Below, one piece after another: positions 1 to 37,780 of a stretch of 37,780 nt of DNA (position 1 is its first letter; every line of letters begins with the position of its first letter). Source of the stretch: a virus; the IMG/VR virus record IMGVR_UViG_3300037042_002121, positions 1 to 37,780 of that record; one strand, 5' to 3'. Made by a program: the position numbers and the translations under genes. Below the pieces are notes generated by a model that was given only the letters and a program-made list of their open reading frames with translations, did no database searches and was not told the origin of the DNA.

Positions 1-127
1 GCGTTGTTCGTGATGCTGCCGAGAAACAGGCAGCGATCAAAGAGCACGAGGCCCGTAAAGCCTGCAGGAATGACGACGTTGCCCACCTCGCAGCCGACCA
101 CGTAGACGACACCGCTGATGGCGCCGA
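1..127. repeat. exact direct repeat, left copy
   Basis: These first 127 bases are identical to 36611-36737 and the identity ends at base 128 (t versus g). It lies inside the beta-helix region of both fibre versions. Exact identity over 127 bases at the very start of the sequence looks like an assembly-graph k-mer boundary, so the left end is probably where two fibre versions merge rather than a physical genome end. Confidence 0.9.
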
Positions 128-1256
128 TGGTGAGCCCGCCAAGCAACTGACACCGCTCGATGCGATGAACGCCCGCGCCCGTCGTGCTCACGGTCGTGAG
201 CCCCTCGACCTGCAGCGAGACGACGCGTGCGCGCACGACGTTGTTGCCGATGGTCAACGCGCGACTTGACGAGAGGCTCGCAATCGTGCCGCCGAAGTCG
301 CCACCCTGCGGGCCGATGATGGCGATGTTGTTGCGCCCTGCAGGTATCGTCACCGTCGCGCCCGAATAGGAGCCCGGCCCGACGATGACTTGACACGCAG
401 GACCGACCGGCGTGGCGTCGATGGCCGTCTGAATGTCGCGCGTCGGAGATGCCGCAACGAGCCCGCCGTGCGCGAACTCCGAGAACGTCTGCGCGGGTAG
501 CTCTTCGTAACGGTCGGTGAGGCCGGTGACCGAGGTGGTGCCTGCCGCACCCGCCGGTCCTTGCGGCCCTGCCGGACCCTGCGCGCCCGCTGGTCCCGCC
601 GGACCCTCGACGCCCTGCGGCCCTTGCGGTCCCTCGATACCGACGCCGGGTTCCCCCTGAATCCCCTGAATCCCCTGAATCCCCTGAATCCCCTGAACGC
701 CCGGCTCGCCCTGCGGTCCCGCCGGACCCGCCGGACCGACCGCCCCGACCGCGCCCGCGAGGTTGACGGTCCACGAAGCAAAGGTGCCCGACCCCGAGTG
801 ATTCGTGACGTCGACAACGAGAACGCCCGTGCCGCTGTCGTAGCTCACGACCTCGCCGTGCATGTGCCGTGAAATGTCGTAGGCGATGGTGACCGACTGC
901 GTCAGCGAGTAGTCGAGCCCCGTCTCAACCGTGAGCGTCTTTGTCCCGTTCGTGACCGTGAGCGACGTCGTCGAAGTCGTAGCGTAGCGGTCGCCGTCCG
1001 CGCCCGGAGTCCCGGGGTCGCCCTGCGGCCCTGCCACGCCTTGCGGCCCCTCGATACCCTGCGGCCCTTCGGACCCCGCCGCGCCCGCCGGACCGACATC
1101 GCCCTGCGGCCCGACCGGCCCTTGCGGCCCAGACGGCCCGACCGGCCCCTCAACCCCTTGCGGCCCCGCCGGACCGACCTCGCCCTGCGGTCCTGCCTCG
1201 CCTGCCGGACCTTGCGGTCCCGGCATGCCGGGAAACTGCGTCGTGGTGCCCGCCAT
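1..1256 (-). CDS. collagen-like tail fibre, version A (3' end lost at window edge)
   Basis: The frame is open from an ATG that overlaps the stop of the upstream gene (TAATG) to the first base of the window, so about 418 codons are present and the C-terminus is missing. The N-terminus [19 protein letters not shown] starts a long Gly-X-Y collagen-like stretch. This is interrupted at about residues 100-170 by a non-collagen domain (begins [15 protein letters not shown], ends SWTVNLAG) of a kind familiar from phage tail fibres. A second collagen stretch with four GIQ repeats follows, then a right-handed beta-helix-like region ([12 protein letters not shown] onward, many short Val/Ile/Gly repeats). 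Collagen-like segments in fibres form trimeric shafts; host binding by the missing tip is inferred. The beta-helix part is near-identical and co-linear with the fibre at the other end of the window. Confidence 0.85.
661..696. repeat. 9-bp tandem repeat x4 in fibre A
   Basis: Four consecutive copies of atcccctga (plus strand) encode four Gly-Ile-Gln triplets in the collagen-like shaft. A repeat of multiples of three bases lets shaft length change by slippage without breaking the frame. Confidence 0.9.
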
Positions 1257-1711
1257 TATTGCACGCGCCGCCAGTGCGCGCAGACCTCGACATTCGACGC
1301 GAGGATTGCAGTGCCGCGCAGCGACACCGCCGTCATGCTCGTCGCGTTACTCACGACGCCACGCACCTCGATTGTCTTGGCAGTGCCCGCGTCAAGGCGA
1401 GGCGCATGCGTCGTCGTAGCGGGGCAAGTCGCCGCAGGCCCGAGGCAGATGTGCGACCCGCTGCCGCCCCACGCATCGCGCGACACGAGCGAGAGAGACG
1501 ACACGAACAACCCGCTCGCAAGCGCGGTGCCCGTGCTCGTGTCGAGCATGTCTTGCGACGCAAGTTGAACCCACGCAGCCGACGTCGGCGCAATGACCTT
1601 GCAGCCGTAGACGTTGCCGTAGATGCCCGATGCATCCTGCGCCGCAGCGGGCGCAACCTGCGACACGAGACACAGCGCCGCGAGCACGACGCGAGAGAAC
1701 TTGGCAACCAT
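1256..1711 (-). CDS. secreted protein of unknown function upstream of the tail fibre
   Basis: The 151-residue product starts with a clear Sec signal peptide: positive MVAKFSR, hydrophobic VVLAALCLV, and a cleavage site near APAAA-QD at about residue 24. The mature part is small, rich in Ser, Thr and Ala, with Cys at about residues 37, 90, 96 and 144 that could form disulfides after export. I do not recognise a family. Its ATG overlaps the stop of the M15 peptidase gene (TAATG), and its stop overlaps the fibre ATG the same way, so the three are co-translated. A second copy of its 3' end lies before fibre B at the right end of the window, so it travels with the fibre. A Sec signal is unusual for a phage structural gene; a role at the cell envelope is inferred only. 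Confidence 0.8.
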
Positions 1712-2202
1712 TAGCCGACCTCCATGCTGATGCGAATGGCGGTGCGGGCATCAGCCGCAGCCGCAGTGAACGTGCCCCACTGATTTTCGTCGACGCCCTG
1801 CCCGCGCCAGAACCGCAGCGTGCCCCTGTCGTCGACGTGAACGAACGAACGATAGAGACCGACGCCGCCTGCGGGTATCTCGCGCTGCGCCATGAGGCGC
1901 AACACAATGAGCGCGAGTTGCAACGGCGACCGTTTGCCCGTGCTGATGTCTGCAGCCGCATCGTGCCCGCGCTCTGCAGGGTCACGCCGCAGTGCGGGCG
2001 GCATGTGGCGCGAGCTTGCTGCAGTGCGTGACTCTAACCGCTCGCCGCTGATGACGACGAGAGGCCCGCCGACTGCGTCGCGCACGACCTCAAGCGTGCG
2101 ACGCGCGAGCGTCTCGTAACGCGCGCGGCTGTCGGGCTCAAGCCAGCGACGATGCCTGCGGTCCTGCAGTTCGACCTCGGTGAAATGCGGCGAGAGCATC
2201 AT
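1711..2202 (-). CDS. M15-like zinc peptidase, probable endolysin
   Basis: The 163-residue protein has the order of motifs of the M15 (VanY/D-Ala-D-Ala carboxypeptidase-like) family. There is an ISGERLESR segment, then S-R-H at 64-66, then AADI with Asp85, and a final H-V-D at 122-124 that supplies the last zinc ligand. Spacing between His66 and Asp85 is longer than the usual SxHxxGxAxD motif because of an Arg/Pro-rich insertion (about 67-79). It probably cleaves peptidoglycan peptide bonds for lysis. There is no signal peptide, so release would rely on the holin-like protein encoded further along the circle. It has no Shine-Dalgarno; a TGTGGTACGGT element lies six bases before the first of two ATG codons, so a leaderless start is likely. 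Family assignment is fairly firm, substrate is inferred. Confidence 0.7.
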   Translation of the reverse strand: MMLSPHFTEVELQDRRHRRWLEPDSRARYETLARRTLEVVRDAVGGPLVVISGERLESRTAASSRHMPPALRRDPAERGHDAAADISTGKRSPLQLALIVLRLMAQREIPAGGVGLYRSFVHVDDRGTLRFWRGQGVDENQWGTFTAAAADARTAIRISMEVG

Positions 2203-2219
2203 GGCGCGACCGTACCACA
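2203..2219 (-). promoter_or_regulatory. candidate leaderless late promoter before the M15 peptidase
   Basis: Reading the minus strand, TGTGG-TACGGT-CGCGCC runs straight into ATG. TACGGT fits a TANNNT -10 box with the expected start site on the A of the ATG. The same TGTGGTA..GTC element precedes the portal and a neck gene, and none of the three genes has a Shine-Dalgarno. Confidence 0.55.
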
Positions 2220-2240
2220 GCGGGCACGGCGGCGCATAAA

Positions 2241-2900
2241 TCAGGGTTCGGCTCTGCGCCTGCTATGCCCGCGCGCTGCGTGCTCAGCGTTCGGCGGGTA
2301 GACGATGCGCCCCAAGTGGTCGTCGACCGTGCTCGGCGGTTCCTTGCCGCCTCGCCTATGCCAACGGTCTCGTGCTGCGCGCTCTGCGCAGAGCGCGAGG
2401 AATCGCGCCACATAGTCGACGCGACCTGTGCCCGTGTCGTCTGCAACGCGGGTTGCGCGCGCGCGTTTCTTCGGCTGCGGCAGGCGCTCAAGACACGCGG
2501 GCAGCGGCTGCCCAACGCGCGACAGCACCATGTCGCGCAGCATGCCCGGGCTCGGGTGCGTGCGACTCTTGCGCGCGACCGTAATCAGAGCGCGCATCGT
2601 GTCAGGGTGCATCTGCACCTCGACGCGCGCGCGCTTCTTCCACGTGCTGTCGCGTTGCCACAGTGCCGACATTTCCGACGACGAGACAGGCGGCGACGAA
2701 TGCCGCTGCGGTCTAACGTCCGGCACGTCTGCGCAGTGGTCCTCGCGCAGCGCCTGCGTGACCTGCACGAGCACGATGCTCGATGCAGGGTAGGTGCGCC
2801 CCTCATTCTGCGTCGCAAGCTGCCACGCGCGGATTGCGTCGCGTAGTTCGTCGTCGAGCACGACGATGATTTTGCGCAAGCCGTTGTCTGTCGCGCTCAT
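2241..2900 (-). CDS. hypothetical protein, basic C-terminus
   Basis: The start is taken at the ATG overlapping the upstream stop (ATGA), giving 219 residues beginning MSATDNGLRKIIVVLDDELR. The first 60 residues look like a compact domain (beta strand KIIVVL then helices), and the rest is rich in Arg, Lys and Pro (for example PKKRARATR). This would suit nucleic-acid binding. I do not recognise a family. It is the last gene of the replication/recombination cluster before the lysis peptidase; after its stop there are 38 bases that hold only the candidate leaderless promoter. Confidence 0.6.
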   Translation of the reverse strand: MSATDNGLRKIIVVLDDELRDAIRAWQLATQNEGRTYPASSIVLVQVTQALREDHCADVPDVRPQRHSSPPVSSSEMSALWQRDSTWKKRARVEVQMHPDTMRALITVARKSRTHPSPGMLRDMVLSRVGQPLPACLERLPQPKKRARATRVADDTGTGRVDYVARFLALCAERAARDRWHRRGGKEPPSTVDDHLGRIVYPPNAEHAARGHSRRRAEP

Positions 2901-3424
2901 GGCATCGACCTCCACCACGCAGGCCCGACGATGCGCCGCGCAACGTGCCCGAGCTGCTCGATGCTGAACGAACCCGCGCCCTGCTCTCGTGCCGCACGCA
3001 GCTCCGCGAAGTCGACGCACCATTGAACGCCGAGCCAGTCGAGCACGACAACCGACACGCCGCCGACGTCGTCGAAGTGCGCGAGCGTCGACCACTCAAC
3101 ATCGGCATGCCTGCCCGCAGTCGGTGCGCCGAGAGACTGCGCAAAGTTCCACCGCTCAGTGCTGCAGGTCTTGGCCTCGACTGCAGCGCAGCGCGAACCG
3201 ACGACGCCGATGAAGTCGACCGATGCGCGCGCCTGCCAACACGCCGGGAACGTGGTGCGACCGCGCGCGTCGACTCGCGTGCTGCCCATGACCCGCGCCT
3301 CTGTCGGCACGCGCACAATCCACGCCACGCCCGCAGCCGTCAGTCGCGCATGGTACGCATCGAGCGCACGCTCCCACGCATCGCCCGCCGCCTTTGCGCT
3401 GCGTCCGCGTTGTTCGTTGCTCAT
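2897..3424 (-). CDS. RecU-like Holliday junction resolvase / PD-(D/E)XK nuclease
   Basis: This 175-residue protein matches the layout of RecU-type resolvases. An N-terminal GR..G..WE helix (about 7-20) is followed by RVPTEARVMG, then the nuclease core ASVDFIGV (Asp70), and AAVEAKT (Glu83, Lys85) as the D...ExK metal site. It would resolve branched DNA produced by replication and recombination so that the terminase gets linear duplex concatemers. It overlaps both neighbours by four bases (ATGA). The catalytic triad is clearly visible; the specific resolvase role, rather than another PD-(D/E)XK function, is inferred from the RecU-like N-terminus and the recombination context. Confidence 0.65.
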   Translation of the reverse strand: MSNEQRGRSAKAAGDAWERALDAYHARLTAAGVAWIVRVPTEARVMGSTRVDARGRTTFPACWQARASVDFIGVVGSRCAAVEAKTCSTERWNFAQSLGAPTAGRHADVEWSTLAHFDDVGGVSVVVLDWLGVQWCVDFAELRAAREQGAGSFSIEQLGHVARRIVGPAWWRSMP

Positions 3425-4053
3425 GCCTGCCCCGCATCCATGAGCGGCATCAAGCTCAACACGCGGCGCGCAGCGTCAAGCAATGGCAGCGTCTTGGAAT
3501 AACGCGACGCGGACGAGCCATCAAAACTTGTTGCGCCCGCCTCGGCGCAAATGTGCAAGCGCCGCGCAGTATTGACACGCGCCACGTGGCACCACGAACC
3601 GTGCCGACGCGCGAGCCGACACCACACAGTCGCGGTGCGCTCTTTCCATTCGGCATCGCCGCCGACGAATATGCCGACATCGCTCGTCAGTGCGTGCCCA
3701 ATGTCGTCCGGTTCATGGCCGTTCTGGACTGCAATCGCCACGCGAAAACCTTTTCGCCGCAGATGAGGCAACCATCCAAACGACAAGTCGAGAGACGCCC
3801 GCCCGCCCATGACGATGTCAGGCGCGACAACCCAGTCGGCCGCGTGCCCGTGTGTTCTGCAGGCCCGCTCAAACTTGTCGATGTCGAGCATCGACTCGCC
3901 GTGCGTGAATGCCGTCCATGCGCCATTGTCGAGCGCATAATTGAACCCGTGTGCGTTCATCACGCCGCGCGGGCTTAGCATTAACCGCCAACCCGCCGCT
4001 CGCAACGCCGCCAGATTGCGACGCGTTCCTGTGCGGGCAGCATATGCAATCAT
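3421..4053 (-). CDS. TGT-like TIM-barrel phage protein, possible base exchange enzyme
   Basis: The 210-residue protein contains a series of motifs seen in a widespread but poorly characterised phage family: FNYALDNGAW (38-47), DWVVAPDIV, VAIAVQNG, VGIFVGG..EWK, ARVNTARRLHICAEAGATSFDGSS. Their order (D-x-G near the start, VGG in the middle, FDG near the end) recalls tRNA-guanine transglycosylase and its DNA-modifying relatives (DpdA), in which an Asp in a DSGGF-like motif is catalytic. There is no Cys/His zinc site at the end. It overlaps both neighbours by ATGA. No preQ0 synthesis genes are seen in the window, so any deazaguanine precursor would come from the host. Family membership is moderate, the reaction is inference. 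Confidence 0.55.
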   Translation of the reverse strand: MIAYAARTGTRRNLAALRAAGWRLMLSPRGVMNAHGFNYALDNGAWTAFTHGESMLDIDKFERACRTHGHAADWVVAPDIVMGGRASLDLSFGWLPHLRRKGFRVAIAVQNGHEPDDIGHALTSDVGIFVGGDAEWKERTATVWCRLARRHGSWCHVARVNTARRLHICAEAGATSFDGSSASRYSKTLPLLDAARRVLSLMPLMDAGQA

Positions 4054-4484
4054 TTCTGCCCTGCATTCTGGCCATTGGCCAGAATCGCGCTAAAGCCCGC
4101 AGCAATGCTTGCCCATTCCATCGCCTCGCGGTCCTTGCGAATGATGCGCAGCGTGCGCTCATAATCGCGCCGCACCTGCGTTGCACCGGGCACCGTTGCA
4201 GCGTGCGCAATGGCGGCGACAATGCGCGCGTCGAAGTCCTCAAGCGCGAGGTGCATCGCCTCGCGAACCGTCGTGCAGCGCGTCGACGTGCCCTGCGTGG
4301 CGAGGCTGTACGGCGTCCACACGTCGACCACTGCGCCGCCCTCGTCGATGTGCGCAGAGTAGTCGATGCACGACGCGCCGCGCTTGAACGTCGCGCGCCA
4401 CGTGATGCGCTCGTCAGTCTCGGCAGTGAAGCCAAGCGCGCGCGCCTCTGCGTGCAGTCGTCGTCGTCGTTGTTCTGCGAGCAT
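4050..4484 (-). CDS. hypothetical protein
   Basis: Two adjacent ATG codons are available. The second, which overlaps the upstream stop as TGATG, is chosen because the GGGAGG Shine-Dalgarno lies five bases before it. The product has 144 residues beginning MLAEQRRRRLHAEARALGF. It contains a possible beta-sheet domain (ITWRATFKRGASCIDYSAHIDEG) and a C-terminal helical part (about 85-144). No catalytic motif or known family is recognised. It sits between the helicase-loader-like ATPase and the TGT-like gene and is translationally coupled to both. Confidence 0.6.
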   Translation of the reverse strand: MLAEQRRRRLHAEARALGFTAETDERITWRATFKRGASCIDYSAHIDEGGAVVDVWTPYSLATQGTSTRCTTVREAMHLALEDFDARIVAAIAHAATVPGATQVRRDYERTLRIIRKDREAMEWASIAAGFSAILANGQNAGQK

Positions 4485-5302
4485 CATCGCCTCCCGTCTG
4501 TGCCGACAACATGCGCAACCGAAGTAGCGCCGCGCACGCGCGACCACAACCTGTCACCGAGATAGTCAGCAAGCGCAGCGTCGTCGAGGTTCGTCGTTAG
4601 CGCGACCGTGCGCTTGCCGTCGAGCCGTTCCTGCAGCACGAGCGACAACTGCTCACGGGTCCAGTCAGTCGCGTGCTCTCTGCCGATGTCGTCGAGCCAG
4701 ACCACTTCGGGCTCGGTGATGCGCGCGCGCGCGGCGTGCTGGTCTGCGTCGCGCCCGATGGCGTCGCGGTAGTCTGCGAGCCACGCAGACCACGCAACGA
4801 ACCGCGCAGACACGCCGCGCATAATGAGCCGTTGTGTCGACGCGCAAGCGCGGCTCGACTTATAGGCGCCCGTGTTGCCGACGAGCCTCGGGCCTTTTGC
4901 GCCACGCGCCCACGTGTCACACCACGCCCGCGCCGCCTCGCTCCCGTAGCCCGGACCCTCTGCGTGAGTGTACGTGCGCCCGTCGTCGAATCGCGTACCC
5001 TCTGCGCAACCGTGGTGCGCAAGCTCATACGGGATGCGCGCGAGCGTGAGACGCCAAGCGGTGCGCACCACGGACACGCAGGCGCACGTCTTGCCCGTGC
5101 GCGTGTCGCGTTCGCCGCCTCGACAGGCCGGGCATCTGCGATGTGTCCACCGTGCGCCGCCGCCGCGCTGCGACTGCGTGCGCCCATTGGCGGCAGAGTC
5201 GACGACGAGCACGTCAGACCACGTGAGCGGCGCGTCGCCGTCGCTGGTCCCGTCCCCACGCTCGGGCACGATGCCGTCCAGAAATCCCTCGATGCTCTTC
5301 AT
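4484..5302 (-). CDS. DnaC/IstB-like AAA+ ATPase, probable helicase loader
   Basis: The 272-residue protein has an N-terminal Cys cluster (CPAC at 57-60 and CAC at 73-75, a likely zinc site) and a C-terminal AAA+ domain. Recognisable pieces are Walker A-like GNTGAYKS (142-149), Walker B VVWLDDIG (200-207), sensor-1 TTNLD (236-240) and a downstream arginine region DRLWSRVRG. In DnaC-type loaders this domain delivers the replicative helicase to the origin. The Walker A is odd: the Gly normally before Lys is Tyr147. No replicative helicase is found in this window, so it presumably loads the host DnaB. It overlaps both neighbours and follows the initiator gene by one gene, as expected for an initiator/loader pair. 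Confidence 0.65.
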   Translation of the reverse strand: MKSIEGFLDGIVPERGDGTSDGDAPLTWSDVLVVDSAANGRTQSQRGGGARWTHRRCPACRGGERDTRTGKTCACVSVVRTAWRLTLARIPYELAHHGCAEGTRFDDGRTYTHAEGPGYGSEAARAWCDTWARGAKGPRLVGNTGAYKSSRACASTQRLIMRGVSARFVAWSAWLADYRDAIGRDADQHAARARITEPEVVWLDDIGREHATDWTREQLSLVLQERLDGKRTVALTTNLDDAALADYLGDRLWSRVRGATSVAHVVGTDGRR

Positions 5303-5814
5303 GCTGTCGGCCCCTTGAGTTCGATAGTCGCAAGCAATCGCAGAATCGCCTCGGCGGGCGCGACGAGCTGCTCTGCGATTGCGTCAGCGACTGCGTCGTT
5401 GCAGGGACCGCGCGAGATCGTGATGGCGCGCATCAGCCCGAGCGCCATCGAGATTGCCGCCTCGCGCGCGCCGAAGTTCTCCGCGTGCTCGCCCGGTAGC
5501 TGCGTCCCGATTGTCGCCCACAGTCGACGGTCGCCGAACTTGATAAGCGCCTTTCCGATCCACGGGTTCTGCTCGCGCAGGTCGAGCCCGCGCAGGTCGT
5601 ACCGCCAAACCTCCGCGCTCTGCGTCTCAACCACCACGCCGCCGCGCCACACCTCGATGGCGTGCATGAGGTCGGGCGCGACAGGCTGCGCGTCGACGCA
5701 ACCTGCAGCGCGCCACGTGCGCACGGCGTCGATCCACGCGACGAACGCCGCGCTCTCGACGTAGCTGGTCCGCTGGTCTGCCGGGACTGTCGGCTCAAAA
5801 TACTCGTTGCCCAT
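5299..5814 (-). CDS. hypothetical protein of the replication cluster
   Basis: The 171-residue product begins MGNEYFEPTVPADQRTSY and has the segments FGDRRLWATIG and REAAISMALGLMRAI, but no motif that I can assign. The ATG is preceded by GAAAGGCACAGACA, a weak Shine-Dalgarno seen before several early genes here, and upstream of that by the common leader hairpin. Its stop overlaps the helicase-loader-like gene by four bases. Location between initiator and loader suggests a replication accessory role, which is inference only. Confidence 0.6.
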   Translation of the reverse strand: MGNEYFEPTVPADQRTSYVESAAFVAWIDAVRTWRAAGCVDAQPVAPDLMHAIEVWRGGVVVETQSAEVWRYDLRGLDLREQNPWIGKALIKFGDRRLWATIGTQLPGEHAENFGAREAAISMALGLMRAITISRGPCNDAVADAIAEQLVAPAEAILRLLATIELKGPTA

Positions 5815-5830
5815 TGTCTGTGCCTTTCAT

Positions 5831-5848
5831 GCGCCGCCCCTGCGACGC
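5831..5848 (-). promoter_or_regulatory. leader hairpin 10
   Basis: The minus-strand RNA reads GCGUCGC-AGGG-GCGGCGC, a 7-bp stem with one U-G pair and an AGGG loop. The hairpin ends 16 bases before the ATG of the downstream gene. It is the same stem and loop type as the other early leaders but with different stem bases. Confidence 0.7.
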
Positions 5849-5856
5849 TGTGTGCA

Positions 5857-5877
5857 TCGTGCGCACCATGCGCACGA
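5857..5877. promoter_or_regulatory. 9-bp inverted repeat with 3-base loop
   Basis: The arms TCGTGCGCA and TGCGCACGA are perfect and separated by three bases. The site lies in the 70-base spacer between the initiator gene and the next gene. There is no T-run after it, so it is not a classic terminator. It could be an operator or an mRNA hairpin. Confidence 0.55.
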
Positions 5878-5884
5878 ATCGCAA

Positions 5885-6817
5885 TCAGAAAACCATGCCG
5901 CCCGCTGCGGCGATGCTGTCGCGCTGCGCGTCGGTCAGCGCGTCCTCTGCGACGTAACCCTCGCCGGGCACGAGCACCATGCGTGCGCCGCCTGCGCGCG
6001 CTGATGCCTCGATGCCTGCGGCGAACTGATGGTTCACCTGTGCGCCCTGCGGCGCGCCCTTGCCCGCGCGTGGTCGCTGCGGTGCTCGCGTTGCGTCGTG
6101 CACGCCCTCGGCAATGATGCGGCGCAACAGCGCAAGCGAGGGACCGCCGCCGCCTGCGACCTCTGCAGCCCTGTCGATGCACCTCGTGACGTACTCTGCG
6201 CCACGCTCTGCGACTGCGACCTGCAGCGCATCGACGTCGAGCGCGCCCACTGCAATCGGCGCAGCGCCAGACCGACCACGCAGTGAGAGTCGCCAACGCT
6301 CAAGCACGCCGGGCAACCCATCGGGCACCGTCGATGCGGTCGCGCGCGAACGTGATGCGTCAGCATCACGTGTCACGTCCTGTACTGTCACGTCATGTAC
6401 TGTACTGTCAGGCGTTACGTCACGTGACGTAACGTTACGCGCCGTTACGTCACGTGACGTAACGTTACGCGGCGTTACTGTAACGGGTTCGGGCGTTACG
6501 CTGCGCGCATCGCGGTGTCTGCGCTGACGCTCTGCGCCTGTAGGGTCGCGCTGGTAGTCCGACCACGCTGCGACCCTGTAGCCCTCGCCGTCGACAACGA
6601 GCAGACCCTCGCTCGTGAGATGCGCAAGGGCTTGATCCCACGCATCAACCGACGGACCCCACAGATGCGCCATGACGCGCGGCGACAGCTCGCGTGCTGC
6701 GATATACCCCTCGCCATTCTTCGCGCGGCAAACGACCGCAGGCCACGCCCACGCATGCCCGGATGCGGCGAGCCTGCCGTCCATCGGCAAGTCGGTGTCG
6801 ATACGAACCCACGCCAT
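5885..6817 (-). CDS. replication initiator with winged-helix N-terminus and internal iterons
   Basis: The 310-residue protein starts MAWVRIDTDLPMDGRLAASG after a good Shine-Dalgarno (GGAGG). The first 110 residues resemble the N-terminal winged-helix domain of phage replication proteins of the DnaD/DnaT-like type (helices, then EGYIAARELS, then LTSEGLLVVDGEGYRVAAW). A low-complexity linker (about 115-155) of repeated R-N/D-V-T units is encoded by DNA iterons. A C-terminal domain (from about 170) follows. Placing iterons inside the initiator gene is the arrangement of lambda O with its origin, so the protein probably binds its own coding DNA to start replication. SSB lies upstream and the loader-like ATPase downstream. 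Confidence 0.7.
   Translation of the reverse strand: MAWVRIDTDLPMDGRLAASGHAWAWPAVVCRAKNGEGYIAARELSPRVMAHLWGPSVDAWDQALAHLTSEGLLVVDGEGYRVAAWSDYQRDPTGAERQRRHRDARSVTPEPVTVTPRNVTSRDVTARNVTSRDVTPDSTVHDVTVQDVTRDADASRSRATASTVPDGLPGVLERWRLSLRGRSGAAPIAVGALDVDALQVAVAERGAEYVTRCIDRAAEVAGGGGPSLALLRRIIAEGVHDATRAPQRPRAGKGAPQGAQVNHQFAAGIEASARAGGARMVLVPGEGYVAEDALTDAQRDSIAAAGGMVF
6401..6501. repeat. iteron array, probable replication origin
   Basis: Two identical 29-bp units (6413-6441 and 6443-6471, period 30) each hold a perfect 22-bp palindrome whose half-site is CGTTACGTCAC. A third, shorter palindrome (CGTTAC-T-GTAACG) starts at 6473 and another GCGTTACG at 6494. On the other flank the units become TACTGTCA and CACGTCA. 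The period of ten codons keeps the reading frame, giving repeated RNVTSRDVTA in the initiator. Iterons within an initiator gene are a known phage origin design. Confidence 0.7.
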
Positions 6818-6827
6818 ACAACCTCCA

Positions 6828-6847
6828 AGCGCCGCCCCTGCGACGCT
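6828..6847 (-). promoter_or_regulatory. leader hairpin 9
   Basis: The RNA AGCGUCGC-AGGG-GCGGCGCU gives an 8-bp stem with one U-G pair. It is followed after one base by UGGAGG, the Shine-Dalgarno of the initiator gene, so it could restrain or stage ribosome loading. Confidence 0.7.
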
Positions 6848-6883
6848 GCACTATGTCACAGCGGTTCGCCGTCGAATGCAAGC

Positions 6884-7330
6884 TCAGAACGGGATCGGGT
6901 CGTCACCGATGTCGCTGTCCTGAACTTGCGTTGCCGCAGTCGAACGCGGTGCGCTCGACGTCCACTGCTCGACGCGCGGTGCGCGGTCGTGCTCTGTGGT
7001 GCGACCTCCGAGGAACACGACGCGGTCTGCGCGAACCTCGTAGACCGTGCGCTTGTCGCCGCCGTTGGTCTCGTATTCGCGCGACTCGTAACTGCCTTCG
7101 ATGTATACGCTGCGCCCTTTGTCGAGATGCTGCCCGCAGGTCTCGGCCTGCTTGCCCCACACCTGAACTTTGTGCCACGTCGTGCGCTCGTTTTGCTGCC
7201 CGTCCTTGCTCGTCCACTTGTCGCTCGTGGCGACGCTCATGCTCGCGACCGCCTGCCCGTTGCTCGTGTATCGCACCTCGGGCTTGGCGCCGAGATTGCC
7301 GACGATGATGACGCGATTGACCGTGCTCAT
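6884..7330 (-). CDS. ssb: single-stranded DNA-binding protein
   Basis: The start is the ATG overlapping the upstream stop, giving 148 residues beginning MSTVNRVIIVGNLGAKPEVRY, a textbook SSB N-terminus. The OB fold spans about 1-112 (VASMSVATSDKW, WHKVQVWGKQAE, GRSVYIEGSYESREY, YEVRADRVVFLGGR). The disordered tail ends in the acidic tip DDPIPF, which in SSBs recruits partner enzymes. It coats single-stranded DNA in replication and supports RecT-type annealing. The gene lies directly before the initiator gene. Confidence 0.95.
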   Translation of the reverse strand: MSTVNRVIIVGNLGAKPEVRYTSNGQAVASMSVATSDKWTSKDGQQNERTTWHKVQVWGKQAETCGQHLDKGRSVYIEGSYESREYETNGGDKRTVYEVRADRVVFLGGRTTEHDRAPRVEQWTSSAPRSTAATQVQDSDIGDDPIPF

Positions 7331-7947
7331 GCTTCCCCCTTGCTGTTGCGCCCGACGACGGTGCGCTGTGACGCCAGCCCCACGGCGGCGCGGTAATATT
7401 CGATCACGTGGTGCGCCCGACTGCAGGCGTGCCGCACGTCGTCTGCGTTCAGTTGCAGCACGCGCGCGAGACCGTCGGCCTCGTGCATTGTCGGCGCGCG
7501 ATAGCCAGTGCGCCACGCATCAATGCTGCTCTCGCGCGTGTCGAGCTGTGCAACTTTGCACGCCTCGACGATACGCAACGCGAGCGCCTCGCGCGTGCCC
7601 GCAATCCTGCTCGCGTCGTCGACCATGCGACACATGCGCGCAATCGTCGGGATTTCTTCGGCGATGTAGTACAGGCCGCGCAACAACCCGCCAGTGCTGC
7701 GCCCGGCGTCGCGCCTGCGTTCCTGATACTCGACGAACGCCGCGCGCAGACGAGGCAGGAACGGGTCAACCTCATGCTGTGGCCACTGCGCGAGCGGGAG
7801 GTTGAGCGTTGCCTGCTCGGTTGCGTGCGCTTGTACCGCTGGTGCCTGTCGCACCGTGTCGCGCGCAAGCTCACGCCGCAGTAGTTCGTTGATGAGCGCG
7901 GGCTCGATACCCTGCGCCAGAAGTTTGAGCACCTTGTCGCTGTTCAT
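7327..7947 (-). CDS. hypothetical helical protein
   Basis: The 206-residue product, mostly predicted helix, begins MNSDKVLKLLAQGIEPALINELLRREL. A central conserved-looking part reads LLRGLYYIAEEIPTIARMCRMVDDA, and near the end lies VLQLNADDVRHACSRAHHVIEYY. No family is recognised. The Shine-Dalgarno is AGGAGA, eight bases before the ATG, preceded by leader hairpin 8. The stop overlaps the ssb start. The context suggests a DNA-metabolism accessory role without direct evidence. Confidence 0.6.
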   Translation of the reverse strand: MNSDKVLKLLAQGIEPALINELLRRELARDTVRQAPAVQAHATEQATLNLPLAQWPQHEVDPFLPRLRAAFVEYQERRRDAGRSTGGLLRGLYYIAEEIPTIARMCRMVDDASRIAGTREALALRIVEACKVAQLDTRESSIDAWRTGYRAPTMHEADGLARVLQLNADDVRHACSRAHHVIEYYRAAVGLASQRTVVGRNSKGEA

Positions 7948-7962
7948 CTCTCGTCTCCTGTG

Positions 7963-7978
7963 CCGCGCCTCTGCGCGG
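7963..7978 (-). promoter_or_regulatory. leader hairpin 8
   Basis: The RNA CCGCGC-AGAG-GCGCGG has a 6-bp perfect stem with a purine loop, followed by CACAGGAG (Shine-Dalgarno). Just upstream is a second small hairpin GCCC-GCAA-GGGC with a GNRA loop. The stem bases differ from the other leaders but pairing is kept. Confidence 0.7.
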
Positions 7979-8001
7979 TGTCGTGCCCTTGCGGGCGGTT
8001 C

Positions 8002-8328
8002 TCAGTAGCCGCCTTCGCCAAGCTCGCGCTCCACATAGCGCGTCTCCGCATCAGTGAGCAACACATCTCGCCACGTGCCGCGCCGCTTCATCCACGCGCG
8101 CCCGATCTCCCAACCCTCTGGTTCGCCCGGGCAATCCCAACGCACGCAACAGCCGGGGCTCCAGTCGGCCTCGACGATGATGTCCACGGGTTCATCATCG
8201 GGGCCACGGTAAATCGTGACGTCGTAACCGCTCGGCGTCACACGTTGCGCAGAGCGGCGACCGTCAACGCAAAGTCGGTTCAATCGCTCACGACGCCCCG
8301 CCAAGTGAAACTCCGTAACCTTTCGCAT
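8002..8328 (-). CDS. hypothetical protein
   Basis: The 108-residue product begins MRKVTEFHLAGRRERLNRL at the ATG that follows AGGAGACGAACG. It contains a beta-rich middle (SGYDVTIYRGPDDEPVDIIVEADW) and Cys at about 58, 59 and 64. No family is recognised. It is the first gene downstream of hammerhead 3, so its mRNA would start with the cleaved 5' leader. Confidence 0.6.
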   Translation of the reverse strand: MRKVTEFHLAGRRERLNRLCVDGRRSAQRVTPSGYDVTIYRGPDDEPVDIIVEADWSPGCCVRWDCPGEPEGWEIGRAWMKRRGTWRDVLLTDAETRYVERELGEGGY

Positions 8329-8342
8329 CGTTCGTCTCCTGC

Positions 8343-8356
8343 GCAGCCCTCGCCGC
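8343..8356 (-). promoter_or_regulatory. leader hairpin 7
   Basis: The RNA GCGGC-GAGG-GCUGC has a 5-bp stem containing a G-U pair. It lies between the hammerhead cleavage product start (UGGGAUGCAACGACG) and the AGGAG Shine-Dalgarno of the next gene. Confidence 0.65.
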
Positions 8357-8368
8357 GCGTCGTTGCAT

Positions 8369-8415
8369 CCCAGACCCCGCAGGGTTTCGACCCGCGCCCG
8401 GGTCTCGTCAGTGGG
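8369..8415 (-). ncRNA. hammerhead ribozyme 3 (type I, minimal)
   Basis: Minus-strand RNA order: CCCA (stem I 5' side, 8415-8412), CUGACGA (8411-8405), stem II GACCCG-GGCG-CGGGUC, then GAA, then stem III ACCC-UGCG-GGGU, then C (8373) and UGGG (stem I 3' side, 8372-8369). All invariant hammerhead core positions are present, with H17 = C and expected self-cleavage between 8373 and 8372. The stem III loop UGCG is a UNCG tetraloop. The stop codon of the upstream gene (UGA, 8410-8408) is inside CUGACGA. The family is known in phages; activity here is inferred. Confidence 0.88.
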
Positions 8416-8629
8416 CGGCGCTAACCTTCTCGACTGCGACATTCTCCACCGTGAACACGAAGCACAGTGCCGTCGCCATGTTCATGCGCAGGCCGCGAGA
8501 CACCGCAGTCGCTCGCACAGACTGCGCAATCTCTTCGACGCTCTTCCCGTTGCTGAGATGGCTCTCGACCGAGCGGCACAGCGCGTTGTTAGAGAGCAGG
8601 AGGTCCATCATCTTGCCATCAATGTTCAT
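8408..8629 (-). CDS. small early protein, promoter-proximal
   Basis: The 73-residue product begins MNIDGKMMDLLLSNNALCRSV and ends ENVAVEKVSAAH. Residues 50-63 (MATALCFVFTVENV) are hydrophobic but short. No family is recognised. It is the first and only gene between promoter P4 and hammerhead 3, so cleavage would release it as a monocistronic mRNA. Its last codons and stop form part of the ribozyme, so translation to the end must unfold the ribozyme core. Confidence 0.65.
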   Translation of the reverse strand: MNIDGKMMDLLLSNNALCRSVESHLSNGKSVEEIAQSVRATAVSRGLRMNMATALCFVFTVENVAVEKVSAAH

Positions 8630-8645
8630 CGTCTTGGCCTTTCTT

Positions 8646-8661
8646 CGCTGCCCCTGCAGCG
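8646..8661 (-). promoter_or_regulatory. leader hairpin 6
   Basis: The RNA CGCUGC-AGGG-GCAGCG is a 6-bp stem in the 5' leader of the P4 transcript, followed by AAGAAAGGCCAAGACG and the ATG. Confidence 0.75.
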
Positions 8662-8677
8662 CCTCGTTGATGTAGTG

Positions 8678-8706
8678 ACCTTACCCCAAGCCGTTTTCGC
8701 TGTCAA
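8678..8706 (-). promoter_or_regulatory. promoter P4
   Basis: -35 TTGACA, spacer 17, -10 TAAGGT, preceded by the AT-rich GTAAAAAGTTTT that also precedes P1 and P2. The spacer differs from P1-P3 (no CTGCG/CGCAG inverted repeat), so it may lack the operator the others share. The upstream gene's stop lies in AAACCGTTGGCGCAGTAGG, an element also found before P1. Confidence 0.8.
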
Positions 8707-8760
8707 AAACTTTTTACAACCTGCGCGATGAAAGCTGCTCGGCCTACTGCGCCAACGGTT

Positions 8761-9198
8761 TCAGCGCGGAGGTGCGCCGTCGAGGTCACCGGGCGCGAAG
8801 TAGTCTGGCGACGTCCACTCTGCAGAACTGCTCGACGCAGGCGCAGGCGCAGCGACCTTGAACGCCTTGACGTCGCGCACGCGCGTCACGCGCAGCCTGT
8901 CGACCTCGGGCACCGACAGGACGCAACGCGCGGCGAGCCTGTCGAGCGCGATGCGCTGCGCCTCGATGCGGTCAAGCGCGTCGCTCTGCATGTCGTAGCA
9001 CGCCGCCGCGCTGTCTGCGTTGCGCATCCCCAGCTCTGCGACGCAACCCTGCGTCGCTTGCTCGATGCTGCGCCCGACGCTCTCGCCGTTCTGCGCGCCG
9101 ACAAGAAACGTCAGCGACGCGCCCGCGCACATGCCGAGGATGATGCTTACCCAATCGATGCCGCGCGGCTCGGGAGTGCCTACCGTGATGTCGCTCAT
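8761..9198 (-). CDS. small membrane-anchored protein
   Basis: The 145-residue product has one transmembrane segment at about 16-35 (WVSIILGMCAGASLTFLVGA). A helical, Ala/Arg/Asp-rich region with coiled-coil character follows (ALDRIEAQRIALDRLAARC, about 73-91), then a flexible tail. No family is recognised. Its ATG overlaps the previous stop (ATGA), and it is the last of four coupled genes running from hammerhead 2 to P4. A membrane role early in infection (for example superinfection exclusion) is possible but is a guess. Confidence 0.6.
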   Translation of the reverse strand: MSDITVGTPEPRGIDWVSIILGMCAGASLTFLVGAQNGESVGRSIEQATQGCVAELGMRNADSAAACYDMQSDALDRIEAQRIALDRLAARCVLSVPEVDRLRVTRVRDVKAFKVAAPAPASSSSAEWTSPDYFAPGDLDGAPPR

Positions 9199-9416
9199 GG
9201 CTGCACCTCAGAGGTGAGACGGGCGAGGTTGGCGTGCATGTCTGCGGCGATGCGGTCGCACACTGCGCCATCCATAAAACCGATGGCCTGCCCAAGCGTC
9301 ATGCCTGCGCCGAGGATGTCGAGCAGGTCGACATACGACACGCCCTTTGCCTGCGCGTATGCAGAGAGGCGCTTGCAGACCTTGTCGTGGTGCTGGCTCC
9401 AGTCGTTGTACTTCAT
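9195..9416 (-). CDS. hypothetical small protein
   Basis: The 73-residue product begins MKYNDWSQHHDKVCKRLSAYAQAKGVSYVDLL and is mainly helical and acidic/polar, with LDILGAGMTLGQAIGFMDG in the middle. It is coupled to both neighbours by ATGA overlaps. No function can be assigned. Confidence 0.6.
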   Translation of the reverse strand: MKYNDWSQHHDKVCKRLSAYAQAKGVSYVDLLDILGAGMTLGQAIGFMDGAVCDRIAADMHANLARLTSEVQP

Positions 9417-9649
9417 GCGCCCGCCTTTCCGTTGTCTCGAATCGTGACGAACTCGTGCCCGCTCTTCGGCGCGTAGACCGTGCGCCCGTGGAAGTCATCC
9501 CACCACATGGGCACGCCACGCAGGTTCTTGCGGTCAAGCAACATCGCCGCAACCTTGCGCGCCTGCTGTTCGGTGTCGCAGTGCTCAACCGTCTGCGCGT
9601 ACCTTGCGACCGCGTCGCCGAACTTGCGCACTGTGAATCGCTCGCTCAT
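9413..9649 (-). CDS. hypothetical small protein
   Basis: The start at the ATGA overlap gives 78 residues beginning MSERFTVRKFGDAVARYAQ. Three segments, EHCDTEQQARKVAAMLLD, GVPMWWDDFHGR and VYAPKSGHEFVTIRDN, suggest a small alpha/beta fold. It is unassigned and lies within the four-gene unit downstream of hammerhead 2. Confidence 0.6.
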   Translation of the reverse strand: MSERFTVRKFGDAVARYAQTVEHCDTEQQARKVAAMLLDRKNLRGVPMWWDDFHGRTVYAPKSGHEFVTIRDNGKAGA

Positions 9650-9876
9650 TGAATGGCCTCTTTGATCGACTTGGCATGCGCAATCTGCTGCCGCATGAAC
9701 CGCAGCCACCACTCCGAGTCGCTCGCGAGCATGTAGCACCCGGACGCGCGCGCGGCGGAGAGCAGATGCTGAACGAGCCTGCGCTCCGAGACCGTGAGGT
9801 TATCGAGCACGGCATCAACTGCCTCGTCGACCTCGCGGATAATGTGCTCGTCATCAGCGAATTTCCTGATCGTCAT
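9646..9876 (-). CDS. hypothetical small acidic/helical protein
   Basis: The 76-residue product begins MTIRKFADDEHIIREVDEAVDAVL. The ATG follows a strong GGAGG Shine-Dalgarno at seven bases, preceded by leader hairpin 5, which supports this start over the longer upstream-open frame. No family is recognised. It is the first gene of the RNA that would be left after hammerhead 2 cleavage. Confidence 0.65.
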   Translation of the reverse strand: MTIRKFADDEHIIREVDEAVDAVLDNLTVSERRLVQHLLSAARASGCYMLASDSEWWLRFMRQQIAHAKSIKEAIQ

Positions 9877-9890
9877 ATTCGTTCCTCCTG

Positions 9891-9906
9891 CGCTGCGCCT
9901 GCAGCG
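9891..9906 (-). promoter_or_regulatory. leader hairpin 5
   Basis: The RNA CGCUGC-AGGC-GCAGCG has a 6-bp stem and is followed at once by CAGGAGG, the Shine-Dalgarno. It is in the leader generated by hammerhead 2. Confidence 0.75.
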
Positions 9907-9917
9907 CGTCGTTGCAT

Positions 9918-9964
9918 CCCAGACCCCGTAGGGTTTCGACCCGCGCCCGGGTCTCGTCAGTGGG
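9918..9964 (-). ncRNA. hammerhead ribozyme 2 (type I, minimal)
   Basis: Order on the RNA: CCCA (9964-9961), CUGACGA (9960-9954), stem II GACCCG-GGCG-CGGGUC, GAA, stem III ACCC-UACG-GGGU, C at 9922, then UGGG (9921-9918) pairing with CCCA. Predicted cleavage is between 9922 and 9921. The stem III loop UACG is a UNCG loop different from the other two copies. The stop codon of the upstream gene directly precedes stem I. Confidence 0.9.
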
Positions 9965-10168
9965 TTAGACGCTCGGCTCTTCGTACGCTCGAAAGAACTT
10001 GACGATGCGACCGACCTCAGTCGAGCCGATGACGAAAACGTGGAACTCTTCCTCGTCGCTGAGCTTGCACCACGATGCGCCGTTGATTTCGGCGTCGTCA
10101 CCATGGCGCATCGTCTTGAGCTTGCTGATGTCGTCTGCGGTCAGGCCCAATCGGTTCGTCTTGCTCAT
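9965..10168 (-). CDS. small early protein, promoter-proximal
   Basis: The 67-residue product begins MSKTNRLGLTADDISKLKTM and ends EVGRIVKFFRAYEEPSV. Its charged, compact sequence is unassigned. It is the only gene between promoter P3 and hammerhead 2 and shares the AAAGGCAGAGACG-ATG leader end with the first genes of P1 and P2. The pattern predicts a short, separate mRNA. Confidence 0.65.
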   Translation of the reverse strand: MSKTNRLGLTADDISKLKTMRHGDDAEINGASWCKLSDEEEFHVFVIGSTEVGRIVKFFRAYEEPSV

Positions 10169-10184
10169 CGTCTCTGCCTTTCTT

Positions 10185-10200
10185 CGCTGCCCCTGCAGCG
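10185..10200 (-). promoter_or_regulatory. leader hairpin 4
   Basis: The RNA CGCUGC-AGGG-GCAGCG is in the P3 leader, 16 bases before the ATG, with AAAGGCAGAG in between. Confidence 0.75.
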
Positions 10201-10216
10201 CGTCGTTGATGAATGA

Positions 10217-10245
10217 ACCTTACTGCAGGACCGCGCGGTTGTCTA
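10217..10245 (-). promoter_or_regulatory. promoter P3
   Basis: -35 TAGACA (one base from TTGACA), spacer 17, -10 TAAGGT, with an upstream AT tract. The GTCGCTTTTCTGTAAAAA upstream block is shared with P1 and P2. The spacer holds CCGCGCGG and CTGCAG. Confidence 0.7.
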
Positions 10246-10282
10246 ATTTTTTTTACAGAAAAGCGACACGACGCCGCACGTC

Positions 10283-10513
10283 CTACTGCGGCAACGACTT
10301 GCGCGCGCGCTGCACGCCGACGCCCCACGCCGCGAGCACCTGCGAGACGTGAACGCCTGCGAGCTGCGCAAGTCCGAACCAGAAGCGAGGGCTCGGCACT
10401 GCGCCCTTGCGCCAACGGTACAGGCTCGCGCGCGTTGCGCCGCACTCGGCTGCGAGCTTGTTCCAACCGCCAGCCGTGACGACGGCTGCGTCGATGATGT
10501 CTGCAGGCGTCAT
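10283..10513 (-). CDS. small helix-turn-helix protein
   Basis: The 76-residue protein contains a Cro/CI-type helix-turn-helix: GWNKLAAECGATRASLYRWRKGAVPSPRFWFGLAQLAGV (about 16-54) has the two-helix spacing, with the recognition helix near ATRASLYRWRKG. It overlaps the RecT-like gene by ATGA. As the only clear small DNA-binding regulator in the early region it is the best candidate for a protein acting on the repeated early promoters, but this is inference. Its stop codon lies in CCGCAGTAGG, matching the sequence around the P1/P2 -10 boxes. Confidence 0.65.
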   Translation of the reverse strand: MTPADIIDAAVVTAGGWNKLAAECGATRASLYRWRKGAVPSPRFWFGLAQLAGVHVSQVLAAWGVGVQRARKSLPQ

Positions 10514-11322
10514 TCGGGAAACTCCCCCGTCACCTCTGCGACGTGCAGTGCGAGAGCGCGCGCGCCCGGTTCGGTGCGCAGGTAGTCGACCGCCTTGCGC
10601 AGACGGTCGAGCGGCACGCTGTCGAGGTCGAGCCCCTGCGTGGCCTGCAATCGTTGCTCGATGTACCCGGGCGCGTGGTCGCTGATGCCGAGCAGCTCGC
10701 CGATGATGGCGCGACGTTCGTCGCGTTCGTCGACGATGTCGACCGTCACGTCCTGCGACATGCCGACAGGCTGCGACGCAGCCACAGTCACGACAGGCGC
10801 GACGGCGGGCGCAGGCACGTCGAGCGGTTGCGCGAGTTCGTCCGGGTCATAGATGCCCGCAACTAGGTCCGGGTAGACGATGCGCGCGAGGGCCGACGCG
10901 CAGCGCGCACGCAGCATCGCCTCGGGATACAGGCGCCATCCTTGCCCGCTTGCAAGCCCTGCGCGCTGCGCCTGCTCAATGGTCCACGTCAACGTCGTCG
11001 GCTCGGTGTCACCCTTGCGCCGCGTGGTGTACGTGGCGCGCTGCGCGGTCGACTCGACGAGCCGCCATTCCACGCAGTCGGGTTGCCGTCGCACGAGCGC
11101 AACCGTGGCGTCTGCGGTCAATGTCGTCTTGCCCTTAATTATGGCAATCATGCGCAGCGATTGCATCGGCGCGAGGCCCAGCTCTCGCCCCGCCATGATG
11201 ACCATGAGCGCATCTTGCGGTCGCCCGCGCAGTGCGTCGGGCGCAAGGCTCGACGCCGCCGCGATGAGCGCAGTGCCGCCGAGCGGGTCCGCGTTCCTGA
11301 TGATGTCTGTGGTGATGTTCAC
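10510..11322 (-). CDS. RecT-family single-strand annealing protein
   Basis: A GTG start, seven bases after GGAGG, gives 270 residues. The central part fits the RecT family of phage annealing proteins: MAGRELGLAPMQSLRMIAIIKGKTTLTADATVALVR (about 43-78), LTWTIEQAQRAGL, YPEAMLRARCASALARIVYPDLVAGIYDPDEL (about 132-163). A variable Pro/Ala linker and a C-terminal helical domain follow. Such proteins anneal complementary strands at replication forks, usually with an exonuclease; no exonuclease is recognised beside it. SSB and a RecU-like resolvase are in the same region. The gene begins downstream of hammerhead 1. Confidence 0.75.
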   Translation of the reverse strand: MNITTDIIRNADPLGGTALIAAASSLAPDALRGRPQDALMVIMAGRELGLAPMQSLRMIAIIKGKTTLTADATVALVRRQPDCVEWRLVESTAQRATYTTRRKGDTEPTTLTWTIEQAQRAGLASGQGWRLYPEAMLRARCASALARIVYPDLVAGIYDPDELAQPLDVPAPAVAPVVTVAASQPVGMSQDVTVDIVDERDERRAIIGELLGISDHAPGYIEQRLQATQGLDLDSVPLDRLRKAVDYLRTEPGARALALHVAEVTGEFPE

Positions 11323-11336
11323 TGCCGTACCTCCTG

Positions 11337-11352
11337 CGCCGCGCCTGCGGCG
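11337..11352 (-). promoter_or_regulatory. leader hairpin 3
   Basis: The RNA CGCCGC-AGGC-GCGGCG differs from hairpin 5 by paired substitutions on both arms (U to C and A to G) that keep pairing. CAGGAGG, the Shine-Dalgarno of the RecT-like gene, follows directly. Confidence 0.8.
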
Positions 11353-11363
11353 TGTCGTTGCAT

Positions 11364-11412
11364 CCCAGACGCCCGAAGGCGTTTCGACCCGCGCCCGGGT
11401 CTCGTCAGTGGG
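11364..11412 (-). ncRNA. hammerhead ribozyme 1 (type I, minimal)
   Basis: Order on the RNA: CCCA (11412-11409), CUGACGA (11408-11402), stem II GACCCG-GGCG-CGGGUC, GAA, stem III ACGCC-UUCG-GGCGU, C at 11368, UGGG (11367-11364). Stem III is one base pair longer than in the other copies and its bases co-vary, closing a UUCG loop. Predicted cleavage is between 11368 and 11367. The stop codon of the upstream gene directly precedes stem I. Confidence 0.9.
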
Positions 11413-11697
11413 TCAGAGCGCAGCCGTGTCCCAAAACTTTGCGCGCTGGCCAAACGTGACAGCAGGCCCGTCGTCGCCGCTCATGCCGTCAACCCACGCG
11501 CCGCTTGTGCGCAGCGTGTAAATCCAACGCGTGCCCGTCTGGTTCGTTTGCACCCAAACCCCAGCGTGTCCGTGCTTGCGCACGACCTCAACGACGGTGC
11601 CCGCCTGCTCGCCTGTCGTGCAGTGGACGATTGCATCGTCGCCGACGTAAGGAAACTCCGTGGTCGCGTCAGCCAGTGCGAGGTTCTTGGTGCTCAT
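11413..11697 (-). CDS. small early protein, promoter-proximal
   Basis: The 94-residue product begins MSTKNLALADATTEFPYVGDD. The middle part GTVVEVVRKHGHAGVWVQT reads like a small beta-barrel (KOW/SH3-like) segment, followed by TRWIYTLRTSGAWVDGM. No family is assigned. It is the only gene between promoter P2 and hammerhead 1. Confidence 0.65.
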   Translation of the reverse strand: MSTKNLALADATTEFPYVGDDAIVHCTTGEQAGTVVEVVRKHGHAGVWVQTNQTGTRWIYTLRTSGAWVDGMSGDDGPAVTFGQRAKFWDTAAL

Positions 11698-11711
11698 CGT
11701 CTCTGCCTTTC

Positions 11712-11727
11712 CGCTGCCCCTGCAGCG
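11712..11727 (-). promoter_or_regulatory. leader hairpin 2
   Basis: The RNA CGCUGC-AGGG-GCAGCG is in the P2 leader, followed by GAAAGGCAGAGACG and ATG. Confidence 0.75.
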
Positions 11728-11743
11728 CGTCGTTGATGAATGA

Positions 11744-11772
11744 ACCCTACTGCGGCTCCGCGCAGTTGTCAA
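11744..11772 (-). promoter_or_regulatory. promoter P2
   Basis: -35 TTGACA, spacer 17, -10 TAGGGT. The spacer contains the inverted repeat CTGCG-N6-CGCAG, a possible operator. The upstream tract GTCGCTTTTCTGTAAAAAG is identical to that of P1. Confidence 0.85.
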
Positions 11773-11807
11773 AAACTTTTTACAGAAAAGCGACAGGCGC
11801 AGGCGGC

Positions 11808-12182
11808 TCAATACTCCTGCGGCAGCATGAGCGTCACGCCCACGTCCTGCACCGCGTAGAGCTTGACGGACTGCAGCGGGAAGTCCGTGAACGGGACGCG
11901 CTGCGTGGCGAGCTTGTTGCCGTTGCCGTCGTCGCAGACTGCCACGGCGCCGCTGCCCGTCTTGTTGCGCGTCAGCGTCCAGACTTGGAACGGCTCGCGC
12001 CGCACCTTGGCGTTGCAGCGGTGCGACAGGATCAACGTCACGAGCCAATAACACGCCGCGTTGTCGCACAGAAACTTGACGCCCTCCGTCATGTTGGCAA
12101 ACGCGTTGATCTTGTAGTGGTCGCCGCCGCCGTCGAAGTGCGCCAGCGTGTTCTCGATGGTCTCTGCGTTCATGTCGTTCAT
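11808..12182 (-). CDS. DUF6876-like protein
   Basis: The 124-residue protein has the layout I associate with DUF6876: LAHFDGGGDHYKINAF, MTEGVKFLCDNAACYWLVTLI, FQVWTLTRNKTGSGAVAVCDDGNGN, then FPLQSVKLYAVQD. The function of that family is unknown. A second ATG three codons in is an alternative start. It is the first gene of the P1 transcript, and P2 begins directly behind it without a ribozyme in between. Confidence 0.65.
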   Translation of the reverse strand: MNDMNAETIENTLAHFDGGGDHYKINAFANMTEGVKFLCDNAACYWLVTLILSHRCNAKVRREPFQVWTLTRNKTGSGAVAVCDDGNGNKLATQRVPFTDFPLQSVKLYAVQDVGVTLMLPQEY

Positions 12183-12196
12183 CGTCTCTGCCTTTC

Positions 12197-12212
12197 CACT
12201 GCCTCTGCAGTG
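12197..12212 (-). promoter_or_regulatory. leader hairpin 1
   Basis: The RNA CACUGC-AGAG-GCAGUG shows a paired G-to-A and C-to-U change against the CGCUGC/GCAGCG form. It lies in the P1 leader before GAAAGGCAGAGACG and ATG. Confidence 0.8.
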
Positions 12213-12227
12213 CGTCGTGGTGAATGG

Positions 12228-12256
12228 ACCTTACTGCGGCCCCGCGCAGTTGTCAA
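12228..12256 (-). promoter_or_regulatory. promoter P1
   Basis: -35 TTGACA, spacer 17, -10 TAAGGT, giving a start near 12221 and a leader of about 40 bases. The spacer has CTGCG-N6-CGCAG as in P2. The tail-tip gene upstream ends in the element AAACCGTTGTCGCAGTAGG, which repeats the CGCAGTARG seen at the -10. Confidence 0.85.
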
Positions 12257-12311
12257 AAACTTTTTACAGAAAAGCGACAGGCGATGCGCGCGGCCTACTG
12301 CGACAACGGTT

Positions 12312-15305
12312 TCAGCCGATGCGCAAACCCCGGCCAAGATACGCGTATGCGCGCGCTGCCGCACTCGCTGCGCCCCACGATGCGTGGTCGATGTCGTCGC
12401 CCGGCTGCAACCCGTGCGGCGCGTCGAACTCTAACAGGCCGATGACCCTGTCCACGATTGTGCGCTGAACCGCTGCCGCATAGTCGCCCGCAGGCACGCA
12501 GCGCACCGAGTCGCCAATGGCGAAGTACTTGAGCGACGTGCGCTCGATGTCGGTCTGCGCCTCGCCCGTGCGCGGCTCTGTGGTGTCTGTGTAGACGTTG
12601 TCCTCGACGCGCACGACGAGTGGCGACAGTACGTCTCTAACGCGCAGCGATGGCGACCAGCCCGCAGCGCGCATGCCCGCTGACGCAAGCGTGAGAGCGA
12701 CGCGACCCTGCAGCCAGTCGCGTTCGACGCCGAGCACGCGGCACGCCTGCGCGCTGATGCCAATGGACCCGTCGATGCCGATTGCACTTGCGCAAGTCAG
12801 CGTCACGACGTCGCCGAGCCCTACCTCAAGCGCGCCCGGATGGTCGACAGAAACTGCGACCTGATACCGCACGCGCGGTGCGCCCGCTCTGCGCCGCAAG
12901 TGCTGCACGATTGGCAGAATGGCAACCGCCACGTCTGCCGGGTCGCCGTCGAATCGAATGCCGCGCAGGTCAAGCGCGAGCTGCTCGCCCGCGTCACCGC
13001 CCGCAGCCGTGACCGCGTCGCTGTCCACGTATGTCGTGATGCGCTGCGCAACGCCTGCCGCATCGTGGTCGCTCTCCAGTCGATACGCGCGCACCACGCG
13101 ACCGTCGATGCTCGATGCGCACTGCCCATCTGTGAGCAAGTCGGCGTCGGTGATTGCCATGACCGACTCAGCATCATGCGCAGGCGCAAGGCTCGTGAGC
13201 GTGAGCCGCTGTCGACCGTCGACCCACCGCTGAACGACCGCACCGCCGAGCAGCGTGAGCACGTCGCGCAGGGTTTCGTCCACGCTCTTCGTCGGGTCGA
13301 TGTCGAAGTCGCTGCCCTGCAGTGCGTCAGGCACAGCAAACGACAGGAACGCGCTTTCGGCGATGTCGCTCGCGTCGAGGTTCGCGCCGTACGCAAGCAC
13401 GTCGTAAGCGCCATTCGTGCCCGTGCCCGCGCCGCTCTCTAGCAGCCGCAAAAGCAAGGTCGATGGAGCGACGCCGAGCGCGCGCGCGCGCGGCGTGACA
13501 GTGACGGGCGCGCCGTGGTCGAGCGCGTAAAGGTCGCCGTCGCCTTGCGCGCTGTCGACCGTCAACAGGTAGCCAATGAGCGCGCCCGTGTCCGGGTCAA
13601 GCGCAGGCGTCGACGCTGAAACCGTGACGTCGAATGCGCCGGTCGAGTAGTTCACCTCGCCGCCGCTGATGCGCATGACCTGCGGGCTGCCGCCTGCAAA
13701 CACGTCGTCGACCACGAGCAGTGCAGGCTCGACGCTGTGAAACCATGCGAGAGCAGGACCGCGACACGACAGCCGCGCGCGCGCCTCTGCGGTTGCGTTG
13801 CTGATTGCCTCGCGCCGTATCGCCGCGCTCTGCGTTTCGATGTCGATGAATGCCCGCGCATCGTCTGGCGCGCGGTAGTCGACGCCGACGCAGACGCGCG
13901 GCCCTACCGGTCCCCAACGCAACGCGAGTGCTGCCCCGCTCATGCCGGGCTCAACCAGACCCGCGCGCCACAGCCAACCCGCGCCATCCTGCGACAACTC
14001 GACTGACGCCCAGCGACCGAGCTGCCCTTGATTCGTGTTTACGCGCCAACGGTCGCACGCGTTCCATGTCGTGTTCCATGCGACCGCCGCAGGCAGCGCG
14101 CCGCTAATCACGGCGAGCGCGCGGTCTGGCCAGCGCACAATCTCGGGCGCACCTGCAGGGTCGACGAGCGACAGGATGCACGCCTCTTCGATGTACGGCG
14201 TGGTCAAGTCGCCGTCAGAGCCGACGATGATCGGGATGGCGACAGGGTCGACGTCGAGGCGGTCGTTTCCGATGTAACCGACCACGCGATGCACGATGCG
14301 CAGCGTGTTGTTGTATAGCTCGACGTCGCCTGCGCGCGGGTGTCCCATCGGCAGTGAGATGTCGAAGATGCGCTCATGCGCGAATCGCGCAGCCTGCGTC
14401 GTGTCAGCGTGCCCGCCGTTCTCGTCGTATGCCGCCTCGACCGCTGCACCTCGTTCCCATATCTGGTCAAGCCGTAGCTCTGCGCCAACGCGTGGCGTGA
14501 AGTAGTGCCACCCGCGAACGAGCGTCGTCGACACTGCGCCGCCCGCGAATCGTTGGCGCATGAGCGCAGACAGCGGAGCGATGCGCAGAGTAAGCGTCAT
14601 CCCGTCGCTCGACAGTTCGGGCTCGCGGTCAAGGACGCCGCGCCATATCTCGACATAGCTGCCGACGCGCGCGCCATCGACAACGGGCGCAGCCTCAACC
14701 GTTGCACGCCGCCCGCGCCAGAATGTGGGCTCGCTCGTGATGCTCGGTTGATAGCCGCGCGTTGGCTGATACAGGTGACGAGCGATGCGCGTATGCGCTG
14801 CGCCTCTCGTGCACGTCTGCAACTGCGCGCCAACGGTCGCTAGTGCGTACACGGACTCAAGCCCGATGTGGTACAGGCCCGCAGGCCACGCGCTCACGTC
14901 GTCGGTCGTGTCGATGTCAGTGGGGCCGAGTTCGTGCGGCACCGTGCCTGCGATAGTCGTGCGCAAGGTCGCGCCCGCAGGCCCGATGCGCCGCAACGTG
15001 CGCACGGGGTCTGCGCTGTATGTGCTGCCCGTCACGGTTGCCGCAGAGATTGGCGCATCGCGCGCGGCGAGGCGCACGACGACGGGCGATTGTGTGACCG
15101 TACATTCGACCTCTTCGATGCTTGACGATTCCGCGCCCATATCGAGTAGTGCGTTGACGTCTCGATACGTCAGCGCACCGCCCGTGCCGGGCACGGCGGA
15201 CACGTCAGGCGGAGGCCCGCAGAAATAGCGGTCGGTCAGACCCGCGACCGTGACGACGACTGCGAGCTGTCGCCCGCGCAGGTTGTCGAGCGCAGCAATC
15301 GTCAC
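12312..15305 (-). CDS. tail tip / central fibre-type structural protein
   Basis: The start is a GTG overlapping the upstream stop (GTGA), giving 997 residues beginning MTIAALDNLRGRQLAVVV; a longer Arg-rich extension in the same frame would run through the upstream gene and is rejected. It is beta-rich, with a hub-like first half (for example SYVEIWRGVLDREPELSSDGMTLTLRIAPLSALM). In the second half, FDIDPTKSVDETLRDVLTLLGG and LTLTSLAPAHDAESVMAITDADL resemble parts of baseplate hub or tail-associated proteins. As the last and largest gene of the tail block it probably forms the tip. The exact homologue is not recognised. Confidence 0.7.
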   Translation of the reverse strand: MTIAALDNLRGRQLAVVVTVAGLTDRYFCGPPPDVSAVPGTGGALTYRDVNALLDMGAESSSIEEVECTVTQSPVVVRLAARDAPISAATVTGSTYSADPVRTLRRIGPAGATLRTTIAGTVPHELGPTDIDTTDDVSAWPAGLYHIGLESVYALATVGAQLQTCTRGAAHTRIARHLYQPTRGYQPSITSEPTFWRGRRATVEAAPVVDGARVGSYVEIWRGVLDREPELSSDGMTLTLRIAPLSALMRQRFAGGAVSTTLVRGWHYFTPRVGAELRLDQIWERGAAVEAAYDENGGHADTTQAARFAHERIFDISLPMGHPRAGDVELYNNTLRIVHRVVGYIGNDRLDVDPVAIPIIVGSDGDLTTPYIEEACILSLVDPAGAPEIVRWPDRALAVISGALPAAVAWNTTWNACDRWRVNTNQGQLGRWASVELSQDGAGWLWRAGLVEPGMSGAALALRWGPVGPRVCVGVDYRAPDDARAFIDIETQSAAIRREAISNATAEARARLSCRGPALAWFHSVEPALLVVDDVFAGGSPQVMRISGGEVNYSTGAFDVTVSASTPALDPDTGALIGYLLTVDSAQGDGDLYALDHGAPVTVTPRARALGVAPSTLLLRLLESGAGTGTNGAYDVLAYGANLDASDIAESAFLSFAVPDALQGSDFDIDPTKSVDETLRDVLTLLGGAVVQRWVDGRQRLTLTSLAPAHDAESVMAITDADLLTDGQCASSIDGRVVRAYRLESDHDAAGVAQRITTYVDSDAVTAAGGDAGEQLALDLRGIRFDGDPADVAVAILPIVQHLRRRAGAPRVRYQVAVSVDHPGALEVGLGDVVTLTCASAIGIDGSIGISAQACRVLGVERDWLQGRVALTLASAGMRAAGWSPSLRVRDVLSPLVVRVEDNVYTDTTEPRTGEAQTDIERTSLKYFAIGDSVRCVPAGDYAAAVQRTIVDRVIGLLEFDAPHGLQPGDDIDHASWGAASAAARAYAYLGRGLRIG

Positions 15306-15946
15306 AGAGTTTCTCCCCACGCAGGCAGATACGCGACGGCATGCACGCGAGCCGACGACGTCACGACACGCAACACAGCGACAGCGCCGCGCACGTCGCC
15401 GCTTGTGGTCGCGCACTCAAGCGCGCGAGGGCTCGACGCAGATGCGCCGACAGCGAGGCCCGCGCGTCGCGCGTCACCTGTAACCTGCCAACGCGGTTCG
15501 ATGCGGCGCGTGTTCGCGTTCGCGTTGCGCGGTAGTTCCAACGCGGCGAGCGTTCCATCTGCGCGCGACCACTTGCAGCCGATGTCGATGACGTTGCCCG
15601 CGAGGTCGTCGAGCGTCACCGTGACAGACGGCGCACCGCTGCCGCCTGTCTCCATTGCGCTCACGAGCACTGCGACCTGCAACGCATCGTCAAGCGGCCC
15701 CACGGTAATCGGGCAATAGGCAACCTGCCCAACTCCATCCGTGGCGTGGACATAGCCGTTCAGATTGTCCGGGTTGGTCTCGACTCGCTGCGATACGTGA
15801 ACCGTGTACCAGTGGCGCGCGTAGATTCCGGCGACCGTGTTGACCGCTGCGGCATGACCCGCAAGGGTCTGCCCAACGACAGGCCGCGCCGTGTATTGCT
15901 CCGCCGCCGTCGGCACCTTGCGCCGCGCGCTGTATGGCACGCTCAA
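15302..15946 (-). CDS. tail-tip associated structural protein
   Basis: The 214-residue product begins MSVPYSARRKVPTAAEQYTARPVV. A TTG start is chosen because it overlaps the previous stop (TTGA) and GGAG lies six bases upstream; a GTG two codons later is the alternative. Beta-strand-rich sequence (VAVLVSAMETGGSGAPSVTVTLDDLAG) resembles virion proteins, but no family is recognised. Its position in the tail block is the main evidence for its role. Confidence 0.65.
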   Translation of the reverse strand: MSVPYSARRKVPTAAEQYTARPVVGQTLAGHAAAVNTVAGIYARHWYTVHVSQRVETNPDNLNGYVHATDGVGQVAYCPITVGPLDDALQVAVLVSAMETGGSGAPSVTVTLDDLAGNVIDIGCKWSRADGTLAALELPRNANANTRRIEPRWQVTGDARRAGLAVGASASSPRALECATTSGDVRGAVAVLRVVTSSARVHAVAYLPAWGETL

Positions 15947-17004
15947 GAGAAACTCCAGACGAGCAGGCCGTGCGTCGCATCAACCGTGCTCATGTAGGCC
16001 CGCTCGTCGTAATACGCGCCGGGCGCAGGTTGCGGCCAGATGCCGACGCCTTGCCACTCTATGCCGAGCGGTTGCGGCGATACGCTTGCGCGAGAGTCGC
16101 GCGCAATGGTTGTCGTCACGATGTCGCGCACCTTGCCTGCGGCAACGTCTACTTGCTGCACAGACCCGCTAAGCCCGTCGCCGTTGTATCGCACGAGCAC
16201 CTCGCCCGCAGCCGCCGACGTAACGCGCAGGCGCAACGCGAGGTCAACGAACCTGTCGCCAGCGTCGGGCATGCGCGGCATCAGCCACGCGTGACGATAC
16301 GGCGGCAACCTGTCCTGCGACGCAGTGACGACGTTCTGCAGGTCTGACACGTTGACGTGAACGTGCGGCAGCGCAGCGAGCGCGACTGCGTTTGCTCGCC
16401 ACTGCGCGCCGATGCGTGCGCTTAGTGGGTAGTCCGCGAGCAGTTCGCCGTCGTCGAATGCGACGCGCCCGTCGCTCGTGCGACCCGCAGGCAGTGCAGC
16501 AAGCGCCGGGTAATGCGCGACGATTGCCACGCATTCAACAGCGGTCGAGCCGTCGCCGCTCAACCGCAGGCTCACGGTCTCAAGTCCAGACACGAACGCC
16601 ACGGGCAGCGTCGTCGAGAACGACTGCAGCGTCGTCGTGAGGTTCGGCACGCTCAGCGTGTACGTGCCCGCACCGTTCGTCGTCTTGACTTGCACCTTAT
16701 GCGCTGCGACCGCAGGCCCAGTCACGACGCGCGCGAACACGGTAACGCCCACAGACGTTGCGCCAACAAGTTCTGGAATCTCCCACGTCGCCACGTCTGC
16801 GAGCGACGCAACGACGCGCCTGCACTCGCTGATGCCGCCCGTCTGCGCCCATGCCTGCGACACGACGACGCAACGCGCAACGCGCGAGAGCAAGAAGTTG
16901 TGCGCCTCGCCAAGCGGCGCGACCGTCGCCGCGTTTAGCAGTTCGCCCGTGAGCAACCGTTGCGGGTCGACAGGCGTGAACGTCGCAGGAATCGTGCGCG
17001 CCAT
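15943..17004 (-). CDS. tail structural protein
   Basis: The 353-residue product begins MARTIPATFTPVDPQRLLTGELLNAAT and is beta-rich throughout (VQVKTTNGAGTYTLSVPNL, VSLRLSGDGSTAVECVAIV). Its ATG overlaps the preceding stop as TAATG. No enzymatic motif is visible. Location between a distal-tail-type gene and the tip protein suggests a baseplate or tip component. Confidence 0.65.
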   Translation of the reverse strand: MARTIPATFTPVDPQRLLTGELLNAATVAPLGEAHNFLLSRVARCVVVSQAWAQTGGISECRRVVASLADVATWEIPELVGATSVGVTVFARVVTGPAVAAHKVQVKTTNGAGTYTLSVPNLTTTLQSFSTTLPVAFVSGLETVSLRLSGDGSTAVECVAIVAHYPALAALPAGRTSDGRVAFDDGELLADYPLSARIGAQWRANAVALAALPHVHVNVSDLQNVVTASQDRLPPYRHAWLMPRMPDAGDRFVDLALRLRVTSAAAGEVLVRYNGDGLSGSVQQVDVAAGKVRDIVTTTIARDSRASVSPQPLGIEWQGVGIWPQPAPGAYYDERAYMSTVDATHGLLVWSFS

Positions 17005-18245
17005 TATGGTTCCTCTGCGAGCGTCAGCGACAGCTCGCCAGACCGAACGCGCGCGCCATCGAGCGCGAACGTCTGCACGTCTGCCGCCGACGCTGCAACG
17101 CGAGCCACGATGCGCCCGCGCAAATGCTGCGTCGTGTAGTCAGCAGAGAACGGCGCAACTGCCGTGCCGTCATGCAGCGACTCAAGCCACCGATGGCGGC
17201 GCGGGTCGCCGTGGTCGAGCATGAGGGCGCACGGTTGTCCGCGTCCAATCGCAGGCCAGAAAGACGCGAGCGCCTGCCCCTCTTGATCTAGCTGCGACGT
17301 TGGGCCGCGCAGCGTATAGCCGACGTCGTGCAACGTCGCCGTGCCGATATGCCGACCACGCGCGCGACCGTCTGCGAGCGTCACTGCGCCGTCGTAGTTC
17401 TGTGCGCTGCACTGGTACCGCGTCAGCCCTCGCCACAACATCAGCACGAGCGGGCAAGGATAGGTCGCCGTGATGGTTGTTTGCAGCGACGCCGTGACGC
17501 CGACCTCGTCACCCGTGAACCCGAGCAGCCTGCGCCAAGCTAACGCCGACGACGAGCCGAAGAATGAGAACGCAGACACGACCGTTGGCGAGCTAACCCA
17601 CGCGCGCCCGTCCGAGTCGATGCCCCACCGAATGCGCCGCTGCACGTTGTCGGCAGTGTCGTTGTCGAAACGCTCAAGCGACTGCAGCGGCGAGACCGTG
17701 CCGTCGAATGTCGACGACGTGCGCATGGCAGTCGGCAGTGAGTGAACGCGCGTGCGGGCAGACGTGAGCGCAGTCGTCGTCGCGCCTGCGCTGATGCTCA
17801 ACACGTTCGGCGCTGCGCTCGGGTATTGGTTGCCACGCGACCACGCGCTCGGCGCAGTCACGATGCGATAACCCGCAACCGTGCTCGACGTCGTGACGCC
17901 TGCCGCGAACCCGTAGCAGTTGCCCGCACTTGCAGTCACATCGAACGATGCAAACGCAGTCGACGGCGCGCGAATGAACACGCGGTCTGCCGAGTCGATG
18001 CCGAGTTCCCACGCTACTGCGCCGCCGCCTGCTCCCGCCCATAGCGCCGCGAGTTGCTCTGCGATGCTCTGCCCGGTCTGCGAACCGTACCCGTGCAGGA
18101 ACGCGAGCACGTCAGGGTATCGCCCGCCGTCGTGCAGGCCCGTCGTTGCGCCAAGCGACACAGGGTTTGCGCCCCGATAGAACATCACCTGCGACGCAAG
18201 CGAGACCACGTCACACGCTCGCATCAGGCTCTGGATTGTCGCCAT
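17004..18245 (-). CDS. distal tail-type structural protein
   Basis: The start is the ATG overlapping the tape measure stop (TGATG), giving 413 residues; a GTG one codon earlier is possible. It follows the tape measure directly, the position of distal tail proteins in siphophages. The C-terminal part (LMLDHGDPRRHRWLESLHDGTA... LRGRIVARVAASAADVQTFALDGARVRSGELSLTL) is beta-rich. The family is not recognised with certainty. Confidence 0.65.
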   Translation of the reverse strand: MATIQSLMRACDVVSLASQVMFYRGANPVSLGATTGLHDGGRYPDVLAFLHGYGSQTGQSIAEQLAALWAGAGGGAVAWELGIDSADRVFIRAPSTAFASFDVTASAGNCYGFAAGVTTSSTVAGYRIVTAPSAWSRGNQYPSAAPNVLSISAGATTTALTSARTRVHSLPTAMRTSSTFDGTVSPLQSLERFDNDTADNVQRRIRWGIDSDGRAWVSSPTVVSAFSFFGSSSALAWRRLLGFTGDEVGVTASLQTTITATYPCPLVLMLWRGLTRYQCSAQNYDGAVTLADGRARGRHIGTATLHDVGYTLRGPTSQLDQEGQALASFWPAIGRGQPCALMLDHGDPRRHRWLESLHDGTAVAPFSADYTTQHLRGRIVARVAASAADVQTFALDGARVRSGELSLTLAEEP

Positions 18246-20044
18246 CACGCCACCGCCAATCGACCAGAGGTGAGACCGCCCGCGCGCGCGTCGCGCTGCG
18301 ACTGCCGCACGAGCACGCTCGACACTTCATCGACGCCGAGAATGACCGTCACTTGCGTCGGCTGCGATGCGACACGCGAGCCGCTCAGAGACGCAACGCG
18401 GTCGCCGCCGCCGCCCGATACAGGCGCGGAACCTGTCGACCCTGCCCTGCCTGCAGACCCCGCGCCGAGCGCGCGCGCAGTGCCCGCGAGAGCCACGCCA
18501 ACGCCGCCCATGATTGCTGCCGCCGTGCCGAGCTGAACAGGGTTCCATCCGGGCAACACGACGCCGCCCGTGACTGCGGAGATTGCAGCCGCCGCGCCGA
18601 GAAAAAGCGAATAAGCGAACGCCTGCGCCGACAACCCTGCGGCGACCTCGCCCGCAAGTTTGCTGAACGACTTGCCTGCCTTGCCGCCGTCGATGATGAG
18701 TGACGCGAGCGACGCGCCCGCTGCCTGCGTGAACGACTGCAGCGCAGAGACGCCCATTGAACCGAGGTCCATTGCGCTCTTGGTTAGGTTGTCGAACTGC
18801 GCTGCGCCATTGCCCGCGAGGTCGTTTGCAAGTCGCGCCGTATCAAGCCCTTGCTGTGCACGTTGCGCGTTCTGTGTCTGCCGTTCGGCAAGCACGCGGT
18901 CGATGGCGTCGAACTCTTCGGCGAGGTCGTCTGCGCCCATGCCGAGCACGCCCTGCACGCTGCGCGACTGCGACGGGAACAACCCGTCAGTGACGCCGAC
19001 TGTGCCAGCCTCGACGCCACGCGACAGGCGCGACGCGCGAGCCTCTGCGCCTGCGCGAGCAACGAGCGGGTCGATTGCCGCAAGCGCCTTGCGCAGACCC
19101 TCAAGCGACGACGTTTCAGCCGTCACCGCTTTCGCGCGCGACACGCTTGCAACCGTCGCAGCCTGCGTCGCAGTCGCTGTCGCCGTCGTTGCTTTCGCCG
19201 CCTTTTCCTCTGCCTCAGTCTTGAGCCCGAGACTCTTGCGCGCATCGTCGCGCGTCTTTTGCAGCGCCCGCTCAGTTGCCTCAAGCGTCGACGTGGTGCC
19301 CGCAATCTTAGCGGCGATGTCCGGGATGCTCGCCTCAAGCGTGGCGATGTCGGCCTGTAGCCCTGCAACGATGTCGCCCGTGCCCTTGCTCGACGACTGC
19401 GCCAGCGCGCGAACGCGCCCAAAGTCTGCGATGTCTGCGCGCGCGATTGCGAGGCGTCGCGGCACCTCGTCGCGCTGCGCAATGAGGCTGCGTAGCTCGC
19501 TCTGTAGAAACTCGATGTCTGCAGTGAGCGAGCCAGCCTGCAGGCCCGCGCCTTCGACCTGCACGCGTTGCGCGCCAGACGCACCCGCGCCGCCCGGCCC
19601 TGCGCCGAGAGCAGCATAAAGCGCCTTGACGTCGTCCTCGCTACTGCGTGCCGCCTTGCCGATTGACTCAAGCGTGGTCCGCAGCGTCGCCGCACGATTC
19701 GCAAACGTGTCGCTCGCCGCTGCCGCATCAAGCGCGATCTTGCCGAAGTCGATGAGCTGCCCAATGACCGTGCCAAGCGGACCCGCGAGCCCGACGCCAA
19801 GCGCCACGCTCGCAATGTCGAGCGCACCGTTGAGCGCGCGCATCGGCTTCTCGACTGAATCAACCGCGTCGTCGAGCTTGCGCGTTGCGCTCTCGAACCT
19901 GCCGAAGAGACCGCCCGACTTTTCAGCCGCGCGACCTGTCTGCTCGGCTGCGCGTTCAACGCGCTTGAGCCCGCCCTCTACTTTGTCGACGCCGTCGAGC
20001 GTGACTGCAAACGAGACGTCGCCCGCGCTCTGTGAAACCGCCAT
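18245..20044 (-). CDS. tail tape measure protein
   Basis: The 599-residue protein starts after a good GGAGG. It has an N-terminal helical/coiled part (GGLKRVERAAEQTGRAAEKS), long Ala-rich coiled coils (about 150-330), a hydrophobic region near 465-530 (AYSLFLGAAAAISAVTGG, GTAAAIMGGVGVALAG), and a Gly/Ser-rich C-terminal linker. This is the usual build of tape measures, which set tail length and thread the genome into the cell. At roughly 1.5 angstrom per residue (rule of thumb) a tail near 90 nm is expected. It follows the frameshifted chaperone pair, as is typical. Confidence 0.85.
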   Translation of the reverse strand: MAVSQSAGDVSFAVTLDGVDKVEGGLKRVERAAEQTGRAAEKSGGLFGRFESATRKLDDAVDSVEKPMRALNGALDIASVALGVGLAGPLGTVIGQLIDFGKIALDAAAASDTFANRAATLRTTLESIGKAARSSEDDVKALYAALGAGPGGAGASGAQRVQVEGAGLQAGSLTADIEFLQSELRSLIAQRDEVPRRLAIARADIADFGRVRALAQSSSKGTGDIVAGLQADIATLEASIPDIAAKIAGTTSTLEATERALQKTRDDARKSLGLKTEAEEKAAKATTATATATQAATVASVSRAKAVTAETSSLEGLRKALAAIDPLVARAGAEARASRLSRGVEAGTVGVTDGLFPSQSRSVQGVLGMGADDLAEEFDAIDRVLAERQTQNAQRAQQGLDTARLANDLAGNGAAQFDNLTKSAMDLGSMGVSALQSFTQAAGASLASLIIDGGKAGKSFSKLAGEVAAGLSAQAFAYSLFLGAAAAISAVTGGVVLPGWNPVQLGTAAAIMGGVGVALAGTARALGAGSAGRAGSTGSAPVSGGGGDRVASLSGSRVASQPTQVTVILGVDEVSSVLVRQSQRDARAGGLTSGRLAVA

Positions 20045-20047
20045 CGG

Positions 20048-20278
20048 CTACCTCCGCAGGGCTCGGTCCATTTCGTAGTTCTCGGCGGCGCGCAGTTCTC
20101 GCGTCAACAGCAACACGCCGTCGACAACTGCGGCGCTCGGGTAGGGTACCACGTCGTCGACGCGTTGCCCTCTGCCCGTCCATTCGTAGGCGTCAAGCAC
20201 CGCAGAGACCCACGGCGATGACGCCTCACACAGCGGGCACGCGTCAAGGTCTGCGAACTCGTCAGACCCGAGCGCCAT
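20048..20278 (-). CDS. tail chaperone T domain (downstream frame)
   Basis: From its first ATG this frame codes for 76 residues (MALGSDEFADLDACPLCEAS...). It is probably expressed mainly as the C-terminal part of a G-T fusion made by -1 frameshifting, because the frame stays open upstream to the slippery site at 20410-20416. CPLC here pairs with C-H-x3-C-x2-C in the part translated only after the shift, forming a plausible zinc site. The ATG could also be used directly, since it lies just behind the stop of the upstream frame. Confidence 0.7.
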   Translation of the reverse strand: MALGSDEFADLDACPLCEASSPWVSAVLDAYEWTGRGQRVDDVVPYPSAAVVDGVLLLTRELRAAENYEMDRALRR

Positions 20279-20835
20279 GCTTAGAGCAGTATCGGCGGGC
20301 GGGAGCCCCGCGCGCTCCGCGCAGGTTGCGCAGCCGTCGACGTGGCAGCGGTAGCCGTGACGCTCTGCGACGCCTCGCCATGCGATGGCGCGGATGGCGA
20401 GGGCTGCGCTTTTCCCAACGTCGAGACCGCAACCACGTGCTCGACAACCTCTGCGAGCAGTGCGAGCACGACGCCGCCGCGCATGCGGTCGTACAGCGCG
20501 CGCACCGGGTAGCCATCTGCGCTGCGCTGCAGGTCGGGAAAGTCGCTGATGCTCTCAACGACATCTGCGCAGATCGCCTCAAGTCGTGCGAGCCCGCGCG
20601 CCACGTCGTCGCCCGTGGCTGCGCTCGTGCGCATGTCGTGCAGCACAAGTGCCCGACGGTCGAGCGGGCGCGCTGATACCCACGTCGCATCCTGTGGCAC
20701 GACAAGTGCCGATGCGTCACGCGTGCGCGTATACGCGTCGAGAGCTTCTGCGGTGTTCGCCTCTCGCACTGCGTCGTCGCACGCGAGCACGAACCGCGTT
20801 GGCACTGCCGTTGACGTTACGACCTGCAGCGCCAT
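20048..20835 (-). CDS. G-T tail assembly chaperone fusion (-1 frameshift product)
   Basis: Residues 1-142 come from the upstream frame to Lys142 (AAA, 20412-20410). After a -1 slip translation goes on as SAALAIRAIAWRGVAERHGY and into the T domain, 262 residues in all. The downstream frame has no stop between the slip site and its end. Tail chaperones G and GT in lambda and many siphophages are made this way, and GT links the tape measure to the tail tube. The order tail tube, G, T, tape measure is conserved here. Confidence 0.8.
20281..20835 (-). CDS. tail assembly chaperone G
   Basis: The 184-residue zero-frame product begins MALQVVTSTAVPTRFVLACDD. It has helical segments in the first 140 residues and a low-complexity tail (SPSAPSHGEASQSVTATAATSTAAQPARS) that is just what is read if no shift occurs. 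Gene order (after the tail tube, before the tape measure) and the slippery site inside it identify it. It overlaps the tail tube gene by TGATG. Confidence 0.75.
   Translation of the reverse strand: MALQVVTSTAVPTRFVLACDDAVREANTAEALDAYTRTRDASALVVPQDATWVSARPLDRRALVLHDMRTSAATGDDVARGLARLEAICADVVESISDFPDLQRSADGYPVRALYDRMRGGVVLALLAEVVEHVVAVSTLGKAQPSPSAPSHGEASQSVTATAATSTAAQPARSARGSRPPILL
20410..20416 (-). other. -1 ribosomal frameshift site GGGAAAA
   Basis: The heptamer GGGAAAA is in the required register: TTG-GGA-AAA in the zero frame, i.e. X XXY YYZ. Lambda uses GGGAAAG at the same place. The following -1 frame is open for 120 codons and reaches the T domain. Confidence 0.85.
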
Positions 20836-22127
20836 CAGCTTGCAAACGCGAGCAGGAAGTATGCGCCCGCTGCCGCAGTCGGCGTGCCCGTCGTCGAGGT
20901 GTATGGGCTCGACGCCGCGCTAATCGTAACCGTCGAGTAGCTGCGCTCGTCCTCGATGGTATCGCCCGGCAGTTCGGACACGTAGCCCGCCGGGATGATG
21001 AGGCAAGCGCCCTTGCCCTCTTGGCCCTGCAGCGGCAGGACCCAAGTGTATGTCGAGCCGAGCCGCAGCCAGTCGCGCAGGGTATTCCGGGCGAAGTTCG
21101 CGAACGTCAGAGAGACCGTCACCTGCGCAGACACGGCCTCGACGTCAGCCGCGCCGACGATGCTCGTCGTGGCAGAGCCGACGTTGTCGAGGCCAAGCGC
21201 GATGTTCGCCGACCATGACCGCAGCGTGGCGACGGTGCGCGCGCCCGTGCTCGTGTCACCGTAGACCGCCTCGCCCCACCGCTTGAGCGCGATGCCGTTG
21301 GCGAGGTTTGCAGGCGGGTCGAGCGCGACCGCGTTGACGTCGGTTTCTTTGAACAACGGCGCGAACGTGAACGCGAGTTCTGCCGTGCGCGTATCGTCGC
21401 CGCCGAAGTTCAGTGCGATTGCGTTCGGACGGCAACCCGTGGCGAGCACGTAGCGCGCGCGGTCACGGTAGCGCACCGCAAGCGACGTCGCACCGAGCGA
21501 CCCGATCTCAGGGTAAGCCACAGAGCAGACGCGCACGACGTCGCCAACCTGCGGCGCAGCCGAGAACGCAGGGCGCACCGTCACGCGATTCGTGCCGACG
21601 TTGACCGACTCGACGAGCGCAAACTCAGTCATGCGCGACGCGCCAACCCACGCGACAACGTCGCCCGGGTTAGCGTCGCCGATGTCGCCCGCGCCGACCT
21701 CATACACGGTCGCGCTCACTGCTGCCGTCACGGTCTGCGTCGTGTTCGCTGCCTTTGCGACGACGCCGAGCCCGCTGCCCAACAGCTCCTTGAGGCGCGT
21801 ACTGCCGAACGCGAGACCGCTCGCCGCCTCTGCCTTGAACGTCAAGCCGAACTCGCCAAGCTCGCGAATCGCAGGGTCGTCGCTCACGTCATAGGGCGCC
21901 TCGACTTCGGGCACCTGCCCCGCGCCAGATGTCGACACGCTCGGCACGTTGTAGAGCGGGATAGTCGCCGACTCTGCGACGCCCGAGCTGCTAGCCCGCG
22001 TCGGCTTGACGGCGTTGAACGTCAGCGCCGCAACGTCAACGGCTGCATAGTCCGTCGCGCTCGGGCTGCCCGTCGTCGTCTCAACCGCAATCGCAACGTC
22101 CTGCCCGCCGAGTCTACCTGCGCTCAT
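20835..22127 (-). CDS. major tail tube protein
   Basis: The start overlaps the upstream stop (ATGA), giving 430 residues beginning MSAGRLGGQDVAIAVETTTGS. Strand-rich sequence, a central AYPEIGSLGATSLAVRYRDRARYV region, TRTAELAFTFAPLF and the late SANIALGLDNVGSATTSIVG fit tail tube proteins of siphophages. Position right before the G/GT chaperones supports it. The length allows an extra surface domain. Confidence 0.75.
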   Translation of the reverse strand: MSAGRLGGQDVAIAVETTTGSPSATDYAAVDVAALTFNAVKPTRASSSGVAESATIPLYNVPSVSTSGAGQVPEVEAPYDVSDDPAIRELGEFGLTFKAEAASGLAFGSTRLKELLGSGLGVVAKAANTTQTVTAAVSATVYEVGAGDIGDANPGDVVAWVGASRMTEFALVESVNVGTNRVTVRPAFSAAPQVGDVVRVCSVAYPEIGSLGATSLAVRYRDRARYVLATGCRPNAIALNFGGDDTRTAELAFTFAPLFKETDVNAVALDPPANLANGIALKRWGEAVYGDTSTGARTVATLRSWSANIALGLDNVGSATTSIVGAADVEAVSAQVTVSLTFANFARNTLRDWLRLGSTYTWVLPLQGQEGKGACLIIPAGYVSELPGDTIEDERSYSTVTISAASSPYTSTTGTPTAAAGAYFLLAFAS

Positions 22128-22576
22128 ACTGTGACCCTCGCTGTGAGTGATACGCGCAGCACGCGCGCGAAGTCCTGTTGACCGTCTGCGAGCACCTCTG
22201 CGCCCGTGTCCGGTAGCACCGCAACGTCGTTGGCGTATGCGCCCCACACTGACGCAGGACGCAACGCGCGCATGATTGCGACCGCGTCCTCTCGCATCGC
22301 TGCCTCTGCGTCGGGCATCTCGCCGATGCGGTATAGAACCGTAACCTGCAGCGCATGCGCGACCTCGTCGAGCACGTCACCGAATACGAGCCCCGTATCA
22401 ACGGGCGGCCCTGCGCCGATGTACGTGCTGCGCTGCGCAGCAACCGTCACGAGCCCGAGCAAGTCAGCCTCGCTCGTGACGTTGTCGTATAACGCAAACC
22501 GAATGCCGGGCGCAGTCGTCGGCACGATGCCCGCAACCGCTGCGCCGAGCGCGTTGATGAGGTCCGGCAGGCTCAT
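22124..22576 (-). CDS. tail terminator-like protein
   Basis: The 150-residue protein begins MSLPDLINALGAAVAGIV and contains HALQVTVLYRIGEMPDAEAAMREDAVAIMRAL and a C-terminal strand FARVLRVSLTARVTV. The helix-strand order and size match tail terminator (lambda gpU-like) proteins, and its place between a gp10-like neck protein and the tail tube is the usual one. It overlaps both neighbours by four bases. Confidence 0.6.
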   Translation of the reverse strand: MSLPDLINALGAAVAGIVPTTAPGIRFALYDNVTSEADLLGLVTVAAQRSTYIGAGPPVDTGLVFGDVLDEVAHALQVTVLYRIGEMPDAEAAMREDAVAIMRALRPASVWGAYANDVAVLPDTGAEVLADGQQDFARVLRVSLTARVTV

Positions 22577-23232
22577 GCGATTCGCCCGCCTGTCTGGTCC
22601 TCAAGGTAAGCAAGCATCACGGCGGCAACGGCGAACCGCGCCTCGTTGATGTCGCCCGCCGACATGCCCATCCACGGTCGCCGCGCATTGACGCCCGCCG
22701 CATACTTGAGCGAGCCGCCCTGCACCTGCACAACTGCCGACGCGCGCTGCACTCGCACCACGCGCAACGAACGCGACAACTGCCCCGACAGGATCAAGTC
22801 AACCTCGACACTGCGTTGAGTCTCGCCAACGCGATTCGCAGCAGTCGACGCAAGGTTTAGACCCTTGCGGCTCTCTGCCTTGAACTGCCGATAGCCGCCC
22901 TCGTAGCGCCTGCCGATAAGCGCGCCGAGGTCGTAATGTTTCCACGATAGGAGATAGGTCGACTGACTCTTGCCGCGCGCCTTGTAGCGTCGCTTGCGGT
23001 AGAGCGGCACGCCGCCTTTCGGCTTGAGCCTGCGCGCCGTTTCGCTGCCGAGATACACGCTCAGAGGTTTCGTGCTGTAGCGTTTGTGTGGGCTGTCGTC
23101 GAGACCGCGCCCCTCGCGGAACGTGCGTTGCACGACCTGCGCCTTGCACACCTCGCCGATGGCGCGCATCACGGTCGCGTTGCTGATGCTACTAGGCCAG
23201 CGCCCCACGTTGACGGTCGCCTTGATTGCCAT
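22573..23232 (-). CDS. head-tail completion protein, gpG/HK97 gp10-like
   Basis: The 219-residue, basic protein has a Lys/Arg-rich middle and the sequence VDLILSGQLSRSLRVVRVQ... GVNARRPWMGMSAGDINE. This matches the LxxSGxLRxS...RPFLG pattern of virion morphogenesis (Mu gpG) and HK97 gp10-type proteins acting at the neck. It overlaps its neighbours by TGATG and ATGA. Confidence 0.6.
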   Translation of the reverse strand: MAIKATVNVGRWPSSISNATVMRAIGEVCKAQVVQRTFREGRGLDDSPHKRYSTKPLSVYLGSETARRLKPKGGVPLYRKRRYKARGKSQSTYLLSWKHYDLGALIGRRYEGGYRQFKAESRKGLNLASTAANRVGETQRSVEVDLILSGQLSRSLRVVRVQRASAVVQVQGGSLKYAAGVNARRPWMGMSAGDINEARFAVAAVMLAYLEDQTGGRIA

Positions 23233-24272
23233 CAGCGTTCGTCCGTCACGCGCACGCGCTGTACAGGAAACGGCGCGCCGTCGTCGATGTAGTCAATGGC
23301 GCTCTGCATCGCGTACGTGCTCGCGATGCTCGACAGCGCCGCAGACGAACGCGCGCCCGCGTCGGTCTCTCCACTGTCGACCTCGCCGTTGACGTTCAAG
23401 TCCTGCCAATCGATGAGCGCCAACTGCTGCTCGACCATGTCGACCGCGAGCCCGCGCAGATATGTTGCCTGCGCACTTAGGTCCGGGCCTGCAGAGAGTC
23501 GACCGTCAAGGATGCGCGCGGCTGTGAGGTACGCGTGCGCGTTAGCGAACGCACGCCCGGGCAATACGTCCTCAACACGCGGCGCGATACGCTTGCGCAC
23601 CATGCCGATCAACTCGTCGAGTGCTGCCTCACGCTGCGCCCGCCACGAACCTTGACCGCTCGGGCGCGCCTTGAGGTCGGGCACAACCTCAAGCAACTGC
23701 GCATCTGTGAGACCAGTGGCGAACGCCATTGCGACGACGTGCAACACGTCGCGGTCACGCAAGCACTGCAACGGCTCGACGTTGAACGCGTCGCGCGCCT
23801 CATAGTCGACCGTCCACCGAATGTTGCGCGTTGGCGTCGCAGGCAGGTCGACGCTCGGGATGAGCGCAGTGCGCTGCAACCAGTGCAGGTTGGCAGGGTT
23901 GACGCCGAGCGCGACGGGATGCGGCACAGGCTCTGCGAGTTCAAGCGTGCCCGTGATGCCGTCGTCGCTCACGATGCGCACGACGCGCAACGACGCGCCG
24001 ACAAGCCCGATGCTCTGCAGCACAGCCGCCGCAGGTTGGTCGCCGCTGATTGCTGTGGTTGGCGAACCGCTCGCGCCCCACGTAGCAGTCAGCGTGCGAC
24101 GGTCTGCGCTGATTGCCGTGATGCTGTCGACCTGTCGCGACAGCGTGAGCGGGTACGACACCGCGCCCGCAGGCCAGTCGACCGCAAGCAATGGGTTCGC
24201 CGCGAGCAGACCGTCCGCGTTCGTCCAATGGAACACGTGCGCGAGACCGATGGCGAGTTTGCGTGCGGGCAT
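23232..24272 (-). CDS. head-tail connector region protein, unassigned
   Basis: The 346-residue product begins MPARKLAIGLAHVFHWTNADGLL. The first 170 residues are beta-rich (RTLTATWGASGSP). The rest is helical, with DLNVNGEVDSGETD at about 305-318, an acidic loop like a calcium site. Its position between the MuF-like protein and the neck proteins suggests a connector or adaptor. It has no Shine-Dalgarno; a candidate leaderless promoter lies directly upstream. Confidence 0.6.
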   Translation of the reverse strand: MPARKLAIGLAHVFHWTNADGLLAANPLLAVDWPAGAVSYPLTLSRQVDSITAISADRRTLTATWGASGSPTTAISGDQPAAAVLQSIGLVGASLRVVRIVSDDGITGTLELAEPVPHPVALGVNPANLHWLQRTALIPSVDLPATPTRNIRWTVDYEARDAFNVEPLQCLRDRDVLHVVAMAFATGLTDAQLLEVVPDLKARPSGQGSWRAQREAALDELIGMVRKRIAPRVEDVLPGRAFANAHAYLTAARILDGRLSAGPDLSAQATYLRGLAVDMVEQQLALIDWQDLNVNGEVDSGETDAGARSSAALSSIASTYAMQSAIDYIDDGAPFPVQRVRVTDER

Positions 24273-24289
24273 GCGCAGACGCTACCACA
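24273..24289 (-). promoter_or_regulatory. candidate leaderless late promoter before neck gene
   Basis: ATGTGG-TAGCGT-CTGCGC is followed at once by ATG. It is almost identical (one change) to the element before the portal gene, TAGCGT being a TANNNT -10 box seven bases from the A of the ATG. The 32-base spacer holds nothing else. Confidence 0.55.
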
Positions 24290-24304
24290 TGCGCGCGTGA
24301 AACG

Positions 24305-25144
24305 TTACCCGCGCGCCGCCGCGTTCGCTTGTCGCACCGTCGCCTCAGTCGCTTCCTTGTAGCCCCACCGCGCCGCCACGCTGAACGGCACGGCGAGCCA
24401 ACTGTGACGGCAGTTGTACCCGCCGCCACTGTCGAGAGGATGCGGCAACCCTGAGACGTCGTTGTCGAGCTTGGCGGCAAGCTCGCGAGAGAACCAGTGG
24501 TCGACGCAGACCTCGCAGAACGGTCGCGTTAGCCCGTCGTCGGGCCCGCCGTATGCGTAGCCCACTGCGCTCGGCGCCTCGTCTGCCCACGCGTTGCCGA
24601 CTGCGCGCGCATAGACCGCAGTCTGTGTGCGCGCCTCAGTTGCCGCGCGCTCAAGCGACACGCCGAGACGTTCGCTCAATCGCGCTGACAACTCTGTGAG
24701 CGTGTCGAGCCTGTAGCCCTCGCGCAGTAGCGGCATCAGCTCAGTCGCAGTCGACAGGCCGATGCCGCGGAACGCGTCACGCGCGTCTCGTCGCGCTGCG
24801 TCGATGACGGCTGCGAGTGCCTCGACATCGACTGCAGAATCAGGGTCTAGCCCCACGCTGCGCAGATATGCAGGCGTCGCGCGCTCGATGTCGTCGAGCC
24901 CGTCGAGCCACTCGTCTTGCACTTCGCCCGTGAGTTCGCGCACCGCCGCTGCAACCTCGTCGAGTTGCGTGGCCAAGATGCCCTCGCGCCAATCGCCGCC
25001 GCCCTCTCTGTCAAGCAGGTCAAGCAGCGCGTCGCGCAGTTCGTCGCGTAGCGCCATGAGCGCAGACGCAGTGCGCGAGCCAACGCGGTCGAGGTCTGCC
25101 TGCCTGCGTCGCAGTGCGGCGCGTATGTCGGCAGGCAGACCCAC
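24305..25144 (-). CDS. MuF-like minor head protein
   Basis: A GTG start gives 279 residues: a helical N-terminal two thirds (many Arg/Asp/Leu heptads) and a C-terminal MuF-type domain. The domain reads GYAYGGPDDGLTRPFCEVCVDHW, then LPHPLDSGGGYNCRHSWLAV (about 195-262). The RPFC...GGGYNCRH pattern with conserved Cys and His is diagnostic of SPP1 gp7/Mu gpF-type minor capsid proteins, which enter the prohead with the portal. It normally follows the portal; here the protease and capsid genes lie between. Confidence 0.75.
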   Translation of the reverse strand: MGLPADIRAALRRRQADLDRVGSRTASALMALRDELRDALLDLLDREGGGDWREGILATQLDEVAAAVRELTGEVQDEWLDGLDDIERATPAYLRSVGLDPDSAVDVEALAAVIDAARRDARDAFRGIGLSTATELMPLLREGYRLDTLTELSARLSERLGVSLERAATEARTQTAVYARAVGNAWADEAPSAVGYAYGGPDDGLTRPFCEVCVDHWFSRELAAKLDNDVSGLPHPLDSGGGYNCRHSWLAVPFSVAARWGYKEATEATVRQANAAARG

Positions 25145-25147
25145 GCG

Positions 25148-25399
25148 TCAGACCTTGCGCCGTCGCGCTTTCGGTTGAGGCTCGACGACTGCCGCAGCGG
25201 GCAGCGTGTCGCCGTCGCTCGTGAGCGCGTCGATGATTTCGACGACGTCAGGCGGTGCCACGTAGTCGAGCAGGACCGCGTCCGCGCCGAGGTCGCGCTG
25301 CGCCGACAACCACTGCTCGCGCGTCATGTCGACGACAACGGGCGCGTTGTACCAGCCGAGCCGTGGCAGCGGTCGCAAGAGCTGAACGCGGGCACTCAT
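25148..25399 (-). CDS. small head-region protein
   Basis: The 83-residue product begins MSARVQLLRPLPRLGWYNAPVVVDM and ends with a basic tail (QPKARRRKV). It is coupled to the capsid gene by TGATG. It may be a head completion component by position; no family is recognised. Confidence 0.55.
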   Translation of the reverse strand: MSARVQLLRPLPRLGWYNAPVVVDMTREQWLSAQRDLGADAVLLDYVAPPDVVEIIDALTSDGDTLPAAAVVEPQPKARRRKV

Positions 25400-26469
25400 C
25401 AGGCGACGACCGCCGTGACCAAGTAACCGAGATTCGCGTCAAGCACGATCTCGTCGCTGTAGACCTCGCCCGCGACAATCATGCCGACGGCCTGCGGCGG
25501 CGCGGTCTCGTGGCTGCGCACCGAAATGGGCAGCGCGATTCCGTCCATGCTCAGACCCTGCCCGCTCAGACCGTCCTCGACGATGAGCAGACCCGCGACC
25601 GCGCGCGCCATGATGTCGCCGCCCGTGCCCGCCGCCATGTCTGCGCCCTCAAGCGAGCCGCACCACACCGACTTGCCCCACACATAGGCCGACGTCAGCG
25701 CAGCACCGGGCGCAGAGGTCTGCGCCTTAGCGTTGCCGATGATGAGGTTCAAGCCCAACTGCGTGCGGACCATGTCGATGATGAAAGCGTCATTGGCGAT
25801 GCTGCGCTGAATCGCCGCAACGCCCGTCGTCGCCGCACCGCCCGGGGCGATGATGCCCTTGGCAACGAGCGAAGAGCAGAACGCGTCCGCGACCTCGCGG
25901 CCCATGATGAGCGTGTCAGGGTTGCGGCCGTAACCCTGCTCGCGCGCGATGATCTTGAGCGCGTTCAAGTCCTCCATCGGCGTCGCAGACACGGTCACGT
26001 TCCACTGCGAGCCAGTGCCGGGAACAGCGGCGAGCGCCGCGTTGCTCCAGTTGCCCGTGCCGAAGAACAGGCCCGCCGCACGCGCCTCCATATCGAGCGC
26101 GAGCTTGGTCCCGAGCGCGCGCGCCTGCCGCTGCTCAAGCGGGGTCGGGAACTGCGACCGCTGCATCAGCTTCTGCGGGATGATTTCGCTGGCGAGCTTG
26201 TACTCAACGCACTCGTAGTTGACCGTGGTTGGGCTGCCCATAGCAGCGCGCGGGTAGTCAGCGCCGAGGGCCGTCTGCACGACCTGCGGGCTGCCCATGT
26301 ACGACGTGCTCGACTCGACGAACACGGTGCCCTTGAACGCGCTGGGCGCGACGGGCTGAATGGGCAGACGCGGGAACACGAGACCCGCGAGAGACTGCGC
26401 CGCACCGATGGCCGCACCGGACAGGAGCGGGCTGATTGGCGCGAGCTGCGAGAGGGATTGTGCGCTCAT
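25399..26469 (-). CDS. major capsid protein
   Basis: The 356-residue protein begins MSAQSLSQLAPISPLLSGAAIG. Strong features are YECVEYKLASEIIPQKL (E-loop/N-arm type), LEQRQARALGTKLALDMEARAAGLFFGTGNW (spine-helix type), NPDTLIMGREVADAF, YVWGKSVWCGS and VGMIVAGEVYSDEIVLDANLGYLVTAV near the end, as in HK97-fold capsid proteins of phages with a separate decoration protein. A good AGGAG precedes the ATG. Position between decoration protein and connector genes supports it. Confidence 0.8.
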   Translation of the reverse strand: MSAQSLSQLAPISPLLSGAAIGAAQSLAGLVFPRLPIQPVAPSAFKGTVFVESSTSYMGSPQVVQTALGADYPRAAMGSPTTVNYECVEYKLASEIIPQKLMQRSQFPTPLEQRQARALGTKLALDMEARAAGLFFGTGNWSNAALAAVPGTGSQWNVTVSATPMEDLNALKIIAREQGYGRNPDTLIMGREVADAFCSSLVAKGIIAPGGAATTGVAAIQRSIANDAFIIDMVRTQLGLNLIIGNAKAQTSAPGAALTSAYVWGKSVWCGSLEGADMAAGTGGDIMARAVAGLLIVEDGLSGQGLSMDGIALPISVRSHETAPPQAVGMIVAGEVYSDEIVLDANLGYLVTAVVA

Positions 26470-26486
26470 TGTGTGTTGCTCCTAGC

Positions 26487-26897
26487 TCAGAGGGCTCGGC
26501 TCAGGCCGAGGTGAATGATGCATTCCTCGTTGTTGTTCGACGAACCATCAGCGTCCTTGCCGCTGATGAATCGCCCGACCGTCGTGTCGCCCGCAATGGC
26601 GGCAGCGACCTTGCCCGCAGCCTCAGTCGTCACGAGCGCGCCCGGCGTGAGCGAACCTGCGGCGATGGCGAACGAGCAGATGCCGTCAATCTGCACGTCA
26701 ATCAGGTCGCCCGCGACACCGCTCGACAGGGCGACGCCGATGTTGTTGTGACCCGTCGCCGTGAGCGGGTCGGTCGACTGCACGACGACAGGGATGCCGC
26801 CGCTGAACGCGCCCGACGTGCGCACGATGCGCCCACGCGTCACCGAGGCGGTGAGCTTGGCGGTGATGACGTTGCCTTGACCGTGGATCGAAGCCAT
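26487..26897 (-). CDS. head decoration protein (DUF2190-like)
   Basis: The 136-residue, Gly/Ala/Thr-rich beta protein begins MASIHGQGNVITAKLTASVTRGRIV. It contains NNIGVALSSGVAGDLIDVQIDGI and GALVTTEAAGKVAAAIAGD, repeats typical of small decoration or stabilisation proteins. It sits between the protease/scaffold and the major capsid protein, the lambda D position. Confidence 0.7.
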   Translation of the reverse strand: MASIHGQGNVITAKLTASVTRGRIVRTSGAFSGGIPVVVQSTDPLTATGHNNIGVALSSGVAGDLIDVQIDGICSFAIAAGSLTPGALVTTEAAGKVAAAIAGDTTVGRFISGKDADGSSNNNEECIIHLGLSRAL

Positions 26898-26900
26898 TGC

Positions 26901-27284
26901 TCAAGCCCCCTTGACGGCGCGGAATCGCGCCAACAGTTGATTAGCCCGCTCGACCTCGATGGCGCGCGGGTCGTTGTTGCGCTCGATGTCAGCCGTGACG
27001 CCGTGCCCCGTGGCGATTCCGACCTGCGCCATGACGGGCAGGTCCGCGAGCATCGCCCGGACCTCGTCGACGCCGAGCCGCTCAGCGCGCGCGACCCACG
27101 CATCGCGCGAGCCCTGCGCGATACGGGTCTCCGCAATCGCATGCTCGACCACGGCAGCGGCGTCGCGTCGCACGATGTCGGCGCGAGCCGCATCAAGCTG
27201 CGCGCGCACCGCGTCCAACTCACTCCGCAGCGCATCGACCTGCGCCGCATCGACGGTCTGCGCCGTCGTGTTCTGCTCGCTCAT
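26901..27284 (-). CDS. nested scaffold protein (internal start in protease gene)
   Basis: An in-frame ATG at codon 376 of the protease gene has GGAGG eight bases upstream and would give a 127-residue protein, MSEQNTTAQTVDAAQVDAL onward. It has a long coiled coil (LRSELDAVRAQLDAARADIV). This is the lambda C/Nu3 arrangement, where the scaffold is the C-terminal part of the protease made from its own start. A second ATG five codons earlier is an alternative with poorer spacing. Confidence 0.6.
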   Translation of the reverse strand: MSEQNTTAQTVDAAQVDALRSELDAVRAQLDAARADIVRRDAAAVVEHAIAETRIAQGSRDAWVARAERLGVDEVRAMLADLPVMAQVGIATGHGVTADIERNNDPRAIEVERANQLLARFRAVKGA

Positions 27285-28409
27285 GTCGAGCGCCTCCATG
27301 TCTCCGCCAAGTGTAGACGCCGAGGCCGAGGCGGTTCGGACCTTGCGCATGTAAGTTGCGGGCATTGACCCGCCGAGGAAAAGCCAGTCGTCGTCATCGC
27401 TCGCAATGCGGTCAGCCATGCCGCGCGCAACTGCGTCGTCTGCGCTGAACGTCGAGCCACCGCCAAGCGCATCGGCAGGCACGCCACGGTCACCCGCAAT
27501 GTCGTCGAGCATGACCTGCGCGAGCTTGTCAACGCGCGCCTGCAGTGCCGCCATGTATTCGTTGTCGCCGAGCTGCTGCCGCTTGCGCGGTGTCTGCGAA
27601 CTCACAACCTCAACAACGTCGTCGTCATTCTCTGCGAGCGTCAGCACGACGCCCACGCTACCGACCTGCGCGAGAGGCGACAGCACAATCTCGTCGGCTG
27701 CAGACGCAACCCACAGCGCAGCCGAGCACGCCATGCCGCTCACATACGCGACGACGTAGATGCCCTTGCTCTGCGCCTGCGCAATCGCGCGACGCGTCTC
27801 GCGCACGCCTGCAACGTAACCGCCCGGAGAGTCGACCTGCAGCACGACGACGGGCTCGCCTTGCAACGCCGCCGCGCGCAGTTCTAGACGCGCTGCGTGG
27901 TAGTCGTAGGGATAGAGACCGCCCTCAAGATGCACGACGCCCACGGCGCCCGGCAGGGCTGCGCGCGCAGACCGCTCGCGCGACAACTGCGCAACGAACG
28001 ACGGTTCAACTGCGAGCGCCGCAACGCCTGCAGACGTGCGCGCCTCTTGCTCGTCGTCCATTTCCTCAGACCTCCGCTCTGCCCATGTATCGCGCAACTG
28101 CTCGACCCACTTGCGCCCGGGGTCTCCGCCCCACAGTAACCACGCAACGTAGCCCGGCGACTCTTCGCCTGCGCGGTCATCTTCGCCGCGCTCAAAGTCG
28201 CTCTCGTGTCGCGCGAACCATGCTGGCGCCTCGACGGTCGCCCACTCTTCGCTCTGCGGCTCGCCCGATGCAATCGAGTTCGCGCGGCGCACGGTCTCAG
28301 GCTTGAGCCCGGCGCCGCTCTTGCCCGCATCGTGCAACTCGACACCCTTGCGCGCAGCGTCGCGCACTGCGTCGGGCGGCGTGAGTTCGGCTTGCGTCAG
28401 CAGCGGCAT
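26901..28409 (-). CDS. S49 prohead protease with N-terminal extra domain and C-terminal scaffold
   Basis: The 502 residues form three parts. Residues 1-110 are a separate domain ending AWLLWGGDPGRKW, a motif found in other phage proteins next to head genes and here fused to the protease. Residues 150-340 are an S49/SppA-like domain with VVVLQVDSPGGYV, YVSGMACSAALWVASAADEIVLSP (nucleophile probably Ser229) and a likely Lys276. Residues 375-502 are a coiled-coil scaffold. It would process the prohead and drive assembly. The portal stop overlaps its ATG (TAATG). Confidence 0.8.
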   Translation of the reverse strand: MPLLTQAELTPPDAVRDAARKGVELHDAGKSGAGLKPETVRRANSIASGEPQSEEWATVEAPAWFARHESDFERGEDDRAGEESPGYVAWLLWGGDPGRKWVEQLRDTWAERRSEEMDDEQEARTSAGVAALAVEPSFVAQLSRERSARAALPGAVGVVHLEGGLYPYDYHAARLELRAAALQGEPVVVLQVDSPGGYVAGVRETRRAIAQAQSKGIYVVAYVSGMACSAALWVASAADEIVLSPLAQVGSVGVVLTLAENDDDVVEVVSSQTPRKRQQLGDNEYMAALQARVDKLAQVMLDDIAGDRGVPADALGGGSTFSADDAVARGMADRIASDDDDWLFLGGSMPATYMRKVRTASASASTLGGDMEALDMSEQNTTAQTVDAAQVDALRSELDAVRAQLDAARADIVRRDAAAVVEHAIAETRIAQGSRDAWVARAERLGVDEVRAMLADLPVMAQVGIATGHGVTADIERNNDPRAIEVERANQLLARFRAVKGA

Positions 28410-29788
28410 TAGAGACCTCCCGGCAGCGCGCTTGCGCGCTCAACCTGCGCGACCGTACCAGCGACACGCGCACGCTCGCCGCGTGACTCTGCAGCCGCAG
28501 TCGGCGCGGGCAGCTCAAGCGCCGCACGCATCGCGCGCTCGTCGTCTGCGCTTGGCGTGAGCACGCCGTTCGACAGGAGCGACACGACATCAGCGACGCG
28601 CTCAACCCACAGTGGCGAGCGAATGCCCGCATACGTGAGGCGCGGCAAGTCGCGCAGCGGCAGCGGCCCCACGTTCAGCGCGACAATCTGGCGCACGTAA
28701 CCTGCGAGCCCCTCTGCAACCCATTGGCAGAGGTCGCCCGCGAGCTGCGCAGCGAGTTCGGCGTGCACCTGCGCGGTCGCGTATGCGCCCGAAGATGACG
28801 CGCTGCCGACGGTCAAGTGCTGCACGTAGAACGCTTGGAAGATTTGCCGTTCAAGGTCGCTGATTACCGCGTTCGTTGGATAGGCGGCATCGGGCCTGCC
28901 CTCCCAGTCAAGCGTTGCCCACGAGGGCAGAATCAACGCCGCCTCTTCGTGCGCAGTCCACTTGCGCAGCACGCCAAGCAGTTCGTCGCGCGCGGTCGCA
29001 ATGTCTGCAGGGCTCGGCGTCGTGCCAAGCTCGCGCCCGTATGCCTCTGCGTTGATTGTCACAGTGGGCGTCGGGCTTGCAGTGCGCGCCATCATCACGG
29101 CCCGCAGCCGCATGGTCTGGTCGTAGTCACGCGCGAGAGGTTCGACGTGCCGCATGATGCCGAGACCCTCGACGCCATACGCAGGCGACGGATAGGTCAA
29201 GTGCACAAGCCGCTCATAGGGCAAGCGCACCGAGCCGACAGACGACAGGCCGCCCGGTTGCCTGCGCCACTGGTCGACAGCGACGAGTCTGCCCGCGTTG
29301 TCGTAGACCCATTGGCGCACGCTTGATTGGTCGCGCGGTTCAAGGTCGACGTAGGTCGTGCCCTCGTATGGATACGCGACCATTTCGGCAAGGCTGAACC
29401 CGAGCAACGCGCCGCGCAGCAAGTCGCGCAAGCGTGACTCCCACGACGGCAGCGACACCACGCGCCCGTCCCATTCGATTACGGGCGCAGAGTAGCCGCC
29501 GAGCCCGAGCGCGCGCCGCACGACGTCTGCCGCTGCCGCCGACGCATCGGAGTCGGGCGCAGGCTGCACGTCCCACGTCGCCGCAGTCGCGAGACCCGAC
29601 AACGCTTGCCAGCCCACGCGCACGGGCGCGAGACGTTCAGCGCGTGAGTAATCGGCGATGCGCTGCGAGAGCGCAATCAGCCGTTTGTTCTGCTCGCCAT
29701 CGTTGACGGGCAGCGACGGCGTGCCGATGCCCTGCCCGTCGATAGGGTCTGGCGCGGTGTAGTTCTGCACTCGCACGGAAAGCGGCAT
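28409..29788 (-). CDS. portal protein
   Basis: The 459-residue protein resembles the DUF935 (Mu gp29-like) portal group. It has RVGWQALSGLATAATWDVQP, LRGALLGFSLAEMVAYPYEG, PLARDYDQTMRLRAVMMAR, then QIFQAFYVQHLTVGSASSSG (about 335) and a C-terminal helical part with SPLWVERVADVVSLLSNGVL. It forms the DNA entry ring at the head vertex. The ATG has no Shine-Dalgarno and is preceded at six bases by TAGCGT. Confidence 0.8.
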   Translation of the reverse strand: MPLSVRVQNYTAPDPIDGQGIGTPSLPVNDGEQNKRLIALSQRIADYSRAERLAPVRVGWQALSGLATAATWDVQPAPDSDASAAAADVVRRALGLGGYSAPVIEWDGRVVSLPSWESRLRDLLRGALLGFSLAEMVAYPYEGTTYVDLEPRDQSSVRQWVYDNAGRLVAVDQWRRQPGGLSSVGSVRLPYERLVHLTYPSPAYGVEGLGIMRHVEPLARDYDQTMRLRAVMMARTASPTPTVTINAEAYGRELGTTPSPADIATARDELLGVLRKWTAHEEAALILPSWATLDWEGRPDAAYPTNAVISDLERQIFQAFYVQHLTVGSASSSGAYATAQVHAELAAQLAGDLCQWVAEGLAGYVRQIVALNVGPLPLRDLPRLTYAGIRSPLWVERVADVVSLLSNGVLTPSADDERAMRAALELPAPTAAAESRGERARVAGTVAQVERASALPGGL

Positions 29789-29805
29789 GGGCAGACGCTA
29801 CCACA
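29789..29805 (-). promoter_or_regulatory. candidate leaderless late promoter before the portal
   Basis: ATGTGG-TAGCGT-CTGCCC leads straight into the portal ATG. The 19 bases from ATGTGG to the start are almost the same as before the neck gene at 24272 and share TGTGGTA..GTC with the M15 peptidase start. Confidence 0.55.
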
Positions 29806-29830
29806 TGCGCGAGCAGAACTGCACACCACG

Positions 29831-29902
29831 TCAGGCGAGCAGCCCGTACAAGCCGCCGTTGCAGCCGAAGAGCACGAACGCCTTGACGACGATGGCGGTC
29901 AC
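29831..29902 (-). CDS. tiny hydrophobic ORF 2 (23 residues)
   Basis: GTG start in GTGA overlap with the preceding tiny ORF and a GGGGGG tract just upstream. The peptide MTAIVVKAFVLFGCNGGLYG plus LLA is hydrophobic enough to span or sit in a membrane. It shares the V-V-K-x-F/x-V-L pattern with the ORF before it. Expression is not shown; the support is start/stop coupling and hydrophobicity. Confidence 0.4.
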   Translation of the reverse strand: MTAIVVKAFVLFGCNGGLYGLLA

Positions 29903-29961
29903 AGCGACCCCCCGCAAATGTGGATTGCGAGCACTGAGAACTTGACGACGAGAGCGAACAT
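29899..29961 (-). CDS. tiny hydrophobic ORF 1 (20 residues)
   Basis: The ATG has a strong GGAGGGG Shine-Dalgarno three bases upstream and codes for MFALVVKFSVLAIHICGGSL before a stop overlapping the next tiny ORF. The good ribosome site in a 325-base region otherwise free of large genes is the main argument. Function is unknown. Confidence 0.45.
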   Translation of the reverse strand: MFALVVKFSVLAIHICGGSL

Positions 29962-29983
29962 AACCCCTCCGTTTCGTGCGCGG

Positions 29984-30124
29984 TCAGCCCTGCCGATGCG
30001 CCGCCGTGAACCACTCACCGCGCCCGCACCGGCAGGTTGACTCGCCGAGCCATAGGCCCGAGGGACTATGGCAACCGCGCACCGATGAAGTACCCCACAG
30101 ACGCGCGGCGTGTCTAGCGGTCAC
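29984..30124 (-). CDS. possible 46-residue Cys/His-rich protein between terminase and portal
   Basis: A GTG inside the end of the terminase gene opens a frame with RGCHSPSGLWLGESTCRCG (C-H, then C-x-C), followed by RGEWFTAAHRQG, like a small zinc ribbon. The Shine-Dalgarno is weak. The part of the 325-base spacer between this ORF and the portal holds only the two tiny hydrophobic ORFs and the candidate portal promoter. Confidence 0.35.
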   Translation of the reverse strand: MTARHAARLWGTSSVRGCHSPSGLWLGESTCRCGRGEWFTAAHRQG

Positions 30125-31517
30125 CGCCCCACGGCGCATCAAACTCGCGCGCCCGTGGCGGTCGCTGCGCTGCAGGTCTGCCGGGGTCGGGCAATGTCCA
30201 AAGCACCTCGCGCACTGCGTATCGCAACGCGTCGGCGTGGTGGTCGTGGTGCCCGTCTTTCGCCGGTCGCCCGGGCTGCCGCGCGTCCCACCTGTAACCC
30301 GTCATCGCTCGCGCCAACGTGCGACGAGCTGCAGGCGCGCGCAGCCCTGCGTCGAACATCGTGCGCTCAATCGTCAGTGCGCCGCGCTCCAATGCGAGGT
30401 TTACGCGCGTGCAACCTGCGACGATGTCGCGCCGCTCAGGGTCGCGCTCGATACGCGGCACCATGCCGAGACCGTGCGGCGCATGGCGCGCGATGACGTC
30501 GAGGTCTGCGATGCCCGTTTGCGCAGAGCGTGCCGCGCCTGCAGGGTCGCAGACAACCACGTCAAGCGGCGTGCGCTTGTCGCCCTCTTGCCAATGCCGA
30601 CGCGCAACGACGTCGACCGACAGGCGCGCGAGCAGGTCGGGCAGCGTCTCGTCATCAGGCGCCCACTCGCGCACGACAACCCACGCGCCGCGCGACCGCT
30701 CGACGAGTAGCAGGCATGCCGGATGCCGCAGACCGAAGTCGAGTGAGAGCATGGTGCGTTGCGTCGCATAGTCGGGCGCGAAGTCGACCACGCTGCGTTC
30801 AGGCATGAACGCATGAAAGACCGAGCCAACGGGCGGCAGTGGTCGATTGTTCACGAGCGCCTCAAAGTCGCGCTCACTCAGCGTCTCGCGCATGCGGTCA
30901 AGCCAACCCGCGCCGAGGTGCTGCGCGTTGTCTGCGCTTGTCGGCAGGTAGAGCGCGCCGCCGATGTCGCGTGTGCGTTCAATCCACCACGCAGGCTCAA
31001 TGGGGATGCCGCACGTAACGACAAGCGGGCGATGCACCACACCGCGCACGTCGACGACAGGCACACGCGCACGCGACCGAGCAACGTCGAGCACGTCAGG
31101 TCGTAGCACTTGGCATTCGTCAATCAGCACGGCATGTGCGTTGACGCCCTCGATTGGCGAGCTGCCCGGGCCACTGCTCTGCGGCGTGTCGAGATGCGCG
31201 AGCAACAGCCGCGAACCGTTCGGCCACGTGAACGACTGCTCGCCTGCGCTATACGCAGCCGCAGACCCGTCGAGCAGTGAGTGCAGATGCGGCAAGTGAA
31301 CGTCGCGCAAACGTCTAAAAGTATCCATGCCGAGCACGACAACCGCGCCCGGGCGACTGTCGCAAATGAGCGCAGCGAGAGCGCAGAGCGCAAGGCTCTT
31401 GCCGCTGCCGAGACCGCCGCGCACTGCGCAGACATCGCCGCGCCAGAAGCCGCCGAGACCGCCGCGCAGAAATCGACCCTGCCACGGCAGCGGCGCGAAG
31501 TCGTGAACGCGCGGCAT
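30114..31517 (-). CDS. terL: terminase large subunit
   Basis: The start is the ATG overlapping the small subunit stop (TGATG), giving 467 residues. ATPase motifs are Walker A GGLGSGKS (34-41) and Walker B AVLIDE (129-134). RNase H-like nuclease residues are in MLSLDFG (Asp260), VVVCDPAG and the late DHHADALRYAV. It pumps DNA into the prohead through the portal and cuts concatemers. The protein is complete. Whether packaging is headful or site-specific cannot be told from this alone. Confidence 0.92.
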   Translation of the reverse strand: MPRVHDFAPLPWQGRFLRGGLGGFWRGDVCAVRGGLGSGKSLALCALAALICDSRPGAVVVLGMDTFRRLRDVHLPHLHSLLDGSAAAYSAGEQSFTWPNGSRLLLAHLDTPQSSGPGSSPIEGVNAHAVLIDECQVLRPDVLDVARSRARVPVVDVRGVVHRPLVVTCGIPIEPAWWIERTRDIGGALYLPTSADNAQHLGAGWLDRMRETLSERDFEALVNNRPLPPVGSVFHAFMPERSVVDFAPDYATQRTMLSLDFGLRHPACLLLVERSRGAWVVVREWAPDDETLPDLLARLSVDVVARRHWQEGDKRTPLDVVVCDPAGAARSAQTGIADLDVIARHAPHGLGMVPRIERDPERRDIVAGCTRVNLALERGALTIERTMFDAGLRAPAARRTLARAMTGYRWDARQPGRPAKDGHHDHHADALRYAVREVLWTLPDPGRPAAQRPPRAREFDAPWGGDR

Positions 31518-31951
31518 CAGGCGTGCCCGGTCGGGCCTCTGCCGTCGTCGCCGTATTCGCTCGCCGGGAACTGCGCGATGCGCTCTAGCAGCGGCGCAAT
31601 GTTCGCGCCTTGCTGAACGTTCGTCGTGACCTGTACGTCGGCATCCTTGCGGCCCCACGTCTCAGGGCGTCGGCGCTCAAGCCACCAGCGCGCGGCACTC
31701 TCGCTGCCCTCTTTCGCAGCCTTTGCGACTACCGCAGCGTAGCGGACCTCGGCAGCATCACGCGCGCGCGTTGTCGCCTCCAGAAACTCAGCATAGAGCC
31801 GCTCGCCCTTGCGCCCGCGCGCCATCCATTCGTGGACGCAGGTGGCGGATAGACCAGCGTGAGCTGCAGCCGCTTCGATGCTGACGCCAAGCGCCAGTGC
31901 CTCGCAGACTTTGGCCTGTCGGTCTGCGTCGAGCTTAGTCGGGCGCGCCAT
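31517..31951 (-). CDS. terS: terminase small subunit
   Basis: The 144-residue protein has an N-terminal helix-turn-helix (ADRQAKVCEALALGVSIEAAAAHAGLSATCVHEWMARG, about 9-46), a charged helical middle for oligomerisation, and a C-terminal tail with WWLERRRPETWGRKD. This is the usual TerS build: it binds packaging DNA and regulates TerL. GGGAG precedes the ATG and it overlaps the large subunit. Confidence 0.85.
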   Translation of the reverse strand: MARPTKLDADRQAKVCEALALGVSIEAAAAHAGLSATCVHEWMARGRKGERLYAEFLEATTRARDAAEVRYAAVVAKAAKEGSESAARWWLERRRPETWGRKDADVQVTTNVQQGANIAPLLERIAQFPASEYGDDGRGPTGHA

Positions 31952-31954
31952 CGT

Positions 31955-33103
31955 TCATCTCCCGTATGTCGACGACTGCAGCAAACGCCGCGCGTCCTGT
32001 TCGGGCATTGCGCCGCCGATGTACTCAAAGACCGCGCATGGACGCCCTTGATACCCGGCCTGCACGATGGCAGTTTTTGCTCCGAGTACCTTGGCCGTGC
32101 TGCCGCTGCGACTCGCAAACGTGCCCGCTTTCTTGCACATGGACCATCGTGGCGTTCGGTCAAACGAACGGATCAACGCGGCGTGCGCGGGGTACATGCG
32201 CAATCGCATACCGATTGCCTTATACGCCGCGCCAAGAATGTCGCACAGACACAGCGCCAGCCCCAGACCTTGAAAATCTGGCAGCGTAACTAGGCGAGAA
32301 ATGCCGACGATGTCGTCAACGATGGAGTGCGGTCTATACAGACAACCAACAAACGTGACAGGGCGGCCGTCGACGTATGCGGCGAAGCACTGCGCGCCAT
32401 TGTGCAGGTCTGCGGTCAAATAGTGATATGGAGCGAACACAGACCAGATGGACCGAGGCGCTCTGCGGATTTCGACGTCGATTGTTGGTCGTCGTTGAAC
32501 CGACCTCCAGCGCAACGCCTGCAATGCAGGCTCGATTACCCAATCCGGCTGCAACCACTCTTCGATGTCGTAGTGGCACGAGGCCACCACCATCTTGCGG
32601 TTCGTCTTGCGGACGAACTTCTGCACGGCATGCGCGCCGATTTTTGCCACCTGCCTGTCAACGACGCTGGTGAACTCGTCGATGATGATGGGCGCATCGG
32701 TCTTGGCCGCCTCGATAAGCGCGCGCGCAAGCGTCACCCGAAACTGCTCGCCATTCGACAGCACATGAAATGGCCGCAACCACGCCGGGATGGTGTTGAA
32801 CCCCACGCTTGAGAACGCTGCCGTTATGTCCGAAACGCTCGCGTCGATGTTGCTGACGACCGACTTGCTCGCGTCCCATTCGTGCTCGATTGCCTGCCCG
32901 AAGTAACGACGCAGCACAGACGACTTGCCGCAGCCCGACGGCCCGATGATGGCGCCAATCGACCATTCGCGGCCCTCAATCGGCGCGTCGAAGTCGAACG
33001 CGACACGATGCTGACCAATATAAGGAACGTCGAACGACCCGGCCACCATGCGGTCGCGCACGGTCGGTTCCATTTGCAGTTCGTTGGCGAAGTCGATGCG
33101 CAT
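31955..33103 (-). CDS. ABC-type ATPase fused to a GNAT acyltransferase
   Basis: The ATG overlapping the ParB-like stop (TAATG) gives 382 residues. Residues 30-205 are a full ABC nucleotide-binding domain: Walker A GPSGCGKS (54-61), signature LSNGEQ (115-120), Walker B PIIIDE (138-143), D-loop SVVDR, H-loop His177. Residues about 218-325 look like a GNAT fold with the acyl-CoA loop QGLGLA (278-283), then MRLRMYPAHAALIRSF. No transmembrane partner is present, so it is not a transporter. The GNAT part may relate to Mom, the phage Mu DNA modification acyltransferase. A DNA-modification role driven by ATP is inference. Confidence 0.75.
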   Translation of the reverse strand: MRIDFANELQMEPTVRDRMVAGSFDVPYIGQHRVAFDFDAPIEGREWSIGAIIGPSGCGKSSVLRRYFGQAIEHEWDASKSVVSNIDASVSDITAAFSSVGFNTIPAWLRPFHVLSNGEQFRVTLARALIEAAKTDAPIIIDEFTSVVDRQVAKIGAHAVQKFVRKTNRKMVVASCHYDIEEWLQPDWVIEPALQALRWRSVQRRPTIDVEIRRAPRSIWSVFAPYHYLTADLHNGAQCFAAYVDGRPVTFVGCLYRPHSIVDDIVGISRLVTLPDFQGLGLALCLCDILGAAYKAIGMRLRMYPAHAALIRSFDRTPRWSMCKKAGTFASRSGSTAKVLGAKTAIVQAGYQGRPCAVFEYIGGAMPEQDARRLLQSSTYGR

Positions 33104-33663
33104 TACAACACCAGAGGGCTGCACTGCCAGCCCATAGAAATCGCCTGCTCCATGCGGTCCTCCAACTCGGTTTCCGACGCGCACTCGACCAGAAGTTTGA
33201 ACGTCGTACCAGCGACCTGCGAGTCGCCGCTTTTCTCTTCTGGAATCTCGACGTCGAGCAGGTCGCCGAGTTGTAGCTCATCAAACGCCGTGGGCAGGTC
33301 GCGTTGCACGTCTGCGAGAACCGCAGCCAGCATGCCCTCGTCCCATTCGCCGCCGATGCCCGGGTGATTCAGCGCAAGATTCGCCGCTTTTTCCTCGGCG
33401 AGCGGGATGCTGACGACGCGGACCTCCGCATCGACGACACCGAGGGCCGCGAGCGCCTTGACGCGCTGGTGCCCCCCGACGAGTCGACCCGTCTGCTCGT
33501 TGTAGACGATGCCGCCAAGCTCCCCAAATCGTGCAAGGCTTGCGCGCAAACCTGACATCGCCTTGTCGCTGATGCGTCGTGGGTTGTAGTCAGCGGGCAG
33601 AAGGTCGGTCAGCATCATGCGCCGCGTTTCGACCTGCGGCACTGTCGCTTTTTTCTTGGTCAT
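33103..33663 (-). CDS. ParB/Srx-fold nuclease-like protein
   Basis: The 186-residue protein has the ParB N-terminal (ParB/sulfiredoxin) signature: LLPADYNPRRISDKAMSGL (20-38), then GRLVGGHQRVKALAALG (about 59-75) with the GxHQR motif, then a C-terminal alpha/beta tail FKLLVECASETELEDRMEQA. In phages such proteins accompany DNA methylases and other modification or packaging genes and can bind CTP or cut DNA. It is coupled at both sides, and the ATPase-acyltransferase follows it. Confidence 0.8.
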   Translation of the reverse strand: MTKKKATVPQVETRRMMLTDLLPADYNPRRISDKAMSGLRASLARFGELGGIVYNEQTGRLVGGHQRVKALAALGVVDAEVRVVSIPLAEEKAANLALNHPGIGGEWDEGMLAAVLADVQRDLPTAFDELQLGDLLDVEIPEEKSGDSQVAGTTFKLLVECASETELEDRMEQAISMGWQCSPLVL

Positions 33664-34070
33664 CCCGTAGCGGTAGCACTCAACAGCGCGTCACGACAAG
33701 CCCCCGCAAGCTGTCGCAATGTGTGCTCTCTGTGGTCTGCGCCCCAATCGTGCACGACCGCCGCGCCGTAGCACGTGCCGCTAATCTGCCAACGCCCGAG
33801 CATGACCGCAGCAACGCCTCGACGACGCGCCGCCATGAGCACGTGGTCGTGCAGCAATCGCTCGGGCCCGTCGTCCTCGGGCTCAAGCCCTGCGCCCGTG
33901 TCCTCTGCGACGACGACAAGCGCGGGCGGTGGCTGTTCGTCGAGCAGTCGCACCGCGTCGAGCACGTGCGCGCAGATTGCGACCTCAGTCGGCGGCGGTA
34001 GCAGACGGCGCACTGCCTGCAGCATCAGCTCGCGGACCGCATGGTTCTCGCCGTAGAGCACAACTCTCAT
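33660..34070 (-). CDS. receiver-like protein of unknown function
   Basis: The 136-residue product begins MRVVLYGENHAVRELMLQAVRRLL. With DAVRLLDEQPPPALVVVAED and HVLMAARRRGVAAVMLGRW it has the strand-helix order of a CheY-like receiver, but the acidic pair and phosphoacceptor Asp are not clearly kept. It is coupled to the ParB-like gene by ATGA, so it may belong with that module. Function unknown. Confidence 0.5.
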   Translation of the reverse strand: MRVVLYGENHAVRELMLQAVRRLLPPPTEVAICAHVLDAVRLLDEQPPPALVVVAEDTGAGLEPEDDGPERLLHDHVLMAARRRGVAAVMLGRWQISGTCYGAAVVHDWGADHREHTLRQLAGACRDALLSATATG

Positions 34071-34366
34071 GCGTCGTCGTCCTTGCTGCTCGACGGCGGC
34101 GGCGTGCCGCCGAGCTGTGCGATTAGAAGGCGGTGCTGCAGGTCTCGCCGCAGACCGTGCAGTCGTTCGTTCAGCGTCTTGCTCGACACCTTGCCGTCGT
34201 CAAGTGAGCGCACGTCACGCGTGAGCCTGTCGACGTCTGCGCTGATGCGCGTGACCTGCTCTCGTAGTGCAGCCATTGACGACGCGCTGCGCCATATCAG
34301 GGTCGCGATTGCAACGACGCCGCTCGTGATGCCGAGCACCATGCCGACGATTGCTGCGGGCTCCAT
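34067..34366 (-). CDS. membrane-anchored coiled-coil protein, i-spanin candidate
   Basis: The 99-residue protein has one N-terminal transmembrane helix (IVGMVLGITSGVVAIATLIW), a heptad region (MAALREQVTRISADVDRLTRDVRSL) and a charged tail. This is the build of an inner-membrane spanin or of small lysis-module proteins. The ATG in a TGATG overlap is chosen over a GTG one codon earlier. The role is inferred from build and neighbours. Confidence 0.6.
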   Translation of the reverse strand: MEPAAIVGMVLGITSGVVAIATLIWRSASSMAALREQVTRISADVDRLTRDVRSLDDGKVSSKTLNERLHGLRRDLQHRLLIAQLGGTPPPSSSKDDDA

Positions 34367-34719
34367 CACGGCACAGAGGCAGGCGCAGACGCGGGCATCT
34401 TATTCGCGCCACGTCGAGCCGCGTCGCTGCGTCGTCGTCGCTCAGCCGCTGCGACTTCATCGTCCTGCGCCTCTAGCCACGCCTGCGCCGCAGCCGCAAT
34501 CGACACGCCAAGCACGACAGAGCCCGCGCGCCACGTGAGGTCGACACACTCGCCGCGCGTCGTCGTCGGGCACTGACTCGCAGTTGTCGCGGCACCCGTC
34601 GACAGCGCGATTAGGCCGATGGCGAACGCGCGTTCCATCGGGCTCACGCGCGGGTCATCGTCGTCGCGCACGTCACGCGCGCAGCCGACGAGCAGCGCAA
34701 GTGCAAGCGCGTAGCGCAT
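34366..34719 (-). CDS. lipoprotein with a second hydrophobic helix
   Basis: The 117-residue product begins MRYALALALLVGCARD, a lipoprotein signal with lipobox LLVGC (Cys13). It has a hydrophobic stretch at about 30-45 (AFAIGLIALSTGAATTA) and another around 65-80, and a basic tail. The lipid anchor suggests the outer membrane or envelope. It lies between holin-like and coiled-coil genes, so it may be an o-spanin or lysis accessory; the extra hydrophobic segments are unusual for o-spanins. Confidence 0.55.
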   Translation of the reverse strand: MRYALALALLVGCARDVRDDDDPRVSPMERAFAIGLIALSTGAATTASQCPTTTRGECVDLTWRAGSVVLGVSIAAAAQAWLEAQDDEVAAAERRRRSDAARRGANKMPASAPASVP

Positions 34720-34928
34720 CACGCCGCAGGCGGTGCGGGCGGTGGCCGATGGTCGTCAGGCTTGTCGGCCATCGACCGCCCAGCGAGGACGCCGATGATG
34801 CCTGCAATCTGCGCGACCGCGCCGTCAGTCGAGCCCTCGCCATTGAGCGCGAGAACGGTGATGGCGACGATGCCCACCACGCCCGCGATGAGCGTGCGGT
34901 ATCCACGCAGCGATGTCGACCGCGTCAC
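34719..34928 (-). CDS. small two-helix membrane protein, holin candidate
   Basis: A GTG start in GTGA overlap gives 69 residues with two hydrophobic helices (TLIAGVVGIVAITVLAL and VAQIAGIIGVLAG), a short polar loop and a C-terminal Pro/His/Asp tail. This fits class II holins and similar small phage membrane proteins. It sits in the cluster of envelope genes. Function is inferred. Confidence 0.6.
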   Translation of the reverse strand: MTRSTSLRGYRTLIAGVVGIVAITVLALNGEGSTDGAVAQIAGIIGVLAGRSMADKPDDHRPPPAPPAA

Positions 34929-35227
34929 GGCTGCGACTCGGCTGCGCTAGGCTGCGACGGCGGCGCAGCGTCGGGCGCAACATCAGCCGCACGCTCGCAA
35001 CCCACAGTGACGCGCGCGCCTGCGACGAGCACCGTGGCAGAGATACCCACGAGCGGCAGACCGTGCGCAGTGGGCAGCTCGACGACGAGAGACCCGACAG
35101 GCGTGACGCACGACCACGGGCGCAGCGCGCTCGACGCAGGCGCAGATGCGGGTGACGGGACGGGCGGCAGATGCGCGCCCGAGCAAGCGCCGCAGAACAG
35201 CGCAGCCAGAGAGAGTCGAGTGTTCAT
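34925..35227 (-). CDS. small lipoprotein, o-spanin candidate
   Basis: The ATG follows GAGGGGAAAC, a strong ribosome site in the end of the fibre gene, giving 100 residues beginning MNTRLSLAALFCGACSGAHL. This is a lipoprotein-type signal (lipidated Cys near 12 or 15) followed by a Pro/Ser/Ala-rich sequence and Cys near 40 and 79. Proline-rich small lipoproteins next to holin and coiled-coil membrane genes are typical o-spanins. A longer Arg-rich reading in this frame is a shadow of the Gly-rich fibre tip and is rejected. Confidence 0.6.
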   Translation of the reverse strand: MNTRLSLAALFCGACSGAHLPPVPSPASAPASSALRPWSCVTPVGSLVVELPTAHGLPLVGISATVLVAGARVTVGCERAADVAPDAAPPSQPSAAESQP

Positions 35228-35235
35228 GTTTCCCC

Positions 35236-37614
35236 TCAGTAAGAGATGACGACGACGATGCCGTCTGCGCCCGCGCCGCCTGCGCCACTGGTACCACCGC
35301 CGCCACCGCCGCCGCCGCCCGCGCCGTAAAGCCCGCCGTCGCCGCCGTTGCCGCCGTTGGTCCCGCTCATAGTCGCGCCGCCGCCGCCGCCTGCGGAACC
35401 GGGCCCGTAGATGCCCGAGCTTGTACCGTTGCCGCCCGCCGTGCCGTTGACCGCAACCCCGCTCACGCCTGCCGTGCCGCCCGTTGCCGTCGCGACATTC
35501 CACGATGCCGCGCCGCCTGTGCCGCCGTTGTAAGGCGAGTTCTGCGCGCTCCCGCCGCCGCCGCCGCCCGGACACGCAATCGACGGCCCCGGAGATCCGC
35601 CGACCTGAGCGCCGCCGAACCCGCCGCCGCCGTCCTGTGATGCCGCCTGCCCGAATGCGCCAGCGCCGCCCGCATTAGCTGCGCCGAGGTTGCTCGCTCC
35701 AGTGCCCGCGCCGCCGCCCGAGGCTCGCACCAGCGCGCCGAACGAACTCAGCCCGCCCGGAGAGCCGGGGAGGCCCGACAGGTTGGCGCCCGCCCACGGA
35801 CCGACAGGCGCGCCACCCGCGCCGCCCGTGCCAACTGTCACAGTCGCTGACGCAAGCGCCGAGACTGAGACGACGCAGTCGACGTAAGCGCCGCCGCCGC
35901 CGCCCGCGCCGCCGCACTTGCGCGAGGCCGTGGTGGTACCACCAGCCGAGCCCGAACCGCCGCCGCCGCCCGCGCCGATGGCGATGATGCGCGCAGTCGT
36001 CGCGCCGCTAGGCTTGGTCCACGTGCCCGAGGACGCGAAGACTTGCACATCGACAGCGCCGCCGCCGCCACCACCACCGCTCACCGTCGTCCACGTAGGT
36101 GCGCCGCCGCCCGAACTGGTCAGCACCTGACCCGCCGCGCCGCTGGTCGCCGTCGAGAGAATCTCGCGGCCTGCCGTTGTGATGTCCGTGGCCGCAGCGG
36201 TGTCGACCCCCGTGAAGTACGCCACCTTGTCGGCCGCAGTCGTGACACCAGCCAGCGCGGTGAGCGTAGCGTCAGCCGCTTGAAACGCCGTGCTCGCCTG
36301 CGTCGCCGCAGTGCCGAGGCCGAGCGTGCCGCGAGCAGTCGCAGCGTCGGCATCGTCGAGCAGCGTGCGCGCGAACGCCGTCAGCGTGGCGAGCGCAGCC
36401 GTGCTCGCGCCCGTGTAGTAAGGCACGCGGTCTGCGGCAGGCGTGAGCCCATTGACGCTCGTCAACGGTGCACCGAGCAGCGCAGAGCCGCCCGCGTAGA
36501 ACGTCGTCGACGTGCCGACCTGCCAGCGACCATTGAGCGTCGCCGCTGTAGTCGGCGGCGCGATTCCGCCTGCGCTGTCGCTGATGCTGCAGCGTGTCAG
36601 CGGCGCGGTCGCGTTGTTCGTGATGCTGCCGAGAAACAGGCAGCGATCAAAGAGCACGAGGCCCGTAAAGCCTGCAGGAATGACGACGTTGCCCACCTCG
36701 CAGCCGACCACGTAGACGACACCGCTGATGGCGCCGAGGGTTAGACCGCCGAGTAGCTGGCACTGCTCGAAGCGGTGCACACCCGCGCCTGTCGTGCTCA
36801 CAGTCGTCAGACCCTCGATCTGTAGGCTGACGATGCGCGCGCGCACGACGTTGTTGCCGATGGTTAGACCGCGACTCGCAGACAGGCTCGCAATCGTGCC
36901 GCCGAAGTCGCCACCCTGCGGCCCGATAATGGCGATGTTGTTGCGCCCTGCAGGTATCGTCACCGTCGCGCCCGAGTAGGAGCCCGGTCCGACGATGACC
37001 TGACACGCAGGACCGACAGGCGTGGCGTCGATGGCGGTCTGGATGTCGCGCGTTGGCGACGCGGCGACGAGCCCGCCGTGCGCGAACTCCGAGAACGTCT
37101 GCGCGGGCAGCTCTTCGTATCGGTCGGTCAGACCCGTGACGAGCGTCGACCCTGCCGGGCCCGTTGCGCCCGCTGGCCCCTGCGCGCCCTGCGGCCCCTG
37201 CGCGCCGGGCTCGCCTTGCGGCCCCTGCTGCCCGACAATCTGCCCGGCATCAACCCACGTGAGCGCCTCGCTGTAAACCCACAGGTGCCCGCCGTCCTCA
37301 GTCACGACCCACGCGTCGCCGACCTCTTGCCCGCTCGACGGCAGGTCTGCGATGAGAGCTTTCGTGCCCTTGAGATCGAAGCTGTTGCCTGCCGGACCCT
37401 CGGCCCCTTGCGGCCCTGCCGGACCCTCGATGCCCTGCGGCCCTGCCGGACCGACCTCGCCTTGCGGCCCCGGATTTCCTTGCGGCCCGGGGTCGCCCTG
37501 CGCGCCGGGGTCGCCCTGCGGCCCCGGGTCGCCTTGCGGTCCCGCCGGTCCTGCCTCGCCTGCCGGTCCTTGCGGCCCGGGCATGCCGGGAAACTGCGTC
37601 GTGGTGCCCGCCAT
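35236..37614 (-). CDS. collagen-like tail fibre, version B, with polyglycine tip
   Basis: The complete 792-residue protein begins like version A ([20 protein letters not shown]). Parts in order: collagen-like repeats (about 8-75); a non-collagen domain ([16 protein letters not shown]... [11 protein letters not shown]) that replaces the RYATTS domain of version A; a short second collagen stretch; a beta-helix-like region; repeated TLGLGTAA and VTTAADKV segments (about 420-500); and a C-terminal glycine-rich domain from [21 protein letters not shown] to the end, with many GGGGG runs. Glycine-rich tips of this kind are known from fibre adhesins such as the gp38 type, where they pack as polyglycine helices. 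Receptor binding is inferred. Confidence 0.85.
36611..36737. repeat. exact direct repeat, right copy
   Basis: Identical over 127 bases to the first 127 bases of the window. To the right of it the two fibre versions remain co-linear for about 400 bases more, but with many substitutions. Confidence 0.9.
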
Positions 37615-37780
37615 TATTGCACGCGCCGCCAGTGAGCACAGACCTCGACATTCGACGCGAGGATTGCAGTGCCGCGCAGTGACACCGCCGTCATGCTCGT
37701 CGCGTTACTCACGACGCCACGCACTTCGATTGTCTTTGCAGTGCCCGCGTCAAGGCGAGGCGCATGCGTCGTTGTAGCGG
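37614..37780 (-). CDS. secreted protein, second copy (5' part outside window)
   Basis: The frame ends [11 protein letters not shown]-stop with TAATG overlap to fibre B, just like the secreted protein before fibre A, and contains [18 protein letters not shown]-type sequence. About 55 C-terminal codons are present. Differences from the other copy are few and mostly silent or conservative, which indicates recent divergence under selection for the protein. Confidence 0.85.

Follow-up and report, generated by a model that had tools for sequence, protein, structure and literature searches.

Predicted type I hammerhead ribozymes in a regular promoter-gene-ribozyme arrangement in the early region of a phage

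Clustered hammerhead ribozymes flanking single genes have been described in prophages by Perreault et al. 2011, with examples from Agrobacterium tumefaciens (a triple set), Azorhizobium caulinodans and Clostridium scindens (PMC3088659). That study reported self-cleavage in vitro for the sets it tested and, for one of them, the Agrobacterium triple, also in E. coli; processing of long phage transcripts was the proposed role. A second comparable case is the cultured Streptomyces phage R4, where three type II hammerheads (Rfam RF02276) lie within 1 kb among small phage genes. We analysed a stretch of 37,780 nucleotides, the entire IMG/VR virus record IMGVR_UViG_3300037042_002121 (the window), which carries terminase, portal and capsid genes and in which three putative hammerheads lie within 3.05 kb. 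As in the prophage clusters, several closely spaced elements flank single genes or short blocks of phage origin. The preliminary description had considered three hammerheads used as spacers between early genes to be new; the prophage sets of 2011, many multi-hammerhead viral loci and R4 are precedents. The R4 ribozymes are circularly permuted with stem II open, whereas those of the window are type I, and the two share no sequence except the stretch ACGCCUUCGGGCGUC in stem III of one copy. We therefore regard ribozyme sets in phages as a kind known since 2011 and the regular promoter-gene-ribozyme arrangement as the interesting part. Unlike the prophage sets, as far as the cited part of PMC3088659 describes them, the clade of the window shows a likeness between post-cleavage and promoter leaders, a shared leader hairpin and a rule of one gene per promoter.

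All three elements are found on the minus strand, at 11364..11412 (H3), 9918..9964 (H2) and 8369..8415 (H1), and judged by their sequence they are canonical type I hammerheads. Each reads in order CCCA, CUGACGA, stem II, GAA, stem III, C and UGGG. The three helices comprise 4, 6 and 4–5 bp, with the open-ended stem I formed by CCCA/UGGG and a loop capping each of stems II and III. Stem II has 6 bp and a GGCG loop throughout, while stem III is ACCC/GGGU in two copies and ACGCC/GGCGU in one, with loops UGCG, UACG and UUCG; base by base we recovered these features, including the changed but still paired stem III, as they had first been reported. The predicted cuts, at 11368/11367, 9922/9921 and 8373/8372, each follow a C (11368, 9922, 8373). 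The core elements CUGANGA, GAAA and UH occur in this order in the three window copies and in six further copies of the clade.

A structural scan of the window for CUGANGA, GAA, UH and three stems with a minimum of 3 bp each returned exactly these three sites, and 300 dinucleotide shuffles gave 5 matches in total, 1 of them with 14 bp or more. A search of the window for type II hammerheads found none. In the Rfam check on the minus strand proposed earlier, a 3.2-kb search with an E-value threshold had Hammerhead_1 (RF00163) at the three sites as its sole significant matches, scoring 28.5, 26.0 and 27.9 bits with E-values of 3.7e-4 to 2.3e-3, and at gathering thresholds the whole window gave no match. 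The window copies share core and type I topology with this family; their stem I is short (4 bp) and their scores of 26–28.5 bits lie under the gathering score of 34, so that a default Rfam run shows nothing for the window. Likewise, none of 11 other hammerhead-bearing phage loci gave an Rfam match at the gathering threshold. MalK-III matches in the 3.2-kb search (E above 3) were taken as chance. In computed folds the hammerhead was the minimum or within 0.3 kcal/mol of it in all eight folded clade sequences; for H3 and H1 a competing computed fold has the same stability.

The three window copies are paralogues of a repeat of about 80 nt, with H1 and H2 being 93% identical over 80 nt, and are therefore not independent of each other. 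The independent evidence is that of relatives in which stem II has undergone compensatory change. Among the nine clade copies all of the 99 tested cells (100%) are paired and the core is invariant, and cells changed on both sides number 10, as compared to 2.5 in shuffles. Within the clade loop II is GGCR and faces a tail A(U/A)GC, with only 2–3 pairs in the window copies, where the predicted contact consists of two Watson-Crick pairs and one wobble. Over 152 phage hammerheads the complementarity between loop II and tail exceeds that of all 200 permutations. Since stem I has just 4 bp and the loop contact few pairs, the predicted cut may be slow.

The elements sit on the coding strand between a stop codon and the next ribosome-binding site. 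Twice the stop codon abuts the hammerhead, namely the TGA of a 94-aa gene (11413..11697) at H3 and the TAA of a 67-aa gene (9965..10168) at H2; once, in a 73-aa gene (8408..8629), the stop is itself the UGA of the CUGA core of H1 (8408-8410). None of these small minus-strand genes belongs to a family, and in the relatives searched only the 73-aa gene has a homologue. H3 is followed on the same strand by the gene of a RecT-like ssDNA-annealing protein (10510..11322; phrog_561, E 1.4e-30) and a repressor-like gene (10283..10513) with its own leader hairpin at 10543. A block of four genes (76, 78, 73 and 145 aa; 8761..9876, minus strand) comes after H2, and H1 precedes a 108-aa gene (8002..8328, minus strand), then a 206-aa gene, SSB (6884-7330) and other genes of replication type. 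The earlier view that the ribozymes separate early genes agrees with this map, on which the genes of the RecT-like protein, SSB and an ATPase are of early type.

Upstream of each small gene we noticed a promoter-like repeat on the minus strand: P3 (11698..11772; TTGACA, 17 nt, TAGGGT), P2 (10169..10245; TAGACA, 17 nt, TAAGGT) and P1 (8630..8706; TTGACA, 17 nt, TAAGGT). A fourth, P4 (12183..12256; repeat family D6), has TTGACA at 12256-12251, 17 nt and TAAGGT at 12233-12228, and precedes a DUF6876 gene of 124 aa (11808..12182, minus strand) that has no hammerhead after it in the window. These four aligned repeats were called promoter-like from repetition alone, that is from boxes resembling TTGACA and TAAGGT at a spacing of 17 nt; a sigma-70 consensus scan called no promoter, P4 included. 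The leader of P4 consists of CCACGACG, the hairpin CACTGC[AGAG]GCAGTG and GAAAGG. In P3 and P2 it begins with CAACGACG and in P1 with CAACGAGG, each followed by the hairpin CGCTGC[AGGG]GCAGCG and then by GAAAGG in P3 or AGAAAGG in P2 and P1. The predicted 5' leaders of the 3' cleavage products, again on the minus strand, all start with UGGGAUGCAACGAC. Product 3 (11323..11367) continues with the hairpin CGCCGC[AGGC]GCGGCG and the SD AGGAGG ahead of the recT-like gene, product 2 (9877..9921) with GCGCUGC[AGGC]GCAGCGC and AGGAGG, and product 1 (8329..8372) with GCGCGGC[GAGG]GCUGCGC and AGGAG. Sequence and hairpin are common to promoter leaders and predicted post-cleavage leaders. The regular unit is a promoter, a leader hairpin, one small gene and a hammerhead, after which comes either a further promoter or a leader hairpin with the following gene. 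The preliminary description mentions neither the leader hairpins nor the four promoter-like repeats nor this regularity, and we found no description of such a unit in the literature as far as its text was available. Among phage hammerheads in general a hairpin past the cleavage site is found in 12 of 57 leaders, where shuffles predict 7, and 4 of the 12 come from this clade; the hairpin is therefore a feature of the clade.

The elements are thus likely to act in cis as type I hammerheads that split the early polycistronic RNA. Cutting of the early mRNA is the most likely role suggested by the sequence, and the placement of the hammerheads fits it; anatomy, strand, placement, leader likeness and conservation can be read from the DNA, and from these we infer cleavage, its timing and any effect on stability or translation. 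RNA polymerase starting at P3, P2 or P1 would transcribe the leader hairpin and one small gene, pass the hammerhead and, as no terminator is seen between, continue into the next gene block. The transcribed hammerhead would fold, probably with a contact between loop II (GGCG) and the UGC that directly follows stem I, and cut after C17. The mRNA of the small gene would then keep the folded ribozyme stems at its 3' end and terminate in a 2',3'-cyclic phosphate. The downstream block would acquire a 5'-OH end some 15 nt ahead of a hairpin and a ribosome-binding site, both resembling the leaders from the phage's own promoters. In this way the message of the promoter-proximal gene would be translated and would decay independently of the following block, with one promoter shared.

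A wider survey of IMG/VR loci yielded 156 distinct hammerheads, with a maximum of eight per locus. An upstream ORF ends at -15 to +3 of the core in 109 of 144 phage hammerheads as compared to 74 of 411 control CTGANGA sites, and an SD with start codon follows within 150 nt in 113 of 139 (median 30 nt) as compared to 30 of 139 in antisense. The proximity of stop codons would also suit real hammerheads serving translational regulation, in which folding is blocked by a ribosome that terminates at the stop codon beside or within the element, and the RNA is cut only if the upstream gene is untranslated. The core UGA is the stop in four of the nine clade copies (H1, L124 at 3361, L126 and L195) and in 34 of 144 hammerheads of the wider set as compared to 39 of 411 controls. 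However, this usage is partly enforced because CUGA always contains UGA, and other copies have their stop further upstream; we consider such regulation unlikely, while giving it some weight.

Distant DNA searches with the early region and protein searches with the large terminase found no cultured relatives, and the RecT matches in genome_contigs were distant, with no more than 42% identity and mostly from Acetobacteraceae and actinobacteria; none of these loci had a type I hammerhead. Within the clade, a hammerhead precedes recT in the window and in the relatives L126, L128 and L134, and a promoter-like leader takes its place in L130-L133. L127 and L129-L133 have no hammerhead at the recT position, which argues that recT can be expressed without one. 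The DUF6876 gene, behind P4 in the window, stands behind a hammerhead in its L124 orthologue, so that promoter and hammerhead swap at two orthologous genes. L125 carries a homologue of the 73-aa gene (62% identical), likewise followed by a hammerhead; this hammerhead is letter-identical to H2 even though the neighbouring homologous proteins are just 62–63% identical, and gene and hammerhead are placed differently relative to recT than in the window. Together with the similarity of H1 and H2, these observations would also be expected if the repeats were mainly DNA-level homology patches for swapping gene cassettes, with ribozyme activity secondary or lost. Compensatory changes around an unchanged core, the strict sense orientation and the placement between stop and SD are left unexplained by such patches, and we find this reading improbable. 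Stem-loop 3' ends or terminator-like structures resembling hammerheads by coincidence, which would suit the usual terminator place of morons and the stable GC hairpins of stems II and III, are very hard to credit given that no U-run follows the elements and that unpaired core bases are conserved, as is not expected of a terminator.

Phage morons consist of a promoter, a gene and a terminator inserted between conserved genes. Like these, the units of the window seem to combine a promoter-like site of their own with a small non-conserved gene that is set among conserved genes of the early region. Unlike morons, they carry a hammerhead in the place of a terminator of their own, and no U-run was seen after the three small genes or their hammerheads, so that transcription can run on. 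All nine clade hammerheads inspected follow this layout with mostly different cargo genes. It is conceivable, and we propose it tentatively, that the hammerhead closes an exchangeable moron-like cassette of promoter, leader hairpin, small gene and ribozyme, which lends its promoter to the genes behind and through cleavage gives them a promoter-like leader.

Because every type I hammerhead of the window and of the eleven hammerhead-bearing viral loci tested was missed at the Rfam cut-off, surveys relying on it undercount these ribozymes. Why phages keep many hammerheads has been a standing question since 2011, and this clade suggests an answer that can be tested: the leader that transcription from a promoter would provide may be restored by cleavage, so that a gene can sit behind either a promoter or a hammerhead.

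In the early-type block on the minus strand of the 37,780-nt virus record, which encodes a RecT-like protein, an SSB and an IstB-like ATPase, three hammerhead stretches are present exactly as set out in the preliminary description: hammerhead 1 at 8369-8415, hammerhead 2 at 9918-9964 and hammerhead 3 at 11364-11412. In RNA sense each copy reads CCCA / CUGACGA / GACCCG-GGCG-CGGGUC / GAA / A..U stem III / C / UGGG. Scanning the window for the structure returned only these three, compared to 5 matches overall in 300 dinucleotide shuffles, 1 of them with at least as many base pairs. As to the covariance models, to which the preliminary description had looked for confirmation, Rfam gave no match in the window at curated cut-offs, but in E-value mode Hammerhead_1 was detected at all three minus-strand sites (E 3.7e-4, 5.7e-4 and 2.3e-3) with scores of 26-28.5 bits against a curated cut-off of 34. 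Stem III does differ among the copies as claimed, but since these are paralogues (repeat D8) the variation amounts to two states only.

Relatives were found via RecT and a DNA pattern: L124 (three copies), L125, L126 and L195, with L128 and L134 near-identical to L126. In the nine distinct copies every core letter is invariant, and pairing is kept throughout stems I and II and at the first position of stem III; only that first stem III pair was counted because MAFFT misaligned the length variants of this stem, whose pairing is kept by eye (ACCC/GGGU, ACGCC/GGCGU, ACCGC/GCGGU). Four stem II pairs are altered on both sides, giving 10 such cells versus 2.5 in shuffles, and these relatives are stronger evidence for hammerheads than the three window copies. 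For the eight sequences folded, the hammerhead is the computed minimum or lies at most 0.3 kcal/mol from it. With GGCG or GGCA as loop II and A(U/A)GC as the tail following stem I, a predicted contact of two to three pairs can form; over 152 phage hammerheads the complementarity of loop II and tail lay above every one of 200 permutations, although relatedness persists under permutation. By sequence the hammerhead identity is well supported and almost certain, and hammerheads 1-3 are likely to be active ribozymes.

The first base of hammerheads 3 and 2 directly follows the stop codon of the upstream gene, and in hammerhead 1 the UGA of the catalytic CUGA is itself that stop codon. The predicted 3' product starts with UGGGAUGCAACGAC, followed by a GC hairpin and then an SD and start codon. 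Such placement between stop codon and SD-start pair is general among phage hammerheads. IMG/VR loci retrieved by a hammerhead pattern favouring CTGACGAG contained 167 hammerheads (the window's own included) versus 2 in reversed sequence. With relatives added and repeats removed, 156 distinct hammerheads were distributed over 95 locus-strands, with at least two in 30, at least three in 16 and a maximum of eight (L018); because of the retrieval pattern these copy numbers are minimum values and the loci do not form a random sample. Of 144 hammerheads, 109 have an upstream ORF that ends at -15 to +3 of the core, versus 74 of 411 control CTGANGA sites; 113/139 are followed within 150 nt by an SD-start pair (median 30 nt), versus 30/139 on the antisense strand. 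In nine IMG/VR loci (L018, L059, L071, L104, L013, L080, L086, L116, L119) a single strand carries four to eight hammerheads of type I, often spaced about one small gene apart; at gathering, Rfam found none in the eight tested (all but L080).

Type II hammerheads (Rfam Hammerhead_II) occur on the minus strand of Streptomyces phage R4, at 682-758, 917-977 and 1600-1660 of NC_019414.1 47300-49300, spanning less than 1 kb between small genes; this cultured laboratory phage is a good experimental system. Further minus-strand type II copies lie upstream of a phage gene in MW202801.1 (8043-8104) and in Streptomyces phage Yara (MH019215.1, around 521). The latter is a clean structural match immediately 5' of an SD and ATG, with no Rfam match at the Rfam cut-off.

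Four promoter-like repeats (D6; TTGACA-like, 17 nt, TAAGGT-like) lie in the early block, at 8630..8706, 10169..10245, 11698..11772 and 12183..12256 (minus strand, leader included). Behind every one of them comes a hairpin-bearing leader that contains CAACGA(C/G) or CCACGAC, and then a single gene; three of these four genes are closed by a hammerhead. 3' of the predicted cut site a similar leader (CAACGAC and hairpin) precedes the next gene block. The same layout is found three times in L124 and once each in L125, L126 and L195, all nine clade hammerheads closing the first gene behind a promoter-like site; in L124 the next promoter directly follows the first hammerhead. Cargo proteins are mostly unrelated; for the 73-aa gene ahead of hammerhead 1, L125 carries a homologue (62%), which also has a hammerhead behind it.

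Eleven leader hairpins with purine-rich tetraloops (AGGG, AGAG, AGGC, GAGG) precede SDs of early genes from 12212 to 5848; none of this type was found on the window's plus strand. From copy to copy the hairpin stems show covariation (13 cells altered on both sides versus 2.9 in shuffles), which is only partly independent evidence because the hairpins were chosen by pairing. Leader hairpins are also present at junctions without promoter or ribozyme. The hairpin is a possible binding site of a regulator.

Elsewhere the window carries genes including terminase, portal, capsid and head-protease. Collagen-like repeats are encoded close to both record ends (1-1422 and 36611-37780), with near-duplicate stretches at 1-300/36611-36910 (90%) and 1183-1422/37541-37780 (95%), reflecting either duplicate fibre genes or imperfectly overlapping record ends. 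Short palindromic direct repeats (CGTTACGTCACGTGACGTAACG) at 6413-6472 within a 310-aa gene are possibly a replication or binding site.

A set of three hammerheads between phage genes had been considered new, a claim that does not hold. According to Perreault et al. 2011 (PMC3088659), prophages carry multiple closely set hammerheads on either side of single genes or short blocks of genes; the authors propose that these process long phage transcripts, and show that three tandem sets cut in vitro and that the Agrobacterium triple also does so in E. coli. The prophage clustering is repeated in a 2017 review (PMC6155905), which calls its role open. Phage hammerhead sets are therefore already known in kind. 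No description of the promoter-gene-ribozyme unit was found in the open-access literature, which is weak evidence of absence.

In the window, L126, L128 and L134, a hammerhead with a hairpin leader stands in front of the recT gene (10510..11322, minus, in the window). L130-L133 have a promoter-like region with the hairpin leader at this place, and L125, L127 and L129 only the hairpin leader. In the window the DUF6876 gene (11808..12182, minus) lies behind the fourth promoter-like repeat; in L124 a hammerhead precedes it. The leader thus belongs to the gene, and the 5' end ahead of it can come from either a promoter or a hammerhead. In bacterial mRNA turnover a 5'-OH end together with a hairpin would slow 5'-dependent decay, and cleaved phage mRNA may accordingly decay more slowly by this route. 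The regular cassette and the promoter/ribozyme interchange are the parts worth following. Hammerheads probably process the early RNA, and making mRNA ends is likely the job of the cut, for which the interchange at orthologous genes is the best comparative argument.
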